Shown here piece by piece: positions 1 to 64,000 of a DNA stretch of 64,000 nucleotides. The stretch's first letter is position 1. Every line of letters begins with the position of its first letter. A model generated the notes under the pieces. It did no database searches, was not told where the DNA came from, and was given only the letters and a program-made list of their open reading frames with translations. Location: assembly GCF_036248255.1 (NCBI RefSeq), contig NZ_CP109178.1, forward strand, positions 310,001 through 374,000, in the 5' to 3' direction. The stretch comes from Streptomyces sp. NBC_01717 (GTDB lineage: Bacteria > Actinomycetota > Actinomycetes > Streptomycetales > Streptomycetaceae). The position numbers and the translations under genes are program-made.

Positions 1-15
1 CCCTTCGTTGCGTGG

Positions 16-120
16 TCAGCCCGCTGGGGTGCCGGCGATCTGGGTGACGAGGAAATCGAGCCGTTCCTCCTGGCCGATCGGTGATATGCCTTGGGCTTGG
101 GGCTGTCTGCCGCCGGCGGA
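16..120 (-). other. possible 3' tail of a minus-strand coding fragment
   Basis: Reading the minus strand towards position 16 gives a protein-like tail ending GQEERLDFLVTQIAGTPAG and a TGA at 18-16. No convincing start or ribosome binding site is visible upstream, and the frame is lost before the divergent gene at 162. It may be the end of a decayed gene. No family is recognised and the call is weak. Confidence 0.2.
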
Positions 121-161
121 AACCAGGTGACCTCGGCGTACCACCTGGGTAAGGTTGGGCA

Positions 162-713
162 ATGCCCGAGCTGAAGCGGCTGCATGTCAGCCATGTCCCG
201 GCGGTCTTGGCCTTCGAGTTGGCGAATCGCGCCTACTTCGCTGCCTCGGTCTCCGACCGCGGCGACGACTTCTTCGCCCAGTTCACCGACAGGTACAACG
301 CCTTGCTGGCTGAGCAGGAGGCGGGCATCTGCGCCTTCTACGTGCTCGTCGCCGAGGACAGCTCGGTACTCGGCAGGTTCAACCTGGTCGACATCGAGGA
401 CCACACTGCGGAACTCGGCTACCGGGTCGCGCAGCACGTCGCCGGCCACGGCGTGGCGACCGCGACTGTCCGGGAAGTGTGCCGACTGGCGGTGGCCCAA
501 CACCGGCTGCGCACATTGCGAGCGGCCACGGCCCACCAGAATATCGCGTCCCAAAAGGTGCTGACCAAAGCCAGGTTCGTCCCCGTCGGCCCCGCCGACC
601 CAGCCCACATCGGCGGTAAGGCAGGCACTTGGTATCAGCGCGACCTGGTGGTCCAGCCATACAGCGCGATCTTGCCTGGGGACCGGCTGCGGGAGGACCG
701 CGGCCACCGCTGA
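162..713 (+). CDS. GNAT-family N-acetyltransferase (RimJ/RimL type)
   Basis: A 183-residue cytoplasmic protein with a GNAT fold. The acetyl-CoA binding region is visible as the ELGYRVAQHVAGHGVAT stretch around residues 86-102, containing the Q-x-x-x-G-x-G/A pyrophosphate loop. The RimJ/RimL-style 'N-x-A-S-x-x-x-L-x-x-A-x-F' element follows (NIASQKVLTKARF, residues 126-138), normally the CoA-contacting C-terminal helix. An AAGG sequence about 7 nt before the ATG at 162 supports the start. The gene stands alone and divergent from the minus-strand material to its left. The acceptor substrate cannot be inferred; RimJ/RimL relatives acetylate protein N-termini, but many Streptomyces members act on small molecules. 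Confidence 0.8.
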   Translation: MPELKRLHVSHVPAVLAFELANRAYFAASVSDRGDDFFAQFTDRYNALLAEQEAGICAFYVLVAEDSSVLGRFNLVDIEDHTAELGYRVAQHVAGHGVATATVREVCRLAVAQHRLRTLRAATAHQNIASQKVLTKARFVPVGPADPAHIGGKAGTWYQRDLVVQPYSAILPGDRLREDRGHR

Positions 714-726
714 TCACCGGTGTGTG

Positions 727-960
727 ATGGCTGACGATCTTGCGCTGGCCACAGGTCACCGCGTGGTCCCTGCCTGCCGGCAGGGGCGTTCGAGGGCCTG
801 GCGGGCCGGATAGCGGGCCGGTTCGCGCGGGTCGAGCCCCGGCGCCGGGTGAAGTACTTCGTGCTCGAGTTGCTGTCGGACCTGCCACGCACACACTGCT
901 GAACGATCGCGGAGTGGGCCGGGGAGGCCGGCCCGGACGGCGTGCACGGAGTCAGCTCGG
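727..960 (+). pseudogene. IS701-family transposase remnant (N-terminal part)
   Basis: In the frame of position 789 the plus strand reads FEGLAGRIAGRFARVEPRRR, then a KYFVLELLSDLPR stretch, then an in-frame TGA at about 898-900 where an intact relative would have Trp (NCWTIAEWAGE). Reading resumes as TIAEWAGEAGPDGVH. This is the typical N-terminal region of IS701-like (DDE) transposases of Streptomyces. The only upstream ATG (727) is in another frame, so there is also a frameshift. The catalytic domain is missing; the fragment ends against the STAS gene on the other strand. Confidence 0.7.
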
Positions 961-1311
961 TGTTGGCCGCCAGGCGGCTTCGGCGGCCTGGGCGGTGGGG
1001 TGCGTGGGGAAAACCTGTTCCAGGCCCACGATGCGGAAGATGCGGCTGACGCGGTCGGGGACCGCCGCCAGGACGATGGCCGCGTCCGCTGCCAGGGCGT
1101 GGTTGCGGGCAGCTATCAGGACAGTGATCCCGGTGGAGTCGCAGAAGGTGAGGCGTCCGAGATCGAGGACCAACTGTTGCCCCGCTCGCAGGTCGAGATC
1201 CAGTAGCGCGGCGCGGAAGTCGGAGGCGGTGTGGCGGTCGAGTTCCCCGGCCAGTTCGATGATCGGTCCGGCGTGAGTGGCACGGGTATGGAGGGTCAGT
1301 TGCTGGGTCAC
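952..1311 (-). CDS. STAS-domain anti-sigma factor antagonist
   Basis: A 119-residue single STAS domain of the SpoIIAA/RsbV type. The phospho-acceptor region reads LTFCDSTGITVL with Ser59 at the position of the regulatory serine of RsbV/SpoIIAA. Dephosphorylated proteins of this family bind an anti-sigma kinase and free the sigma factor. The GTG start at 1311 overlaps the TGA of the upstream PAS-PP2C phosphatase gene in a GTGA arrangement, so the two are translationally coupled and the phosphatase very probably acts on this protein. No anti-sigma kinase or sigma gene lies next to it, so the partner must be encoded elsewhere. Confidence 0.9.
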   Translation of the reverse strand: MTQQLTLHTRATHAGPIIELAGELDRHTASDFRAALLDLDLRAGQQLVLDLGRLTFCDSTGITVLIAARNHALAADAAIVLAAVPDRVSRIFRIVGLEQVFPTHPTAQAAEAAWRPTPS

Positions 1312-2582
1312 TGCTGCTCTTCACTGGTCGGTCGGGGCACGTTGATGGCCAGGACGGCGGTGTCGTCGTCCACGCCGGTGCCGAAGGTGTCGAGCAGGTC
1401 GCGGATCGCGACGATCGTGTCCGTGGCAGTGGTGGGTGCGAGGGTGCGGGCGAAGTCGAGGAGGGCTTCGTCGCCGTAGCGGTCGCCGGCTCCGGTACTC
1501 GCGGTGTGGGCTTCGGTGAGGCCGTCGGTGTGCAGCAGAAGGGTGTCACCGGGGTTCAGGTGGATCGTGGTGGTGGCGATGTGAGCGTCGGGCAGGACGC
1601 CGATGAGCTGGCCGCCGGGGGTGGGCAGGTAGTCGGCGGTGCCGTCGGCACGCATCAGCAGGGCGGCGGGATGTCCGCCGCTGGCCAGGGTGAGGCGGAA
1701 ACCGCCCTGGTCGCCGTAAGGGGTGAGCAGGCCGAAGATCACGGTGCAGAACCGGGGGTCGGTCCCGCTGTACTCGTGGTTCAAGACGGTGTTGAGGTTG
1801 CCGAGCACGGCTGCGGGGTCCGGGTCGTAGACCGCGGCGGCACGCAGCGTGTAGCGGGCGAGAGAGGTGACGGCCGCGGCGGTTGCACCTTTGCCGCACA
1901 CGTCGCCCAGGAACAACCCCCAGGTGCCGGCGGCCAGCGGGAAGAGGTCGTAGAAGTCGCCACCGACCTCGTCGGCGGAAGCGATGTGATAGTGCGCGGC
2001 GACGTCCAAACCGGGCACGTTCGCCAGGGCCGGCGGCAGCAGAGTCTTCTGCAAGGTGGTGTTCAGGCGCTTGAGGCGTTCGCGTTCCCGCTCGGCTTCC
2101 TGGCGGGCGCGCAGCAGCTCGGTTTCGTAGGCACGACGCTCACGGGCGTCGAAGAGGGTGGTGCGGATCAGCAACGGCTGCCCGCCGCTGCCCGTCTTCA
2201 CCGTAGAGGTGACCAGGACCGGAAGACGGGAGCCGTCGGCGGCCTTGAGCTCCAGGGCGATACCGCTGATCTCACCCTGCATGCGCAGCAGCGGCGCGAA
2301 ATGCGTCTCGTGATAGAGCCGCCCGCCGACGCTCAACAAGTCGGAGAAGTGCTTGCGGCCCACCAGCTCGCCGCGCTCGTAGCCGAGCCAGTCCAGCAAT
2401 GTGGTGTTGACCTTGGCGATCTGGCCGTCCAGCAGAGTGGACAGGTAGCCGCACGGGGCATGCTCGTACAGGTCCTCGGCACTGTCCTCCAGCAGCACGG
2501 AGAACTGCGCCTGCCCGTCGACCGGCTTCACGTCCCCTTCCAGGCCCCGGCCCTCTCCCCCATCGCCGGACCTGCGCATCAT
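1308..2582 (-). CDS. rsbP: PAS-PP2C serine phosphatase, RsbP-like
   Basis: Of about 424 residues. A PAS domain occupies roughly residues 20-145 (LYEHAPCGYL... and LDWLGYERGELVG), followed by a short charged coiled coil (about 150-190) and a PPM/SpoIIE-type phosphatase domain to the end. Metal-binding acidic motifs are visible: EVGGDFYD, FLGDVCGKG and DDDTAVLAI. This is the RsbP architecture, the phosphatase that dephosphorylates RsbV in the Bacillus energy-stress branch. The reading frame stays open upstream, but the start is placed at the ATG ATG pair at 2582/2579: the first ATG overlaps the stop of the RsbQ-like gene as ATGA. Its operon position between RsbQ-like hydrolase and STAS protein strongly supports the role. 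Confidence 0.9.
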   Translation of the reverse strand: MMRRSGDGGEGRGLEGDVKPVDGQAQFSVLLEDSAEDLYEHAPCGYLSTLLDGQIAKVNTTLLDWLGYERGELVGRKHFSDLLSVGGRLYHETHFAPLLRMQGEISGIALELKAADGSRLPVLVTSTVKTGSGGQPLLIRTTLFDARERRAYETELLRARQEAERERERLKRLNTTLQKTLLPPALANVPGLDVAAHYHIASADEVGGDFYDLFPLAAGTWGLFLGDVCGKGATAAAVTSLARYTLRAAAVYDPDPAAVLGNLNTVLNHEYSGTDPRFCTVIFGLLTPYGDQGGFRLTLASGGHPAALLMRADGTADYLPTPGGQLIGVLPDAHIATTTIHLNPGDTLLLHTDGLTEAHTASTGAGDRYGDEALLDFARTLAPTTATDTIVAIRDLLDTFGTGVDDDTAVLAINVPRPTSEEQQ

Positions 2583-3388
2583 CTGGCGGTTCCCACGAAC
2601 GTGGCGATCGCGGCAGCGGTCTCCTGCGGCGCGGCGAGCTGGGGACAGTGCCCCGTCGCGTTCAACGTGACCAGTCGACTGCCGGGTATCTGGGCGTGGA
2701 CGAACGCGCCCACCTCCGGCGGCGCGATCGCGTCGCTGGAGCACTGAGCGACCAGCGTGGGAACACGCACCCGGGCAAGGTCCGCGCGGTTGTCGGACAG
2801 GAAAGTCACCCGCGCGAAGATGCGTGCGATGTCCGGATCGGTGCGGCAGAAACTGTTGGTCAGCTCCTCGCCCAGCTCCGGCCGTTCCGGGTTACCCATG
2901 ATGACCGGCGCCATCGCACCTGACCATCCCAGATAGTTCGCCTCCAGCGACTCCAGCAGCTCATCGATGTCCGCGGCACTGAACCCGCCCCGGTAGCCAG
3001 TGGCCGGATCGTCGACGAAGCACGGTGACGGGGCGAGCAGCACCAGACCGGCGAACGCCTCCGGCTCCCGCGCGGCGGCCAGCACGCCCATCATTGCGCT
3101 CACCGAATGCCCCACGAAGATCACCGGGCCGAGCGTCAACTCGTTGCAGATCTCCAGCACATCGTCGACGTATCCGTCCAACGTCGCATAGCGCTCCTGG
3201 CTCCACGCCGACAGGTCCGAACGCCCCGCGCCGACGTGGTCGAAGAGGACCACGGTGAATTCGCGCTCCAATGCCGGCACCACAAGACGCCACATGTTCT
3301 GGTCACACCCGAACCCGTGCGCCAGCATCACCACCGGCGCCCCGGAGCGCCCGGTCACCGTCACATGGTTCCTGCTCCGTACATCCAT
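2579..3388 (-). CDS. rsbQ: alpha/beta hydrolase, RsbQ-like activator of RsbP
   Basis: A 269-residue alpha/beta hydrolase closely resembling Bacillus RsbQ throughout (AHGFGCDQNMW, GYVDDVLEIC, GGFSAADIDELLESLEANY, RTDPDIARIFA). The triad residues fall at Ser95 (GHSVS), Asp219 (SSDAIAPP) and His247 (GHCPQ), nearly the same numbers I recall for RsbQ (96, 219, 247). RsbQ is needed for RsbP activation by energy stress, probably by supplying a small hydrophobic ligand to the PAS domain. A GGGAGG lies 9 nt before the ATG at 3388, which is a better start than the ATG at 3397 directly adjoining that motif. First gene of the three-gene operon with rsbP and the STAS gene. Confidence 0.9.
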   Translation of the reverse strand: MDVRSRNHVTVTGRSGAPVVMLAHGFGCDQNMWRLVVPALEREFTVVLFDHVGAGRSDLSAWSQERYATLDGYVDDVLEICNELTLGPVIFVGHSVSAMMGVLAAAREPEAFAGLVLLAPSPCFVDDPATGYRGGFSAADIDELLESLEANYLGWSGAMAPVIMGNPERPELGEELTNSFCRTDPDIARIFARVTFLSDNRADLARVRVPTLVAQCSSDAIAPPEVGAFVHAQIPGSRLVTLNATGHCPQLAAPQETAAAIATFVGTAR

Positions 3389-3567
3389 GCGGCACATCCT
3401 CCCAGACCGAAACCACCGGGCATCCTGCCTACCCAGTTCCCATGGGCGGACCCTCCCCGCAGCTTTGTCGACGGTTCACGAAGCCGCTTCGGATCGGCCC
3501 CCTCCCTCGTGGGACTGCTGGGCCTCCCGCACCAAGAACAGCCCTGGGGCGCGGCAACGGTCGTGGT

Positions 3568-3615
3568 GTTCCCGCGTTCCCGCGTTCCCGCGTTCCCGCG
3601 TACCCGCGTACCCGC
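3568..3615. repeat. six tandem 8-bp repeats (gttcccgc / gtacccgc)
   Basis: Four copies of gttcccgc are followed by two of gtacccgc without interruption, in the roughly 460-bp gap between rsbQ and the plus-strand reductase gene. The remainder of this gap (3389-3850) shows no credible gene. The repeat lies upstream of rsbQ and may be a slippage-prone spacer; no regulatory role can be shown from sequence. Confidence 0.85.
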
Positions 3616-3850
3616 GTCTCCGGCCCGAATCCCTCGTCTGGCTGAGGGGCAGGCCTTATGTACTCCTCGCCGGTCATCCGACCTGCAAGTCTGTTGACGG
3701 AGCCGCGCGGGCTCGCGCAGGCCGCCACGGTCATCAGAGTTTGGACCGATGAGTCTCCGCGCGCCACGGCGTCCAAGGAGTGGAGACGGTCGCGTCTCCC
3801 CGCCGAAGCGGCTGAACAGGGCCTCGAGGTCGAAGAGAGAGTGGTGCGTG

Positions 3851-4462
3851 ATGAAGCTGGTTGTGCAGGAGTTCCTGACGCTCGACGGTGTCTCCCAGGG
3901 GCCGGGGTCCCCGGACGAGGACACCAGCGACGGGTTCACGCGGGGTGGCTGGTTCGTGCCACACCTGGACGAGGAGTTCGACCGGCTCGTCGGCACCTGG
4001 CTCGGCCAGGCTGACGCACTTCTGTTCGGCCGCCGTACGTACCAGAACTTCGCCCGGGACTGGCCGAAGATGACCGACCATCCCTTCGCCGGCATCTTGA
4101 ACGGCCTGCCGAAGTACGTGGCCTCCCGCAGCCTGACCAAGGCGGAGTGGAACCCGACCACGATCCTGTCGGACGACATCCCCGCCCACGTCGCCGAACT
4201 GAAGCGGCGGCCCGGCCGGGAACTGCAGATGCACGGCAGCGCCGAGCTGGCCCAGTCCCTGCTGGCCGCCGGGCTGATCGACACATTGCGGCTCGTCATC
4301 GCCCCGGTCGTGGTGGGCCAGGGCCGACGCCTGTTCCCGGACGGCGGAGCACCGGCCGGCCTGCGGCTCGTCAGTCATGTGACGACACCGGGCGGCCTCT
4401 CGGTGCACACCTTCGAATCGACGGGGCTTCCGGAGTACGGGACCTACGGGGCCGACGCGTAG
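3851..4462 (+). CDS. dihydrofolate reductase-family protein (RibD C-terminal-like)
   Basis: A 203-residue single-domain protein of the RibD_C/DHFR superfamily. It starts MKLVVQEFLTLDGVSQG, the usual first strand and loop, and ends with the family signature GLIDTLRLVIAPVVVGQGRRLF. The middle HGSAELAQSLLAAG region is the NADP-binding segment. Members are stand-alone NADPH-dependent reductases of mostly unknown substrate. The open frame extends further upstream, but that part has no family similarity. The ATG at 3851 fits the conserved N-terminus. Monocistronic. Confidence 0.85.
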   Translation: MKLVVQEFLTLDGVSQGPGSPDEDTSDGFTRGGWFVPHLDEEFDRLVGTWLGQADALLFGRRTYQNFARDWPKMTDHPFAGILNGLPKYVASRSLTKAEWNPTTILSDDIPAHVAELKRRPGRELQMHGSAELAQSLLAAGLIDTLRLVIAPVVVGQGRRLFPDGGAPAGLRLVSHVTTPGGLSVHTFESTGLPEYGTYGADA

Positions 4463-4680
4463 GCCCCTGGTGCCGGATCGGCACCGACGGACCTGATCGC
4501 CGGACGAACTCCCGTACCTCGACCGGCGATCACGAATGATCCCATGTACGCGTTCCGCAAAACGTGACGGGTCCAGGCCACGGGCACCGCACGCGCTCTT
4601 GTTGGCGTGTTCATGACCTGGGAGCCTCTCTTCGCGTCGGCCTGCCGCCCGAGTGGGCCCCATCGACACGAGGAGTGTGC

Positions 4681-5502
4681 ATGCACCCCCACTCTGCCCA
4701 CCGCCCGGCGCTCATCGCCGCGATCGCCGCCGCCCTTGCGGGGCTGCTCATGGCGCTGACCCCCAATCCCGCCGAGGCCTGGGGCTACGGCGTCAACCGG
4801 ATCCAAAGTGCCGCCGAGGACAGCCACGCCCAGACCGGGATGGGCCCTGGGTGGGTGCTGCTGAGCTACAAGGCCAACGGCCCGATGGTCGGCTACCTGT
4901 TCGGCCAGGACTTCGCCTTCGCCGACGGCAGCGTCAAGCCCGGCCCCGACCACATGGACATCCGCGACACCGGCGACGCCACCGCCGGCAACACCGAGGG
5001 CATCGACCGCTGGCCCTGGGGCTATGCGGGCGGCAGCTTCGATGGCTGCGCCTACGCGTACGGCACCAGCAAATTCGCCTTCGAGCACGGCGGCTTCACG
5101 TCCGGCAGCTGCGCCGGCGGGCCGAACGTCATCGGCTCCAGCAACGCCGACGGCAGGCCCGACCAGCTGAACTGGTGGCATTCCGAGAACGTGTTCTGCA
5201 CGGACACAGCCGCCGATGCACTGTGTAGTCCGTGGGGCGTGTGGAGCGAGAACAAGGGCGGCGGCCTGAAGGTCACCTCCTCCATCACCTCCTGCACCGT
5301 CTACGGCAACATCGGCGCCGCCGCGGCCTACGGCTCCGGCGCGGCGGTGCCCGCGCACCCGCTCGGCACCGTGCCGCCCGGCCAGCAGGTAGACGTGCGC
5401 TATGTCGCCAAGAGCCGTCAGTGGGTGATGGCGAAATGGAACGGCCAACGCCTGGCGGGCGGCATCGCCTGGGCGTTCTTCCCCCGCAACTGCCTGGCCT
5501 GA
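4681..5502 (+). CDS. secreted protein of unknown function
   Basis: A 273-residue protein with a clear Sec signal peptide: a short polar start, a hydrophobic core LIAAIAAALAGLLMALT and an AEA-type cleavage site near residue 31. GAGGAG lies 5 nt before the ATG at 4681. The mature part is rich in Gly, Trp and Asn, contains six cysteines that could form disulfides, and ends with a basic/aromatic segment around QQVDVRYVAKSRQWVMAKW that resembles a small SH3-like beta fold. No catalytic motif is recognised. It faces the GNAT gene tail to tail across a hairpin. Confidence 0.7.
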   Translation: MHPHSAHRPALIAAIAAALAGLLMALTPNPAEAWGYGVNRIQSAAEDSHAQTGMGPGWVLLSYKANGPMVGYLFGQDFAFADGSVKPGPDHMDIRDTGDATAGNTEGIDRWPWGYAGGSFDGCAYAYGTSKFAFEHGGFTSGSCAGGPNVIGSSNADGRPDQLNWWHSENVFCTDTAADALCSPWGVWSENKGGGLKVTSSITSCTVYGNIGAAAAYGSGAAVPAHPLGTVPPGQQVDVRYVAKSRQWVMAKWNGQRLAGGIAWAFFPRNCLA

Positions 5503-5573
5503 ACGGGTGGCAGGCGGCTCCACGCCGCGGTTCGTGGGATGGAGGGGCGTGACTCGATCAACCATCGTGGTTC

Positions 5574-5598
5574 TGGCTCAACTTGCTTGGTTGAGCCA
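5574..5598. terminator. bidirectional hairpin between convergent genes
   Basis: A perfect 9-bp stem (tggctcaac / gttgagcca) with a 7-nt loop at 5583-5589 sits between the plus-strand secreted protein (ends 5502) and the minus-strand GNAT (ends 5667). Position and symmetry suit a shared terminator. There is no strong T tract. Confidence 0.55.
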
Positions 5599-5666
5599 CT
5601 CCCCCCGTGCCAACTGAGATTGAGTGGAGCCGTGTGTACCAGGCGACGAGGGCTCGAGCCAAGGCG

Positions 5667-6062
5667 TCAGAGGGCGATCAGCCCGGCCGGCGTCTCCCTG
5701 AAGCCACAGGCATCGAAATAGAACGAACGCACATGTTCCTCGAAGTCGACGTGAAGCCACTCGCACTTCGCCGCACGGGCTTCCTTGGCCGCGACTGCGA
5801 CAAGCGCGGCGCCGACCCCCCGCGAACGGCGATGCCGGGCGACCACCGTATCCAGGATGAAGGCGTGAGCTCCGCCGTCCCAGGCAACGTTGACGAAGCC
5901 GCTCAGAGCGCCGTCTTCCCACGCGCAGACCCAGCCGAGGCTGTGGCGTTCAAGTCGTGCTCGCCAGTCGGTCTGGACGACCGGGGTGCCGAAGCCGTCG
6001 GCGTGCAGCGCGTTGAGGGGCGCATTGTCGAAGTCGCCCCGCCACTCGTACTTGATCGTCAC
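5667..6062 (-). CDS. GNAT-family N-acetyltransferase
   Basis: A compact 131-residue GNAT. The acetyl-CoA loop is visible as RHRRSRGVGAALV (residues 78-90), the R-x-x-G-x-G/A motif. The final strand and helix HVDFEEHVRSFYFDACGFRETPAG carry the usual Tyr/Phe-Phe-rich C-terminal signature. The N-terminal strand-helix unit (residues 1-60) is short but complete. It is monocistronic, and the divergent lipoprotein gene starts about 100 bp away at 6159. The substrate is unknown. Confidence 0.85.
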   Translation of the reverse strand: MTIKYEWRGDFDNAPLNALHADGFGTPVVQTDWRARLERHSLGWVCAWEDGALSGFVNVAWDGGAHAFILDTVVARHRRSRGVGAALVAVAAKEARAAKCEWLHVDFEEHVRSFYFDACGFRETPAGLIAL

Positions 6063-6158
6063 GCATGGATCTTAGTGTCGCCCCCAGTCCGGTACTGACC
6101 GGGTACGCTGCCCGCTCGCTGAGAACCGCTCCGGGAGGAGCAACAAGGGGGTGCGATC

Positions 6159-7406
6159 GTGCGCAGAGCTGCGGGAATCAGGCGGAGGGGCATAGCGGCC
6201 GTCGCCGTACTGGCCACTGTGCTCACGGCTGCGGGGTGCGGCACGGACTCCGAGTCGGCCGACTCCCGGACCGCCGGCTCCGCCGATACGACGGGCCCCG
6301 GCGGCAAGGACATGGCGCCGAGGGCCCCTGCGAGCACCCTCACTTGGGAGTTCGAGCACATCGCGGAATTCAGCGGAGACCTCACCGATGTCGCCGTCCT
6401 GGCCGCGGACGACATCTGGGCGGTCGGAACCGAGAACAACGGCGCGCCCAACGCCCACCTGCTGCACTACGACGGTACGCAGTGGAAGCGCGAGCCCCTT
6501 CCCGAAGCTCTCGGCCCCACCGACTACCCGCCCGTGCTCGAAGAGGTCGGCGAGGAAGCCCTGTGGCTGCGACCGCAGACCTATGAGAAGGGCAGCGGCG
6601 TGACCCCCTGGGCGAGGTGGGACGGCACCCGCTGGTCCGCGGTGCCGAGCCCCCCGCCGGGATCTGTCGGGGACTTCGAGGCCTCGGACCCGGAGGACAT
6701 CTGGGCCCTCAGCGGCGAGCAGACCGCCGAGCACTGGGACGGCACCCGCTGGACCACGACCCGGCTGCCGTACGGCGCCTCCGACCTCGCGGTGGTCGGA
6801 CCGGACGACGTGTGGGCGGTCGGCAGCCGCTCGACCGGGCCGGGCACCGAGCTGAGCTACGGCGAGCGGTACAGCCAGCCAGTCTCGATGCACTGGGACG
6901 GCACCTCCTGGAAGTCGGTGGAGACTCCGCAGGCCCGCTTCGAGGAGCCGATCCCGCCGGAGCCCAGCGCCGGTCTGGGCCAGGTCTTCGCGCTCGACAG
7001 CGGTGAGGTGCGCGCGTACGGCAACAACACCTTCAACCACGGCGAGGTCGAGAACGAACCCGCTGACGAGTCCATCCGGCTGCGCTGGGACGGCTCCACA
7101 TGGGTCCAGCAGGAGCGCGTGCCCGGCGGGTGCGCTCTGCGGACCCCGGTGGGCCAGGACGACGAGGGCCTGTTCCTCGACGGCAACTGGTACCTGACCG
7201 ACGACGGCCGGTGCGTGAAGATCAAGCGCCACCGCCTGCCCGTGTCGACCGGTGCCCGCAAAGGTTCGAACCAGTCGCTGTGGCTGAAGGAGATCCATCG
7301 GGTGCCCGGCACCGACGAGTGGCTGGGCGCCGGACACGTCCAGGTCAACCAGTCGGGCGCCCCCTTCGGAGCCCCCGTCCTCGTACGCCTGAAGCGCGGC
7401 GGCTGA
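6159..7406 (+). CDS. lipoprotein with beta-propeller-like repeats
   Basis: A 415-residue exported lipoprotein. The signal peptide runs over residues 1-26 with a basic start (RRAAGIRRRG), a hydrophobic core and a lipobox LTAAGC, so the cysteine is the likely lipidated residue. The mature part shows repeated blade-like units with the pattern 'DDIWAVG... HYDGTQWK' (near residues 85, 180, 215 and 245). This is reminiscent of WD/Kelch-type propellers found in actinobacterial surface proteins. No enzyme motif is present. Upstream GGGAGG-like sequence (about 6130) is too far to set the start; the GTG at 6159 is chosen because it begins the signal peptide. Confidence 0.75.
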   Translation: MRRAAGIRRRGIAAVAVLATVLTAAGCGTDSESADSRTAGSADTTGPGGKDMAPRAPASTLTWEFEHIAEFSGDLTDVAVLAADDIWAVGTENNGAPNAHLLHYDGTQWKREPLPEALGPTDYPPVLEEVGEEALWLRPQTYEKGSGVTPWARWDGTRWSAVPSPPPGSVGDFEASDPEDIWALSGEQTAEHWDGTRWTTTRLPYGASDLAVVGPDDVWAVGSRSTGPGTELSYGERYSQPVSMHWDGTSWKSVETPQARFEEPIPPEPSAGLGQVFALDSGEVRAYGNNTFNHGEVENEPADESIRLRWDGSTWVQQERVPGGCALRTPVGQDDEGLFLDGNWYLTDDGRCVKIKRHRLPVSTGARKGSNQSLWLKEIHRVPGTDEWLGAGHVQVNQSGAPFGAPVLVRLKRGG

Positions 7407-7483
7407 CCTCTGATTCCCCATGGGGCGTCGCGCAGGGCGCAGCGCGCCTGCCCCGAGCGACCCCCCGTCGTCGGCACCATCGC

Positions 7484-8116
7484 GGTGAGGGAGAGGGCGG
7501 CCGAGACCGACGCCTCGTCGAAGTGGCGGCCGAGCAGACGGGTGAACTCCTCGTCGCCGAGCGCGGCGCGCTGTTGGCGCAGGGCCGTGATGTTGAGGAC
7601 CGCGTTGTCCGACTTGACCTGCTCGTTGAGGGAGAGCGCCCGCACCATCAGCGGCACCGCCTCTTCGGGAAGCCCCTGTTCCGCACGCACGTTGCCCAGC
7701 TCGCCGTAGTCGAGCGCCACCTCCGTCCACGCACCCTCCGCCTCGTCGATGGCGAGGCACTCCAGGTAGCACTGCTCGGCCAGCTCCAGATCGCCCCGTA
7801 ACTGAGCCACCCGGCCCAGGTGGAACGTGCTGTTGGAGACCCCCGCCTGATTGCCCAGCTGTCTCTTCACAGCAACCGAGGCGCGGAAGTACTCCTCCGC
7901 CTCCCCGTAGGCGCGCCGGTCCTGGCAGACCCGGCCCAGCTGGTGGAGCACGATGGCCCGGTTGGTGTGGTTACCCATCTGCTCGAAGATCGTGAGCGCC
8001 GCCCGATAGCTCCGCTCGGCAGCCTCCAGGTGGCGGGTCTCCAGGTTCACGAGCCCGAGGTCTTCGTGGCACTTGGCGATGGCCTCGGTGTAGCCGGTCG
8101 CCTCGCACACCGCGCG
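7484..8116 (-). pseudogene. tetratricopeptide-repeat gene fragment
   Basis: The minus strand encodes about 210 residues with five or so TPR units, for example LEAAERSYRAALTIFEQMGN, then AIVLHQLGRVCQDRRAYGEAEEYF in the next unit and FHLGRVAQLRGDLELAEQCY. Such repeats are typical of the C-terminal sensor of actinobacterial AfsR/SARP or NB-ARC regulators. The fragment is cut at both ends: N-terminally at about 8116, where the similarity stops abruptly, and C-terminally at about 7484, after which the open frame runs antisense through the lipoprotein gene. No start or proper stop belongs to it. I regard it as the remnant of a larger regulator. Confidence 0.7.
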
Positions 8117-8131
8117 GAGATCTCCCGACGG

Positions 8132-8353
8132 ATGCCGACCGCCGGAACGGCGGAACGGGCGGCGCTGGAACGCGGACTGGCCACGGCCCACCGCAACATC
8201 GCACGGACCGACCCGTATCTGCGATGGCTGCTGGCGACCGCCCACGCCTGGATCGTGCGGGAGAAGCTGCGCAAGGCGCGGCGGCACATCTTCCTCTCCG
8301 CCTTACTCGTCATCGCCGGCGCGGTGGTGTTCCTGGGCGCGACCGGCCGCTGA
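8132..8353 (+). CDS. small C-terminal single-pass membrane protein, possibly a deletion remnant
   Basis: A 73-residue reading frame with a soluble amphipathic part (AALERGLATAHRNIARTDPYL) and a C-terminal membrane segment (HIFLSALLVIAGAVVFLGA). It contains a TTA codon at 8303-8305, so in Streptomyces it would depend on the bldA tRNA. GGAGA lies about 12 nt before the ATG at 8132, a loose ribosome binding site. Its head resembles the start, and its tail the end, of multi-pass Pycsar-type effector membrane proteins, so it could be an internally deleted copy. That comparison is from memory and tentative. It begins 16 bp from where the TPR fragment breaks off. Confidence 0.45.
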   Translation: MPTAGTAERAALERGLATAHRNIARTDPYLRWLLATAHAWIVREKLRKARRHIFLSALLVIAGAVVFLGATGR

Positions 8354-8669
8354 GAACGCCAGGAACTGCCCCGTAATCCCTGGTGGATCAGCGCACGGCG
8401 TCAACTGCGGTGCATCGTGAGGCGGAGGGACGTCCGCGTACTGGATGTATTCGGGCGCTCCGACAACGCGGCGAGGCCTGCTGCCCGCAGCGCACGGCTT
8501 CGCGTTCCCGACCCCTGGGACTGCCCGGAAGGCGATGTCGGAATCGCGCCAGCCCGGCCCTTGGAGACGGAGCAGCATGGTCTTCGAACCCGCTCGGAAC
8601 AGTGTGACTACCAGGACATCTTCCTGTGTTGTGCGGGACGGGAATCCGGTCTCAAAAAGAGGGAAAATC
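8354..8669. other. intergenic region without a recognisable gene
   Basis: About 315 bp upstream of the SDR gene. Open frames exist on both strands but none has a ribosome binding site, family signature or credible codon pattern. A GAGGG six nt before the GTG at 8670 is the SDR ribosome binding site. Confidence 0.5.
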
Positions 8670-9476
8670 GTGGATCTGAAGCTTCTGGACCGAGTCGCCA
8701 TCGTTACCGGCGCGTCGAAGGGCATCGGGCTGGCCGTCACCCGTTCGCTGCTGGAAGAGGGCGCGAAAGTGGTGGCCGCCTCTCGCCGGATGACACCGGA
8801 ACTTAAGGATCTTGAGGGAGTCGGCCTCCTCCATGTGTCGGCCGACTTGATGGACCCGGATGCGCCGGCCCGGATCGTCGATCGCGCGATCGGGCACTTC
8901 GGTGCCCTTGACATCCTGGTGAACAACGCGGGCGGCCCGCCTCCCGGCATCACCATGCCTCGCACTGGTTTCTTCGACGGTGACGACGCCGAGTGGCAGG
9001 CCATCTTCGAGTTCAATCTGTTCTCCACCGTCCGTATGACCCGCGCCGCCATTCCCCGGATGATCGAGCGCGGTGGCGGTTCCATCGTCAACGTCTCCAC
9101 CGGTATGGCCCGCCAGCCCGCGAGCGCCAACATCGAGTACGGAGCCGCCAAGGCGGGGCTGTCCAATCTCACCAAGGCACTGTCGGAGGAGTTCGGACCC
9201 CAGGGGATTCGGGTCAACACGGTTTCCCCGGGTGCGGTGCGGACCGCGTGGTGGACCGAGAAGGGGGGAGCTGCGGACGTCATCGCCGCAATGGCCGGCG
9301 CCGACCGTGACACCGTCATGGAAACCATGGCCCCGCAGATGATGGGGCAGGTGACAGGCCGTCTGATCGATCCGCAGGAGGTAGCTGACGTCATCCTGCT
9401 CCTGGCTTCACCGCGGTCGGCGAGCACGATCGGTGCCGACTTCGCCGTCGACGCCGGGTTCCACAAGAGCTTCTGA
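8670..9476 (+). CDS. short-chain dehydrogenase/reductase (SDR)
   Basis: A 268-residue classical SDR oxidoreductase. It shows the cofactor loop TGASKGIG (residues 12-19), the NNAG motif (LVNNAGG), the serine of the IVNVSTG strand and the catalytic Tyr-x-x-x-Lys as EYGAAKAG. After it comes the usual GIRVNTVSPGAVRT segment. The N-terminal 'VDLKLLDRVAIVTGASKG' and GTG start at 8670 with GAGGG six nt upstream agree. Residue choice after strand 2 (AASRRM) suggests NADP preference. Substrate unknown; no operon partner. An IS-end remnant follows the gene. Confidence 0.9.
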   Translation: MDLKLLDRVAIVTGASKGIGLAVTRSLLEEGAKVVAASRRMTPELKDLEGVGLLHVSADLMDPDAPARIVDRAIGHFGALDILVNNAGGPPPGITMPRTGFFDGDDAEWQAIFEFNLFSTVRMTRAAIPRMIERGGGSIVNVSTGMARQPASANIEYGAAKAGLSNLTKALSEEFGPQGIRVNTVSPGAVRTAWWTEKGGAADVIAAMAGADRDTVMETMAPQMMGQVTGRLIDPQEVADVILLLASPRSASTIGADFAVDAGFHKSF

Positions 9477-9517
9477 CGTACGCGGTCGATCGGCTGCCCG
9501 CTGCCGCGAAAGGCTTA

Positions 9518-9616
9518 CGACCTTGGGATGGCGATCGGTGGGGTGCGCTCGGCCCATGACGTGAGATGGGCGGCACGGGTTGGGTGAGTTGTGGAGAGTG
9601 CATCGCCGAGCAGTTC
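9518..9616 (+). mobile_element. remnant of an IS5-family element related to the one at 54.8 kb
   Basis: Position 9518 starts cgaccttgg, preceded by TTA, like the left end cggccttgg of the complete element at 54790. Further in, 9546-9586 matches it closely around the shared cgggttgggtgagttgtg. The remnant then jumps to gcatcgccgagcagttccg (9598-9616), identical to a piece inside the transposase gene (55469-55487). The intervening coding region is deleted and no right end was found. The rest of 9477-9832 shows nothing else. Confidence 0.65.
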
Positions 9617-9832
9617 CGCCACTGCACGGCACCGCGCGCAGATACCGGTACTTCCTACCGAAGCGGGCCGAGCAGCCCATCAGGAAACGGACCTTTCCGC
9701 CGGCCCGTCACGGTCCCCGCCATGTTCTGGGCCACCACAGCCACCGTTTGCCGTCGCAGCCCCGGGTGCCGGCACAACGCCCGCCGTCCCCCGGGCCGTT
9801 GCGCGCTCGGAAGACGGCGGGGGCCGCTGACG

Positions 9833-10105
9833 TCACGGAGTGGCATCAAGGTCGCGGGCGAGGAGTATGGCCAGCTCCTCGACCGCGGCTTCCGCGCCGT
9901 CGCCCTCCGCGGCCAGGACCACTGAGTCGCCGTATTGGGCCGCGAGGGCGAGCACGGAGAGCAGACTCCGGGCGTCGACCCCGCTCTGACCGTCCCGGCC
10001 GATAGTCACCTTGACCGGCTGCCGAGTCGCTGCCCGGACGAACAACGAGGCCGGGCGGGCGTGCAGACCGCTGCGGGAACCCACGACGACAGTGCGCTGA
10101 TGCAT
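9833..10105 (-). CDS. ptsH: HPr phosphocarrier protein of the PTS
   Basis: A 90-residue HPr. His15, in SRSGLHARPAS, is the residue phosphorylated by PEP and enzyme I, which then passes phosphate to the EIIA domain. The second conserved region DARSLLSVLALAAQYGDSV corresponds to the Ser46-loop, here with Ser in the regulatory position (SLLSV) as in other HPrs. It lies 50 bp downstream of fruA on the same strand, at the end of the fructose operon, so it probably serves FruA. Enzyme I is not in the window. A GGAG precedes the ATG at 10105. Confidence 0.92.
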   Translation of the reverse strand: MHQRTVVVGSRSGLHARPASLFVRAATRQPVKVTIGRDGQSGVDARSLLSVLALAAQYGDSVVLAAEGDGAEAAVEELAILLARDLDATP

Positions 10106-10155
10106 GGTGAACTCTCCTGTTTGGTGATGGGGGAACGGAGTTACGGGGCAGACCG

Positions 10156-12171
10156 TCAGGCGGCGAAGGAGATCTTGGACTCTTCGATCGCCGGGGCCGG
10201 AACCGGCGCCTCAGCGGTCCTGCGCATCCCCTTGAGGAGCACAACCAGTGCTGTCGCGACGGCCGTGCCGGCAGCGATGGCCAGCAGATAGAGGAACGGA
10301 TCGCCGATGAGGGGTACGACGAAGATGCCACCGTGCGGGGCTCGTAGAGTGCAGCCGAAGGCCATCGACAGCGCACCGGTCACCGCGCCGCCGGCCATGA
10401 CCGACGGGATCACACGGAGAGGGTCGGCCGCCGCGAACGGAATCGCGCCCTCGCTGATGAAGGATGCGCCCAGGACCCAGGCCGCCCTGCCGTTCTCCCG
10501 CTCGGTCTTGGTGAACAGCCTGCCGCGCACGGTGGTAGCCAGTGCCATGGCCAGCGGCGGCACCATGCCCGCTGCCATCACTGCGGCCATCACCTTGAGG
10601 CTGCCCGGCGTCGGGTCGGCCAGGCCTCCGACCGCGAAGGCGTAAGCCACCTTGTTGAGCGGCCCGCCCATGTCGAAGCACATCATCAGGCCGAGGACGA
10701 CTCCGAGAATGATCGCGTTCGAGCCGGAGAGCCCGTTGAGGCCGTCGGTCAGGGCCCGTTGGAGCGAGGCGATCGGCTTGCCGACAACGATGAACATCAG
10801 GAAACCGACGACCACCGAGGCGATCAGGGGAATCACCAGCACCGGCATGATGCCGCGCAGCGTGGGATGGACTTTCACCCGTTGGATCGCCATCACCACC
10901 GCGCCGGCCAGCAGACCCGCCGCGAGGCCGCCGAGGAAGCCCGCGTTGATGGTGAGGGCGATGGCACCGCCGACGAACCCGGGGACGAGCGCGGGCCGGT
11001 CCGCCATGCCGTACGCGATGTACCCGGCCAGTACCGGCACCAGGAAGGCGAATGCGGCGGTGCCGATCTGGTTGAGCAGAGCGGCCCAGCTGTCGGCCTC
11101 TCCCCAGACGAAGTGGTCCGCGACGGATTTGGCACTGGCGATCTCGTAGCCGCCGATGGCGAACGACAGCGCGATGAGGAGGCCGCCTGCGGCGACGAAC
11201 GGCACCATGTAACCGACGCCGGACATCAGGTAGGTCCGCAACCGGATCCCGAAGTGTGCGTGGTCACCGCCGGTCGTGACTCCGTCGTCCGGCTGAGCGG
11301 AGCCACCCGTGACCGTGCTGGTCGCGCCGCGCTCCGCCTGCCGCTTGGCTTCGGCGATCAGAGCGGCGGGTCGGTTGATACCGGCCTTGACCCCGGTGTC
11401 GACGATGGGCTTGCCGTCGAACCGTGCCTTCTCGCGCACCTCGACGTCATGCGCCCAGATGACCGCGTCGGCAGCGGCGATGAGCCCTGGATCGAGCCTT
11501 TCGAACCCGGCTGAGCCCTGCGTCTCGACATCGAGCACCACGCCTTCGGCGCGGGCCGCGGCTGCCAGCGACTCGGCGGCCATGTAGGTGTGCGCGATGC
11601 CGGTCGGACATGACGTGACGGCGACGATACGGAAGGGTTCGTCGGCCGGCGCGGCACTGTCCCCGGCAGGACCGTCCGCTGCTGCACCCTCCGAAGGCGA
11701 GGCGTCCGAAGTCGAGTCGGCCGACGTGGCCTCCTCGCCTCGGATCAAGGCCGCGGCCGCGGCCGGGGCACGCTCCGCGCGCAGTGCGCTCGTGAAGTCG
11801 GGGTCCATCAGCCGCCGTGCCAGGGCAGAAAGGATGGTGAGGTGGTCGTCGTCGGCCCCGGCCGGCGCCGCTATCAGGAAGATCAGATCCGCTGGACCGT
11901 CCGCCGCACCGAAGTCGATGCCCCGGTCGCTGCGGCCGAAGGCGAGCGTGGGCGCGGTGACATGCTCGCTGCGGCAGTGCGGGATGCCGATGCCGCCGTC
12001 CAGACCGGTCGGCATCTGTGCCTCACGGGCGGCGACGTCGGCGAGGAAGCCGTCGAGGTCGCTGACGCGGCCCTCGGTGACCATCCGCTCGGCGAGCGAC
12101 CGGGCGGCGTCGTCCTTCGTCTCGGCAGACAGATCGAGATCGACCAGTGCCGCGGTGATCAGTTCACTCAT
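10156..12171 (-). CDS. fruA: fructose-specific PTS enzyme IIABC
   Basis: A 671-residue membrane permease in A-B-C order. EIIA (residues 1-145) carries the phospho-accepting His65 in GIPHCRSEHV. A Ser/Ala/Asp-rich linker follows, then EIIB (about 180-275) with the phosphocysteine Cys188 in TSCPTGIAHTYMA. EIIC (about 305-645) has about eight to ten hydrophobic segments. It transports fructose and releases fructose 1-phosphate, which the neighbouring FruK phosphorylates. It lies 84 bp downstream of fruK in the operon. Confidence 0.95.
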   Translation of the reverse strand: MSELITAALVDLDLSAETKDDAARSLAERMVTEGRVSDLDGFLADVAAREAQMPTGLDGGIGIPHCRSEHVTAPTLAFGRSDRGIDFGAADGPADLIFLIAAPAGADDDHLTILSALARRLMDPDFTSALRAERAPAAAAALIRGEEATSADSTSDASPSEGAAADGPAGDSAAPADEPFRIVAVTSCPTGIAHTYMAAESLAAAARAEGVVLDVETQGSAGFERLDPGLIAAADAVIWAHDVEVREKARFDGKPIVDTGVKAGINRPAALIAEAKRQAERGATSTVTGGSAQPDDGVTTGGDHAHFGIRLRTYLMSGVGYMVPFVAAGGLLIALSFAIGGYEIASAKSVADHFVWGEADSWAALLNQIGTAAFAFLVPVLAGYIAYGMADRPALVPGFVGGAIALTINAGFLGGLAAGLLAGAVVMAIQRVKVHPTLRGIMPVLVIPLIASVVVGFLMFIVVGKPIASLQRALTDGLNGLSGSNAIILGVVLGLMMCFDMGGPLNKVAYAFAVGGLADPTPGSLKVMAAVMAAGMVPPLAMALATTVRGRLFTKTERENGRAAWVLGASFISEGAIPFAAADPLRVIPSVMAGGAVTGALSMAFGCTLRAPHGGIFVVPLIGDPFLYLLAIAAGTAVATALVVLLKGMRRTAEAPVPAPAIEESKISFAA

Positions 12172-12255
12172 CGCGGGGCTCCTTGCTCGTGGACCGTCCT
12201 GCGGGCGGCTCGGGGGACTCGGGGCGGTGTGGGCTGGGTAGCGGATGCACGGCAG

Positions 12256-13203
12256 TCATGAAGCCGGCTCCGTCAGGGGTCGGTCCAGGGCTATGTCGGT
12301 GGTCGTGGTGACCGCCGACAGGTCGAGTTCCGCGGGGGTCGGCATGACGCTGCCCGGCAGCTGCACGGCCGCCGCGCCGTGGGCGACCGCCGCGGCGAGC
12401 GCGGCCGGGCCTCGTCCACCCGCGGTGAGGAAGCCCGCGAGGGAGGCGTCGCCGGCTCCGACATTGCTGCGGACTGCGTCCACCCGGGCGCTGCCGAAGT
12501 ACGTACCCGTACCGTCGACCAGCAGCTGCCCGTCGGCCCCGAGGCTGGCCAGAACCGACCGGGCACCGCGCTCGCGGAGCTCCTCCGCCGCCTTCACGGC
12601 GTCGCCCACCGTCTCCAGTGGGCGGCCCACGGCCTCGGCGAGCTCCTCCGCGTTCGGCTTGATCACATCGGGGCGCTCCCGCAGCGCCTCGATCAGCGCC
12701 GCGCCGGAGGTGTCAAGGGCGATCCGGGCCCCGGCACGGTGGCTCCGCGCCACCAACTCGGCGTACCACTGCGGGGACAGCCCGCGCGGCAGACTGCCAC
12801 AGCAGACGATCCAGTCCGTGGTCGCCGACCGGGCTCGTACGGCATCCAGCAAAGCCTCTGCCTCGGCCGCAGTGATCTCCGGGCCCACCGCGTTGACCTT
12901 GGTCAGCGTTCCATCGGGTTCGACGAGCGTGATGTTGATACGCGTGCTGCCGACGATCGGCACTCCGGCCGCCTCGATGCCGTGCTCACCGAGCAGCCGG
13001 GCGAGCAGTGCGCCCTCAGGCCCGCCGAGCGGTGCGACAGCGACCGTACGGTGGCCGGCTGCCGCAACCGCGCGCGAGACGTTGATGCCTTTGCCGCCGG
13101 GGTCGACTCGGTCGTAGGTGGCCCGGAGCACGGCGCCGCGGGTCAGCCCGGGCAGCTCGTACGTACGGTCCAGGCTGGGATTGGGGGTGACGGTGAGGAT
13201 CAT
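12256..13203 (-). CDS. fruK: 1-phosphofructokinase
   Basis: A 315-residue PfkB/ribokinase-family kinase that converts fructose 1-phosphate to fructose 1,6-bisphosphate. The substrate loop DPGGKGINVSRA (residues 32-43) and the C-terminal nucleotide and catalytic motif NVGAGDASLAGFL, with the catalytic Asp in GAGD, are both visible. The N-terminus ILTVTPNPSLDRTYEL is the standard start of FruK/LacC kinases. Its ATG at 13203 overlaps the stop of the DeoR regulator as ATGA, so it is translationally coupled to it. Confidence 0.95.
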   Translation of the reverse strand: MILTVTPNPSLDRTYELPGLTRGAVLRATYDRVDPGGKGINVSRAVAAAGHRTVAVAPLGGPEGALLARLLGEHGIEAAGVPIVGSTRINITLVEPDGTLTKVNAVGPEITAAEAEALLDAVRARSATTDWIVCCGSLPRGLSPQWYAELVARSHRAGARIALDTSGAALIEALRERPDVIKPNAEELAEAVGRPLETVGDAVKAAEELRERGARSVLASLGADGQLLVDGTGTYFGSARVDAVRSNVGAGDASLAGFLTAGGRGPAALAAAVAHGAAAVQLPGSVMPTPAELDLSAVTTTTDIALDRPLTEPAS

Positions 13204-13961
13204 GCGCGTACTACTTCCGTGCCCTGGCCCTCGACGGCGAGGGCGTCGTCCGAACCGAGTCCGGTGTCGGTGATGAGCAGATCGACCTGCGCGAGATCAC
13301 CGAAGCGCGCGAAGTGTTCCTGGCCGAACTTGGCGGAGTCTGCCAGGAGCACGACCCGCCGGGCGGCAGAGATCATGGCGCGCTTGACGGCGGCCTCGGC
13401 CAGGTCCGGCGTGGTCAGGCCTCCCTTCGGCGAGAAGCCGTTGGTGGCGAGGAAGACGACATCGGCGTTGATCTCGCTGTAGGCGTTCAACGCCCAGGCG
13501 TCGACGGCGGCGCGGGTACGGTGCCGGACACGGCCGCCGACAAGGTGCAGCGCGATGCCAGGGTGGTCGGCGAGCCGGGCGGCGACCGGCAACGCATGGG
13601 TGACCACGGTGAGGTGGGCGTCGAGCGGGATGACCGCGGCCAGCCGAACGGCCGTGCTCCCCGCGTCGATGATCACGCTGCCGTCGGAGGGGAGCTCACC
13701 GAGCGCGGCGGCCGCGATGCGCTCCTTCTCATCGATGGCCACCGCATCGCGCTCGGCGAGATCGGGCTCGAAGTCGAGCCGCCCGGCCGGAATCGCACCG
13801 CCATGGACGCGCCGCAGCAGTCCGGCCCGATCCAGCGTCTTCAGATCACGCCGCACGGTCTCGGCAGTGACCTGGAACTCCTCGGCCAGGGACAGCACAT
13901 CGACCCGGCCGCTCTCGCGGGCCAGGCGCAGGATTGCTTGCTGCCGCTCCGGTGCATACAT
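13200..13961 (-). CDS. fruR: DeoR-family repressor of the fructose operon
   Basis: A 253-residue DeoR/GlpR-type regulator. The N-terminal winged helix (residues 1-60) includes VLSLAEEFQVTAETVRRDLK, the recognition helix, and the linker GLLRRVHGGA. The C-terminal DeoR sensor domain is a phosphosugar-isomerase-like fold, with DEKERIAAAAL and GSTAVRLA motifs. Fructose 1-phosphate is the usual effector for FruR. The start is placed at the ATG giving MYAPERQQAIL, the conserved family N-terminus; an in-frame ATG lies 21 nt further upstream at 13982. It is the first gene of the operon and probably controls it and itself. Confidence 0.9.
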   Translation of the reverse strand: MYAPERQQAILRLARESGRVDVLSLAEEFQVTAETVRRDLKTLDRAGLLRRVHGGAIPAGRLDFEPDLAERDAVAIDEKERIAAAALGELPSDGSVIIDAGSTAVRLAAVIPLDAHLTVVTHALPVAARLADHPGIALHLVGGRVRHRTRAAVDAWALNAYSEINADVVFLATNGFSPKGGLTTPDLAEAAVKRAMISAARRVVLLADSAKFGQEHFARFGDLAQVDLLITDTGLGSDDALAVEGQGTEVVRA

Positions 13962-14240
13962 GTTGTTTTGGATCCGTTCCATGCCCGACTGTGTGGATTC
14001 GCGGTCACGTTACGCCCATAGTTCGACGATGTAAACAGACTCGGGCATGTGTGGGCACGAACGGGCAGGGGGCGGTCCCGGGTGCGGTACGAGCACCCGG
14101 GCCCGAAGGAGAACACACCATCGACGCCGATGCCCGGCGGGCATGCGGCTGGGCCTCCGCGATCGCGACGGTGCCGCGGTGGGTGACGGCGGTACAGCCC
14201 AGCCGCTCGGCCTCGGGCGGGATGAGCTCGGGCGGCGGGG

Positions 14241-14612
14241 CTACGGGCGCCAGGTGCGCAGCAGTTCGGCGATGCGGCCGGCGGTACAGCGGGGGTCGTA
14301 CAGCTCGCGGGCCAGGCCGGCCAGCTGCTCGCGCGCGGGGTCGACAGGTATGCCGCTGGCGTTCAGGTACATCACGGCTACGGCGCAGGCGGCGGTGAGG
14401 TTGGAGCGCTCCAGCCAGCGGCAACAGCCGAGGGTGTGAACCAGAGCGGCGGCACGGGCGTAGGGCCCGCCGTACACCGGCTGTTCGAGCAGTTCGGCAC
14501 GGTGGCGAGAGACGGCCGCAATCGGGACGCCGAGGTCATCGGGTGCGGGATCGCGATGACCGGCCCGTTCGGCGACTTCCAGGATCCAGGACAGGTCGAC
14601 ATGCAGCGACAT
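14241..14612 (-). CDS. Fic/Doc-like toxin of a toxin-antitoxin pair
   Basis: A 123-residue protein that resembles small Streptomyces Fic-family toxins: start SLHVDLSWILEVAE, a VAAVSRHRAE-like helix, and an ALVHTLGCCRWLERSNLTAA core helix followed by YLNASGI. The canonical Fic motif H-x-F-x-(D/E)-G-N-(G/K)-R is only partly kept: here the motif position reads LERSNLTAA, with no histidine before it. AMPylation/phosphorylation activity therefore cannot be assumed. The start at ATG 14612 lies two nt after the antitoxin stop; a GTG at 14618 is an alternative. Downstream (14000-14240) no gene is evident. Confidence 0.7.
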   Translation of the reverse strand: MSLHVDLSWILEVAERAGHRDPAPDDLGVPIAAVSRHRAELLEQPVYGGPYARAAALVHTLGCCRWLERSNLTAACAVAVMYLNASGIPVDPAREQLAGLARELYDPRCTAGRIAELLRTWRP

Positions 14613-14614
14613 GC

Positions 14615-14878
14615 TCACGCAGCGGCGCCCCGGGGGCTCGGGGCGGCGGCGTACTGCGCGTCGAGGTCGGCTTCCAGGTCGGCGAGGAAGTCGCCGTGGT
14701 GGTCGATGAGGCGCTGGGCCGCAGCCATGCCCGCCGCGCGGGCACCACTGGTGTCCTCGGCGATGAGGCGCTCCACGTAGCGGTTGAAGTCCAGCCCACG
14801 TGCGGCCGCGGCATCCTTGCCGGCGGCGAGCACATCCGGCTCCAGCCGCAGCTGTGTCTGCTTCTTCGAGCTGCTCAT
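14615..14878 (-). CDS. antitoxin component paired with the Fic/Doc-like toxin
   Basis: An 87-residue protein. The N-terminal half (SSKKQTQLRLEPDVLAAG, then GLDFNRYVERLI) looks like a ribbon-helix-helix DNA-binding unit, typical of antitoxins that autorepress their operon. The C-terminal half (DHHGDFLADLEADLDAQYA) is acidic and helical and probably contacts the toxin. Its TGA almost touches the toxin ATG, the usual order antitoxin-toxin. Both are small and the pair stands alone between the fructose operon and the sugar-degradation locus. Confidence 0.75.
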   Translation of the reverse strand: MSSSKKQTQLRLEPDVLAAGKDAAAARGLDFNRYVERLIAEDTSGARAAGMAAAQRLIDHHGDFLADLEADLDAQYAAAPSPRGAAA

Positions 14879-15202
14879 ACGGCCAAGGTAGCAGGGTGGT
14901 AGCAGAAGAGTGCGACGTTCGGGGAATCAGCGTCCCCAGCCGCACGCCGGAGCCTCCTGCGAGTACCCGGCGACCGTCTTGTAGCGACGGATCGAGCCCC
15001 TGTCGGCGGGGCCGATTTGCGCGCGACGGATTCCCTTGTGCGGGTTCGCGATCGACCACGCCTCGCACCCAGCCGTCATCCTCGTCGCCGACACAACCGA
15101 ACTGGTCCAGCAACTCACCCTGGACAGCAGGGAATTCATACCCCATATGACACCGTCCGCCTACGGGTGCCGGACGGCTCGCCGCTCGGCCTTCGCGGCC
15201 CC
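14879..15202. other. intergenic region without a clear gene
   Basis: A minus-strand open frame of about 70 codons (14927-15139) has no ribosome binding site or family similarity. No other feature was seen before the promoter at 15203. Confidence 0.4.
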
Positions 15203-15232
15203 TTGACCTCAACTCGCAATAGGTCCTACATT
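15203..15232 (+). promoter_or_regulatory. sigma-70-like promoter upstream of the enolase remnant and FAD gene
   Basis: TTGACC at 15203-15208 and TACATT at 15227-15232 are separated by 18 bp, close to the housekeeping (HrdB) consensus. The -10 is followed immediately by an imperfect palindrome (acattttcgacatgttctt) that could be an operator. Transcription would run through the truncated enolase-superfamily frame into the FAD oxidoreductase. Confidence 0.6.
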
Positions 15233-15238
15233 TTCGAC

Positions 15239-15517
15239 ATGTTCTTAAGTGTGTTCTCGATTCATGAATGTGAACCACTCTCTCTTGAGCGCGCTCCCGT
15301 CCCCGAGCGGGTGGATGCGGCGGCACCCACCATCGACACGCACTGGCCGTGGAAGACCAAGGACCTCCATCAGCCCGCGGCCCAGTCGTTCGCGGACGGA
15401 TCGGTGCAGGTCCCCAAGGGGCCGGGGCTGGGCGTGGAACTCGACCGTGACGCACTGGCCCGGCTGCACAAGCATGTGAGTTTTCCGGACAGAAGGGAAC
15501 CAGCGCCTCATGCGTAA
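15239..15517 (+). pseudogene. truncated enolase-superfamily gene, C-terminus only
   Basis: A 92-codon open frame ending THWPWKTKDLHQPAAQSFAD..., then VQVPKGPGLGVELDRDALARLHKH. That tail is the typical C-terminus of mandelate racemase/sugar-acid dehydratases of the enolase superfamily, in which the substrate-recognition loops and last barrel strands are followed by GPGLGVELD. The first about 25 codons (FLSVFSIHECEP...) have no relation to the family N-terminus, so the capping domain and the catalytic Lys, Asp and His residues of the barrel are gone. A TTA codon occurs at the third position. The TAA lies 4 nt inside the next gene (ATGCGTAA), so the intact ancestor was probably coupled to the FAD oxidoreductase. 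Confidence 0.65.
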
Positions 15518-17753
15518 GGAAGGCGTTCACAGCGACGTCACCGTCGTGGGCGGCGGCCTGGCCGGAGTGTGTGCCGCGATCGCTGTCGCCCGGCTGGGCC
15601 GTACCGTCGCGCTGGTACACAACCGACCGGTGCTGGGTGGCAATTCGAGCAGCGAGGTGCGGGTGTGGGTATGCGGGGCGACTGCCCACGGGGTGCACCG
15701 CTGGGCCCGCGAGACCGGCATCATGGGTGAGCTGTACCTGGAGAATCAGTACCGGAATCCGGAGGGCAATCCCTATTACTGGGACCAGGTCGTGCTGGAC
15801 GCCGTGCTCGCCGAGTCGAATCTGCGGCTCTTCCTCAACACGGATGTCCGTGACATCACCGCGGAACACGGGAAGCGGATCGAGTCGGTCACCGGTTGGA
15901 CCATGGGCGCCGAGAGGCTGACCACGTTCACTTCTCCGGTCTTCGTAGACTGTACCGGCGACGGCTTGATCGGCCATCTCGCGGGAGCCGACCATCGCAT
16001 CGGACGCGAGTCCCGCGCGGAGCACGGCGAGGAGTGGGCGCCGCCGGAGCCCGACCGGCAACTGCTCGGCAGCACCATCCTGTTCTATACGAAGAACGCC
16101 GGACACCCGGTGAAGTACGTGCCTCCGTCCTTCGCCAAGAACATCCTGGACACGCCCATTCCCGAGCACCGGTTGATCCGTACCGGCGACAACGGCTGCG
16201 ACTACTGGTGGGTGGAATGGGGCGGCCGACTCGACACGGTCGACGACAACGAGCGCATCCGCGACGAGCTGTGGTCCGTCATCCACGGTATCTGGGACCA
16301 CATCAAGAACAGCGGCAGATTCGATGCCGGCAATCTCACTCTGGAGTGGGTCGGAGCCATCCCCGGCAAGCGTGAGTACCGGCGCTTCCTCGGCGATCAC
16401 GTGCTGACCCAGACCGAGGTGATGGCCCAGAATCCTTTCGACGACAGGATCGCGTTCGGCGGCTGGTCGGTGGACCTGCATCCGGTCGAGGGCATGTACG
16501 CCGAGGAACCCGGTGCCCGTCAGCGCTACTCCGACGGCGTCTACCACATCCCCTTCCGCAGCATCTATTCACGGAACGTCGGCAACCTCCTCTTCGCCGG
16601 GCGCAATATCTCCGCCACCCACATCGCGTTCGGTTCCACCCGGGTCATGGCCACCTGCGCCACCATCGGGGAGGCCGCGGGCACAGGCGCGGCTCTGTGT
16701 GCCGCGCTCGGCGTGACACCCCGCGAGCTGCACGGCGGACAGCTCACGCTCCTTCAGCAGACCCTGCTCCGGCAGGACGCCTCGCTGATGGGCGTGCGGA
16801 ACACCGACCCGGACGACCTGGCCCGTGCGGCACGCGCCTGCGCCTCCAGCACGCTCACCCGGCTCGTCGTGGAGCCGGGGCCCGACACGACCACCACGCC
16901 GTTGCCGCTGGACCGTGACCTGGCCTTCGTGCTCCCCGTCGATCCGCGGCTGGACGACGTGGAACTGCTCGTCGACGTGCGCACCGGCACCGAGTTGACC
17001 ATCGAGCTCTGGGACACACTGCGCGGCGAGAACGCCGTACCTGCCCGACATCTGATCTCCCGCACGGTGCCCGTCCCTGAGGGTAAGGAGCAGTGGGTGT
17101 CCGCCCATCTGCCCTGGCAACCGGATGAGCCGCGCAACGCCGTCGTGATCGTACGGGCCGATCCGCGGGCACATCTGCACCTCGTCGACGAACGGCGCAC
17201 CGGCGTGCTGTGCCTGGCCCGCAAGCGCGTCGGTGAGTCGGGAGTGGACCACGACATTCCCGAGGAGAGCGACCAGGCGGTCGCCGAGTGGGTCGCTCGG
17301 GGCCTGCGCCGACGCAGCTTCTGCTTCCGCGCCGGGCCGACCCGGGCGTATGCCCCGGACAAGACCGTCGGCGGCTACCAGCGGCCCTTCGGTGGACCCC
17401 AGATGTGGCACGCGGGCGAGCGGGGCGAGGCGTGGCTGCGGCTCGACTGGGACGCCCCGGTGGAGATCAGCGCGGTGCATCTCGTCTTCGACGACGACGT
17501 GGACGAGTACCTCAACAATCTCCACCGGCATCGTACGGAGTTCGAGGTCATGCCGGAGCTGGTCCGTGACTACCGCATCGAGACGCTGGCGGACGACGGC
17601 GGCTGGACGCCGGTCGCCGGGGAGACCGGCAACCGCCGCCGGCACCGGATACACCGGTTCGCCCCGTCCCGGACCACCGCGCTGCGGGTGGTGGTGGAGG
17701 CGACGAACGGCGCACCGGAGGCACGCATTGTGGCGCTGCGTGCCTATGCCTGA
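15510..17753 (+). CDS. FAD-dependent oxidoreductase with C-terminal carbohydrate-binding-like domain
   Basis: A 747-residue protein of the FAD_oxidored family (often labelled 'xanthan lyase' in databases). The dinucleotide-binding loop VVGGGLAGVCAAIAVARLG is at residues 13-31, followed by NRPVLGGNSSSEVRVW. The C-terminal FAD motif is LLFAGRNISATHIAFGSTRVM near residue 365. Residues about 610-747 look like a discoidin/galactose-binding jelly roll (WLRLDWDAPVEISAVHLVF and TTALRVVVEA). No signal peptide is seen, so it is cytoplasmic. It likely oxidises or isomerises a sugar released by the neighbouring hydrolases. The ATG overlaps the stop of the truncated enolase-superfamily frame. Confidence 0.8.
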   Translation: MRKEGVHSDVTVVGGGLAGVCAAIAVARLGRTVALVHNRPVLGGNSSSEVRVWVCGATAHGVHRWARETGIMGELYLENQYRNPEGNPYYWDQVVLDAVLAESNLRLFLNTDVRDITAEHGKRIESVTGWTMGAERLTTFTSPVFVDCTGDGLIGHLAGADHRIGRESRAEHGEEWAPPEPDRQLLGSTILFYTKNAGHPVKYVPPSFAKNILDTPIPEHRLIRTGDNGCDYWWVEWGGRLDTVDDNERIRDELWSVIHGIWDHIKNSGRFDAGNLTLEWVGAIPGKREYRRFLGDHVLTQTEVMAQNPFDDRIAFGGWSVDLHPVEGMYAEEPGARQRYSDGVYHIPFRSIYSRNVGNLLFAGRNISATHIAFGSTRVMATCATIGEAAGTGAALCAALGVTPRELHGGQLTLLQQTLLRQDASLMGVRNTDPDDLARAARACASSTLTRLVVEPGPDTTTTPLPLDRDLAFVLPVDPRLDDVELLVDVRTGTELTIELWDTLRGENAVPARHLISRTVPVPEGKEQWVSAHLPWQPDEPRNAVVIVRADPRAHLHLVDERRTGVLCLARKRVGESGVDHDIPEESDQAVAEWVARGLRRRSFCFRAGPTRAYAPDKTVGGYQRPFGGPQMWHAGERGEAWLRLDWDAPVEISAVHLVFDDDVDEYLNNLHRHRTEFEVMPELVRDYRIETLADDGGWTPVAGETGNRRRHRIHRFAPSRTTALRVVVEATNGAPEARIVALRAYA

Positions 17754-17850
17754 TCCGCCGCCGGCCTTCGCCCGGTCGCGCGCAAGCGGTCGGGCGCAGG
17801 CGTGGCCGTGCCCGGAGGGTTTTCTGGGCACGGCCGCAGCGAACCTGTTC

Positions 17851-20436
17851 CTACAGGGTCCTTGCCTCCATCCACTCCGACCAGGCGCTGGCCACACCGT
17901 CGGCGCGCAGTGCGCGGATGCGGACCCGCACCTGGCGCCCGGAGCCCAGCTCCTCGATTCGGCTGAAGCCGCGGAGCGTGGTGGGCCAGGTGCGGATCAG
18001 CTCACCGCTGCGGGCGTCGACGGCCCCGATGGCATAGGCCCGGTCCGCGTCCGCTCCGCGCCAGTGGAGAACGGCGCCGCCGGGCACGGGTTTCAGTACC
18101 TGCGCATCCGGCGGCAGCGGCCCGGCGTCCGCCCGGGGGGTGAGCCCGGCCCTCCACGCGGAGGCGGTCTCGCCCGCCGCGCAGACGGCTAAGACGCGCA
18201 CCCGGTACGGGGTTCCGTTCAGCAGCCCCGTGATGTCCGCGTGACCATCCTTGTGGACGGTGCGGGAACGGGTCGCCGTGCCGGTTCCCCCCTGCGTCGC
18301 CTCGGCACGGTAGGAGTCGGCTCCCGTCACATGGTCGAAGACCACCCGTAGGGCGCCGTCAGCCGCAACGATCTGGGCGACGCGGGGGGTGCCCGGTGCG
18401 GCCAGAGGGTTGTCCGCGGCGGCGACTTCGTACCCCTGCGGGTCGATCAGCCCCACGTGCTCGGTGACGGCCTCCTCGCCCTGCCACCCGTCCGTCCGCC
18501 ATCCGATGTCCTGGCTGAAGGGCGCGGCGCCTGGGATGATGTCCGGCAGCGGGACGCGCCGCTCGACGACGATCTCGCCGCAGGCGTCCACCGCACGCCA
18601 GTGCAGACGGTGGCCACGCAGAACGCGGCTTGGCAACTCGCCCCCGCGCCGTGGGACGACCGTGATCCGGGTGCCGCCGTCCGCCGTGGTCAGGAACAGT
18701 GCTCCGACCGGGGCGAAGGCGACGCGCATCTGGTCGTAGCTGCGCTTCAGCCCACCCCATTCGGTCTGCACGCCCCACCCGCGGAGCTGGTTGACGGAGC
18801 TGCCCTGGAAGCGGCTGCGGTAGTCGTCGAAGGTCCACCGGGAGGCCCCGATCACCCACGGCAGGCGGGACAGCTCCGCCGGGATCCCGCCGTCGTGGCG
18901 TGAGGTGTGCTCGAGGCTCTCCCGGTCGGGGGTGAACGTGTAGCCGTCGCTGCTGAACTCGCTGACGAAGACCGGCTTGTCCGGGTAGTGAATGCGCAGC
19001 TGTTGCAGCCGCTCGGTGTAGTCCCGGTACATGTTGACCGCGATGAAGTCGGTGTACTGAAGGGCTTCGTCCTGCGGACCCTTGATCTCGCCGAAGGTGT
19101 TGCTTACATACGTCAGGGGGCGTGAGTCGTCGAGCTCTGCGCGGGTGTGATCGATCAACGCCCTGACGAAGTTCCGGCCCGCTTCCTCGGTGCCCTTGAT
19201 CTCGTTCGCCACGGACCACGCGAATATGGAGGGATGGTTGGCGTCTCGCTGCACCATCTCACGCAGCTCGGGGATCCAGCGCTCGGGGTCGAGGCAGGCT
19301 CCCTGTCCCCAGAGGGAGATCTCGGCGATGTTGAGCATCCCGACCTCGTCGAGGTGGTCGAGGAGATCGGGCGACTGCGGGACGTGGTGGATGCGGGTCA
19401 TGCCCGCCCCGGCCCGCTTCATGTGGCCGATCTCGGCGCGGATGACGGCCGGCGGCTCCGTGGCGCCGTGTACGCGGTCGCCGGGGACGCGGTTGAAACC
19501 CACGGTGCGGATGCGTTCGCCATTGAGCATCAGGCCGTCCGGCAGTATGTCGATCCTGCGGATGCCGAAGCGGTCGGAGAGGGCGTAGGAAAGCTCGTCG
19601 CCCTCGCTGAGGGTGACGGTGGAACGGTAGAGCGTCGGGTGGTCCAGGGACCACAGTTCGTACGAACCCGCGGGCAGGACGGCCGTCAGGCGGACGGCCG
19701 TCGTGGAGCGGGCCGGCACGGTCACGTCCCGGCCGACGGACGGCTCGGGGTGCAGTGTTCCGCAGTTCAGCGCGCCGCCCTCCGTACCGGTGAGTGTGCC
19801 GCCGAGGCGTACGGTCCGGTCGTGGTCGAGGGCATTGGACACGGTGACCTCGGTGGTCACCTCGGCGGTGCCCTCCACGAGTGCGGGGTGGGCGGTGACC
19901 TGCTGCCGTTCGATGCGTACCGCCGGGTCGACGGTGAGGGCGACGGGGCGGGATATTCCTCCCCAGATCCAGCCGGCGCCGACGGCCTCGTCGTTGTTGA
20001 CCCTGACGGTGAGGGTGTTGGGACTGCCGTCGGTGGTCAGCAGCTCGGTGACGTCGTACTCGAACGGTGTGTATCCGCCGATGTGGGTGCCGAGCCGGGT
20101 GCCGCCCAGCCAGACCGTCGCGGTGTGGCAGACGGCTCCGAAGTGGAGCCGGACGACCTGCGTGTCGCCGAGTCGGGGTGTGTCGAAGGTCCGCCGGTAC
20201 CAGGCGTCGCCCTTGTGGTCGGCGTACCTGTCGTGCACGTCCCAGCTGCCCGGTACGGGCAGTCCGTCCCACTCGGGCGCCTCGGGGTCGGTCGTGAAAT
20301 CCCAGATCCCGCCGAGGTCGGTGGTGTGTCGCCCGGCGGGGATCTGGTGCCCGGGCCCGTCGGGATCGGGGGCGGCGGCGCACAGTGCGGGAGCGTCCGT
20401 GGCGGCGGGGGCATCGGCAGTGCGGTCATGGTTCAT
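17851..20436 (-). CDS. glycoside hydrolase family 2 protein (beta-galactosidase/glucuronidase-like)
   Basis: About 861 residues, no signal peptide. The sugar-binding N-terminal domain (about 40-170) shows WYRRTFDTP and TVWLGGTRLGTHIGGYTPFE. The immunoglobulin-like domain (about 175-290) precedes the TIM barrel (about 290-570). The acid/base Glu412 is in SVANEIKG and the nucleophile Glu493 in PVFVSEFSSDGY. The tail (about 600-861) contains two fibronectin-III-like segments (GTPRVAQIVAADGALRVVF and the later PYRVRVLAVCAAGE). It is on the minus strand, convergent with the FAD gene and next to the LacI regulator. The start is uncertain; 20436 overlaps a small upstream frame in an ATGA. Confidence 0.85.
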   Translation of the reverse strand: MNHDRTADAPAATDAPALCAAAPDPDGPGHQIPAGRHTTDLGGIWDFTTDPEAPEWDGLPVPGSWDVHDRYADHKGDAWYRRTFDTPRLGDTQVVRLHFGAVCHTATVWLGGTRLGTHIGGYTPFEYDVTELLTTDGSPNTLTVRVNNDEAVGAGWIWGGISRPVALTVDPAVRIERQQVTAHPALVEGTAEVTTEVTVSNALDHDRTVRLGGTLTGTEGGALNCGTLHPEPSVGRDVTVPARSTTAVRLTAVLPAGSYELWSLDHPTLYRSTVTLSEGDELSYALSDRFGIRRIDILPDGLMLNGERIRTVGFNRVPGDRVHGATEPPAVIRAEIGHMKRAGAGMTRIHHVPQSPDLLDHLDEVGMLNIAEISLWGQGACLDPERWIPELREMVQRDANHPSIFAWSVANEIKGTEEAGRNFVRALIDHTRAELDDSRPLTYVSNTFGEIKGPQDEALQYTDFIAVNMYRDYTERLQQLRIHYPDKPVFVSEFSSDGYTFTPDRESLEHTSRHDGGIPAELSRLPWVIGASRWTFDDYRSRFQGSSVNQLRGWGVQTEWGGLKRSYDQMRVAFAPVGALFLTTADGGTRITVVPRRGGELPSRVLRGHRLHWRAVDACGEIVVERRVPLPDIIPGAAPFSQDIGWRTDGWQGEEAVTEHVGLIDPQGYEVAAADNPLAAPGTPRVAQIVAADGALRVVFDHVTGADSYRAEATQGGTGTATRSRTVHKDGHADITGLLNGTPYRVRVLAVCAAGETASAWRAGLTPRADAGPLPPDAQVLKPVPGGAVLHWRGADADRAYAIGAVDARSGELIRTWPTTLRGFSRIEELGSGRQVRVRIRALRADGVASAWSEWMEARTL

Positions 20437-20642
20437 CTGGCCCGCCACCGCAGCGCCGCCTTCGGGCGTGAGAGCCCGCCGTTCCCCCCGTCGGGGGGCA
20501 GCAGAGAGGCTTCGGTGCCCACGGCAACGTGCCGGCTGCCCGGAGCGTCGGTGACTCGGCCTGTGGCGCCGGGAGACAGCGGCCCGTCGACGGGTGGCCG
20601 CCGGGCCGGCCACGGTGGGAGGGAGTGGCCGTCACCGGTCAT
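20433..20642 (-). CDS. possible 69-residue protein coupled to the GH2 gene
   Basis: An ATG at 20642 is preceded by a strong ribosome binding site (aaggggga, 5 nt away), and the frame ends in a TGA overlapping the GH2 ATG. The product is rich in Pro, Gly and Arg, has no recognisable domain and no membrane segment. It may simply be a translated leader for GH2. The rest of 20643-20755 shows nothing. Confidence 0.3.
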   Translation of the reverse strand: MTGDGHSLPPWPARRPPVDGPLSPGATGRVTDAPGSRHVAVGTEASLLPPDGGNGGLSRPKAALRWRAR

Positions 20643-20755
20643 CGCGGTCCCCCTTCGACGGATCGGTCCAAGCCCGTGGTTCCTGTGTGCATGAGGTGTT
20701 GCTCCTCTGCCGAGCCGGATGGGTGGGCGGATCGGGCGGGCCCGGACCGGAGTGG

Positions 20756-21787
20756 TCACGCGCCGGTGGAGCGCCGCAGCCGCAGTTCGCCGCCGATGGT
20801 GATCTGGGGTGCCACGTCCTCGTTCCGCAGTTGCGCCAGCAGCGTGTGCGCGGCGATCTGCCCCATCCGGCGGTAGTCGCAGCGGACCGTGGTCAGGGCG
20901 GGGGTTACGTAGCTGGCCAGGCTGATGTCGTCGAACCCGGCCACGGCCATCTCCTCGGGGACCTTCACTCCGTTCTCCGAAAGGACGGACAGCCCGGCGA
21001 TGGCCATGAGGTCGTTGGCGTAGAAGATCGCCGTGGGGCGCGGTGACCTGTCGAGCAGTTCGCGGGTGGCCTGCGCACCGCCTTCGGTGGTGAAGTCGCC
21101 CGTCACCACGGGACCGGGCTGGAGCCCCGCTTCCACCAGGGTGTCCTCCCACAGCTGACGGCGGCTCCGGGCGTGGCGCAGGCTCGGGAGTCCCGAAACA
21201 TGGGCGATGTTCCGGTGGCCCTGGGCGATGAGGTGGCGGGTCAGTTCGCGGACCTGGTCGGCGCCGCCGGTGCTGACCCAGGGGAACGGACAGGTTCGGC
21301 CGGGTGATCCGGCGACCACCGCCCGGGTGCCCAGCTGGCTGAGCCACTCGAAGCGGGGGTCGCGGTGGCGCAGGTCGGTCAGCAGGAATCCGTCGACTCG
21401 GCGTTCTCCGACCATCTGTTCGTAGCACTCGCGCTCGGTGTGGGAGTCGTCGACGAACCGCAGCACCGCCGCGTACCCCACCGAGGTGAGCGCGCTCTCC
21501 GCACCGGACAGGAACGCGGGGAAGAACGGGTCGAGTTCGAGGAGTTCCGTGGGCCGGCGGAGCACCATCCCCACGGCGTGCGCGGGGCCACCACCGACGG
21601 CGCGGGCCGCAGTGCTCGGCGTCCAGTTGAGTTCGGCGGCAGCGGCCCGAATCCTGGCCATGGTGCCTGGGCTGATGCCCTTGCCCCCGTTGAACGTCCG
21701 GGACACGGCGCCTTTGGACACCCCGGCACGAGTGGCGACATCGGAGATCGTCGGCCGCCGACGTGAGTCCTGCTGCTCTTCGGTCAC
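20756..21787 (-). CDS. LacI-family transcriptional repressor
   Basis: A 343-residue regulator. The N-terminal HTH and hinge (residues 13-65) reads TISDVATRAGVSKGAVSRTF and ISPGTMARIRAAAAELNW, and the periplasmic-binding-like effector domain follows (AVGMVLRRP, VDGFLLTD, AIFYANDLMAIAGL, VAGFDDISLAS). It is divergent from the ABC importer/hydrolase operon and sits upstream of the GH2 gene on its own strand. It presumably represses both until an oligosaccharide or its product binds. The GTG start at 21787 gives the canonical family N-terminus. A candidate operator CGAACGATTGCG with central CG lies just upstream of it (about 21809-21820). Confidence 0.92.
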   Translation of the reverse strand: MTEEQQDSRRRPTISDVATRAGVSKGAVSRTFNGGKGISPGTMARIRAAAAELNWTPSTAARAVGGGPAHAVGMVLRRPTELLELDPFFPAFLSGAESALTSVGYAAVLRFVDDSHTERECYEQMVGERRVDGFLLTDLRHRDPRFEWLSQLGTRAVVAGSPGRTCPFPWVSTGGADQVRELTRHLIAQGHRNIAHVSGLPSLRHARSRRQLWEDTLVEAGLQPGPVVTGDFTTEGGAQATRELLDRSPRPTAIFYANDLMAIAGLSVLSENGVKVPEEMAVAGFDDISLASYVTPALTTVRCDYRRMGQIAAHTLLAQLRNEDVAPQITIGGELRLRRSTGA

Positions 21788-21839
21788 GTGCTCAGGTTAG
21801 CGCCCATCGAACGATTGCGACCCCTCCAGGTATACCGGT

Positions 21840-21852
21840 TTCCCTAGGGGAA
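21840..21852. promoter_or_regulatory. inverted repeat in the LacI/ABC intergenic region, possible operator
   Basis: ttccc and gggaa arms flank a 3-nt centre in the gap between the divergent lacI-type gene and the importer operon. It could be an operator for that regulator, but nothing in the sequence proves it. Confidence 0.3.
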
Positions 21853-21888
21853 GACCGTTGACGCTTCGTCAAGTCCTTGATTCCACAG

Positions 21889-21917
21889 TTCAATTTGGAC
21901 AATACCAGTCATAATGG
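21889..21917 (+). promoter_or_regulatory. candidate promoter A of the sugar import operon, overlapping a palindrome
   Basis: TTCAAT (21889-21894) and TAATGG (21912-21917) are 17 bp apart. The spacer contains TGGACAATACCA (21896-21907), an imperfect dyad of the GntR/DasR style, so repressor binding there would block the promoter. The match is moderate only. Confidence 0.35.
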
Positions 21918-21955
21918 TCCGTCAACTACATTACAGATTCGCAGAGTTGGAAGCC

Positions 21956-21984
21956 TTGACCCTTCCCAACCCGCTTACTACTCT
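21956..21984 (+). promoter_or_regulatory. candidate promoter B of the sugar import operon
   Basis: TTGACC (21956-21961) and TACTCT (21979-21984) have a 17-bp spacer, the best sigma-70-like match in the 398-bp gap. It is followed by a leader of about 190 nt before the SBP start codon. Confidence 0.45.
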
Positions 21985-21985
21985 C

Positions 21986-22018
21986 CCAACTCAACCGATT
22001 TACTTCGGCGTGAGTTGG
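21986..22018 (+). repeat. stem-loop in the leader of the sugar operon
   Basis: ccaactca (21986-21993) pairs with tgagttgg (22011-22018) around a 17-nt loop, right after the -10 element of promoter B. It may be an operator half-site pair or an mRNA leader structure. Confidence 0.35.
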
Positions 22019-22185
22019 AGCCGCACCACTGGCAGCGCCCGGTCAGCCACCCGGCAGACGGGCAACGAGTCGTGTCCGACGAGATCGCGGCCGACTTACC
22101 ACTCCTTCACCACACCCGCTGCGCATCCGCGCCGCGGGCACCCCTTTGCCGAAATTCCGCGCGCCGAGGACAAGGAGTCATCAAG

Positions 22186-23562
22186 ATGAGAACACCATGG
22201 TCCAGACTTGCCGCCTGCTGTACCGCGGGGATACTCGCGGTCACCGCGGGGGCCTGCTCGTCGTCGGACTCCAGCAGCGATGCCGCCGGCGGCAAAGTGA
22301 CCATCACGGTGACGGACATGCCCCCGACCACCCAGATGACCTTGCGCAAGCAGTTCACCGACCAGGTGGCTGCCTTCGAGCGGGCGAATCCGGACATCGT
22401 TGTCAAGCCGAGTGAGGCGGTGTGGGATGCCAAGACCTTCGCCGCCCGACTGGCCGGCGGCCAGCTCGAGACGGCGTTCATCGTGCCACTCACCGAACCT
22501 CAGGGCCTCATCAACCGACACCAGATCGCGGACATCACCGACCAGGTGAACGCGCTACCGCGTGCCGACCAGTTCGACAAGCGCGCCCTGGCACCGGGCA
22601 CGGACACCAAGGGGCACAACTACGGTCTGCCCACCAGCGAGTTCGCCCTCTCCCTGGTCTACAACCGGGAGCTGTTCAAGAAGGCCGGACTCGATCCGGA
22701 CAACCCGCCGAAGACCTGGGAAGAGGTCCGGCAGGCGGCGAAGGCGATCTCGGAGAAGACCGGCCTGCCGGGATACGCGCAGCCCACGACGAACAACACG
22801 GGCGGCTGGACGCTGACCGCCATGTCGTACACGTACGGCGGCCAGATCGAGAAGGAGCAGGGCGGCAAGCAGGTCGCGGCCTTCAATGACACACCGGTGC
22901 GACAGGCCCTGGACTGGCTCAAGGCGCTGCGCTGGGAGGACGATTCCATGGGCACCCAGCAGCTTCGGGACGCGGGCGAGATCCAGAAGTCGTTCTCGGC
23001 CGGCCGTATCGGCATGATGATGGCAACACCCAGCACGTACGTCGAACACATCACCAAATACAACGGTGACCCAAAGATCTACGGTGTCGCCGCTCTGCCC
23101 TCCGCGAGCCGGTCGGCCACCATGCTGGGCGGCAAGATGGCAGTGATCAATCCGAAGGCCAGTGCCGCCCAGCGCGAAGCTGCGGTGAAGTGGATCGACT
23201 ACTACTACCTCAGGGTCAAGCACGACCCGACGGAAGCCGGCGCGCGTGCGAAAGCGGAGGCCGCCGACGGCATCCCGGTGGGCACGCCGACCGTTCCCCT
23301 CTACCGGCCCGCCGTCAGCGGACCCGTCGACGCGGCCAGGAACGAGCACGCCACGGTCCCGCTCAAGAACTTCGATCCCTTCATCAACGGTGTGAAGCAG
23401 CAGGAGTTCGTCGTCGAGCCCTCGGTGGCCGCGCAGGACGTGTACGCCGCGCTGGACACCGCCGTGGCGGCCGTGCTCACCCGCAAGAGCGCCGACCCCC
23501 AGGCCGAGTTGGACAAGGCGGAGAAGAAGGCCGTGCCCGCGCTGGAGCGGGCCCAGCGATGA
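22186..23562 (+). CDS. sugar ABC transporter substrate-binding lipoprotein
   Basis: A 458-residue SBP of the carbohydrate-uptake CUT1 type (cluster-B SBP). The lipoprotein signal peptide ends VTAGACSS, where the cysteine is the anchor residue. The mature protein has the expected order: strand TITVTDMPPTTQM, hinge and binding segments YGLPTSEFALSLVYNRELFK and WEEVRQAAKAI, and C-terminal helical segments. AAGGAG lies about 8 nt before the ATG at 22186. It delivers oligosaccharides to the two permeases, whose genes follow with 4-bp overlaps. No ATPase gene is in the operon, so the shared MsiK type ATPase is the likely motor. Confidence 0.92.
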   Translation: MRTPWSRLAACCTAGILAVTAGACSSSDSSSDAAGGKVTITVTDMPPTTQMTLRKQFTDQVAAFERANPDIVVKPSEAVWDAKTFAARLAGGQLETAFIVPLTEPQGLINRHQIADITDQVNALPRADQFDKRALAPGTDTKGHNYGLPTSEFALSLVYNRELFKKAGLDPDNPPKTWEEVRQAAKAISEKTGLPGYAQPTTNNTGGWTLTAMSYTYGGQIEKEQGGKQVAAFNDTPVRQALDWLKALRWEDDSMGTQQLRDAGEIQKSFSAGRIGMMMATPSTYVEHITKYNGDPKIYGVAALPSASRSATMLGGKMAVINPKASAAQREAAVKWIDYYYLRVKHDPTEAGARAKAEAADGIPVGTPTVPLYRPAVSGPVDAARNEHATVPLKNFDPFINGVKQQEFVVEPSVAAQDVYAALDTAVAAVLTRKSADPQAELDKAEKKAVPALERAQR

Positions 23563-24533
23563 CCATCGTCCAGCCGGCCGGTGGCGCCACGGCCCCACCG
23601 CAGACGGAGCAGCCGGACACCCGGACGGACGGTCGCGGCCTGGGCACCGCCTCGCTCCGCAGGCCGCGCCGCCGCGGCTTCGGGCTTGCCTCGCTGCTCT
23701 TCCTGCTGCCGCTGCTGCTGCTCTTCGGCTGCTTCGCCTGGTGGCCGATCGGCCGCAGCGTCATCCTCGGCTTCCAGGAGACCGACCTGGTGAACCAGCC
23801 CACCTGGGTCGGCCTGGACAACTTCCACTTCCTGTTCACCGACCCGCTGCTGTGGACCACGCTGCGCAACACCGCGTGGTTCGTCGTCCTGGCCCTGGTG
23901 ATCGGGTTTCCGGTACCCATCATGCTGGCGATGCTGGTCACCGAACTCAGGCGGCTGGGCGGGGTCTTCCGGGTGCTGATCTACCTGCCCGTGGTGGTCC
24001 CGCCGGTTGTTGCGCTGATGCTCTGGCGCTGGTTCTACGACCCGGATTTCGGGCTCTTCAACCAGGTACTCGGCTACATCGGCCTCGGCCCCTACCCCTG
24101 GCTGCAGTCGGCGACCTCCGCGATGCCGAGCCTGGTGCTGGCAGCCACATGGGCGAACGCCGGCAGCACCACGCTGATCTACATGGCTGCGCTGTCCAGC
24201 GTGCCGGCCGATCTGTACGAAGCCGCCGAGCTGGACGGCGCATCGATCCGGCGGCGTATATGGCACGTGACCCTGCCGCAGCTGCGCGGAGTCATCCTGA
24301 TCATGCTGCTGCTCCAGATCATCGGCACCTTCCAGGTCTTCACCGAGCCTTTCATCCTCACCGACGGCGGACCGGAGGACTCCACCGTGAGCATCCTTCT
24401 GCTGATCTACCGGTACGCGTTCCTCAACGGTGACTACGGGACCGCCGCCGCCCTCAGCGTGCTGCTCGCCCTGGTGTTGGCCGTACTGTCCGCCGTCTAC
24501 CTGCGCCTGACCCGCAAGTGGAGCACATCATGA
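23559..24533 (+). CDS. sugar ABC transporter permease (MalF-like)
   Basis: A 324-residue inner-membrane permease with six hydrophobic segments, the first at SLLFLLPLLLLFGCFAW after a Pro/Arg-rich cytoplasmic head. The EAA loop that contacts the ATPase reads YEAAELDGASIRRRIWHVTLP (near residue 225). ATG at 23559 overlaps the SBP stop (ATGA). The family imports oligosaccharides together with the next gene's permease. Confidence 0.95.
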   Translation: MTIVQPAGGATAPPQTEQPDTRTDGRGLGTASLRRPRRRGFGLASLLFLLPLLLLFGCFAWWPIGRSVILGFQETDLVNQPTWVGLDNFHFLFTDPLLWTTLRNTAWFVVLALVIGFPVPIMLAMLVTELRRLGGVFRVLIYLPVVVPPVVALMLWRWFYDPDFGLFNQVLGYIGLGPYPWLQSATSAMPSLVLAATWANAGSTTLIYMAALSSVPADLYEAAELDGASIRRRIWHVTLPQLRGVILIMLLLQIIGTFQVFTEPFILTDGGPEDSTVSILLLIYRYAFLNGDYGTAAALSVLLALVLAVLSAVYLRLTRKWSTS

Positions 24534-25417
24534 GCGACGACGACGGATCCCGCGGCGTGATCTCGGCGGCCGACCGGCGCCGCCCTTCCGTGCGCTGGAT
24601 CCTGAGGATCTCCCAGCCCGTCATTCTGACAGCTGTCGCAATCGCAGGACTCGGGCCGATCCTGTGGACGGTCAAGGGCGCCCTGTCCCCCACTCAGGAG
24701 GTCCTCAAGGATCCACTGCGGCTGTGGCCCTCCGTCTTCCAGTGGGGCAACCTCGTCACCGCCTGGGAAAATCTGAGGCTCGGCCGTTATCTGCTCAACA
24801 CGGCGGTCCTGGTGGGGGGCTCCTGGTTCTTCCAACTGCTGGTGGCGACCTGCGGCGCGTATGCCCTGTCGGTGCTGCGCCCCCGGTACGGCCGCGTCGT
24901 CTACTACGCCGTGCTCGCCACGCTCTTCATACCCGGTACCACTTCACTGGTTGCGCTCTACCTGGTGGTGCTCCACCTGCCGCTCACGGGAGGGTCGATC
25001 GCCAACACCCCGTGGGCGGTGTGGCTGCCGGCCGGAGCGCACGCCTTCAACGTACTGATCATGAAGCAGTTCTTCGACAGTCTGCCCCGCGAACTCCACG
25101 AGGCGGCGCAGGTCGACGGAGCCGGACCCTGGCGACTGTTCTGGCAGATCATCATGCCGATGTCCGGCCCGATCGTAGCGGTCGTGTCCCTGCTGGCGGT
25201 CATGAGCGCATGGAAGGAATTCCTCTGGCCCATGATCGTCATCTCGGACCCCGACGCACAGCCACTGTCGGTCGCACTGCCTCGACTCGCCGAGACGACG
25301 CAACAGAACCAGGTCATTGCCGGGATGCTCATCACGATCATCCCCCCGCTGCTGCTGTACCTGGTGTTCCAGCGCCACATCGTCCGCGGAATCAGTTTCA
25401 CCGGTCTGAAGGGATGA
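24530..25417 (+). CDS. sugar ABC transporter permease (MalG-like)
   Basis: A 295-residue permease with six hydrophobic segments and an EAA loop HEAAQVDGAGPWRLFWQII near residue 187. The C-terminus ends with RHIVRGISFTGLKG, the hallmark of MalG-type subunits. ATG at 24530 overlaps the stop of the preceding permease (ATGA). It forms the channel with that partner. The downstream hydrolase gene follows after only 4 nt, so it is cotranscribed. Confidence 0.95.
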   Translation: MSDDDGSRGVISAADRRRPSVRWILRISQPVILTAVAIAGLGPILWTVKGALSPTQEVLKDPLRLWPSVFQWGNLVTAWENLRLGRYLLNTAVLVGGSWFFQLLVATCGAYALSVLRPRYGRVVYYAVLATLFIPGTTSLVALYLVVLHLPLTGGSIANTPWAVWLPAGAHAFNVLIMKQFFDSLPRELHEAAQVDGAGPWRLFWQIIMPMSGPIVAVVSLLAVMSAWKEFLWPMIVISDPDAQPLSVALPRLAETTQQNQVIAGMLITIIPPLLLYLVFQRHIVRGISFTGLKG

Positions 25418-25421
25418 TCCC

Positions 25422-27551
25422 ATGACCGCACGCATGACCTTGCGGCAGCACCGGCTGCTACGCATGGTGCTGGCGGTGCTGCTGACGCTCCTCTCCGTAC
25501 AGTTGCTGGGCGCTGAGCGCGCCCGGGCCGAAACAGTCACCGACGGGAACTACTACTCCAGCAGCCCACCCACGTCGGGGTGCCTGGACACGGTCGGAAA
25601 CCGTCTGGTCGCCTTCCAGGACAGCAAGCTCTTCAACGGCAACACCGCCGACTGCGTCGGATGGGAGGGTTCCTCGAGCGCGCCCAAGAGCGTGACCGTT
25701 GTCTTCGACCTGCTGTACGACCGCCCGCTCAGCAGCATCTCGATCACGAGTACGGCGAAGAACACATTCTGGGGCTTCGACGAGATCGAGATCACCTATC
25801 GGCCCGAAGCGGGCACCGCCTACCGCGTCGCGCACAGCGAAGCCTGGGACCGCAGCCGGCTGGACTACCAGCGCACGGTCGCGATGAACAACGCGCAGGC
25901 CCGGTTCGTGCGCATCAAGCTGACGCGCGTCAACCAGTACCTGCACTTCCCGCTCTCCGAGGTCACCTTCACCGTCGGCAGCGGCACCGTCGACCCGACT
26001 CCGGACCCGTACACCCAGGAGGAGATGGATGCGGAGGTATCCGTCCCCACCCGGCTGGTCGACGTCCACGGCCAGTACCTCTACGGGACCTGGTCCGGCA
26101 AGCTGACCTCTGACCAGCAGCTGCAGCAGGACGCCACGGACGAGGCCGCGGCGCTGGCCGGCGTCACGCTGGACACGACCACGTACGACCAGTACGGCGG
26201 CGTGAAGGCGCTGGGCAGAAGTACCACCCACACCGGCTTCTTCCGTCTGGAGAAGGACGTCCAGGGCAAGTGGTGGTTCATCACCCCCGACGACTACAAG
26301 TTCATCCTCAAGGGAGTCGACTCCACCTCGGCCACCGACTGGGGCTACGCCACGGTTGTGAAGGACACCGAAGGCGACCCGCTCGGGAAGTTCTCTGCCC
26401 TGCCCGACGAGGCAACCTACGCCGCTGCTTACAGCAGTGACCGCACGGAGATGAGCTTCGTCAAGGCAAACCTGATGCGCAAGTACGGCGTCACGGGCTG
26501 GGAGACCCCATGGCGCGACATCACCAAGAAGCGCCTGATCAAGTGGGGCTTCAACGCGCAGTCCAAGTGGTCCCGCGACGGGGGCCTCCAGATGCCCTGG
26601 ATCGGCCAGATCACGGCGCCGGCCAATGTGAAGCGCATCACCCCGTACGCCATCGACCCGTTCGACCCGGCATTCGCCACGGAGCTCGACAAGCAGCTGA
26701 GTCCGACAACCAGCATCGTCCGGACGAACGTCAACAGTCCCTGGCTGATCGGCTACTTCTTCGACAACGAACGGGGCTGGGACGACGACGTCATGACCGC
26801 GATACTGAAAGACACTCTCGGCCGGTATCCGGCCAAGTCAGCCTTCGTCGCCTACATGATCGACACCTACGGCCTGACGGAGACCAACAACAAGCTGGGG
26901 ACCCCGGGCGCCACACAACACGACCTGGAGACCTGGAACCTCTCGGAAAAAGTTCCCAGTGACAGCGCGCTGCGCACCGAGTTCATCGGCGAGGCTTCGA
27001 AGGCCTACTACTCGACCGTCCAGGCGGCCATCAGCAAGTACGACGACAACCACCTGTTCCTCGGCTCCGCCCTGGTGCCGGGCTGGCGTTCCAGCCTGGC
27101 GTGGGAGGTCTGCGGGCGCGAGTACGTGGACGCGATCTCCCTCGACGTCTACCGCAACAGCGCGGACTACCTGGACACGTACGAACCGTACGACACGCCT
27201 GTGCTGAACCTGGAGCACTCGTTCAACGTCCACGGCCGGGGCCTGCGCAGCATCAACGGCTCCGTCCGCGCCGACGACATCGCCGACCGCGGCACCATGC
27301 ACCAGCAGTTCAGCTGGGCACAGGCCGAGAGCCCGGTCTTCGTGGGGTCCGGCTGGTTCAGCTACTACGACCAGGCCATCACCGGTCGCGCGGCCGACGG
27401 CGAGAACTTCAACTTCGGCCTGGTCAACCAGCAGGACCAGCCCTACACCGCGATGACCGACGTCATGGCGCAGACCCACCAGCAGCTGGAACAGCGACAC
27501 GATGATGCGCCCCTCCCCATCACCGGCACCCAGTCCGTGTGCCCGGACTGA
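25422..27551 (+). CDS. secreted agarase-like clan GH-A hydrolase with discoidin-like domain
   Basis: A 709-residue exported enzyme. A Sec signal peptide (RMVLAVLLTLLSVQLLG core, cleavage near residue 36) is followed by a discoidin/CBM32-like beta domain (about 40-185). The TIM-barrel part (about 215-690) starts GGVKALGRSTTHTGFFRLE and WWFITPDDYKFILKGVDS, the pattern of GH50-type agarases. The acid/base is probably Glu450 in GYFFDNERGW and the nucleophile Glu598 in PVLNLEHSFNVHGRG. It is a divergent member and could cut another galactan-like polymer. It starts 4 nt after the MalG-like gene and has a paralogue immediately downstream. Confidence 0.72.
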   Translation: MTARMTLRQHRLLRMVLAVLLTLLSVQLLGAERARAETVTDGNYYSSSPPTSGCLDTVGNRLVAFQDSKLFNGNTADCVGWEGSSSAPKSVTVVFDLLYDRPLSSISITSTAKNTFWGFDEIEITYRPEAGTAYRVAHSEAWDRSRLDYQRTVAMNNAQARFVRIKLTRVNQYLHFPLSEVTFTVGSGTVDPTPDPYTQEEMDAEVSVPTRLVDVHGQYLYGTWSGKLTSDQQLQQDATDEAAALAGVTLDTTTYDQYGGVKALGRSTTHTGFFRLEKDVQGKWWFITPDDYKFILKGVDSTSATDWGYATVVKDTEGDPLGKFSALPDEATYAAAYSSDRTEMSFVKANLMRKYGVTGWETPWRDITKKRLIKWGFNAQSKWSRDGGLQMPWIGQITAPANVKRITPYAIDPFDPAFATELDKQLSPTTSIVRTNVNSPWLIGYFFDNERGWDDDVMTAILKDTLGRYPAKSAFVAYMIDTYGLTETNNKLGTPGATQHDLETWNLSEKVPSDSALRTEFIGEASKAYYSTVQAAISKYDDNHLFLGSALVPGWRSSLAWEVCGREYVDAISLDVYRNSADYLDTYEPYDTPVLNLEHSFNVHGRGLRSINGSVRADDIADRGTMHQQFSWAQAESPVFVGSGWFSYYDQAITGRAADGENFNFGLVNQQDQPYTAMTDVMAQTHQQLEQRHDDAPLPITGTQSVCPD

Positions 27552-27568
27552 GCAAAGGAGCCCGATCG

Positions 27569-29134
27569 ATGATCTCGCGACGCACCCTCCTAAGCAGCGC
27601 TCCCGCCGCGCTCGCCGGATCGCTCGCCCTGCGCTTCGCCTCGCCCGCGTACGCGGAGGCGCCGGCTCAGCTCGCAGGCGACACCTGGCTGGTCGACCGC
27701 TACGGGCAGTACCTCCACCAGGACTGGCCCGGCAAGGTCGTCTCGGACGAGCAGCTGCGCAGTGAGTACGCAGAGGAGGCCGCCCGGCTGGCCGATGTCG
27801 CACCGGACCGGATCCGGTACGACCGGTACGGCGGCCTGAAGGAGCTCGGACGACACAAGGCAACCGGCTACTTCCGGCTGGAGCAGGTCGACGGCCGATG
27901 GTGGTTCGTCACCCCGGACGGCCACCTGTTCATCCTCAAGGCCGTCGACGCCTTCTCCCCCCAGGAATGGGGCTACGGCACCTGGTGGAAGAATCCGGAC
28001 GGCACGCTCATCGACCTCTTCGAGGAACTGCCGGACCCGGTGCAGTTCGCGTCCTGCTACACCGAGGACGACAAGGGGCACGTCGTGAGCTTCCTCAGGG
28101 CCAACCTCGCACGGAAGTACGGGGACGACTACCGGCCGAAGTGGCGCGAGACGGTCGCCAAGCGCATGATCGACTGGGGGTTCAACGCCCAGGGCAAGTG
28201 GACTCTCGACACGGAAGTCGTCATGCCGTACCTCGCCCAGGCGCCGACACCCACCGACGTGATCCGAGTGCTGTGGGGAATCGATCCGTTCGACCCCGAC
28301 TTCTCGGCCAAGCTCGACCGCACCTTCGATCTGCGCCCGAACCGCAAGGACCCGTGGCTCATCGGGTACTTCTTCGAGAACGAGCGCGGCTGGAGCCGTG
28401 ACGTGGTCGCCGAGGTGGTCAAGCGCGACTCCACTCTCGCGGCCAAGAACGCCTTCGTGCGCTACCTGGCCGACACCTACGGCGACGACGTGGACCGGGT
28501 CAACGTCGTTCTCGGCACCGACGCGAAGTCCTTCCACGCCCTGAGGGACACACCGATCAACATCGCCCGGGTACCCGCCGCGGACGTCACGGCGTTCATC
28601 ACGCTGGCCTCGAAGACGTACTTCAGGAAGGTACGCAAGGCGATCCACAAGCAGGACCCCCACCACCTGTTCCTCGGCGGCTCCCTGGTCCCCACCTGGC
28701 GTACCAGCCCGGAGTGGAACGTCGGCGGGCGCGACCACCTCGACGCCATCTCCTTCGACTGGTACTCGACCAGCGTCGACTACCTGCGGCAGTACGAGGG
28801 ATACGGCAAGCCGATCCTGACCCTGGAGTTCTCCTTCATGTTCCCCGAGAGGGGGATGACCGCGGCCAACGCGGCGACCACGGCGACCAGCCAGCAGGAC
28901 CGGGGGGAGAAGTACCGGGCCTTCGTCGAGGCACAGGCCGGGAGCCGGGCCTTCGTCGGCTTCGCGTGGTTCTCCGCCTACGACCAGGCGGTGACCCGCA
29001 AGCCGGGGGCCACCGAGGCGTTCAACGTCGGTCTGACCAACCAACAGGACCAGCCCTACTACCACATGCTCGACATCATGCGGGAGGTGAACCGCGGCAT
29101 CGAGGCGGTCCACCTCCAGGCGCCGCCCGCCTGA
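27569..29134 (+). CDS. second secreted agarase-like clan GH-A hydrolase
   Basis: A 521-residue paralogue of the previous enzyme without the discoidin domain. The N-terminus MISRRTLLSSAPAALAGSLA is a Tat-type signal (S-R-R-x-L-L), cleaved after about residue 29. The barrel shows GGLKELGRHKATGYFRLE and WWFVTPDGHLFILKAVD. Glu272 in GYFFENERGW and Glu420 in PILTLEFSFMF are the predicted catalytic pair, 148 residues apart exactly as in the neighbour. AAAGGAG lies about 8 nt before the ATG at 27569, 17 nt after the previous stop. The two paralogues probably attack the same or related linkages, using different export routes. Confidence 0.72.
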   Translation: MISRRTLLSSAPAALAGSLALRFASPAYAEAPAQLAGDTWLVDRYGQYLHQDWPGKVVSDEQLRSEYAEEAARLADVAPDRIRYDRYGGLKELGRHKATGYFRLEQVDGRWWFVTPDGHLFILKAVDAFSPQEWGYGTWWKNPDGTLIDLFEELPDPVQFASCYTEDDKGHVVSFLRANLARKYGDDYRPKWRETVAKRMIDWGFNAQGKWTLDTEVVMPYLAQAPTPTDVIRVLWGIDPFDPDFSAKLDRTFDLRPNRKDPWLIGYFFENERGWSRDVVAEVVKRDSTLAAKNAFVRYLADTYGDDVDRVNVVLGTDAKSFHALRDTPINIARVPAADVTAFITLASKTYFRKVRKAIHKQDPHHLFLGGSLVPTWRTSPEWNVGGRDHLDAISFDWYSTSVDYLRQYEGYGKPILTLEFSFMFPERGMTAANAATTATSQQDRGEKYRAFVEAQAGSRAFVGFAWFSAYDQAVTRKPGATEAFNVGLTNQQDQPYYHMLDIMREVNRGIEAVHLQAPPA

Positions 29135-29222
29135 CCCCCGGCCCCGTCCACCCGGCCCGGGCCGTGGCGGCCGCCTCCGCCACGACCCGGGCCGGTCACC
29201 CAGTGAACGAAACGGAGAGCAG

Positions 29223-31193
29223 ATGACCGACTCCAGTTCCCGCCCCACCCCCGAGACCGGCAGCAGCACCGCTGTGCCACGGCCGGCTCCCAGACTCGAC
29301 TCCGGACCCTGGCTCGGAGCGAACTACTGGTCACGGCACGGCAGTCTCTTCATGTGGCGGGACTACGACGACGAGGTCGTCCGCGAGGAACTGCGCACCC
29401 TGCGCGAGCACGGAACCAACGTCACCCGGTCGTTCCTGTTCTGGCCGGACTTCCACCCGGCCCCCGACCGGATCGACGAGGACTTCGTCGAGCGGTACCG
29501 GCAATTCCTGCGGACCAGCGCGGAGGTGGGTCTGCCCACCATCCCCACCTTTCTGGTCGGGCACATGTCCGGAGAGGACTGGGACGTGCCATGGCGGGAG
29601 GGCCGCAACCTCTACACGAACGGCTTCATGCTGGGCCAGCAGGCGTTCTTCATCCGGGAGATCGTCCGGCGGATCGGCACGGACCCCGCGGTCGCCGGCT
29701 GGCTGATCAGCAACGAGTTCCCGATCTTCGCGGGACCGGCCACTCCCGACGAGGTCCGGGCCTGGGGCCTGATATGCACCCAGGCCGTACGCGCGGGGGG
29801 CTCGCGGCTGCCGGTGTCGCTGGGTGACGGCGCCTGGACCATGGAAACCACCGGCAAGGACAACGGCTTCCGGATCCGGCGCCAGGACGACCTGGTCGAC
29901 TTCGTCGGCCCGCACACCTATCCGATGGGCGATGACCAGGTACGGGTGCACACCGCAGCGGCATGGGCCTGCGAGATGAGCCATTTCGGCAAGCCGGTGG
30001 TGATGGAGGAGTTCGGCGTCTCCGCGTCGTTGTCCTCGGAGCGGAACGCCGCCCACTACTACCGGCAGGTGCTGCACCACACGCTGCTCGCCGGGACCAC
30101 CGGCTGGCTCGCCTGGAACAACACCGATTTCGCTCTGGAGTCGGTCGACCCCTACCGACACCGCCCCTTCGAGTTGGGCTTCGGCATCACCCGCTCCGAC
30201 GGCACGCCGAAGCCCGCCCTGGTCGAGATCGGCGCCTTCCGGCGCCTCCTCGACGCGGTCGACTTCGACAACTGCGCCCGGCCGGACACCGAGACCTCGA
30301 TCCTGATCCCGTCCCACCTGGAGGAGCACCCCCGGGTGTCGGTCGTGGAACGGACCGCGATCGCGAGGGTGAGCCACCACGCGTACCTCGCGGCGAAGGC
30401 CGCCGGTCTCACCCCGGCCCTGAGCCGCGAACTGGACGCGCCGCGTCGCTCCGGTCTGGTGCTCGTCCCCTCCAACAAGCTGCTGACCGCACCGACTTTC
30501 GATCTGCTGCTGGACTGGGCACACGAGGGCAGCCATGTCTACCTGTCCTGGTTCGCAGGCGCGGGCGGTTCCCACCGCGGTGCCTGGTGGCCGCCCCTCG
30601 AGCGGCTGATCGGCGCTTCGCACACACTCCGGTACGGTCTGAACGAACAGGTCGATCCGGTCGTCACCTGGGAGTTCACCGAGCCGCTGGGTGACCTCAA
30701 GGCCGGTGACACACTGCGCTTCCGGGTCTCCGGACCGATCGACGCCCAGGCCATGTTGCCCCTGGACGAGGAGACCGCCGACTGTGTGGTGGTCGCCCGC
30801 GACAGCCGGGGCCGCCCGGCGCTGGTGCGGCGCGACCACGGAAGGGGCGCGGTGCATCTCGCCACGTACCCCGTGGAGTTCTTCGGGTCCGCGACGCCCG
30901 ACGCGCACCGCGACGACGAGGTGCACCGCCTCTACCGCGCCCTGGCGGCACAGGCGGGCGTGCGCCCCTTCCTCACCGTGGACGATCCCCGGATCCATGT
31001 CGACGGCCTGGTGCACGCCTCGGGACAGCGGTACGTATGGCTGGTCAATGTGTCCGGCGACATGGTCACCGTGCACCCGGAGCCGGACGGGGCCGGCTAC
31101 CGGCTGGAGGACGTACTGGACGGCCGGGACCTCACTGAGCAGGTCGTGCTGGAGCCGTTCGGGGCTGTGGTGGCACGGGCGGTGGCTTCGTGA
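29223..31193 (+). CDS. clan GH-A glycoside hydrolase with GH42-like C-terminal domains
   Basis: A 656-residue cytoplasmic-looking protein, with no signal peptide. The barrel (about 30-345) begins GANYWSRHGSLFMWRDYDD. Acid/base Glu165 lies in WLISNEFPIF and nucleophile Glu263 in VVMEEFGVSAS, typical of GH5/GH42-type enzymes. A Rossmann-like region (about 345-560) including LVLVPSNKLLTAPTFDLL and a small beta C-terminal domain (about 560-656) resemble the trimerisation and tail domains of GH42 beta-galactosidases. GGAGAGC precedes the ATG at 29223. Exact family and substrate are not assignable; mannanase-like or galactosidase-like are both possible. Confidence 0.75.
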   Translation: MTDSSSRPTPETGSSTAVPRPAPRLDSGPWLGANYWSRHGSLFMWRDYDDEVVREELRTLREHGTNVTRSFLFWPDFHPAPDRIDEDFVERYRQFLRTSAEVGLPTIPTFLVGHMSGEDWDVPWREGRNLYTNGFMLGQQAFFIREIVRRIGTDPAVAGWLISNEFPIFAGPATPDEVRAWGLICTQAVRAGGSRLPVSLGDGAWTMETTGKDNGFRIRRQDDLVDFVGPHTYPMGDDQVRVHTAAAWACEMSHFGKPVVMEEFGVSASLSSERNAAHYYRQVLHHTLLAGTTGWLAWNNTDFALESVDPYRHRPFELGFGITRSDGTPKPALVEIGAFRRLLDAVDFDNCARPDTETSILIPSHLEEHPRVSVVERTAIARVSHHAYLAAKAAGLTPALSRELDAPRRSGLVLVPSNKLLTAPTFDLLLDWAHEGSHVYLSWFAGAGGSHRGAWWPPLERLIGASHTLRYGLNEQVDPVVTWEFTEPLGDLKAGDTLRFRVSGPIDAQAMLPLDEETADCVVVARDSRGRPALVRRDHGRGAVHLATYPVEFFGSATPDAHRDDEVHRLYRALAAQAGVRPFLTVDDPRIHVDGLVHASGQRYVWLVNVSGDMVTVHPEPDGAGYRLEDVLDGRDLTEQVVLEPFGAVVARAVAS

Positions 31194-32851
31194 CCGGGTC
31201 ACAGCGAATCGCCGCCACGGCCCGGCCGGCGACTGCAGCGGTCCGGGAACACCGGGAGGAGTGGGGACAGCCGGTGTTCTCCGTGGGCCGCTTCGGGGCC
31301 GTGGCCGACGGCCGTAACAAGGACACCGGGGCGATCCAGGCAGCGATCGACGCGGCGCACGCCGCGGGCGGCGGCGTCGCCCACCTCCCGCCCGGCACGT
31401 ACCTGTCCGGCGGCATCGAACTCAGGAGCCGGGTCACCCTGCACCTGGAGGCCGGGGCGGTCCTCCTCGGCAGTACGGACCTCGCGGACTACCCACCGCA
31501 CGAAGGACCGCCCGCAGACTGCGACGCGGGTCAGCGGCACCTGGTGTTCGCCCGGGGCGCGACCGACATCGCCATCACGGGTGCAGGCACCATCGACGGT
31601 CAGGGCCCGGCCTTCTGGGAGCCGTCCGGGCGGCCGCCCACTCCGCCGGACCGGTTCTGGGCCGATGTCGTCACCCACAACTGGAAGCCGGTCGGTAACA
31701 ATGACCGCCCCTCGCCCATGGTCGAGCTCGCGGAGTGCCGGAACGTGCGCATCGAAGGCGTCACCCTGCGCAACTCGCCGGGCTGGACCCTGCGCCCGAT
31801 CGCCTGTGACACCGTACTGATCCGCGGCATCGTCATCCGTAACCCGATCGACGGCATCAACACCGACGGCATCGACCCGACCGCCTGCCAGAACGTGTTC
31901 ATCGCCGACTGCGACATCGAGACCGGGGACGACGCGATCTGTCTGAAGAGTGAGAACCCCTACGGTGATCTCCGGGTCACCCGGAACGTCGTCGTCACCA
32001 ACTGCGTACTGTCCTGCTGCTGCAACGCCTTCAAGCTGGGCACCGCGACCCGGGGCGGTTTCGAGGACATCACGTTCACCAACTCAGTGATCTACAACCG
32101 CGATGTGCCGCTCAACGAGCGCGTAATCTCCGGCATCGCCATCGAAATGGTCGACGGGGGCTGGGTGGACGGCGTCACCGTCAGCGACATCCGGATGCGC
32201 AACACCCGCACCCCTGTCTTCATTCGGCTCGGCAACCGGGGGTGGGGGCAGCCGGACCCGGTACCGGGCCGGCTGCGCAGGGTCCGCATCTCAGGGATCG
32301 ACGCCACCGGAGCGATCCTCACCTCCTCGATCACCGGGCTCGCAGAGCAGCCCGTCGAGGACGTCGTCCTCTCGGGGATTCGCATCGACACCGACGAGGG
32401 TGGCCGGCGCGAGTGGGTGGAGCGGGACATCCCCGAGGAGATTGCCGAGTATCCGGAAGCCCGGATGTTCGGCCGCCTGCCCGCCTACGGCCTCTACGTC
32501 CGTCACGCCCGCGGGATACGGCTCTCCGGGACCGAGATCCGCTCCACGGTGCTCGATCCGCGTCCGCTGCTGGTCGCGGACGACGTGGTGGGTCTTTCGG
32601 TGGACACGCTGGACGGTACGGGCCCCGGCCCCGGTACCTCCCTGCTGGATCTGCGGGACACCCGGGACGCCTTCCTCAGCGGCTCGCGGGCGCCGCACGG
32701 CACCGATGTCTACCTCAAGGTCAGTGGGGTCCGCTCCGCGGACATCGCCCTGGCGGGCAACGAGCTGTCGCGGGCCACATCTGCGGTCGAGACCACCGGT
32801 GGGGCGGCACCGGACAGCGTGATCTCGGACGGCAACCCCGTTGGCCGGTGA
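31190..32851 (+). CDS. GH28-like (polygalacturonase-type) beta-helix hydrolase
   Basis: A 553-residue right-handed beta-helix protein. The N-terminal segment SVGRFGAVADGRNKDTGAIQAAIDAA is the standard start of pectate-type helices. The catalytic block shows NTDGIDPTACQNVFI, DCDIETGDDAICLKS and GTATRGGFEDI, in which the aspartates of NTDGID and GDD are the conserved acids. There is no signal peptide, so it would work on imported oligomers, unlike most polygalacturonases. The GTG at 31190 overlaps the previous stop (GTGA). Last gene of the operon. Confidence 0.82.
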   Translation: MTGSQRIAATARPATAAVREHREEWGQPVFSVGRFGAVADGRNKDTGAIQAAIDAAHAAGGGVAHLPPGTYLSGGIELRSRVTLHLEAGAVLLGSTDLADYPPHEGPPADCDAGQRHLVFARGATDIAITGAGTIDGQGPAFWEPSGRPPTPPDRFWADVVTHNWKPVGNNDRPSPMVELAECRNVRIEGVTLRNSPGWTLRPIACDTVLIRGIVIRNPIDGINTDGIDPTACQNVFIADCDIETGDDAICLKSENPYGDLRVTRNVVVTNCVLSCCCNAFKLGTATRGGFEDITFTNSVIYNRDVPLNERVISGIAIEMVDGGWVDGVTVSDIRMRNTRTPVFIRLGNRGWGQPDPVPGRLRRVRISGIDATGAILTSSITGLAEQPVEDVVLSGIRIDTDEGGRREWVERDIPEEIAEYPEARMFGRLPAYGLYVRHARGIRLSGTEIRSTVLDPRPLLVADDVVGLSVDTLDGTGPGPGTSLLDLRDTRDAFLSGSRAPHGTDVYLKVSGVRSADIALAGNELSRATSAVETTGGAAPDSVISDGNPVGR

Positions 32852-33004
32852 CCTGCGCAGCCGGTACCTGGGCGGCAGCCGCCGCCGGCGTCTGCCGCTT
32901 GACAACCGGTCGCGCCGCCGGCGTCACCGAGGAGCATGACTCGTCTGTCCCATGGGCGAGGACGAGCGGCGCAGTGAGGTGATCGCATACGAAATCTTGC
33001 CGTC

Positions 33005-33280
33005 ATGTCAATCTTGCACATTCGGCAAGTTTTGCTACGAGCATCGATTGCCGGGGAGCTCGCTCAGTGGCACGACCAGGTGGACATCGTCATCGCACAA
33101 CCCCGGTCCCCCGCTGTGGCCACTGCGCTACTGCTTCGCCCGGACTGCTATGTGGCATGGGCATCAGCCTCACCCCGTCCTGACCCGGCCGACCTGGACG
33201 CCCTGCGGACCGCCACGCAGCGGTGGTTCGGTGCTGCCGAACCCGCCCGAAACGGTTCGGGAAACCTGCGAACGACGTGA
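33005..33280 (+). pseudogene. C-terminal fragment of an FAD-dependent aromatic hydroxylase
   Basis: A 91-codon frame that ends ATALLLRPDCYVAWASAS, then LDALRTATQRWFG. That is the final thioredoxin-like part of PheA/TfdB-type flavin hydroxylases (LVRPDGYVAWR...LRAALTRWFG). FAD and substrate-binding domains are absent, and the first 30 codons are unrelated. The surrounding 32852-33004 and 33281-33481 hold nothing else recognisable. Confidence 0.6.
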
Positions 33281-33481
33281 GGGGCGTTGAGCGCACAACC
33301 AACCGAGAAGTCTGAGCGCCCCCGGGGAAAGCCACACCACAGATCCTCATCAAGGTCGGACGGTCGCCGTGTCGCCGCGGACGGTGATTTCGGCGGCATT
33401 GACGCTGTCCGGCTCGGGGTTCGCGCTCAAGAGGTGTGGCCGGTGGGCGCACGGGTGCGCCGGGCGAACCGCCTTGGGTCG

Positions 33482-34117
33482 TTATCGCCGGATGAGGCCG
33501 AGTTCGGTGGCGGTGGCGACGGCAGCGGTGCGGGAGTCGACGCCGAGTTTGACGTAGATACGGGCCAGGTGAGACTTGACCGTTCCTTCGGTGAGGTGGA
33601 GCCGGTTGCCGATGGCCTGGTTGGACAGGCCCGCGGCGACCAGTGCGAGAACCTCGGTCTCGCGCCGGGTCAGGGTGGTACCGGGAGTACGCAGCCGGTT
33701 CATCAGCCGATCCGCAACGGTGGGTGCCAGCGTGGTGCGGCCTGCCGCGGCGGTGCGTACGCCGGCGGCCAAGTCCTCGGGTGGCGCGTCCTTGAGGAGG
33801 TAGCCGGTGGCGCCGGCTTCGATGGCGCGGAGGGTGTCGGCGTCGGTGTCGTAAGTGGTGACGATCAGCACGCGAGGGGCTTGGGGGCGTGCGGTGATGG
33901 CGGCCGTGGCCTCGGCACCGTTCATTCCCTTGCCGAACTGAAGGTCCATGAGGACTACGTCGATGTCGCCCTGGGCGGCGCGGGCGACGGCGTCCTCACC
34001 GGTTGGGGCTTCGGCCACCACTTCGATGCCGGCTTCGGTCTCCAGCACGGCGCGCAGCCCTGCCCGCACGACGGGGTGGTCGTCAGCCAGGAGCAGGCGG
34101 ATGGGGGTGTCGGTCAC
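33482..34117 (-). CDS. NarL/FixJ-type response regulator
   Basis: A 211-residue response regulator. The receiver domain (1-120) has the acidic pair in LLADDHPVV, phospho-acceptor Asp in VVLMDLQFG (Asp58), Thr in VTTYD and Lys in YLLKDAP. The C-terminal LuxR HTH (150-211) reads LTRRETEVLALVAAGLSNQAI and HLTEGTVKSHL. The GTG start at 34117 overlaps the kinase stop (GTGA), so the two are cotranslated. It probably controls the divergent ABC exporter. Confidence 0.95.
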   Translation of the reverse strand: MTDTPIRLLLADDHPVVRAGLRAVLETEAGIEVVAEAPTGEDAVARAAQGDIDVVLMDLQFGKGMNGAEATAAITARPQAPRVLIVTTYDTDADTLRAIEAGATGYLLKDAPPEDLAAGVRTAAAGRTTLAPTVADRLMNRLRTPGTTLTRRETEVLALVAAGLSNQAIGNRLHLTEGTVKSHLARIYVKLGVDSRTAAVATATELGLIRR

Positions 34118-35334
34118 GGGCGGGCCTCGGACTCGGTCTCGACGGAGGGGGTCAAGGGGAGCTGGGCGGCCAGGGCGGTGCCGTGGCCTGGCGTGGACTC
34201 GATGATGAGGGTGCCACTCAGAGCGTGGACGCGGGTGCGCATGGCGGCCAGCCCGAACCCGCCGGTCTCCGGGTCGGGGACGGGCAGGTGGTAGGGGTCG
34301 AAGCCGCGCCCGTCGTCGACGATGTCCACGGCGACGTGATCGCCGAGGTAGCTGAGGGTGACCTCGGCTGCGGTGGCCTTGGCGTGGCGAACGGTGTTCC
34401 CGAGGGCCGACTGCGTGATGCGCAGTAGTGCGACCTCGTGCGCGGTCGGCAGCGGTAGCGGGTCGCCGGTGAGGTGGAAGCGGGCGGCGATCCGATGGCG
34501 GGCACTGGTGGTGGCGCACAGGCGCTCCAGAGCATCGGCCAGGGTGGCGCCTTCCAGGGCGGGCGGGGCGAGGGCGGCGACGAAGCGGCGGGCCTCGGCG
34601 AGGTTGTCGACGGCGGCCTGGCGCGCCTGGTCGACGTAGCGGGCGGCGCTTTCAGGGGTGCCGGGCAGGGCTCGTTCGGCAGCGCGCAGCAGCAGCTGGA
34701 TGCTGGTGAGACCCTGGGCCAGGGTGTCGTGGATCTCGCGGGCCAGACGTTCGCGCTCGGACAGCACGCCGGCGGTGTGCTGGGCGGCAGCCAAATCGGC
34801 GCGGGTGGCAGTGAGCTCCTCGATCAGGTGCCGGCGTTGTTCGCTCTCCAGGTACAAGGCCTGATACCCCCACACCACCGCCACCGCCACGGCGGCGCCG
34901 AGGGCCGGACCGATCGCCATCGCAGCGCTGAAAGTGCCTTGATGGGCGGCGAAGCCTGCGACAGCGGCCAGTCCGGTGGCCGCCACGGCGGCCAGTGCGG
35001 CGCGGCGGGCCAGCAGGTGGAGCTGGAGAAAGTACAGCGGGAAGGCCACCCACACCCCGTCGGCGGACAGCGCCAGCAGCACCAACCAGACGGTGCCTAC
35101 GGCGCCCAGCCACAGGGCGGCGGCCGGCCGCGAGCGGCTGACGCGTGGCAGGAGCGGGCCGGCCGCGTAGACGAGGCCGCATGCCGCGGCCGCGGCGACG
35201 ATCCATCCGGCGTGCGGGCGGTCATCGGCCACGGCCCGGCCGGCGGCCAGGGCGAGCAAGCCGATGACCAGCAGGTGCAGGCACCAGGCCAGGGCTCTGG
35301 TGGTGGGGGTCAATGCGGGGGCGGTGGTGTTCAC
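34114..35334 (-). CDS. NarX/LiaS-type sensor histidine kinase
   Basis: A 406-residue kinase. About five to six membrane segments fill residues 15-165 (ALAWCLHLLVIGLLALAAG, ALWLGAVGTVWLVLLALSA and others), with almost no extracellular domain, suggesting intramembrane sensing. After a coiled coil, the HisKA_3 box shows LAREIHDTLAQG with the phosphorylated His, then the HATPase domain with RHAKA N-box, VDDGRGFDP and GFGLAAMRTR. GGAAGG lies 4-5 nt before the GTG at 35334. The gene is divergent from the ABC pair at 35484, the common arrangement of antibiotic-stress two-component and exporter modules. Confidence 0.92.
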   Translation of the reverse strand: MNTTAPALTPTTRALAWCLHLLVIGLLALAAGRAVADDRPHAGWIVAAAAACGLVYAAGPLLPRVSRSRPAAALWLGAVGTVWLVLLALSADGVWVAFPLYFLQLHLLARRAALAAVAATGLAAVAGFAAHQGTFSAAMAIGPALGAAVAVAVVWGYQALYLESEQRRHLIEELTATRADLAAAQHTAGVLSERERLAREIHDTLAQGLTSIQLLLRAAERALPGTPESAARYVDQARQAAVDNLAEARRFVAALAPPALEGATLADALERLCATTSARHRIAARFHLTGDPLPLPTAHEVALLRITQSALGNTVRHAKATAAEVTLSYLGDHVAVDIVDDGRGFDPYHLPVPDPETGGFGLAAMRTRVHALSGTLIIESTPGHGTALAAQLPLTPSVETESEARP

Positions 35335-35483
35335 AGTCCTTCCACCCTAAGGAGAAACCCTCTGCGCGGCTTCCATCGAAAGTTACAACCGGTCTGCCGC
35401 CTTTCGATGCGCCAAGTGCTGTCCTGGGCCGGATGCCCCTGGGGAGGGTTGGCAGCGACGGTGGGGACCTACCGATTCCGCCC

Positions 35484-36587
35484 ATGAAAGAGCAGGTCCA
35501 AGCCGTGTTCGTCGCCTGGAGAGACCTGAAATTCGCCAAAGGGCGCTTCGCCCTGATGGGCACCGTCATCGTGCTGATCACCCTGCTGGTCGGGCTGCTG
35601 TCCGGACTGACCGCCGGACTGGGTCAGCAGAACATCTCCGCGATCACGTCCCTGCCCGCTGACAAGATCGCCTTCGGCACGCCGGGCGAGGACCCGTCGT
35701 ACTCGAACTCCACCGTCACCGAGAAGCAGTGGCAACAGTGGGCCAGGACGCCCGGCGTGAGCAGCGCCGAACCGCTGGGCATCACCACCACGAAGGCGAC
35801 CGCCGGGAACAAGAGCACAGGCGTATCCGCCTTCGGCGTGAAGCCCAGCTCCACACTCGCCCCCGACAGCAACAAGATCGACCGTCACGCGGTGGTCCTC
35901 TCGACCGCAGCCGCTGACGACCTGGGCGTCGCCGCGGGCGACACCATCACGCTGTCCGGTCAGAAACTGACCGTCGCCGCGGTGACCGGTGACGCCTCCT
36001 TCAGCCACACCCCCGTCATCTGGACCAGCCTCGACACCTGGCAGAGGAGCGCACCTCCCACGGGCGACGCAGACGGGCCCACCGCCACCGTCATCGCCCT
36101 GAACACCACCCCCGGCACCGACCTCAAGGCCGCCGACCAGGCGGCGGGCACCAAGACGGTCTCCAAGGACGACTCGCTGTCCGCGATCGGCTCCTACACC
36201 TCCGAAAACGGTTCCCTGCAACTGATACGTGGCTTCCTCTACGCGATCTCCGCCCTGGTCATCGGCGCCTTCTTCACCGTGTGGACCATCCAGCGAAGCG
36301 GCGACGTCGCCGTCCTCAAGGCTCTGGGCGCCTCCACCGCGAACCTGCTCACGGACGCGCTCGGCCAGGCCGTCGTCCTGCTGGCCGGCGGCACCCTGAT
36401 CGGCACCGGCACCGCCGCGGGCCTCGGCGCCCTCGTCGCCGGCAGCGCGACACCGTTCCTCCTCACCCCCACTACCGTCCTCGTCCCGGCCGCCGTGACA
36501 ATCGCGCTCGGCGCTCTCGGGGCCGGCCTGTCCATCCGCCGCATCACCTCTGTCGACCCACTGACCGCCCTGGGGAGCACCCGTTGA
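35484..36587 (+). CDS. FtsX/MacB-type ABC transporter permease
   Basis: A 367-residue permease. The first membrane segment (FALMGTVIVLITLLVGLLSG) is followed by a roughly 200-residue extracytoplasmic MacB-like periplasmic domain (TTKATAGNKST, LGVAAGDTITLSGQKLTV). Three C-terminal membrane segments complete the FtsX core (residues about 240-355). Such single-permease exporters work with an ATPase such as the one in the overlapping next gene, and often expel peptides or cell-envelope antibiotics. A weak GAxxG start context and the ATG at 35484 are the best choice. Confidence 0.88.
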   Translation: MKEQVQAVFVAWRDLKFAKGRFALMGTVIVLITLLVGLLSGLTAGLGQQNISAITSLPADKIAFGTPGEDPSYSNSTVTEKQWQQWARTPGVSSAEPLGITTTKATAGNKSTGVSAFGVKPSSTLAPDSNKIDRHAVVLSTAAADDLGVAAGDTITLSGQKLTVAAVTGDASFSHTPVIWTSLDTWQRSAPPTGDADGPTATVIALNTTPGTDLKAADQAAGTKTVSKDDSLSAIGSYTSENGSLQLIRGFLYAISALVIGAFFTVWTIQRSGDVAVLKALGASTANLLTDALGQAVVLLAGGTLIGTGTAAGLGALVAGSATPFLLTPTTVLVPAAVTIALGALGAGLSIRRITSVDPLTALGSTR

Positions 36588-37267
36588 GCCTCGACCTGAC
36601 CGACATCACCCTCACCTACCCCGACGGCGTATCCCGCCTGACCGCACTGGACCAGGTCACCCTTCAGGTGCCCGAGGGCAACCTGACCGCCGTCGTCGGC
36701 CCCTCCGGCTCCGGCAAGTCCAGCCTTCTCGCCGTCGCCGCCACCCTCATGGCCCCCGATTCCGGTACCGTCACCATCGACGGCACGCCCACCACCGGCC
36801 TGACCCGCGGTGAACTCACCGACCTGCGCCGCCACAAGATCGGCCTCGTCTTTCAGCAGCCCAACCTGCTGCCCTCCCTCACCGCCGCCGAACAGCTCCA
36901 GGTCATGGCACAGATCGACGGCCGCAACCCGCGCACCGCCCACAACCGGGCCATGGAACTGCTCGAAGCCGTCGGCCTGGCCGACCAGGCCGGCCGGCGC
37001 CCCCACCAGCTCTCCGGCGGCCAGCGCCAGCGCATCAACATCGCCCGCGCCCTGATGAACGACCCCACCGTTCTCCTGGTCGACGAACCCACCAGCTCCC
37101 TCGATCACGAACTTGGCGCCGCCGTCATCGACCTGATCACCCGCCTCACTCACCAACAGGCCACCGCGACTGTCCTGGTCACTCACGACCGCACCCACCT
37201 CACCGCCGTCGACCAGGTCGCCGAAGTCCAAGACGGGCGTCTCCTCCTTCCCTCCCCCGCCCGATAG
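36584..37267 (+). CDS. ABC transporter ATP-binding protein (LolD/MacB type)
   Basis: A 227-residue ATPase with Walker A GPSGSGKSS, Q-loop FQQPN, signature LSGGQRQR, Walker B VLLVDEPTSSLD and switch His in VTHD. The start is a TTG at 36584 that overlaps the permease stop as TTGA, with GGGGAG about 7 nt upstream, so translation is coupled. It energises the neighbouring FtsX-like permease. The 280 bp after the stop shows no gene. Confidence 0.95.
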   Translation: MSLDLTDITLTYPDGVSRLTALDQVTLQVPEGNLTAVVGPSGSGKSSLLAVAATLMAPDSGTVTIDGTPTTGLTRGELTDLRRHKIGLVFQQPNLLPSLTAAEQLQVMAQIDGRNPRTAHNRAMELLEAVGLADQAGRRPHQLSGGQRQRINIARALMNDPTVLLVDEPTSSLDHELGAAVIDLITRLTHQQATATVLVTHDRTHLTAVDQVAEVQDGRLLLPSPAR

Positions 37268-37547
37268 CCGCCCTCCACGCGCCCTCCACGACCAGCACGC
37301 AACCTCAGGCGGGAGGTCGGCGCAGGCCCCGACAGCGTCGGTCCCCCTCGGTACCGGGCTCCCAGCGCGGGAAGATCGCTCTGTCCGCCCGCCGGGAAAC
37401 AGCCGCCGTCGCCGACGAACGGCGCTGCGCTCCGAGTGGCTCGGCATCGACGCCGGGGAGTGCTCGCCATGCTCCGTCCGAGGGAATCGGCGGAGCCGCC
37501 CGTCGCGCCGCTCGCATGTAAAAATCGAACACGCGTACCATTCGCGT

Positions 37548-37889
37548 GTGCCCACGTACGACTTCCCCCAGGACCTGCGCGACGCCCAGCTTGCGCTGCA
37601 CGAAACCCGTGCTCGGTACGAGCAGTACGCCCGGACGCTGCCGTGGTCGGCTGAGCCGATGCCCGGCTGGGAGAGCGAGAAGCAGCCCTACACCAGCTTC
37701 CGCTCCGGAAAATCGGACAGCCCTGGCTACACCGACGAGCAGGCCGCGGAGATCGCCCATCTCAAGGCCCGCATCCTCGAACTCGGCATCTTCGTGTCCA
37801 CGCACCCGTTCTGGAGCAGCGTGGAGAGTGGCCTCGTCGATGCCCGTATGGCGCTGAAGCACGTCCACGAACAGCCGACGGAGGCGTAG
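37548..37889 (+). CDS. hypothetical protein
   Basis: A 113-residue soluble protein starting at GTG 37548 (MPTYDFPQDLRDAQLALHET). It is largely helical with a Pro/Trp-rich turn (PWSAEPMPGWESEK) and a conserved-looking EIAHLKARILELGIFVSTHPFW segment. It precedes a DUF6233-like gene by 2 nt, so the two are cotranscribed. Such pairs recur in Streptomyces accessory regions; the function is unknown. Confidence 0.6.
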   Translation: MPTYDFPQDLRDAQLALHETRARYEQYARTLPWSAEPMPGWESEKQPYTSFRSGKSDSPGYTDEQAAEIAHLKARILELGIFVSTHPFWSSVESGLVDARMALKHVHEQPTEA

Positions 37890-37891
37890 CG

Positions 37892-38224
37892 GTGTCCGAC
37901 TCCGGCGGCATATCCGACCTGGACAAGAACCGGGCTCTGGCCGACTGGCTGGAGTGGCAGCTGGGTCGGACCCGGAACCGGATCCGTGAGCTGGAGGTCA
38001 AAGAACGGCAGGAGCAGCGTGCCCACGAGCGGGCACAGGCGGAGCAGTCGTGGAAGATCCAACCGAAGCGCTCCAGGGACACGGCGAAGCTGCACCGCGG
38101 GGGCTGCTCCCTGTCACCCCAGCTCGGGTTCATCAACCGCGAAGAGGCGATCATCGCGTTGAACGAACCCGACATCGAGGCATGCCGGATCTGCCATCCG
38201 GAAACGGGCCTGAGGGCCGCATAG
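37892..38224 (+). CDS. DUF6233-like hypothetical protein
   Basis: A 110-residue protein that resembles DUF6233 of Streptomyces. The N-terminal half is a basic, highly charged helix (TRNRIRELEVKERQEQRAHE) and the C-terminal half contains the family pattern H-x-G-G-C (LHRGGCSLSP) and C-x-x-C (EACRICHPETGL), a small metal-binding or disulfide unit. It begins with GTG at 37892, 2 nt after the upstream gene. The family is common on plasmids and in integrated elements. Function unknown. Confidence 0.7.
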   Translation: MSDSGGISDLDKNRALADWLEWQLGRTRNRIRELEVKERQEQRAHERAQAEQSWKIQPKRSRDTAKLHRGGCSLSPQLGFINREEAIIALNEPDIEACRICHPETGLRAA

Positions 38225-38360
38225 GGCTCGTTCGGACCGCCCGTGGCGCGGCAGCACACCGGCGACGGCACCGCCCTGCCGGCCTCTCGCCCCCGCCTTC
38301 CAGTCACCAGTACGACCGGGAATACGAACGAAAGGGGCCGGCCGGGCCGGCCGGGCGGGG

Positions 38361-38729
38361 TCAGTCGTCCAGGCCCCAGCTGTGAACGGTACGGGGGTGG
38401 ATGCAGATCACCTCGGGGCTGAAGCCCGGGCCCAGGGCGTCGGAGCTGGTGAGTAGCTCAGCTGTTCCGCGGATCTCCACGAAGCGGGGCTTCCATGGCG
38501 TCACGCTCGCGAGGTCGTCGACGACCAGAGAGATCTTCGGGTTGGCCTGCAGGTTGCGCCATTTCTTCGAGGCGCCCATGCGGTGTCCGCCGATGAGAAC
38601 GGTGTCGTCGTCCTGGAGAAAGAATCCGACCGGGTTGGCTTGCGGCTGGCCGCTGGGGTCGACGGTGGCCATGCGACCCAGCCGCTGGCCGGCCAGGTAG
38701 ACGCGCTGAGCATCGGTGAAGGCAGTCAT
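38361..38729 (-). CDS. PPOX-class F420-dependent oxidoreductase-like protein
   Basis: A 122-residue split beta-barrel of the pyridoxamine-phosphate-oxidase-like/F420 reductase type. The stretch LGRMATVDPSGQPQANPVGF at residues 16-35 and KKWRNLQANPKISLVVDDL (residues 54-72) are characteristic. The C-terminal RFVEIRGTAELL completes the barrel. It likely binds F420 or a flavin and reduces an unknown substrate. Monocistronic and convergent to the DUF6233-like gene; the short GC-rich repeat at 38336-38358 may serve as terminator. Confidence 0.85.
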   Translation of the reverse strand: MTAFTDAQRVYLAGQRLGRMATVDPSGQPQANPVGFFLQDDDTVLIGGHRMGASKKWRNLQANPKISLVVDDLASVTPWKPRFVEIRGTAELLTSSDALGPGFSPEVICIHPRTVHSWGLDD

Positions 38730-39590
38730 ATCTGCAACTTTCCGCTGAGTTACGGATGCCGGCTTGTGGCACTGCCCGGCCGTAACTCGGGCAGGCCCGG
38801 AAGTCGAAGCCCAATGCGTGGGACAGCAGCTTGGAGACCGTGGAGACAGAGGAAAGTATGTGACCGGGCTTCGTCAGCAGTTGTAGTCGCCGTAACCCGA
38901 ACGACCACGTACAGCTCGGAGCCTCCGGGCTCGCCGTCCTCGAACAGGGCACCGGCACAACGGAACTCGAAGCGGGCCCGCACGGCAGCCAGTTCCTCAT
39001 CTGCGCCGGCCGCCCCTGCGCACAGCCGCGACCGCTCCGGAGCCATGTTGAGACGCTGTACCGCCGCAGGAGCGTGTGACCGCCCGAGGTCAATGCGTGC
39101 ACACCCGTGGTCGCTGGGGATGAATGGTACGAGACGCCTTAGCAATACCGCTTCTCGGCCCGTCCGAAGCCACTGCTATGCCCACTGCCGTAACCAACCG
39201 CGTAGCCCTGGCTGTAGAGACTGGGAGTGGTCCTCAGGTACTGCCCGTAGCCTTGTTGGCCTGTCCCAGCCCGGCAGTCGGCCGCCACGGTGCCTTCTCG
39301 TCCGCCTCTTCCAGCCTGCGCGCCCGCTCAGGCGATGTCATGTCGACCGGGCGTTGAACCGCGTGCCTGAGGGGCTTGCGGAGCGCGGCTTGTGCCCTCG
39401 CGCACCTCGCTGTCGGCGTGTTCGCCCGCAGCGTCCCGAAGACCCGGCCGTCGGCCCCCCGGGCGGTCAGCCGCATCTCCGGTGCCATGATGATCGTCAT
39501 CGGTGGTTTCCTGCTGATGGAACGCCTGGCCGGCTGAGGAACCCGCCCCCGCCCGGTTCACAGACCGTGATGTCCGTCGAAGGAGAGCAC
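38730..39590. other. 860-bp region with only weak open frames
   Basis: No gene here meets the usual criteria. A minus-strand frame (39234-39500, 88 codons, MTIIMAPEMRLTARGADGR) is the best candidate but has no clear ribosome binding site. A different minus-strand frame around 39145-39260 reads GQQGYGQYLRTTPSLYSQGY and SGHSSGFGR, a Gly/Tyr-rich tail typical of structural proteins. It has no start codon nearby and looks like the end of a lost gene. The right margin carries the ribosome binding site of the thioesterase gene. Confidence 0.35.
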
Positions 39591-40004
39591 GTGGAAGACC
39601 AGACACAGCAGGAACAGGCGAGCCCCGAGGTGCAAAAGCGCATCCAGGACAGCTTCGACCGCCAGGGGCTGATGGCCCACCTCGGTGCACGGATGACCCA
39701 CATCGCACCGGGACGCGTGCACATCGTGCTCCCAAGTCGGCCCGAAGTGACCCAGCAGCACGGCTACTTCCACGCCGGCGCCACCAGCGCCATCGCCGAC
39801 ACCGCCGGCGGCTACGCCGCCTACACGCTGTTCCCCGAGGACACCGAGGTGCTCACCGTCGAGTACAAGATCAACCTCCTCGCGCCCGCAGTCGGTGAGT
39901 ACATCGAGGCGGTCGGGACGGTCCTGAAGGCCGGACGCACGCTGACCGTCTGCCAGTCGGCGGTTCCCATGCAGGTGGGCCCGGGTGACGCACACCCCCG
40001 ATAG
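39591..40004 (+). CDS. PaaI-family hotdog thioesterase, C-terminally truncated
   Basis: A 137-residue hotdog-fold protein. Residues 20-100 show the family's HIAPGRVHIVLPSRPEVTQQ stretch, then HGYFHAGATSAIADTAGGYAA with the catalytic loop, and EYKINLLAPA. It hydrolyses acyl-CoA thioesters in its relatives. The end departs from the family after TLTVCQ: the last strand is replaced by SAVPMQVGPGDAHPR, about 15 residues short. A frameshift or deletion near 39960 is the probable cause, and the protein may be unstable. AAGGAG precedes the GTG at 39591, favoured over an ATG at 39568. Confidence 0.72.
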   Translation: MEDQTQQEQASPEVQKRIQDSFDRQGLMAHLGARMTHIAPGRVHIVLPSRPEVTQQHGYFHAGATSAIADTAGGYAAYTLFPEDTEVLTVEYKINLLAPAVGEYIEAVGTVLKAGRTLTVCQSAVPMQVGPGDAHPR

Positions 40005-40052
40005 GGACGTCTCCCGCATCACGTCGGACCACATCGCATCGAGGATCAGCCT

Positions 40053-40607
40053 TTGACCCCGTACTCCCTGGCGTTCTACATGGACGTCGTCACCACCGGC
40101 ACCGTGCTCGGCGTGGGCCCCGCGGCCTCCCCCGACCGCGTCACCCGGGCCCTGGGGTCGGACTTCGGTGAGAACACCTTCGGCAACCGCAGCATGTGCC
40201 GTGACTACGGCCTCGCCGAGTTCTTCTGGGACCGCGAATCCGCCCACCACCCTTGGTCGGGCCACCACTTCACACTGCAGGTGCACAGGCTCGCGTACCG
40301 GGACCGCACCCTCGTCAACGAGACACTTCGCGCCCGGTACGGACGATTCACTCCCAGGCTTCGGTTCGGAAAGCTGCAACGCCTACTGGAGCGGCGCGGG
40401 GTCCCCTTGCTGGAGATCCCGGAAATCCCGGCAAACGCCCCCTACTTCCGTACTTTCTGGCAGCCCGATTCCCATGTGGCCGTCTCCGTCATAGGCACCT
40501 ACGGCGAGTACAGCACGCCGGACAATCTGCGGGTCGGCGACGTGTACCAGATCCAGGCCCCCATGGCCGCCGAGGAAGTGGAGTGGCGGAGGAGGCGGGT
40601 CGGGTAG
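40053..40607 (+). CDS. hypothetical protein
   Basis: A 184-residue soluble protein of no recognisable family. It begins at a TTG (40053) 48 bp after the thioesterase, with GAGGA about 6-8 nt upstream. Motifs such as GLAEFFWDRESAHHPW, GHHFTLQVHRL and YGEYSTPDNLRVGDVYQIQAP look conserved, and the composition (mixed alpha-beta, many aromatic residues) is reminiscent of polymorphic-toxin immunity proteins. That resemblance is only qualitative. No partner toxin is seen nearby. The following 236 bp hold nothing. Confidence 0.55.
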   Translation: MTPYSLAFYMDVVTTGTVLGVGPAASPDRVTRALGSDFGENTFGNRSMCRDYGLAEFFWDRESAHHPWSGHHFTLQVHRLAYRDRTLVNETLRARYGRFTPRLRFGKLQRLLERRGVPLLEIPEIPANAPYFRTFWQPDSHVAVSVIGTYGEYSTPDNLRVGDVYQIQAPMAAEEVEWRRRRVG

Positions 40608-40843
40608 CACGGGGGCGGCCGGGGGCTTGTCGATTTCGCGCGACTTTCTGGAGCCCTGTCCAATCGCACGGCCCGAGTCCCGACAGCAGGACTCGCTTTC
40701 GGGCGCAGGGCGGCCCCGCCCAGCAGTTCCAACACCATGGTCTGGGCGCGCCATTGGTGGGCTGGACGCTGCCGGGCTCGCCCATGCGCAGCTCCTACGG
40801 GGCAGGGGCTCGTCGAGCGTCACGGAGCCGTGGGCTCGACAGG

Positions 40844-41893
40844 TCAACCGGTGGTGGTGCCTGAGCCGGCGTCTGCCGTTCTTTCGTGCCGCCGGCGGAC
40901 GCGGTTGGTGACGATCAGAAGGGCGGTACCCAGTAGGAGGATCCCCGCGACCAGCCCCTTGAGTGCGCCACCGCCGGACGCTTCGGCGTCCACCGCGGCC
41001 GCCGGGGTCATGCCCTGGGTGTGCGGGAATCTGATCTTCGCGTGGAACTTCTTGACGAGCAGCCCGCTTCTCAGTTCAAGGGTGGCGCGCCAAGGGCCGT
41101 CGGCCACTTCGTCGGTTACGGGAATGATCACCGGCTCGGACTGATGGGGTGCCAGGCTCGTACCCAGCTGTACCTGGTAGGGGCCCGCGCTCAGGCTTCC
41201 CGACACCGAGGCGAGCTTCAGGGTCCCGGACAGGTCCAGAGCGCGGCCCCCCGTGTTGATGATCTGGGCGCGCACGATCGCGCGCCCGTCCCGGCCGCGT
41301 TGAGCCGTCATCGTGCGCGCGGTGAAGTTCGGGGCCGGGGGGTTGTGGCCGCCGACTGAGAGATACATCCGGATGCCGGTGCGGCTCACCAGGGCGATAC
41401 CGCCACCTCGCCCGCCCCTGACCTGCGCCCAGATCACGGCATAGCTCTCGCCGGGCGCCGCGTCCCTGGGCACCGCGATCGTCACGGTGTCGCGGAGGGT
41501 GTCGTGGGCGGGAACATCCAATGTCCTGCGTCGCAGCCTTGTCCAGGACGAAAGTTCGTTCCGCTTCCTGCCGGCTGCCCCCACGAACGAGCCGTGGGTG
41601 ATCCTGGCGGCGGCCGGGTACACCTCGACGTGCAGGGTGGAATCAGTGGTGTTCAGTACTTCGATGCGGCGGTGCACGGTCGTGCCCGGTCTCAGGTTGT
41701 CGATGATGTAGTGCCGTGCTCGTGGATCGTCGGCAAGGTCGACCGGGATGTCGACGAGGCGTACGCCGACGCTTCCCTGGCCGGAGTCCGACGAACGTGG
41801 CGCCGCTGCTGCATTGGTCGCAGGTGAGGCGGCGCCGGTGACCGCGATGAGTGCCGCGGCCACCAGAGCCAGAACGGGAACGAAACTCCGCAA
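40844..41893 (-). CDS. DUF916/WxL-interacting-like membrane-anchored surface protein
   Basis: About 349 residues. An N-terminal hydrophobic segment (FVPVLALVAAALIAVTGAA) is a signal peptide or anchor; two immunoglobulin-like domains follow, including the TTVHRRIEVLNTTDSTLHV and SYAVIWAQVRGGRGGGIALV segments. Then a single membrane helix (GLVAGILLLGTALLIV) and a basic tail anchor it. This is the layout of the WxL-interacting protein (DUF916/DUF3324) family of Gram-positive surface complexes. The start is uncertain; TTG at 41893 gives a normal signal peptide. It lies 34 bp downstream of the WxL-like gene. Confidence 0.65.
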   Translation of the reverse strand: MRSFVPVLALVAAALIAVTGAASPATNAAAAPRSSDSGQGSVGVRLVDIPVDLADDPRARHYIIDNLRPGTTVHRRIEVLNTTDSTLHVEVYPAAARITHGSFVGAAGRKRNELSSWTRLRRRTLDVPAHDTLRDTVTIAVPRDAAPGESYAVIWAQVRGGRGGGIALVSRTGIRMYLSVGGHNPPAPNFTARTMTAQRGRDGRAIVRAQIINTGGRALDLSGTLKLASVSGSLSAGPYQVQLGTSLAPHQSEPVIIPVTDEVADGPWRATLELRSGLLVKKFHAKIRFPHTQGMTPAAAVDAEASGGGALKGLVAGILLLGTALLIVTNRVRRRHERTADAGSGTTTG

Positions 41894-41927
41894 GGTGGAG
41901 AACCCCCCAGTGATTTCGGTGTGCTGG

Positions 41928-42461
41928 TCAGGCCACGGAATGGGTGATCGTCGAGCTGTAAGTGCCGGCCAGGGCGTCTGCCGGGACGGTGACGGAGATG
42001 GTCGGGTTCCACACAGCGCTGTTGATCCCGGACACGCTGGTGGCGGTCTGGACAGGACCTGGCGGGTACAGGGGTGACAGGTTGCTGGCGGTGACGATGG
42101 CGTTGCCGGTGACCGTGGCGGAGGGCGTGTTGTAGCTGCTGGAGCCAGGGGCGGAGACCGAGATGTTCTGCGGTCCCGTGAAGTCGGTCCCGTTCGCGGT
42201 GACGACCCAGCCGGTCGTACCACCCCGGTTGTCTGCCACGGTGACGTTCCCCAGCTGCGCGCTGACCGTCTGGGGGGTACTGCTGGCGGCTACGGTGCCC
42301 AGGCTCACCGGCCCCGTCGGCACAGTGATGTCGATGGTGCCGGTGGTGATCGAGAGCGTCACCGGCGTTGTCCCGCTCTGATCGGCCGAAGCCGGCAGGG
42401 GGACGGACAGAGCCGCCACCAGGCCGACAACGAGCGAAGCGGCCGCGATACTTCTGCGCAT
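41928..42461 (-). CDS. WxL-like secreted surface protein
   Basis: A 177-residue exported protein. The signal peptide (AAASLVVGLVAALSV, cleavage near PASA) is followed by a beta-rich domain of repeats ending VWNPTISVTVPADALAGTY and SSTITHSVA, the C-terminal signature of WxL-type domains. A GWVVTA motif stands where these domains usually have W-x-L. GAGG lies 6 nt before the ATG at 42461, better than the upstream ATG at 42485. Next to the DUF916-like gene on the same strand, it fits the paired surface-complex arrangement. WxL systems are mostly known from Firmicutes. Confidence 0.65.
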   Translation of the reverse strand: MRRSIAAASLVVGLVAALSVPLPASADQSGTTPVTLSITTGTIDITVPTGPVSLGTVAASSTPQTVSAQLGNVTVADNRGGTTGWVVTANGTDFTGPQNISVSAPGSSSYNTPSATVTGNAIVTASNLSPLYPPGPVQTATSVSGINSAVWNPTISVTVPADALAGTYSSTITHSVA

Positions 42462-43040
42462 CTTGATCCTCAAATCGGGGGTCACAGGTGCAGGTGTAAG
42501 TCACCTCCCGCCTGCTATCGGCAGAAGACCGCATTCATGATCGCTTTCTTGGCCTTTTCCACCGGATCGGACCATTTGCTCGTTAGAATGGTTTTTATGA
42601 GACCCCGTTGCTTCGCCCAGGGGGCCGTGCCGTTGGCTGACCGCGAGGAGGGGCTGATTGATGCGTGAGCGTGCGGCAGCCGACGTTGTACGGACGCGAC
42701 CGAAGCGGGTTGCCGGCAAGTCCGTTCGCTGACGGGCTTTGGCGTTCCGTCGGAGGCCGGAGAGGCGGCATGCCTCGCCGATCAGCGGCGGGCTGCGTCG
42801 AGCTGGGGTTGAACACGTCCAGCCGACTACGACCAGGACTGCGAACCGGCATCTGCCGCACAAACTCGCGGACTACCGGCGAGGCGTGCGCAGTTGCCCA
42901 TCGGATCTCCTGGTCACCGGCCGTGGCGTCATCGCCCAGTTCAGCGGACGTGAAGGCGTCCTGCCATGAGTGTGGGATCAGCGCGTTCTGCGGGCTTCGC
43001 TCGCGGAAGTTCACGCTTCCGAATGGGGTCGTACGAGTGC
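42462..43040. other. intergenic region without a clear gene
   Basis: No credible coding frame, ribosome binding site or long hairpin was seen in about 580 bp between the WxL-like gene and the transposase remnant. Confidence 0.4.
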
Positions 43041-43303
43041 CTGACCGACGCTGTGCTGTGCTGGGCTGTGCACGGAAGTGCGGTCGATTCCGGTCCCTCG
43101 TCGATCTCGCCTCGGCTCCTCAACACTGCTGATTTCATGGCTCGTTGCGGGGCGCCCTCGACGAAGGCCATATCGACGTCGACCCGCTCCGCCGGACCCT
43201 GGCCGGGCTGCCGTTGCCGGGGGTGGGTGACGGCCGCTTGGTCCTGACGGTGGATCTCACGGCGGCGATGGCCGGACACGGCGACTGGCCCCGTCGCGCG
43301 TAA
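43041..43303 (+). pseudogene. decayed transposase remnant (IS701-like, N-terminal part)
   Basis: Two plus-strand frames must be joined to read a known transposase N-terminus: LTDAVLC (about 43041-43061), then, shifted, RSLVDLASAPQHC, then GALDEGHIDVDPLRRTLAGL and GDGRLVLTVDLTAA. Intact relatives read LTDAVLCADGPVRSLVDLALAPEH...RRALAGLPLP. At least two frameshifts and the loss of the DDE domain make it a pseudogene. It abuts the 3' end of the subtilisin gene. Confidence 0.6.
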
Positions 43304-43369
43304 CGGGCGGAACGCCGCCGGGTGGGCCGCCGGCTGCGGCCCCACCCGGTAGGTGCTCCGTCGATGACG

Positions 43370-46300
43370 TCAGCGCAGACCGAAGGCCCGGGTGATCGTC
43401 TGGGAGACGCTGTTGTCGGCGCTGTCCCGGGCAGTGACCCGAAGCGTGACGAAGTCCGCGGACTTCGGCGCCTTCAGGGCCGTCCGCCATGCGTCACCCT
43501 GCCGGTTCAACTCGGACCGCTGCCAGGTCGCCCCGTCGTCGTACGAAACTTCGAGAGAGGGCTTCCGGATGCTCGCCGTCGTACCGGGCAGGTGGGATGC
43601 CGCCACCGTCAGCTCGGCACGCCGGTCCGCCCGGCCCGCCTTGTCGGTGTCCACGCCGTAGTCGAGCTGGATCAGAGGCAGGGACTCGGCCGCGTCGGCT
43701 CCGGTGGCCGCGGAGGTGAAGTTCCACTCGGTGAGGGTGTGCGTCGAGTACGGGTTGGACCAGGCTGCCCGGTCGTTGTCGACCACCAGCCGGTAGGGCA
43801 GCCGCTCCGCCGCGAGCCCCGGAACCGGCAGAAATTCCGCGTTGCCCCAGTTGAGCTGCCGGTCACCTTGGTACAGCGACATCCAGTCCTTGACGTCGAA
43901 GTTGCCGTGGGCTTCTCCGACATGGCCGGCGCCGGAGTCGCCCCAGCCGGGTGCGGGAATGTAGACGGTGTCGAGATAGCGCACCGGCTGGTAGCCGATC
44001 GGACCCATCCGGGGCCGCTGGATCGGCCCGAACCAGCTGACCTTGCCGGTCTTCCCTGCCCGGTAGCGAAGGGCATCGATCGAGTGCTGCCCGGTCTCGC
44101 CGACGATGAAGGCATCGTCCAGCCAGTCGGCGTCGGGGGTGACCCAGTCGGTCCGCTCGCCCTGCGCGGGAGCGGTGAGCTGGTTACCGACAGCCCAGCC
44201 CCGCCAGACATCGGAGCGGTACTCCAGCGCCTTGCCCGGCCGGTAGTTGCGGAACGAGACGTCCACCCGGGCCAGATCGCTCGGCTTCACCTGCCAGGTC
44301 GGGTCCGCCGGGACGGCGCCGGACCAGTGACGCACCACGTCGTAGAGGTAGTCGGTCGTGGGGTGGGAGGTGACCTTCAGCTCGACGCTGCCCCGCTGGA
44401 GCGAGTCGATCAGGTCACCGCCCTGGTCGGCGTTGAGTGTGGCCACCGTCAGCGGGGCCGGGCTCTGCGGGCTCCAGGGAGTCTCGTCCCACGGCCGCAG
44501 TCGGCCGATGCCGTCGTTGGCGATCACGAGTACCCGCGCGCCAGCTGCTGCGGCGGCTTTCGCCTGTTCCTCGATCGCCACGGTGTCGCTACGCCGTACC
44601 ACCACGGCCTTGCCGCGGACGTTCTGCTGCGCCAGCGCGTCGGCGGAACCCTCGCCGGCGAAGACCGCTGTCAGCTTCCGTGACCCCGCAGGCAGCGGCG
44701 TGGCCGCGCGCTTGACCAGCAGGTCGTAGGTTTCCGACTTCGTGCCCACAGTCAGCGCCGGCTCCTCGAGACGGAAGCGGGCACCGAACTCGAACTCGCC
44801 GTCGGTGACCTTCTTGCCGGTCGGGAGCGCCCAGATGCTGTCGTACGTCTCGTTGGGCAGCATCGAGCTCTCGACGAGGCTGTCCGTGAACGACCGGTGG
44901 ACGTCCAGCCGCGGCGCGACCGCCGTGGTCTGCTGCGGTACGTGCGCCAGGATCTGGCGGGTCTTGCGGCCGTCCAGGGTCACGGTGCGGTCCTGGTCCA
45001 ACTGAACGTCGTTGAAGCTCATCAGCGCCATGCCGAGCGAGTGCGGCCCGTTGGCCCCCCGCACATCGGCGGTGAGCCATCCGCTGTAGCTACCGACGGG
45101 CAGCCGCCCGGTGCCGGTGCCGGACTCGTCGAGCTCGATCGTCGTGAAGAGGTTCTCCGCGGTGAGCACGACCCGCCCGGAGAGCGGCTTGCCCGACCGG
45201 TCCTTCGCTACGACGGTCAGATTCTGCCTACGCCCTTCCTTGGCGACGCCGATCAGAGTCCGGGCCCGCACCACTTCGGCGCTGTCCGAGCCGGTGATCA
45301 CGCCGCTGATCTGCCGGTCGCCGGGGAGCAGGTCCAGTGCCGCGGTCAGGGTGACCGAGGTGGTGCCGTGCGCGGGAACGGTGACCCGGTCGGCGGAGAG
45401 TGTGAACAAGCCCGCCGGGGCGTCGGCATCGATCGCAAGGTCCAGGCTGACCGGAGCGTCGCCGACGTTGGTGTATGTCACCTTCCGGACGTCGGTCTCT
45501 CCCGGCTTCGCGGGCCACGTGTGGAAGCCGGAGAAGGCGCTGGCGGTCGCAAAGACCGACGCGTGCACGGCCGCCGAGGCGTCGAGCCGCCCACTGCCCG
45601 CCTCGTACGGGGTGTACGACGGGGTGGCCTTGGTGCTGCTAACCAGTGCCTCCTTCAGCTGCGGACCGCTCCAGTCGGGGTGCGTGGCGGCGAGCAGTGC
45701 GACGGCGCCGGCGACGTGCGGTGTCGCCATCGACGTGCCGCTCATCGTGGTGTAGTAGCCCGAGCCGCCCCGCCGGTAGTGGGAGCGGGCCGCGAGGATG
45801 TCGACACCGGGCGCGGTGAGTTCCGGCTTCAGCCCGGCGTCGCCGTCCCGCGGGCCCTGGCTGGAGAACTCGGCGAGCTTGTCCGCGGCGTCGACGGCAC
45901 CGACGGTCAGCGCGGAATCCGCGGCCCCGGGACTGCTGATGCTGCGCGGCCCGCCGTTACCGGCCGCCACCACGAACAACGCACCGGTTTCGGCGCTGAG
46001 CCGGTCGACCGCCTGGCTCATCGGGTCGGTCGCGTCGCCGCCACCGCCCAGGCTCATGCTGATGACCTTTGCCTGTGCGTCCCGGGCGGCCCATTCCATG
46101 CCCGCGATGATCCAGGACTCCTGTCCCCCGCCCTCGCTGTCGAGCACCTTGCCGATCTCCAGCCGGGCCCCGGGCGCGACACCCCGCTCCTTCGCGTCGG
46201 AGGCGCTGCCGGTGCCGGCAATGGTCGAGGCGACGTGGGTGCCATGGCCGTTGAAGTCGGCGATGTCCTCCTCGTACGGAACGAAGCTGGTACTGGCGTC

Positions 46301-47092
46301 GATCTGTCCGACGAGGTCAGGGTGTTCGGTGTCCACCCCGGTGTCGAGGACAGCGACCTTCACGCCCTTGGCGGTGTTGCCCTCCGCCCAGACCTGCTGC
46401 GCGCCGATCTGTGCGGTGGACTCGGCCAGGTCGGCTTTCACCTTGCCGTCGAGCCAGACTTTGGCGATGCCGCCCGCCAAGGTGGGGCGTGCAGATCCGC
46501 GGCGTGTCTTTGCTGCCGTGGAACCGCCGGTGAGCGCGGACCAGAACGCCGGGGCCTTGTCGCGCTTCTGCGCGACCGCCGCGCCCTGCATGCTGTCCAG
46601 CCGACGGACGACGGTCGAGCCGGTCACATTCGGCGCGGTCCGCAACTTGGCGGCGGCGTCGGTGTAACGGACGATGAGCGGCAACCGTTTGGCGTGCGCG
46701 TCGTCGTACCCGTCGGCGATCAGCCGGGTCACGTTGAACAACTGCTTGTCCAGCAACCCCGCGCCGACATAGGGCAGGGCCGCATCGGGGTAGACGTACG
46801 TCGAACCGTCCATGACTGCGCGGTGGAAGCCGGCGGCGGTTCCGTTCGGGCTTTCGACGGACCGGATGACGGTGCCGTCGGCGGCGGTGCCGATCGTGAC
46901 CTTGTCACCGGTGATCAGGGTGACGCTGTGGGTGCCGCCGCTTGTGGGTGGCTGCGACGCGGCACCGACGGGCGGCACCGCGTCGGGCGGGTCCGCGGGT
47001 GCCGCGGCGATGGCTGGTATGACCCCGATTGCCAGTGCGGCGACCACGCCGAGCGCGATCGGCGCAAGCCTGGGGTTGGGAACAATGGACAA
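43370..47092 (-). CDS. secreted subtilisin-like serine protease (S8), large
   Basis: About 1240 residues with an N-terminal signal peptide (ALGVVAALAIGVIPA) and a pro-region up to about residue 215. The catalytic triad is Asp250 in AVLDTGVD, His283 in NGHGTHVAS and Ser454 in MSGTSMATPH, with oxyanion Asn379 in AAGNGG. C-terminally come a Fn3-like region (about 510-610), further beta domains, and a PA-like insertion with ARVLVIANDGIG. Such enzymes degrade external protein. The start is taken as TTG 47092 with AGGGG upstream, giving a normal signal peptide; the frame stays open to 47215. Its catalytic residues are all intact. Confidence 0.88.
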   Translation of the reverse strand: MSIVPNPRLAPIALGVVAALAIGVIPAIAAAPADPPDAVPPVGAASQPPTSGGTHSVTLITGDKVTIGTAADGTVIRSVESPNGTAAGFHRAVMDGSTYVYPDAALPYVGAGLLDKQLFNVTRLIADGYDDAHAKRLPLIVRYTDAAAKLRTAPNVTGSTVVRRLDSMQGAAVAQKRDKAPAFWSALTGGSTAAKTRRGSARPTLAGGIAKVWLDGKVKADLAESTAQIGAQQVWAEGNTAKGVKVAVLDTGVDTEHPDLVGQIDASTSFVPYEEDIADFNGHGTHVASTIAGTGSASDAKERGVAPGARLEIGKVLDSEGGGQESWIIAGMEWAARDAQAKVISMSLGGGGDATDPMSQAVDRLSAETGALFVVAAGNGGPRSISSPGAADSALTVGAVDAADKLAEFSSQGPRDGDAGLKPELTAPGVDILAARSHYRRGGSGYYTTMSGTSMATPHVAGAVALLAATHPDWSGPQLKEALVSSTKATPSYTPYEAGSGRLDASAAVHASVFATASAFSGFHTWPAKPGETDVRKVTYTNVGDAPVSLDLAIDADAPAGLFTLSADRVTVPAHGTTSVTLTAALDLLPGDRQISGVITGSDSAEVVRARTLIGVAKEGRRQNLTVVAKDRSGKPLSGRVVLTAENLFTTIELDESGTGTGRLPVGSYSGWLTADVRGANGPHSLGMALMSFNDVQLDQDRTVTLDGRKTRQILAHVPQQTTAVAPRLDVHRSFTDSLVESSMLPNETYDSIWALPTGKKVTDGEFEFGARFRLEEPALTVGTKSETYDLLVKRAATPLPAGSRKLTAVFAGEGSADALAQQNVRGKAVVVRRSDTVAIEEQAKAAAAAGARVLVIANDGIGRLRPWDETPWSPQSPAPLTVATLNADQGGDLIDSLQRGSVELKVTSHPTTDYLYDVVRHWSGAVPADPTWQVKPSDLARVDVSFRNYRPGKALEYRSDVWRGWAVGNQLTAPAQGERTDWVTPDADWLDDAFIVGETGQHSIDALRYRAGKTGKVSWFGPIQRPRMGPIGYQPVRYLDTVYIPAPGWGDSGAGHVGEAHGNFDVKDWMSLYQGDRQLNWGNAEFLPVPGLAAERLPYRLVVDNDRAAWSNPYSTHTLTEWNFTSAATGADAAESLPLIQLDYGVDTDKAGRADRRAELTVAASHLPGTTASIRKPSLEVSYDDGATWQRSELNRQGDAWRTALKAPKSADFVTLRVTARDSADNSVSQTITRAFGLR

Positions 47093-47759
47093 GGAGACCC
47101 CTAAAGGGCTGCGAAGAGTGGGAGACCATCCGGAGCATGCGGTTGACCTTCTGCCCTGAGCAATAGGCTCAGGCTGGCGCCGTTTGGCCATGGCGCAGTT
47201 ATGACATGTCGCCACCGGGATGGATCGCCCGGAAACCGCACGTCAGGTCGGCGGCGGGCAGTCCCCGCCCGGCCGCGGGAGTCGGACCGGCCCGGGACCC
47301 ACCGCTTCGCCGTGAACGGTCCGACGTGGGCGGGCGACAGCAACGGCGCACCGGACAGGCTTGCCACAAGTTCTGCTGCAGAAGGTCGCCGCAATGCGGA
47401 CCCGCCCGGACTCGGGAGGCCGCAGTTTCAATCACCGTTCTGTTGGCACGACTTGGTCCGGTGGGGCCACACACCGACCCATTGCGCAGCGTTCGAGGGA
47501 TTCGTAAGGACAAGCGCTGCGTGACACCTCACCCGGCTCTGGCAGCTGCTCGTCGGCCGCACCGCCGCAGCTGACACGACGGTGGCCGTCGTCGGCAAGG
47601 ACGGATACGTCAAAGGGGAGTTCCTGGCGAGGGAGATGCTCGCCCCCGCGTGTGGGCGCATCGACAGCACCGGGCTGTCACACCGGCAGACCGCCGCTCC
47701 CGAGACTGATCACCACCACCCAGCTTCGCCGACCGGCCGCCGGCAGAAGGCAGCACGTA
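47093..47759. other. intergenic region, possible coding remnant
   Basis: A plus-strand stretch from about 47530 reads TTVAVVGKDGYVKGEFLARE without a start or ribosome binding site; it could be a remnant but no family is evident. Nothing else is visible in this 670-bp gap upstream of the subtilisin gene. Confidence 0.3.
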
Positions 47760-47789
47760 CCGCCGCGCCCGTTGTGCCGGGCGCGGCGG
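47760..47789. terminator. strong GC hairpin terminator downstream of the M4 protease
   Basis: A 12-bp perfect stem (47760-47771 with 47778-47789) and a 6-nt loop lie 28 bp beyond the stop of the minus-strand metalloprotease gene. Confidence 0.75.
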
Positions 47790-47816
47790 GTGTGCGTGGT
47801 GCGGTGGAGAAGAAGG

Positions 47817-50171
47817 TCAGAAGGTGAGGCTCCAGCTGTCGAGGTAGCCGGGGTCGACGGTGAAGATGCCGGGGGTATTGTCCTGGACCCGGAGCTTCCA
47901 GGTGCCGTTGGCGGGGACCGCCGACGCGTCGACGGTGTAGGTGGTGTGCAGCTGGCCTTCGCCGGTGTCCCAGTACCAGTTCTTGACCGGAATCTCCGTG
48001 CCGTTCTCGCTGACCAGGCTGACCACCTGACCGCCGATCCACGGGTGGTACAGGTCGATCGTGACCTTGAGGTCACCGGAGGCGTTGCCCTTGCGGCCGC
48101 TGACGATGAGCGGGGACTCGATGGTCTTCCAGTTGGGGATGTCGAACCGGGCCGGGTTGACGAAGAAGTCACCACCGGAGGCCAGGACGGTCCACACGAA
48201 GCGCACCGTGCGCTTGACCTTCGGGGAGTTCTTGATGGTGATGGCGGCCTTGAAGTCGCCTGCCTTCTTCGGAGTGCCGCTGATCAGGCCCGTTTGCGCG
48301 TTGATGGACAGGCCCTTGGGCAGCCCGTGCGCGGAATACGACAGGGGGCCCGGCCGGGAACTCGTCGCCTCGATCTGCCGGCTGGTCGGCTGGCCGACCG
48401 CCGACTTCCGCGTGGAGGGGCCGATCACGGCGATGTGGTTCACATAGCGGGCGCCGACGTTGACAGCCGCCCAGGCGTTGCCGACGGCCTCGTAGGCGTC
48501 GCTGGTCGGACCGAACAGGTCGGCGGCGGCCCGGAGAGTTGCGGCGCGGGCGCCCGCGTAGTCGGTGCTGGTGGTCATGTAGACAGTCAGCGCCCGGTAC
48601 CAGACGGCGGTCGCGTCGCGCCGGCCGAGACCGACGACCGGCAGGCCGTCGTATGTGGGGCTGTCGTACGCGACGCCGTTGATGGTCTTCTTCCCGCTGC
48701 CCTCGGAGAGGAGGTAGAAGAAGTGGTTGGCCACGCCCGAGCTGAAGTGCGGGTCGAGCTTCCTGGTCTCGGGGGTCCAGTAGTCCTGAGAGGTGCCCTT
48801 GGCGGAGGCGTCCTTCGAGGGCTGGTCCATGTAGCGCAGCGGCTTGCCGGTGCCCCGGACGTCGGCGAGTTCGCCGATCATGTAGTCGGGGACATCTGCG
48901 GGGTTGTTCGCGGAGAACTCCACGGAGGTGCCCATGATGTCGCTGGTGGCCTCGTTCAGGCCGCCGGACTCACCGGAGTAGTTCAGGTTCGCGGTGGCAT
49001 AGGTGACGCCGTGGGTCATCTCGTGCGCGGCGATGTCGAGTTCGGTGAGCGGCCTGGCGTTGTTCAGGCCGTCGCCGTAGGTCATGCAGAAGCAGCCGTT
49101 GTCCCAGAAGGCATTGGCATACCCGTCGCCGTAGTGGACCCGGGAGTAGGCGCCGACGCCGTCGTCAGCGATGCCGTTGCGGCCGAACCGGTCGTGGTAG
49201 AAGTCCCACGTCTGCCGCTGGCCGTAGGCGGCGTCCACGGCCGCGGTCTGGAGGTTGGCCGCCGTTCCGTCGCCCCAGACGTCGTCGTCGTCGGTGACCA
49301 GGACACCGTTGCCGCCGACGCCGGTCAGGTCGTACGTCTTGTGGCCGCCGCGCTCGGGGTCGGTCAGCTCATAGAGGCTGCCGTTGCGCGTGGTGCCGAT
49401 CTGCACCTGACCGCTGTACTGGCTGTGGCCGGTGCCTGAGTGGACCTGTTCGACGCTCTGGAGCTGCTTGCCGGTCGTGGCGTCGGTCACCACGCTCAGG
49501 CTGCTCGGGGTTCCGTCCTCCTGCACACCGCTGACGACGGTCTGCCAGGCGAGCGTGGGCTTCCCGCCCCCGAGCCAGACGACCAGCTTCGGCGATGCGT
49601 CCGTGGCCGCGTCGACGGTCTTCTCGGTCTTCGCGGCGGCCAGGGCGGACTTCTTCGCCGTCGCGGCCGTGACAGCGGCCTTGGTGGTCGGCAGCGACAC
49701 CTTGGCGTCCGAAGCCTCGGTGACGGTACGGGACGCGCCCCGCTCGTGGACCACCAGGTCGCCGCCGATGACGGGCAGGCCGGCGTAGGTGCGCTCGTAG
49801 CGGGTGTGCACGGTGCCGTCCGCGTCCTTGACGACATCCTTGGGTATCAGCTTCTCCCGATCGCTCAGCTTCAGCGAACGGGCGGTGGTGGCGCGTGTTT
49901 CGGTCGCGGCCTCGAGCAGTTCCTTGCGCTGCCCGGTGGAGAGCGGGACGGCCCTGGCACCGGGTCTGGGTTCCGCCGCCATCTGCCGTGGTGCTTGATC
50001 CGTGCCGACCGGGGCAGAGACAGCGCCCGAGGCGGGGAGGACCGAAACGAAGAGCGTGGCCATGGCGACGGCCGCAATTGCCGCGACGCGCCCGTAACCG
50101 GAGACTCCGTGATCGGATCGATGGGGTTTGTGAGGCGACGTGGCCTTGTTGGTACGAAAGTTGTTGGGCAC
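47817..50171 (-). CDS. secreted thermolysin-like metalloprotease (M4) with P-domain
   Basis: A 784-residue exported zinc protease. After the signal peptide (RVAAIAAVAMATLFVSVLPA) come an FTP/PepSY propeptide (about 85-245) and the M4 catalytic domain (about 255-560). The zinc site is H383-E-M-T-H387 in AAHEMTHGVT with the third ligand Glu407 in GGLNEATSD. Then a cadherin/Ig-like segment and a C-terminal P/proprotein-convertase-type domain (GYLDSWSLTF end) follow. AAGGAG lies 8 nt before the GTG start at 50171; the frame is open to 50504. It shares the strand with the small peptide gene upstream and is divergent from the LuxR-type regulator. Confidence 0.93.
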   Translation of the reverse strand: MPNNFRTNKATSPHKPHRSDHGVSGYGRVAAIAAVAMATLFVSVLPASGAVSAPVGTDQAPRQMAAEPRPGARAVPLSTGQRKELLEAATETRATTARSLKLSDREKLIPKDVVKDADGTVHTRYERTYAGLPVIGGDLVVHERGASRTVTEASDAKVSLPTTKAAVTAATAKKSALAAAKTEKTVDAATDASPKLVVWLGGGKPTLAWQTVVSGVQEDGTPSSLSVVTDATTGKQLQSVEQVHSGTGHSQYSGQVQIGTTRNGSLYELTDPERGGHKTYDLTGVGGNGVLVTDDDDVWGDGTAANLQTAAVDAAYGQRQTWDFYHDRFGRNGIADDGVGAYSRVHYGDGYANAFWDNGCFCMTYGDGLNNARPLTELDIAAHEMTHGVTYATANLNYSGESGGLNEATSDIMGTSVEFSANNPADVPDYMIGELADVRGTGKPLRYMDQPSKDASAKGTSQDYWTPETRKLDPHFSSGVANHFFYLLSEGSGKKTINGVAYDSPTYDGLPVVGLGRRDATAVWYRALTVYMTTSTDYAGARAATLRAAADLFGPTSDAYEAVGNAWAAVNVGARYVNHIAVIGPSTRKSAVGQPTSRQIEATSSRPGPLSYSAHGLPKGLSINAQTGLISGTPKKAGDFKAAITIKNSPKVKRTVRFVWTVLASGGDFFVNPARFDIPNWKTIESPLIVSGRKGNASGDLKVTIDLYHPWIGGQVVSLVSENGTEIPVKNWYWDTGEGQLHTTYTVDASAVPANGTWKLRVQDNTPGIFTVDPGYLDSWSLTF

Positions 50172-50590
50172 TGCTGTAACTCCTTCTGTCCGGACGTGCG
50201 GTGACGACCGGTGGGGTGGGGAACCGGAGGCTGGGTGTGCCTCCGGCGAGAAGGGGTGCGATGCGGCGCGAGTCGTGGGTTCACGTGGTCGCGCCTGCGG
50301 TGGTGCGGCCCCGCCTCTCACCGCCCTCTGCGAGGGCCGCGAGAGGCGGGGCCGCGGCCGGCTGTCGGCTGAAGCGGCTCCAGCTGCCCCAGGACATCGC
50401 CGACGCTGTCGGCCTTCCGGCCTTCCTGCTGTCGGACGAGGCTGCGTGCGGCCTCTTGGCGATGCGGCGAAAGACATGGACTCTTGTGTCGCTGTGGCAC
50501 CCACCCACTTGTTCCGACGAAAGGTCGGACGGTCGAAGTCGGGGGCGGCCGACGGGGGGGAGATCCGGCGGCCGCCGTAGGTGGTGCGGC
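50172..50590. other. upstream region of the M4 protease without a clear gene
   Basis: No gene was found. The open frames here lack ribosome binding sites. The protease ribosome binding site (AAGGAG) is at its left edge. Confidence 0.4.
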
Positions 50591-50707
50591 TCAGCCGCAG
50601 TTCCCGGCGGCGCGGGACCGTGTCACCGGATCGGTGGCTGCGGCAAGCATTGCGACTACCCCGGAGGTCCGTCTCCCGCGCAGCGGTGCGGGGTTGAGCT
50701 GTGGCAT
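50591..50707 (-). CDS. possible small peptide gene (38 aa)
   Basis: The ATG at 50707 has GGAG five nt upstream. The 38-residue product MPQLNPAPLRGRRTSGVVAM... ends DPVTRSRAAGNCG, with a basic head, a short hydrophobic middle (SGVVAMLAAA) and a Cys-Gly end. It lies between the M4 protease and the divergent LuxR-type regulator. It could be a signalling peptide or a modified peptide precursor, or it could be spurious. An overlapping plus-strand frame (50706-50792, 28 codons) is an alternative without a ribosome binding site. Confidence 0.35.
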   Translation of the reverse strand: MPQLNPAPLRGRRTSGVVAMLAAATDPVTRSRAAGNCG

Positions 50708-50990
50708 GAACGTCTCCAACGTGCCGACATGTCTCGACTGGGTCCTGAGTGACCGAACGGGTTTCGACGCACTTCGCGTCGGCGGCTCGTGATCACCCTG
50801 TCCGGGGCGCGATCCGCCGGGCAAGGAGGTCCGGAGTGCGGGTCCGCGCAACTGCGCAGATGTGAACAGGAACAGACAGGAACGGAACGGGTCCGCCCCG
50901 GCCGTACGGGGATGTAACGAGCACGTGATCGCTCCGGCCGACTCCACCGCGTACGATCGGCCTCGCCAGCGCGCCGAAAGGGGGACAGTT

Positions 50991-52091
50991 GTGGCGGTGC
51001 CGTCGGATTTGCCGTGGGCCGGGACCGGTCTGGGCCTCTTGGCCGGCCGGGTACTCGAATGCCTGGTCACGCAGCCGGAGCTGAGCAGCGAGGCGGTCGC
51101 CGAAGCGCTCGGGGTCACCTCGGCAGCCGCCGAACGCGCCCTGCAGGCCCTGGAGAACGAACACCTGGTCGTCCGCGTAGGTGACCGGCCCACGCGCTGG
51201 AGCGCGGGCCCGCCCCGCTCCACCCTCGGTTCGCTGCTGGCCCAGAGGCGGCAGGAACTGGCGCGGGCGGAGCTGTACATGGAGCAGTTGCATGAGGCAT
51301 ACCGCTCGGCGTCGCATCGTCGGGTCACCTCCGACCTGTTCGAGGTGGTGGAGAGCGCCGAGCAGGTCGGGCTGCGTTACGCGCAGTTGCTCGCGTCCAG
51401 CCGGCAGGAGGTGCTCCACCTCGCCAAACCTCCGTACATCACCCGGTCCGCGCGGCTCGAGGACACCTCGGTTCCGACTGTCCCCGCAGCCGTTGCGGAC
51501 GCACCGACTCCGGAGGTGCCCGTGCCCGACGGAGTGCGGCTCCGGTCGGTGTACGACACCGATGGGATGACCGACACCGTTTCGCTGCGCACCGCCGTGA
51601 GCGGCACGGCCCGGGGCGGGGAGCTGCGGCTGTTGGCCGGGCTCCCGATGAAACTGGTGGTGTTCGATGCGACGGTCGGCATCATGCCGCTGCGACAGGA
51701 GGACCCGTCTGCGGGTTCGCTCATCGTGCACTCGACCACACTTCTCGGAGTACTCACCGCGCTCTTCGAAAGCGTCTGGGAACGGGCGACCCCGGTGTCG
51801 CTGAACAGCGGCCCCGGTCGACCGCCGATCACTGCGGCGGAACCGGATGGCCAGCCTCCGGGGCGGATGCGCGACATCCTCACTCTGTTGCGCGCGGGTC
51901 TGACGGACGACGCGATCGCCCGGGTCCTGGGGCTGAGCCGACGGACGATCCAGAAACACATCAGCGAGACCGCAGAACTCCTCGGCGCGCGGACCCGCTT
52001 CCAGATCGCGCTGATGGCACGCGAACGAGGCTGGCTCGGGGACGCCCCGGGCGTGGTGGTGGCGGCCTCCGCCGAACGAACGGCCGGGTGA
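50991..52091 (+). CDS. LuxR-type regulator with TrmB-like N-terminal domain
   Basis: A 366-residue regulator. The N-terminal winged-helix region (about 15-75) reads LAGRVLECLVTQPELSSEAV and AEALGVTSAAAERALQALE, like TrmB/phosphosugar-sensing helix-turn-helix domains. The middle part (about 100-265) is a helical sensor, and the C-terminal LuxR HTH (about 280-350) shows LLRAGLTDDAIARVLGLS and RTIQKHISETAELLGARTR. The GTG at 50991 with AGGGGG 6-8 nt upstream is the best start. Similar genes lie near secreted proteases in other Streptomyces; it may regulate the adjoining protease and peptide genes, from which it is divergent. Confidence 0.85.
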   Translation: MAVPSDLPWAGTGLGLLAGRVLECLVTQPELSSEAVAEALGVTSAAAERALQALENEHLVVRVGDRPTRWSAGPPRSTLGSLLAQRRQELARAELYMEQLHEAYRSASHRRVTSDLFEVVESAEQVGLRYAQLLASSRQEVLHLAKPPYITRSARLEDTSVPTVPAAVADAPTPEVPVPDGVRLRSVYDTDGMTDTVSLRTAVSGTARGGELRLLAGLPMKLVVFDATVGIMPLRQEDPSAGSLIVHSTTLLGVLTALFESVWERATPVSLNSGPGRPPITAAEPDGQPPGRMRDILTLLRAGLTDDAIARVLGLSRRTIQKHISETAELLGARTRFQIALMARERGWLGDAPGVVVAASAERTAG

Positions 52092-52104
52092 CCGAGGCAG
52101 AAGC

Positions 52105-52264
52105 TCGGTCTGCCATTCGGCCGTCCCGGTTCGTCTGCTCGGACACGCTCGCGTGGTCGACCTCGGACAGGTGCGCGGAGATGTCGTCGTGCGTCAGTCC
52201 CCGCGCGAACAGGAAAGGGACATCTCGTCGACGCCGGTCAGTCGGTACTGCCGCTCCTTGACGG
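52105..52264 (-). pseudogene. IS256-family (Mutator) transposase remnant
   Basis: Minus-strand translation gives TVKERQYRLTGVDEMSLS, then in another frame PFLFARGLTHDDISAHLSEV and DHASVSEQT. Intact IS256-type transposases read RLTGVDEMVLSLFARGLTTGEIQAHLAEVYG. At least one frameshift separates the two parts and the DDE domain is absent. It is a relic with no visible terminal inverted repeats. Confidence 0.6.
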
Positions 52265-52279
52265 TCTACGGCTCGGCAT

Positions 52280-52301
52280 CCCCACCGCGATCCCGGTGGG
52301 G
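52280..52301. terminator. hairpin, possible terminator
   Basis: An 8-bp stem (ccccaccg / cggtgggg) with a 6-nt loop lies about 190 bp beyond the LuxR-type gene. A second stem (gggaggc / gcctccc, 52343-52359) follows. The rest of 52302-52706 contains nothing clear. Confidence 0.5.
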
Positions 52302-52706
52302 TGTCGAAGCAGCAGCTTCGCGCGACTCCCGATGAGCCGATTGGGAGGCTGTGCCTCCCAGCAGGTAGTAAGCCGATCCTGGCTTCGGTACGGATCACGC
52401 GCGCATGATGAGCACACGGAATTCCGACGCAGGGGCTCTGATCCTCTGGGGCGCAGTCGCTGATCAGCGCATCGAGGGTCGGTTACAGCCCTTGGACCAG
52501 GGTCCTGCAGCCCGCGGCACCCATCAGGACACTCCGTGCCGCGTTCTGCAGGGACGTTCGACAGTGCGCACCGGGCAATCGAGGTCAAGCACTTCGGCAC
52601 TCGGGCCATTCGTTCGTCTCGACCCTGAGGCGAAGTGGCGGCGGCACGCAGTCGCCGGCATTCCATCGATCCAGTGTCCGCACCATGCACGGCCCGGAGG
52701 TATCCG

Positions 52707-53765
52707 ATGAAGCGCAAGCACCCTGGTACGGGTCCGCACACTGTGACGGTGTTCGTCTTTCCGGGGGTGCGGCTGCTCGATGTGACCGGTCCCATCGAGG
52801 TGTTCTCGACGGCGAACGAGTTCGGCGGGCGCTATCGGGTACAGATCGCGTCCGAGGACGGCACGGAGGTGATCACCTCCGCCGGGACCCGACTCAGCGC
52901 TGACCTTTCCGTCGACGATGTGCAGGAGCCGTGCGACGTTCTGGTGATCCCGGGCGGTCCGGAATGGGAATCGCTGATCAAGGACGACGCTCTTCTGGAT
53001 GTCGTCCGGCAACTGAACGAGAAGAGCCGCTGCACCGCATCGGTGTGCACGGGAGCGTTTCTGCTGGCCGCGGCGGGACTTCTGAATGGCCGTCGCGCTG
53101 CGACGCACTGGCGGCATTCACGGGAACTGGCATCTCGTTTCCCGTCCGTGCGGGTCGATCCGGACGCCATCTTCGTGCGGGACGGGCAGATGATGACTTC
53201 GGCGGGTGTCAGCGCCGGTATCGACCTGTCCTTGGCCCTGGTCGAAGATCACTACGGTGCGGAGGTCGCTCGATCGGTTGCCAAGGACATGGTCGTCTTC
53301 ATGCAGCGGCCGGGTGGCCAGTCCCAATTCAGCGTCCGCTCCCGGGCGCCGCACACCCACCAGCAGATGCTCCGCCGGGTCCTCGATGCCGTCGCCGAGA
53401 ACCCCGGGGCCAACCACACGCTCACGGCCATGGCTCGCAGGGCCGGCATCAGCGTCCGTCACGTGACCCGGCTCTTCTACGAAGAGGTGGGAACCACGCC
53501 GGCCCGGTACGTCGAACAGGTCAGGCTGGAAGCTGCCCAGGGGCTGCTGGAGACGGGTGATGACCCCATGCCGGTCGTAGCGCGGCGCACAGGGTTCGGC
53601 TCACCCGAGTCGCTCCGCAGAGCGTTCGTGCGACACGTGGGTGTGACACCTGGTGCCTTCAGGGCCAGTTTCCGGACGGCCGGACGTGGACACGAGGGAT
53701 CTGGTGTTCCCGGCGGTGCCGTGGTCGAGGCACAGCCCGATGACGATGAGCTGTCCGCTGCCTGA
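52707..53765 (+). CDS. GlxA-family transcriptional regulator (DJ-1/PfpI-AraC)
   Basis: A 352-residue regulator. Residues 10-190 form a DJ-1/PfpI-type sensor; its nucleophile-elbow cysteine is Cys113 in SVCTGAFLLAAAGLL. Residues 230-330 carry the two AraC helix-turn-helix units, with LTAMARRAGISVRHVTRLF and PMPVVARRTGFGSPESLRRAF. GGAGG lies 6 nt before the ATG at 52707. Members of this family control diverse catabolic or stress genes; the target is unknown. It precedes the disrupted HATPase gene. Confidence 0.93.
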   Translation: MKRKHPGTGPHTVTVFVFPGVRLLDVTGPIEVFSTANEFGGRYRVQIASEDGTEVITSAGTRLSADLSVDDVQEPCDVLVIPGGPEWESLIKDDALLDVVRQLNEKSRCTASVCTGAFLLAAAGLLNGRRAATHWRHSRELASRFPSVRVDPDAIFVRDGQMMTSAGVSAGIDLSLALVEDHYGAEVARSVAKDMVVFMQRPGGQSQFSVRSRAPHTHQQMLRRVLDAVAENPGANHTLTAMARRAGISVRHVTRLFYEEVGTTPARYVEQVRLEAAQGLLETGDDPMPVVARRTGFGSPESLRRAFVRHVGVTPGAFRASFRTAGRGHEGSGVPGGAVVEAQPDDDELSAA

Positions 53766-53823
53766 GGTCCGCTCGTCGGCGAGATCCCGTACATGGGATA
53801 CAGACAGCGTTGCATCCGCATGC

Positions 53824-53939
53824 TCATGCCCTCGGCGCGATCGCGGGTCTGCACCCCTGACCGAACTGGGAGACCAGAGACAGGCCGCGACCGCCCTCAC
53901 CGCGTAGTCCGAGCACAGCTGAGACGGGGGCGGGTATTA
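53824..53939 (-). pseudogene. 3' part of the HATPase gene interrupted by the transposon
   Basis: Joined directly to the right-flank part (see 55901-56020), the minus strand reads DGSNTRPRLSCARTTR, then after a frameshift EGGRGLSLVSQFGQ, ending at a TGA at 53826. This is the final motif of SpoIIE-type HATPases (DGSNTxPRLRRARTTDEGGRGL). The frameshift shows the gene was already decaying. Confidence 0.7.
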
Positions 53940-54185
53940 CGGTCTCGGGGGAAATTGAGCTTCGGGCGTGCTGGCCTGGCAGCTCGGCTGGTGGGTGATC
54001 AGCGGGCGGTATCGCGGACGAGGGCCAGTTCGGTGCTTGTGCGGCGGTGGGTGGCCCGCTGCGCGGATCGGTCGGAGACGAGTGAGGCGATCGCGAGATG
54101 AGTCTCAGCATAGGTATCGCGGCGTCCGTACAGCCCTTCTCATGTCACGGCCCGAACGGGACGATCACGATGTCCGCCAAGGCCG
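53940..54185 (-). mobile_element. internally deleted IS copy, left end of the composite transposon
   Basis: Positions 53940-54128 are the reverse complement of 55710-55898, with no difference seen. Positions 54136-54185 match the reverse complement of 54790-54839 at 48 of 50 positions. Almost all of the transposase gene is missing between them, so it depends on the right copy's transposase. Confidence 0.85.
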
Positions 54186-54229
54186 TAAAGCGGTGGACAG
54201 CTCTCCGGCGCTGGGCGACCATCTCCGCG

Positions 54230-54784
54230 ATGAATAGCGAACCTGTCCCCATTCCCATCCCCAATCGTGTCCGCTTCGTCGAGCTCAACGCAAAGGCGCT
54301 GCGGGCTCTTGCCGACGGTGACCTCGCTGGCGGCAGTGCCGAGGCCGGGGTCGACCTTGACGAACACTTCGTCTGCGACCGGGCCCGCTGGATCTTCGGC
54401 CATCGCGCTGACCAGCTCGCCGAGGACCCGTCTGCCGCGCCCTGGATCACGCGGGCCGTGGTGTCCGAGCCGGACGGGGCCGTCGTCGGCGACGCCGGGT
54501 TCCACGGGCCGCCGGATGAGGCTGGCATGGTCGAGGTCGGCTACACCGTCGTGCCCGGGTACCGCCGCCAGGGCTATGCCCGCGCCATACTGACGGCGTT
54601 GCTTACCAGGGCCGCCGCCGAACCCGGTGTCAGGACCGTGCGAGCTCGTATCGGATCCGACAACAGCGCCTCCTTGGCAACCATCGCGGGCTTCGGATTC
54701 ACGCGCGTCGGCGAGCAGGGGAACGAGCGCGACGGGCTCACGGTCGTCTTCGAGGTCCCGGCAGGCGCGCTTCAGGCCGAGTAG
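54230..54784 (+). CDS. GNAT-family N-acetyltransferase, cargo of the transposon
   Basis: A 184-residue acetyltransferase. The acetyl-CoA loop VVPGYRRQGYARAILTALLTRA (residues 101-122) with R-R-Q-G-Y-A and the C-terminal DNSASLATIAGFGFTRVGEQ element are typical of the family. It starts at ATG 54230, chosen because it gives the normal N-terminus VRFVELNAKALRALADGDLA; no convincing ribosome binding site is visible. It is the only gene between the two IS copies, 5 bp before the right copy begins. The substrate is unknown, but its cargo position suggests a mobile, possibly protective trait. Confidence 0.85.
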   Translation: MNSEPVPIPIPNRVRFVELNAKALRALADGDLAGGSAEAGVDLDEHFVCDRARWIFGHRADQLAEDPSAAPWITRAVVSEPDGAVVGDAGFHGPPDEAGMVEVGYTVVPGYRRQGYARAILTALLTRAAAEPGVRTVRARIGSDNSASLATIAGFGFTRVGEQGNERDGLTVVFEVPAGALQAE

Positions 54785-54789
54785 TTTTG

Positions 54790-55898
54790 CGGCCTTGGCG
54801 GACATGGTGATCGTTCCGTTCGGGCCGTGACATGAGAAGAGCCGCACGGGTTGGGTGAGTTGTGAAGCTGACCTGGGCACGTGCGGCCTGTTCCCATCCT
54901 GCCCTGACGGGTGTCTCACGCGCACATTTCGGTGAGTTGTTCGCCGGTCTCGCCGGTGCGTGGGAGGCCGCCCGGCAGTCCGCGCTCCGCGAGGCCCGGG
55001 GCGGGAAACGTCGGCGGGCGGAGGGTGCCGGCCGAAAGCCCAAGCTGGTCTTCCTCGATCGGCTGCTGGTCACCCTGGTCCATCTGCGTCATCAGTTGCC
55101 GCACGTGGTGCTCGCCGAGCTCTTCGAGGTGGATCGCTCCACCGTCTCCGCGGCCATCCGGCAGGTCCGCCCGCTGCTGGCGGCCCGTGGTTTCGCCGTG
55201 CCCGACCGGCCGGGCCTGCGGCTGAAGACGCTGGAGGACGTCTTCGCCTATGCCGAGGCGGAGGGCGTTGAGCTGCGGATCGATGGGGTCGAGACCCAGG
55301 TCCGCCGCCCGCAGGCCGGCCGCCCCGGGCGCCGGGCATTCGTTTCCGGAAAACGTAAGCAGAACACCGTCAAGACCACCACGTTCAGCGACGGCCAGGG
55401 CCGCCTGCTGCTGTCCGGCCTGGTCCGCCCAGGCCGGATGCACGACCAGACCGCCCGGCGCACCGAGGGCATCGCCGAGCAGTTCCGTACCCGTCCCGGT
55501 GTGAAGGCGAAGGTCGATTCCGGCTACCTCGGGCTGGCCAAGGAGTTCCCCGGCCAGGTCAGCGCCCCGCCGAAGAAGCCCAAGGACGAGGCGTGCGACG
55601 GTGACAAGCGCGCCTGGCGCGAGACACGGCGGCGGCAGTCCTCGGCGAGGATCTGTGTGGAGCACACCAACGCCGAGCTCCGCCAGTGGGCGCCCTTGCG
55701 CCGATTCACCGGACGCCGCGATACCTATGCTGAGACTCATCTCGCGATCGCCTCACTCGTCTCCGACCGATCCGCGCAGCGGGCCACCCACCGCCGCACA
55801 AGCACCGAACTGGCCCTCGTCCGCGATACCGCCCGCTGATCACCCACCAGCCGAGCTGCCAGGCCAGCACGCCCGAAGCTCAATTTCCCCCGAGACCG
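54790..55898 (+). mobile_element. complete IS5-family insertion sequence
   Basis: 1109 bp with imperfect terminal repeats: left CGGCCTTGGCGGA and right (reverse complement) CGGTCTCGGGGGA, matching at 10 of 13 positions. It encodes one transposase. TTA flanks the composite on the outside. The inner end is not flanked by TTA. Confidence 0.85.
54862..55839 (+). CDS. IS5-family (ISL2-type) transposase
   Basis: A 325-residue transposase. The N-terminal HTH (about residues 75-110) reads LAELFEVDRSTVSAAIRQVRP. The DDE catalytic domain shows the first Asp in LRIDGVETQV, the second in KVDSGYLGLA and the Glu in CVEHTNAELRQW, all intact, so it may be functional. The start at GTG 54862 lies inside the shared left-end sequence cgggttgggtgagttgtg that is also found in the remnant at 9.5 kb. 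The C-terminal end of the gene coincides with the sequence duplicated in the left copy. Confidence 0.92.
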   Translation: MKLTWARAACSHPALTGVSRAHFGELFAGLAGAWEAARQSALREARGGKRRRAEGAGRKPKLVFLDRLLVTLVHLRHQLPHVVLAELFEVDRSTVSAAIRQVRPLLAARGFAVPDRPGLRLKTLEDVFAYAEAEGVELRIDGVETQVRRPQAGRPGRRAFVSGKRKQNTVKTTTFSDGQGRLLLSGLVRPGRMHDQTARRTEGIAEQFRTRPGVKAKVDSGYLGLAKEFPGQVSAPPKKPKDEACDGDKRAWRETRRRQSSARICVEHTNAELRQWAPLRRFTGRRDTYAETHLAIASLVSDRSAQRATHRRTSTELALVRDTAR

Positions 55899-55900
55899 TT

Positions 55901-56020
55901 ACTCCCGTCGAACGCCTCGGACGCCGGTTCGTGGTCCCGGATCGGGCGCAGCCGGACAGGTTCCTTGCCGTACTGGATCGCGCTCGTGATCAGATCGCTC
56001 ACCACTGACTCGGGGCGTTC
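55901..56020 (-). pseudogene. 5' part of the HATPase gene interrupted by the transposon
   Basis: The minus strand reads ERPESVVSDLITSAIQYGKE and PVRLRPIRDHEP, ending EAFDGS exactly at the transposon border. It matches the N-box region of SpoIIE-type ATPases (SELVTNAIRYG...RLIRD). Upstream, 56021-56444, the frame decays and no other gene is recognised. Confidence 0.7.
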
Positions 56021-56444
56021 CTCGGTCGTCTGCCGTACTTGGCCGGCTTCGCGATGCTGCGGTCTTTTCCGACAGCCCGAACCTCTGGACATCCGTCAAC
56101 GGGGCGCGCTGCACAGGTTTTTCCATGTCCTCATGAGCAGTCGACGCCTGCAGGGAGGGACATCGAGGCGCCGCGTCGTGTGCTGTCCTCCCTCTTTGCC
56201 CTGCACCCCGGTGCGCCGCAGGGGGCTCGCGTACACCGGACTGCGAGCCGTCCTCGGACGAGGCCACCGTCGAAGGGCTGAATCTGCGCCTTTGCTGTCC
56301 GTAGCTGCGGCCATGCGTAGGCGGACCATGCCGGTTGAACGGGTCAGGAAATGTCCGACCCCCGGGCCGGCCTGAAGCCTCGCCTCGTACGAAGGCGTTT
56401 GAGGCGCACGGCGGCGGCCCCACCCGAACAGAAGGCGATCAACA

Positions 56445-57905
56445 ATGGCTTCGATCGGTTCCACTCTCGAACCCGATCCGCGCAGGTGGCGCGCGCTCGG
56501 CATCATCTGCCTGGTGCAGGTGATGCTGCTGCTCGACGTGACCGTGGTCAATGTCGCGCTTCCCCCCATCCAAAAGGATCTCGGCTTTACGAGCACCGGC
56601 CTGGCGTGGGTCGTCAACAGTTACACCGTCACCTACGGCGGCCTGCTGATGCTTGGTGGGCGCCTGGGCGATCTGGTGGGCCGCAGACGCCTGTTCCTCA
56701 TCGGTCTGGCGATCTTCGCGCTTTCGTCGGCGAGCGCCGGAGTGGCCCAGCAGGCCGGTGTGCTCGTCGCCAGTCGCTTCGTGCAGGGCATCGGCGCGGC
56801 ACTCGTCAGTCCGGCAGCCCTGTCCCTGGTGACGCTGCTGTTCACCCGGCCGCAGGAAAGGGCGCGGGCGATGGCCATCTGGAGCGGCCTGGCCGGAGTT
56901 GGCGTGGCCCTGGGCGTCGTGCTCTCAGGCATCCTCACCGACCTCGTCTCCTGGCGCTGGATATTTTTCATCAACCTGCCCGTTGCCGCCTTCGCGTTTC
57001 TCGCCACCCCCCACCTCGTCTCCGAGAGCCGGGCCGTCAAGCGTGGCCGGCCTGACGTCCTCGGAGCGATCCTGGTCACCCTCGGCCTGCTGCTGGTCGT
57101 ATTCGGCTTGTTGGAGAAGAGCGATCGCGCGTGGCTCTCGTTCCCCGTCCTCGGTCGCGTGGGGATCGGCGTTCTCCTCCTGATCGGCTTCGTGCTGGTG
57201 GAGGCCCGGGTGGCACAGCCCTTGATGCCCCTCGCGTTCCTACGCTCGCGCAACCGGAGCATCGCCAACGTGGTCCGCGTCTGCTACTACGTCGGATTCG
57301 CCACCTTCTTCTTCTCGCTGAGCCTGTACGTGCAGCACACACTGCATTTCTCCGCGCTGGCGACCGGATTCGCCTTCGTACCGTTCGGGTTGGTCATTCT
57401 GTTCAGCGCCACTGTGATCGCGCCGCGTCTCCTCCCCCGGTTCGGGCTGCGGACATTGAATGGAGGAGGACTTGCGATCTCCACGGTCGGCTACGTTCTC
57501 CTTGCCGGACTGAGCGCCCACGGCACGTATATGGCCGATGTGCTGCCCGGGCTGATCCTCGTGCCGCTGGGAGGCGGGCTGGTCCTCGTCGGATCCACCG
57601 TTGCCGGAGTGGACGGCGCCACGGGTGAGGACGCAGGCATCGCCACCAGCATGAACAATGCGTCCATGCAGATCGGCAGCGCCTTCGGCCTGGCCGCCCT
57701 GGTCTCCATGGGCACCAGCCACGCCACCGTCCTGCAACACGCAGGCGTCGACCCGATGACCGCCACCGCGCGCGGCTACGCCTTCAGCTTCGCCGTCGCC
57801 GCCGGTGTGACGGCCTTCGGCGCGTTGGTCGGCTTCCTTGGGATTCACCGTACGGCAGCCGAGGCCCGGGAAGTACGGGAGAACACCGGGCAGCGCGCGG
57901 CCTGA
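56445..57905 (+). CDS. DHA2-type MFS drug exporter (EmrB/QacA family)
   Basis: A 486-residue membrane protein with about 14 hydrophobic segments. Diagnostic motifs are NVALPPIQKDLGFTSTGL, motif A as GGRLGDLVGRRRLF (residues 66-79) and motif C in VGVALGVVLSGILTDLVSWRW. Members export drugs or metabolites with proton antiport. ATG at 56445 is 14 residues before the first helix, with GAACAGAAGGCG upstream. It is monocistronic, ending at the hairpin at 58005. A resistance role is possible, but the substrate is unknown. Confidence 0.92.
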   Translation: MASIGSTLEPDPRRWRALGIICLVQVMLLLDVTVVNVALPPIQKDLGFTSTGLAWVVNSYTVTYGGLLMLGGRLGDLVGRRRLFLIGLAIFALSSASAGVAQQAGVLVASRFVQGIGAALVSPAALSLVTLLFTRPQERARAMAIWSGLAGVGVALGVVLSGILTDLVSWRWIFFINLPVAAFAFLATPHLVSESRAVKRGRPDVLGAILVTLGLLLVVFGLLEKSDRAWLSFPVLGRVGIGVLLLIGFVLVEARVAQPLMPLAFLRSRNRSIANVVRVCYYVGFATFFFSLSLYVQHTLHFSALATGFAFVPFGLVILFSATVIAPRLLPRFGLRTLNGGGLAISTVGYVLLAGLSAHGTYMADVLPGLILVPLGGGLVLVGSTVAGVDGATGEDAGIATSMNNASMQIGSAFGLAALVSMGTSHATVLQHAGVDPMTATARGYAFSFAVAAGVTAFGALVGFLGIHRTAAEAREVRENTGQRAA

Positions 57906-58004
57906 CTCGCCGCCACCGGCGAAAGACCGAGCCTGCGGCCGGGGCATGTCGACGGTCGGCGGAGGCCCATCTCTCATGGGAGTGTCCGGCCTCGATCCTG
58001 CGTG

Positions 58005-58033
58005 ACGGCCCGCCGGTTCTTCCGGCGGGCCGT
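58005..58033 (+). terminator. hairpin terminator of the MFS gene
   Basis: A 12-bp perfect stem (58005-58016 with 58022-58033) and a 5-nt loop, followed by a short T run. It lies about 100 bp beyond the MFS stop. The remaining 57906-58302 shows no gene. Confidence 0.8.
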
Positions 58034-58211
58034 TTCGGCTTGTTGTGCGCGTGATGGGCAGGACCATGGGCCCGGCTCCCGCATGGATCAAGGACCTCAC
58101 ACGCACCACCCCTCCCTCCTTGCAGCCGCGGCCGGACGTCTTGACGGCCGTCGGGCGCCCAGGCAGTGGTGCTGTGCCGGCATGGTGCTGACGTACAGGC
58201 CCCATGCAGCC

Positions 58212-58244
58212 GGACACCCCTCGGATCCGGTCCGAGGGGTGTCC
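58212..58244. terminator. 14-bp perfect hairpin, likely terminator of the E1-like gene
   Basis: ggacacccctcgga (58212-58225) and tccgaggggtgtcc (58231-58244) with a 5-nt loop lie about 60 bp beyond the stop of the minus-strand gene at 58303. Both this and 58005-58033 separate convergent genes. Confidence 0.75.
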
Positions 58245-58302
58245 GGGACAAAAGGGCCGTGGTGCGTGGGGCCCGTCTTCGGCGCTGTTGTAGGCGGCAG
58301 CG

Positions 58303-61020
58303 TCAGTGGAAGGCTGACTTCACGAGGTCCTTCTGTTCCCCGGCATGCCGCCGGGCAGACCCCACGGCGGGGGCCGGTGCCTGCGGTCGGCTGACGCATT
58401 CGACGGGACGACCCGCCAGCCGGTGCACGTAGGGCCCCACGAAGGACCATGCTCCTTGGTTCTCCGGCTCCTCTTGCACCCATCGCACCTCGGCTGCGGC
58501 GGGGAAACCGGCGAGTACCGCGCTGATCTCCTCCTCCGGGAACGGGTAGAGCCGCTCCAGGCGGACGATCGCCGTGTCCGACAGGTCAGCGCTTCGCCGA
58601 TAGGCATCCAGGTCGTAGAAGACCTTGCCCGAGCACACCAGCACACGCCTGATCCGAGCGGTGTCCACCGTCTCGTCCGGTATGACTGGACGGAACGCGC
58701 CCGTGGTGAGCTCCGTCAGCCTGGAGGTTGCTGCCTTCGACCGCAGCATCGACTTCGGAGTGAAGACGACCAGTGGCCTTCTGTGCTCGCCGAGCGCTTG
58801 CTGCCTGAGCAGATGGAAGTAGTTGCCCGGCAGGGAGGGCATGGCGACGGTCATGTTCCCCTGCGCGCAGAGTTGAAGGAATCGCTCGATCCTGCCGGAG
58901 GAGTGGTCGGGCCCCTGCCCTTCCAAGCCGTGCGGCAGCAGCAGAGTCACACCGGAGCGCTGACCCCATTTCTGTTCGGACGACGAGATGTACTCGTCGA
59001 TGACTGTCTGGGCCCCGTTGGCGAAGTCGCCGAACTGGGCCTCCCACAGCACCAGAGCGTCGGGCCGCGCCAGTGAGTAGCCGTACTCGAAGGCCAGCGC
59101 TCCCAGTTCGGACAACATCGAGTCGTAGGGTGCAAAGCTCGCGGCCCGCGAGCCGAGGGAGCTCAGCGGCGTGTGTTCCACGCCGGTGCGCCGGTCGATG
59201 AGCACGGCGTGCCGTTGGCCGAACGTGCCGCGGCGGGAATCCTGCCCGGCGAGCCGCACGGGGACTCCGTCCAGCAGCAGGGACCCGATGGACAGTGTTT
59301 CCGCGGTGGCCCAGTCGATCGTTCCCGCATCCAGCATCGTGGTACGCCTCCGGAGCTGCGGAAGAACACGCGCGTGCACGGTGAACCCTCCCGGCATACC
59401 GGTCTGGGAAGCGATGACGTGCCGGGCGGTCGCCTCCGTGATCGCGGTCGCCACCTGGGGGGCGGCTGCATTCTGAGCGTCCACGGGGTTCGCAGGCTTC
59501 GGGGAGTGGGGCACCGCCGGCGCCCGGGTCTCGGTGAAGGCGCGCTCGAGGTGTCCCTGATAGTCCCGCAATGCGCCTTCCACCTGCCGCTCGCCGATGT
59601 CCCCTCGGTGGACCAGTGCCTCGGCGTACAGCTTGCGGACCGAAGCCCTGACGTCGATGCGGTCGTACATCGCCGGCTGAGTGATGGATGGATCATCGAC
59701 CTCGCTGTGCCCGTGGCGCCGGTAGCAGATCAGATCGACGACGACGTCCTTGTGGAACGTCCGGCGATAGTCGAAGGCCAGGCGTGCGACCCGGACAACG
59801 GCCTCGGGGTCGTCTCCGTTGACGTGGAAGATCGGGGCCTCGACCGACCTTGCCACGTCGGTGGCGTAGGTGCTCGAACGGCCGCTGGCGGGTGAGGTCG
59901 TGAAGCCGACCTGGTTGTTGATGACGATGTGGACCGTCCCGCCGGTGCGGTAGCCGGGCAGCTGTGACATGTTCAGCGTCTCGGAGACCACGCCCTGGCC
60001 GGCGAATGCGGCATCGCCGTGGACGACGATCGGCAATACGGGGAAGGCTTCGCCACCTTCGGCGGCCGACTCCTGCTTGGCGCGCACCACCCCCTGGGCC
60101 ACCGGCCCTACGATCTCCAGATGCGAGGGGTTCGCCACGACGGAGACGGCGATGGTGCCGCCGTCCAGGGCACGGTAGGTCCCTTCCGCACCGAGGTGGT
60201 ACTTCACGTCGCCGGTTCCCTGGACCGAGCGAATGTCCACTGCATCCTCGAACTCATGGAAGATCTCTGCGTAGGACTTGCCGATGGTGTTGGCCAGAAC
60301 ATTGAGCCGGCCTCGGTGAGCCATACCGATGACAGCTTCCCTCACCCCTTGCCTGATGGAGCGGAGCAGTAGGGCGTCGAGCAGCACGATCGCCGACTCG
60401 CCGCCTTCGAGCGAATACCGTTTGTGGCCCACATACTTGGTCTGCAGGAACGTCTCGAAGGCCTCCGCCGCGCCCAACCGGTAGAGAATCTGCAATTGTT
60501 CGGCGACGTCCGGCCGGGGCTGAGGCGACTCGATCCGCTGCTGGAGCCAGCAACGTTCCTGGGAGCTTTGGATGTGCATGTACTCGGTGCCGACGGTACG
60601 GCAGTAGAATTCCTGCAGGGCATTCAGCACGTTGCGAAGAGTCATGGTGGTCTGCCCGGTAAATCCGTCGACGACGAACTCTCTTTGCAGGTCGTCGTCT
60701 CGGAGCCCGAATGCCATGATGTCGAGCTCCGGGTGGCCGACCATCTGCCGTGTCGTGAGCGGGTCGGTATCGGCCACCAGGTGTCCACGGACTCGATACG
60801 CCTCGATGAGCGCGGCAACGCGGACCGCCTTGATCGCCGACTCGTCCGTACTGTCATGCGTGGTCGTCGCGCCGTTGCGTGCCTGTCGGCCGACCACGGG
60901 GACCTGGGAGCCGAAGAACTCCCTCCAGGTCGGGTCGACCGAGCCGGGGTCGTGCAGGTATCGCTCGTACTGCTCGTCCACGAGCCATTCGTTGATGCCG
61001 AAGCGTGATTGCGACGCCAC
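58303..61020 (-). CDS. sucA: 2-oxoglutarate dehydrogenase E1-like protein, short form
   Basis: A 905-residue thiamine-diphosphate enzyme. The N-terminal FGINEWLVDEQYERYLHDP segment is that of actinobacterial KGD. E1 motifs follow: KRYSLEGGESAIVLLDALL, GMAHRGRLNVLANTIGKS, HGDAAFAGQGVVSETLNMS, and C-terminal IHVSNAxx-like HGLEGQGPDHSSGRIERFLQ. The E2-like succinyltransferase domain that actinobacterial KGD (about 1230-1270 aa) carries between N-terminal segment and E1 is missing. It may decarboxylate 2-oxoglutarate or a related 2-oxoacid. The GTG at 61020 is the best start. Monocistronic. Confidence 0.85.
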   Translation of the reverse strand: MASQSRFGINEWLVDEQYERYLHDPGSVDPTWREFFGSQVPVVGRQARNGATTTHDSTDESAIKAVRVAALIEAYRVRGHLVADTDPLTTRQMVGHPELDIMAFGLRDDDLQREFVVDGFTGQTTMTLRNVLNALQEFYCRTVGTEYMHIQSSQERCWLQQRIESPQPRPDVAEQLQILYRLGAAEAFETFLQTKYVGHKRYSLEGGESAIVLLDALLLRSIRQGVREAVIGMAHRGRLNVLANTIGKSYAEIFHEFEDAVDIRSVQGTGDVKYHLGAEGTYRALDGGTIAVSVVANPSHLEIVGPVAQGVVRAKQESAAEGGEAFPVLPIVVHGDAAFAGQGVVSETLNMSQLPGYRTGGTVHIVINNQVGFTTSPASGRSSTYATDVARSVEAPIFHVNGDDPEAVVRVARLAFDYRRTFHKDVVVDLICYRRHGHSEVDDPSITQPAMYDRIDVRASVRKLYAEALVHRGDIGERQVEGALRDYQGHLERAFTETRAPAVPHSPKPANPVDAQNAAAPQVATAITEATARHVIASQTGMPGGFTVHARVLPQLRRRTTMLDAGTIDWATAETLSIGSLLLDGVPVRLAGQDSRRGTFGQRHAVLIDRRTGVEHTPLSSLGSRAASFAPYDSMLSELGALAFEYGYSLARPDALVLWEAQFGDFANGAQTVIDEYISSSEQKWGQRSGVTLLLPHGLEGQGPDHSSGRIERFLQLCAQGNMTVAMPSLPGNYFHLLRQQALGEHRRPLVVFTPKSMLRSKAATSRLTELTTGAFRPVIPDETVDTARIRRVLVCSGKVFYDLDAYRRSADLSDTAIVRLERLYPFPEEEISAVLAGFPAAAEVRWVQEEPENQGAWSFVGPYVHRLAGRPVECVSRPQAPAPAVGSARRHAGEQKDLVKSAFH

Positions 61021-61539
61021 TGTGTGGATCGCCTTCTTTCCTCATTCAGAACTACCGATGTGGACACGCCCGGACTTCCCGGTCATCGCTCATCGTGCCC
61101 GCGGACTTCGCTTCCACTGAGCATCCGTCGTGAAGGCGAAACCATCCGAAACCATCCGACCTTGTCGGACCACCGACGCTATGCCATCGCGGGAGCTGAA
61201 GGAGATACCCAGGAATGCCATAACGGCGTCACATCAGGACATTGCAGCAGCGAGGTGCCCTCCGTGTGGAATGCCGCCGGCGCACAGCTGAGGCCTTATT
61301 GCCGAGCGTCCTGATCCGAGGGCTTGTAGTCCGCGCGACCCGACATCACTGCGGTCCAGAGCCTGGTTGTTAGTGATGAGTCGCGACCTCACGGCGCCGC
61401 CCGGTCGACCCCACTGCCGGTCTCGCATGCCCGGTCCCCGGTCGGCAATCCGGCGACGCCGGCCTCGGATGGGACTCGTACCGGGTGAGTACAGCACGAG
61501 TACCGCTCACGTCACACGCGAACAGGCAGGACGACAGGC
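61021..61539. other. 520-bp intergenic region without a recognisable gene
   Basis: No coding frame or clear promoter could be identified. Some short GC palindromes exist (for example ccggtcggcaatccgg at 61439-61454) but none is convincing. Confidence 0.4.
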
Positions 61540-61995
61540 ATGACAGCGAACGACCATCTCGACTGCTTCAAACCAGAACTCGTCGTCATCCCGTGCGGTA
61601 GCCGCAAACTGGGCCGGCGCACACGAGCGGCAGACATGTATGTCGGCTCCTATCACCGTGCGTGCCGTAAGGCGGCTGATGCACTGCAGCCCGACCAGCT
61701 GCTCATCCTCTCTGCACGCTACGGCCTGCTCGACCTCGACGACGTCATCGAGCCGTACGACACAGCCCATGGCGCTGCCGACGCCATAACGGACCAAGTC
61801 CTCCTGAAGCAGGCGACTCTGCGTGACATCGTGCGCCTCGACCCCGTTGTGGCACTCGGTGGCGCACGACATGTCAGCCTCGTCCGCAGCATCTGGCCGC
61901 ACGCCCGCACGCCGCTGGCCGGGACACGCGGCATGGGTGAGCAGATGGCCCGACTCGCAGTGTTGCGCAATGGGCGGGATCAGCAGCTGATGTGA
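61540..61995 (+). CDS. DUF6884-like protein
   Basis: A 151-residue protein of the DUF6884 kind. The start LVVIPCGSRKLGRRTRAAD, the YVGSYHRACRKAADALQPDQ segment and LLILSARYGLLDLDD are typical: a Cys-Gly-Ser-x-Lys turn, a conserved Tyr, and the 'LSAKYGLL' motif. The fold is related to YaaA/queuine-type nucleotide proteins. Several relatives occur in phages and islands; the role is not settled. ATG at 61540 has only a weak AGG upstream. No partner gene is close. The gap to the TDT gene (277 bp) shows nothing. Confidence 0.7.
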   Translation: MTANDHLDCFKPELVVIPCGSRKLGRRTRAADMYVGSYHRACRKAADALQPDQLLILSARYGLLDLDDVIEPYDTAHGAADAITDQVLLKQATLRDIVRLDPVVALGGARHVSLVRSIWPHARTPLAGTRGMGEQMARLAVLRNGRDQQLM

Positions 61996-62272
61996 CGCCG
62001 CATACGGCTGCTGGAACGTGGCTCGCCCCCGGCGGATATGGCTGTGTGGCCATACGAACACGTGCGCAGCGCCTGGCAGGCGGCGTGCTGGTGGCTGTGG
62101 AGCCTCGTGTTGGTGAGCAGGTTCCGCGACGCGCTCGGCGCTGGCCGTGAGCGCGTCGCGGAACAGCGCCCTCTTGGTGGCGAACGGCAGATGCCGGGGC
62201 GGGTGACCTCGCCAAAGCCACTGCGCCGGTGATCAGGCGAAAGCCACGACGGGGTCCGCCTCAAACGCCCTG

Positions 62273-63454
62273 TCAGTGACAGGAGTTGTTCATCCCTCGC
62301 CGTGTGCCGGTCTCGGATCGAAGGCGTCCTGGCCGGTCGACGGGCCGCCGGCGCTCGTGCCCGGCGACAGGCCGGCGGCGCACATGTTTGGCGGCGTGGC
62401 GCAGGGAGTGGCCGGCCACCACCACCCAGGCGATGACGAGCAGCGCATAGAGCACGACGGCCGTCCAGATGAACGGCTCCGAGCCGGTCCGCGCAGCAAG
62501 GGCGCCGGTAGCAGTCACGCAGGCGCCGACCGGGAAGATGAAAGACCACCAAGTGGGCGCGAAGGACAGCCCGGCACGGATTGTCCGCGCAGTCAGCCCT
62601 ATGGCGAGCGCCAGCCACAGCATGGCGAAGCCCCACACCACGATTCCGCCGAGCAGTGCGAAAACCGCGGTGCCCCGCGCGTAGGGCGCGGGCAGCGCGC
62701 TCGGCGCCACCACGGCCAGCGCGCCGAGCGCCGTCACCGACTGACCCAACGCCCCTAGGCCGATCCACACCGTGGGCACCACCGTTCCGGTGGGTGCGTC
62801 ATGGTGCACCAGGCGGCTGTAGATCATGGCCAGCACCAGCAGCGTCGCAACGAGGCCGAGCCCGAGCATCGCGTAGCAGCCCAGTAGCAGGGCGAGCCGC
62901 AGCTGCCCGGTGGGTGTGTACGGGACGAGCAGCGCGCCCGTCGCCGCGGAGACCATCGGCGGCACCACCGGCATCAGCCAGCCGCCGAACGCCGCGTCCG
63001 GCGCAAAGCGGTGGCGGGTGACCATCCGATAAGGCACCGCACAGGCAGTGACAAGACCGAGCACGGTACCGAGCGACCAGAGAACCCAGTCCACAGCCAG
63101 CGCTGCCTCGAGCCCGATCACCCATCGGCCGAGCAGCAGCGCCCCGGCACCCACCGTGAGCAGCGCCATCGGCGGTGCGCCGAAGAACTGGACCACCATC
63201 GGATCAGCCGCGTGTACGCGCAGTGTCCGTTGCCTGAGGTAGCGGACGGCCAGCAGCATCAGCAGGAGCGCTGCGCCCAGCCAGACCACCGTGGCCGCAG
63301 TCCGCAGTCCGTCGAAGCTCCGGGGCAGGGTGACCGCCGCGTTTGCGACGATGCCAGTGCCCATAACGGCCGCGAACCAACTCGGGCCAATTACCGGACG
63401 CGTCGTTCTGTTCGCCGTAGGAGACGAAGGACTGGCGGACGAGGAGGAATTCAT
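62273..63454 (-). CDS. TDT/TehA-family transporter (C4-dicarboxylate/tellurite-type)
   Basis: A 393-residue membrane protein with ten hydrophobic segments. The first is introduced by GPSWFAAVMGTGIVANAA, the family's conserved N-terminal WFA-x-V-M-G-T-G motif that lines the pore. Other segments include AADPMVVQFFGAPPMALLTVGAG and WWSFIFPVGACVTATGALA. Relatives transport malate, sulfite or anions, or confer tellurite resistance. AGGG lies 8 nt before the ATG at 63454, preferred over 63487. The C-terminal tail is basic. Monocistronic. Confidence 0.88.
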   Translation of the reverse strand: MNSSSSASPSSPTANRTTRPVIGPSWFAAVMGTGIVANAAVTLPRSFDGLRTAATVVWLGAALLLMLLAVRYLRQRTLRVHAADPMVVQFFGAPPMALLTVGAGALLLGRWVIGLEAALAVDWVLWSLGTVLGLVTACAVPYRMVTRHRFAPDAAFGGWLMPVVPPMVSAATGALLVPYTPTGQLRLALLLGCYAMLGLGLVATLLVLAMIYSRLVHHDAPTGTVVPTVWIGLGALGQSVTALGALAVVAPSALPAPYARGTAVFALLGGIVVWGFAMLWLALAIGLTARTIRAGLSFAPTWWSFIFPVGACVTATGALAARTGSEPFIWTAVVLYALLVIAWVVVAGHSLRHAAKHVRRRPVAGHERRRPVDRPGRLRSETGTRRGMNNSCH

Positions 63455-63749
63455 GACCCGAACCCTATGACCGGGTTGGGTCAGCACTGTCGATCATGTC
63501 CAGATGTGAGGGGCTCAGAGCACATATCGAGCTACCTCGGATACCGACCATCAGATCGGTGGTCCGGTCTGTCGTCGACTGCCGCGCAGAGGGCGCGGAC
63601 AGAGTTGTCGCCGGACGAGACAGCTGAGCGGGGCGGGCGGTGGCGCGACAGCCGTTACAACGAGTAACCGACCTGTCGGCTGTCGCAGAGTGACGACTGA
63701 AGCCGCCGAGAAAGGGGCTCCACTCATCGCACCTGGCAGCCCGGCGTGC
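63455..63749. other. intergenic region without a clear gene
   Basis: About 295 bp between the TDT gene and the incomplete right-end gene; no coding frame or strong hairpin was seen. Confidence 0.4.
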
Positions 63750-64000
63750 TCAGCAAAGAGTGGTGACTGCGGTGTGGCGAAGGAAATCCTCGGCCCGGTC
63801 CCATGACCAGCCGTTTTCCACCACGATCGTGCGCCAGCCCGTCGGGCCGAACCAGAACCACAGGAGGTCGGCCGTCTCCTCCACCGGGCAAGGAGGCGGC
63901 GGCGTCAGGGTGTGCAGATGGCGGGCGGCGGTGCGGAGCGCGTCCCGGTAAGCCGCCGTGGCGCGCTCCCACAGCACCTCGCCGTCCTCATGGACGGGCA
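63750..64000 (-). CDS. incomplete hypothetical protein (5' end beyond the window)
   Basis: The minus-strand frame reads from the window edge PVHEDGEVLWERATAAYRDA and ends RAEDFLRHTAVTTLC at the stop near 63750. It contains a Trp/Phe-rich stretch ADLLWFWFGPTGWRTIVVEN that resembles a conserved Streptomyces family of unknown function. The start lies beyond 64000, so about the last 82 residues are visible. No function can be inferred. Confidence 0.6.
   Translation of the reverse strand, partial: PVHEDGEVLWERATAAYRDALRTAARHLHTLTPPPPCPVEETADLLWFWFGPTGWRTIVVENGWSWDRAEDFLRHTAVTTLC

Follow-up and report, generated by a model that had tools for sequence, protein, structure and literature searches.

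A probable composite transposon with a single GNAT gene between inverted copies of one insertion sequence in Streptomyces

The window, the whole 64-kb stretch of DNA that was analyzed, comes from a 10.2-Mb Streptomyces genome in three contigs (G000 C1:310001-374000). It contains a block of 1,959 bp (53940-55898) with TTA on each side, in which a gene for a GNAT N-acetyltransferase lies between two inverted copies of one insertion sequence (IS), and the block interrupts a further reading frame (Table 1). The inverted pair has arms of 198 nt that are 98% complementary (53931-54128 and 55710-55907), and a second inverted pair of 64 nt at 91% was found at 54126-54189 and 54786-54849. A scan of the window for the 20-base outer tip, allowing up to three mismatches, gave two occurrences, both without a mismatch, against a mean count of 0.00 over 100 shuffles. 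The coordinates, length, and reading frame given in the original prediction were correct to the base.

Table 1. Features of the block and of the interrupted frame in the window
Feature	Position	Strand	Remarks
Left target-site copy	53937..53939	.	TTA
Left IS remnant	53940..54185	-	246 bp
Cargo GNAT N-acetyltransferase	54230..54784	+	184 aa; Pfam Acetyltransf_3
Right IS, complete	54790..55898	+	1,109 bp
Transposase	54862..55839	+	325 aa; HTH_Tnp_4 + DDE_Tnp_4; intact frame
Right target-site copy	55899..55901	.	TTA
Target gene remnant, part right of insertion	55902..56092	-	
Target frame continued left of insertion	53897..53936	-	up to in-frame stop 53897

The outer 189 bp of the left remnant (53940-54128) are identical to the outer end of the right IS. 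Past 54128 there is a deletion junction, at which about 863 bp are missing, followed by 57 bp of the other IS end; the last base of its inner tip CCG is 54185, after which comes the triplet TAA. As the left remnant holds both ends of the right IS, it represents a second copy, and the view that the left copy is internally deleted and the right one complete was confirmed. The block is therefore non-IS DNA flanked by two copies of one IS, as expected of a composite transposon. The tips of the right IS are imperfectly inverted, the inner CGGCCTTGGCGGACAT mirroring the outer CGGTCTCGGGGGAAAT. The triplet preceding the right IS is TTG in the window and TTA in seven related loci (L043, L047, L051, L052, L053, L056, and L066).

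The cargo gene ends with its stop codon 5 bases ahead of the right IS. Its product scored 54.3 bits with Pfam Acetyltransf_3 (cut-off 25.4), and the predicted structure (pLDDT 92.4) is that of a plain GNAT, with structural matches that are many and close together. The acetyl-CoA loop reads RRQGYA, and R111, R112, and G114 are invariant in 34 of 34 sequences. An alternative longer frame from 54098 would start within the left remnant; most aligned relatives start at the equivalent of 54230. None of the curated NCBIfam resistance models was passed by the GNAT (BlmB, 19.7 vs 625 bits; ArsN1, 19.7 vs 170 bits), in agreement with the initial description of the cargo as a single GNAT that is not a known resistance gene.

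IS elements of the IS1031-like group make TNA duplications. The transposase of the right IS exceeded the cut-offs of Pfam DDE_Tnp_4 and HTH_Tnp_4 and reached 29.8 bits on the NCBIfam model transpos_IS5_4, under its cut-off of 140, so that the designation IS5-type is likely. Solo relatives, for example L019/L169, start like the right IS, and the solo copies L169 and L038 have TAA on both sides. With a length of about 1.1 kb, these two domains, and such flanks, the IS likely belongs to the IS5 kind and may be akin to the IS1031-like group of the IS5 family, a group named in a figure legend of PMC12730594. The right-flank triplets of 24 related IS copies, some with poorly located tips, were TAA in 15, TTA in 6, and another triplet in 3. 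Equal triplets on both sides were seen in three of the 24 (L169, L038, and L155; L155 belongs to locus L018, which has another cargo), the left tip of many others being degenerate or unlocated.

When the flanks of the block are joined at one copy of TTA, they give EAFDGSNTRPRLSCARTTR in a single frame. Over 52 aa, this joined frame gave gap-free alignments with 12 of 12 loci compared, the identity being 46-50%. At the DNA level, the window's own locus (L118) and 15 others out of 30 aligned in the middle part; those 15 cross the junction at 67-74% identity, with no gap in the displayed stretch for 13 of them and a lone single-base gap in each of the other two, L144 and L147. Judged by these alignments, the target site is colinear with its uninterrupted relatives once the block is omitted. 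The target gene is damaged elsewhere, with an in-frame stop at 53897 right after ARTTR and homology resuming in another frame, so it is a gene that was dead before the insertion or has died since. Its relatives, three of which encode proteins of 586-588 aa, look like what we take to be SpoIIE-type phosphatases with a C-terminal ATPase part. Pfam did not recognize the joined 77-aa fragment at E≤1, and the label "HATPase" consequently derives from the look of these relatives; the earlier statement that the joined flanks restore an HATPase motif in one frame holds for the single homologous frame, and its name follows from the relatives.

An orthologous empty site for the window was not found in 416 distinct genomes (392 of the genus and 61 of relatives, 37 being common to both). 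The best match to the left flank, in G040, is 88% identical and limited to bases 1-255 of a query of 980 bases; it takes in the last part of the AraC-type gene upstream and reaches slightly further, after which the G040 sequence diverges.

A search of 392 genus genomes with the unit gave matches at E≤0.001 in 309, many through the IS part alone; the full-length match was confined to the window's own genome, and partial matches included G349 (bases 126-1965) and G258 (bases 125-1614). Among 355 family genomes 299 matched, and G435 matched over bases 1-1959 at 92%. This G435 sequence is identical to L053 of Actinacidiphila soli, which has a complete unit of 1,953 bp with TAA on both sides, an open transposase aligned over all 325 residues, and the same left-arm deletion junction as the window. 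L056 of S. musisoli (L186 is the same contig) keeps both outer ends, also between TAA and TAA, in 1,574 bp with a broken transposase. Both outer ends were kept in only three distinct units of the loci examined: the window (TTA/TTA), L053, and L056. Other loci, such as L047, L051, L052, L058, L061, and L066, have partial units. The search for the unit, and for the same GNAT between IS copies, that had been suggested at the outset therefore found L053, L056, and partial units, at unrelated sites. Among the flanks of 13 unit loci no common insertion site was detected at E≤1e-8, the left flank of L047 (22 bp) being excluded as too short; the sole similarity was a 137-bp match between the right flank of L017 and the left flank of L066.

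For L053, no empty site was found in 200 genomes, and no listed match of the right-flank type spans the junction. Eight genomes (G434, G455, G458, G488, G497, G505, G522, and G587) match the right flank only, starting 0-2 bases past TAA. The match in G425 crosses the junction position and was rejected as an empty site because it is too short (bases 268-336, 79%, E 4e-6). The flanks of L056 were also joined.

One alternative is that two IS copies inserted independently around a resident GNAT gene and happened to match in TTA, the block never having moved as one. Since this IS lineage mostly targets TAA or TTA, the chance that two independent insertions match in their triplets would be about 0.6, and the TTA match alone is weak evidence; of the precise TTA duplication first proposed, the two triplets stand while their weight as proof does not. 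However, L053 and others, which lie at unrelated sites, share both the left-deletion junction and the GNAT with the window. Omission of the whole block leaves the target frame colinear, which places both outer ends on one target. A resident GNAT would also be expected to retain its own surroundings, but the segment between the tips is common to the relatives that keep both tips. We therefore regard independent insertion as highly improbable. In our preferred reading, the sequence indicates that both outer ends were inserted in a single event, which duplicated the target once for the unit as a whole. The conclusion that the whole unit moved together agreed with the shared junction of L053, the unrelated sites, and the colinear target frame, and the unit has very probably travelled as a whole.

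Close relatives of the GNAT gene were collected by a pattern scan of 84,980 species genomes, which gave 76 loci. IS pieces adjoin the gene in 21 of the 26 loci with at least 80% protein identity; none was seen at the remaining five (L048, L057, L060, L092, and L113), nor at any of the 50 more distant loci (≤73% identity). Of 22 loci, six could be aligned across the left deletion junction: L053, L021, L058, L024, L049, and, weakly, L063 (69%). By eye, a further deletion is seen at the same place in L047, L051, L052, L056, and L061. The triplet beside the inner IS tip before the GNAT is TAA in many loci, and in L053 and L056 the left remnant by itself is also flanked by TAA on both sides, a point against the composite explanation, as is the small number of units with both outer ends.

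The GNAT gene could also have spread by ordinary homologous exchange or on plasmids, with the IS copies as hitch-hikers. The five close loci without an IS piece would fit this, as would the occurrence of the gene on plasmids: in a search of 72,556 plasmid records, 18 matched, three of them in the GNAT part (two from Embleya and one from Streptomyces sp. NBC_01431). The GNAT gene is thus carried on plasmids. Two of these three, H7 and H13, are large, linear, and typed as non-mobilizable, so the records show carriage and not transfer by these plasmids. Against hitch-hiking, the homology of the GNAT-only loci L029, L031, L032, L033, L037, and L039 to the window starts at query positions 165-236 and ends at 840-939, near the IS tips (about 249 and 854), and IS pieces are absent from the 50 distant loci. 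Spread of the gene independently of its IS is thus very unlikely. The difference between 21 of 26 close loci and 0 of 50 distant ones argues instead for one capture, spread, and decay, and in what is probably the simplest history, a single capture and a single founding deletion preceded the movement.

Of 27 loci, 24 have an unbroken GNAT frame that starts with ATG; they comprise L065 (73% identity) and 23 of the 26 loci at ≥80%. The exceptions are L064, whose compared frame contains two stops, and the loci L066 and L092, which lack an in-frame upstream ATG. In 26 sequences (325 pairs; L065 and L092 omitted, the damaged L064 included), the mean dN was 0.135 and the mean dS 0.370, with a median ratio of 0.31. 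The much lower dN points to purifying selection, and repeated transfer together with such selection suggests that the GNAT has a useful substrate.

Composite (compound) transposons such as Tn5 and Tn10 carry their cargo between inverted copies of one IS. The present unit is similar to these in having one functional and one defective IS, in the joint use of the outer ends, and in the target duplication; it differs in that the defective copy is only 246 bp, the IS is of another kind, and the only gene carried is a GNAT not known to act in resistance. A second comparison is with the transporter IS, mentioned in the ISsaga paper (PMC3129680) as IS copies carrying passenger genes. The likeness lies in a single passenger gene and one transposase between inverted ends, and the difference in the left end, which here is a deleted second IS copy, so that a composite now resembles a transporter IS. 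A passenger within a single IS, with no second copy, was rejected as a description because the left arm is the remnant of such a copy. The block could also be read as a unit transposon, in effect a transporter IS, with 189-bp terminal inverted repeats whose left arm is a plain left terminus. The arrangement has been stable since before the split of the window and L053, and no transposase is encoded in the left arm itself, both of which suit that reading; yet the left arm consists of 189 bp of one IS end and 57 bp of the other joined by a deletion, as would be left by an IS copy that was once complete. We consider the unit-transposon reading less likely than not, and it diverges from the composite reading in origin and name more than in the mode of movement.

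Within units, the outer arms are identical in the window (189/189), L053 (189/189), and L047 (168/168), whereas between these three the identity is 90.5-93.7%. Had the arms diverged freely since their common deletion, the probability of no difference in 189 bp at 9.5% would be 6e-9. Identity within units alongside differences of 6-10% between them points to conversion between the long inverted arms, which seems the simplest reading. The arms are not identical in L056 (161/176), L058 (61/66), and two candidate units with other cargo, L018 (127/132) and L020 (98/121). The inner tips match at 58/64 in the window, 59/64 in L053, 59/59 in L043 (cut off), and 54/59 in L058; L054 was left out because its right-hand stretch (28/55) does not correspond to an IS tip. 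The case of L056, whose transposase is broken, raised the idea that identical arms go with an intact transposase; this was dropped since L018 and L020 have open transposases and yet differ in their arms. For ISWpi1 of the IS5 family, PMC3004938 reports recombination and conversion between terminal repeats. In that account, inverted ends are likewise made identical by mutual recombination, the ends being the short ones of a single IS within one bacterial genus; the arms discussed here are 189 bp long, belong to a cargo-bearing unit, and would be subject to conversion on the evidence of species comparison only.

Taken together, the block is very likely a composite transposon formed by one IS, probably of the IS5 kind, with a GNAT cargo, and this explanation includes capture, spread, decay, and arm conversion. 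The transposase would recognize both outer ends, treat the 1,959 bp as one element, and insert it at TWA (TAA or TTA) with a 3-base duplication. The GNAT gene may have been captured once between two IS copies, of which the left one would afterwards have lost its middle. The unit would then have spread in the Streptomycetaceae, perhaps partly on large plasmids; the IS parts often decayed later while the GNAT presumably stayed under purifying selection, and conversion between the inverted repeats would keep the outer arms identical. In the titles and abstract openings of the freely accessible papers searched, no GNAT-carrying IS5-type transposon of Streptomyces was found. These comparisons give good support to the block as a mobile unit, new as a member and ordinary as a kind. 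Its relatives preserve several stages of decay, in which a small gene is captured by an IS, spreads, and is left as a seemingly ordinary gene, in a host family important for antibiotics. They form a natural series in which conversion of the arms and domestication of the cargo could be studied.

Reversed outer arms together with a complete IS also frame a NIPSNAP gene (L020) and a gene for a small membrane protein that reached no Pfam cut-off (L018), and, with an intron-split IS, a gene for a DUF6234 protein (L178). None was accepted as a proven unit: the complete IS of L018 has TAA on both sides even when taken by itself (L155), L020 combines a degenerate inner tip with arms that match at only 98/121, and in L178 the outer triplets differ (TTA and TTG). 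The three were found with the sequence or outer end of the present unit, so their shared orientation is partly ascertainment, and the arm-pair scan scored two candidates per genome, so that pairs may be missed. TAA and TTA are rare inside the genes of the GC-rich genomes considered here. We tentatively raise the rather unlikely idea that in Streptomycetaceae this IS lineage is a carrier of interchangeable single genes, each unit consisting of a short outer end in reverse orientation, a single cargo gene, and a complete IS. Recombination would keep the two arms alike, so that the unit remains mobile and the cargo block is able to flip, and the choice of TAA or TTA would steer insertions away from coding sequence.

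Several minor observations concern related IS copies. Within the transposase of the IS in L178 (G370, 3927-5726) lies a group II intron reverse transcriptase/maturase. The IS at L160 (G149 C6) has the flanks GTCGCTTA and TAAGCGAT; this target is nearly palindromic and at odds with a duplication of 3 bases. In the window, a relic at 9517-9625 shows by eye TTA with the tip CGACCTTGGG and a short stretch of the IS start, and then jumps to an internal transposase segment. L180 (G358 C1:2784-3096) is an outer IS part, 95% identical, about 3 kb from a contig end. A 77%-identical IS in the same genome (L002/L009, G000 C1:546993-548055) has an open transposase aligned over 324 residues. A 69%-identical copy (L005/L006, G000 C1:9307415-9308379 and 25708-26672) sits at mirror positions about 25.7 kb from either end of the contig (9,334,094 bases), so that the contig may end in terminal inverted repeats 25.7 kb or more in length.
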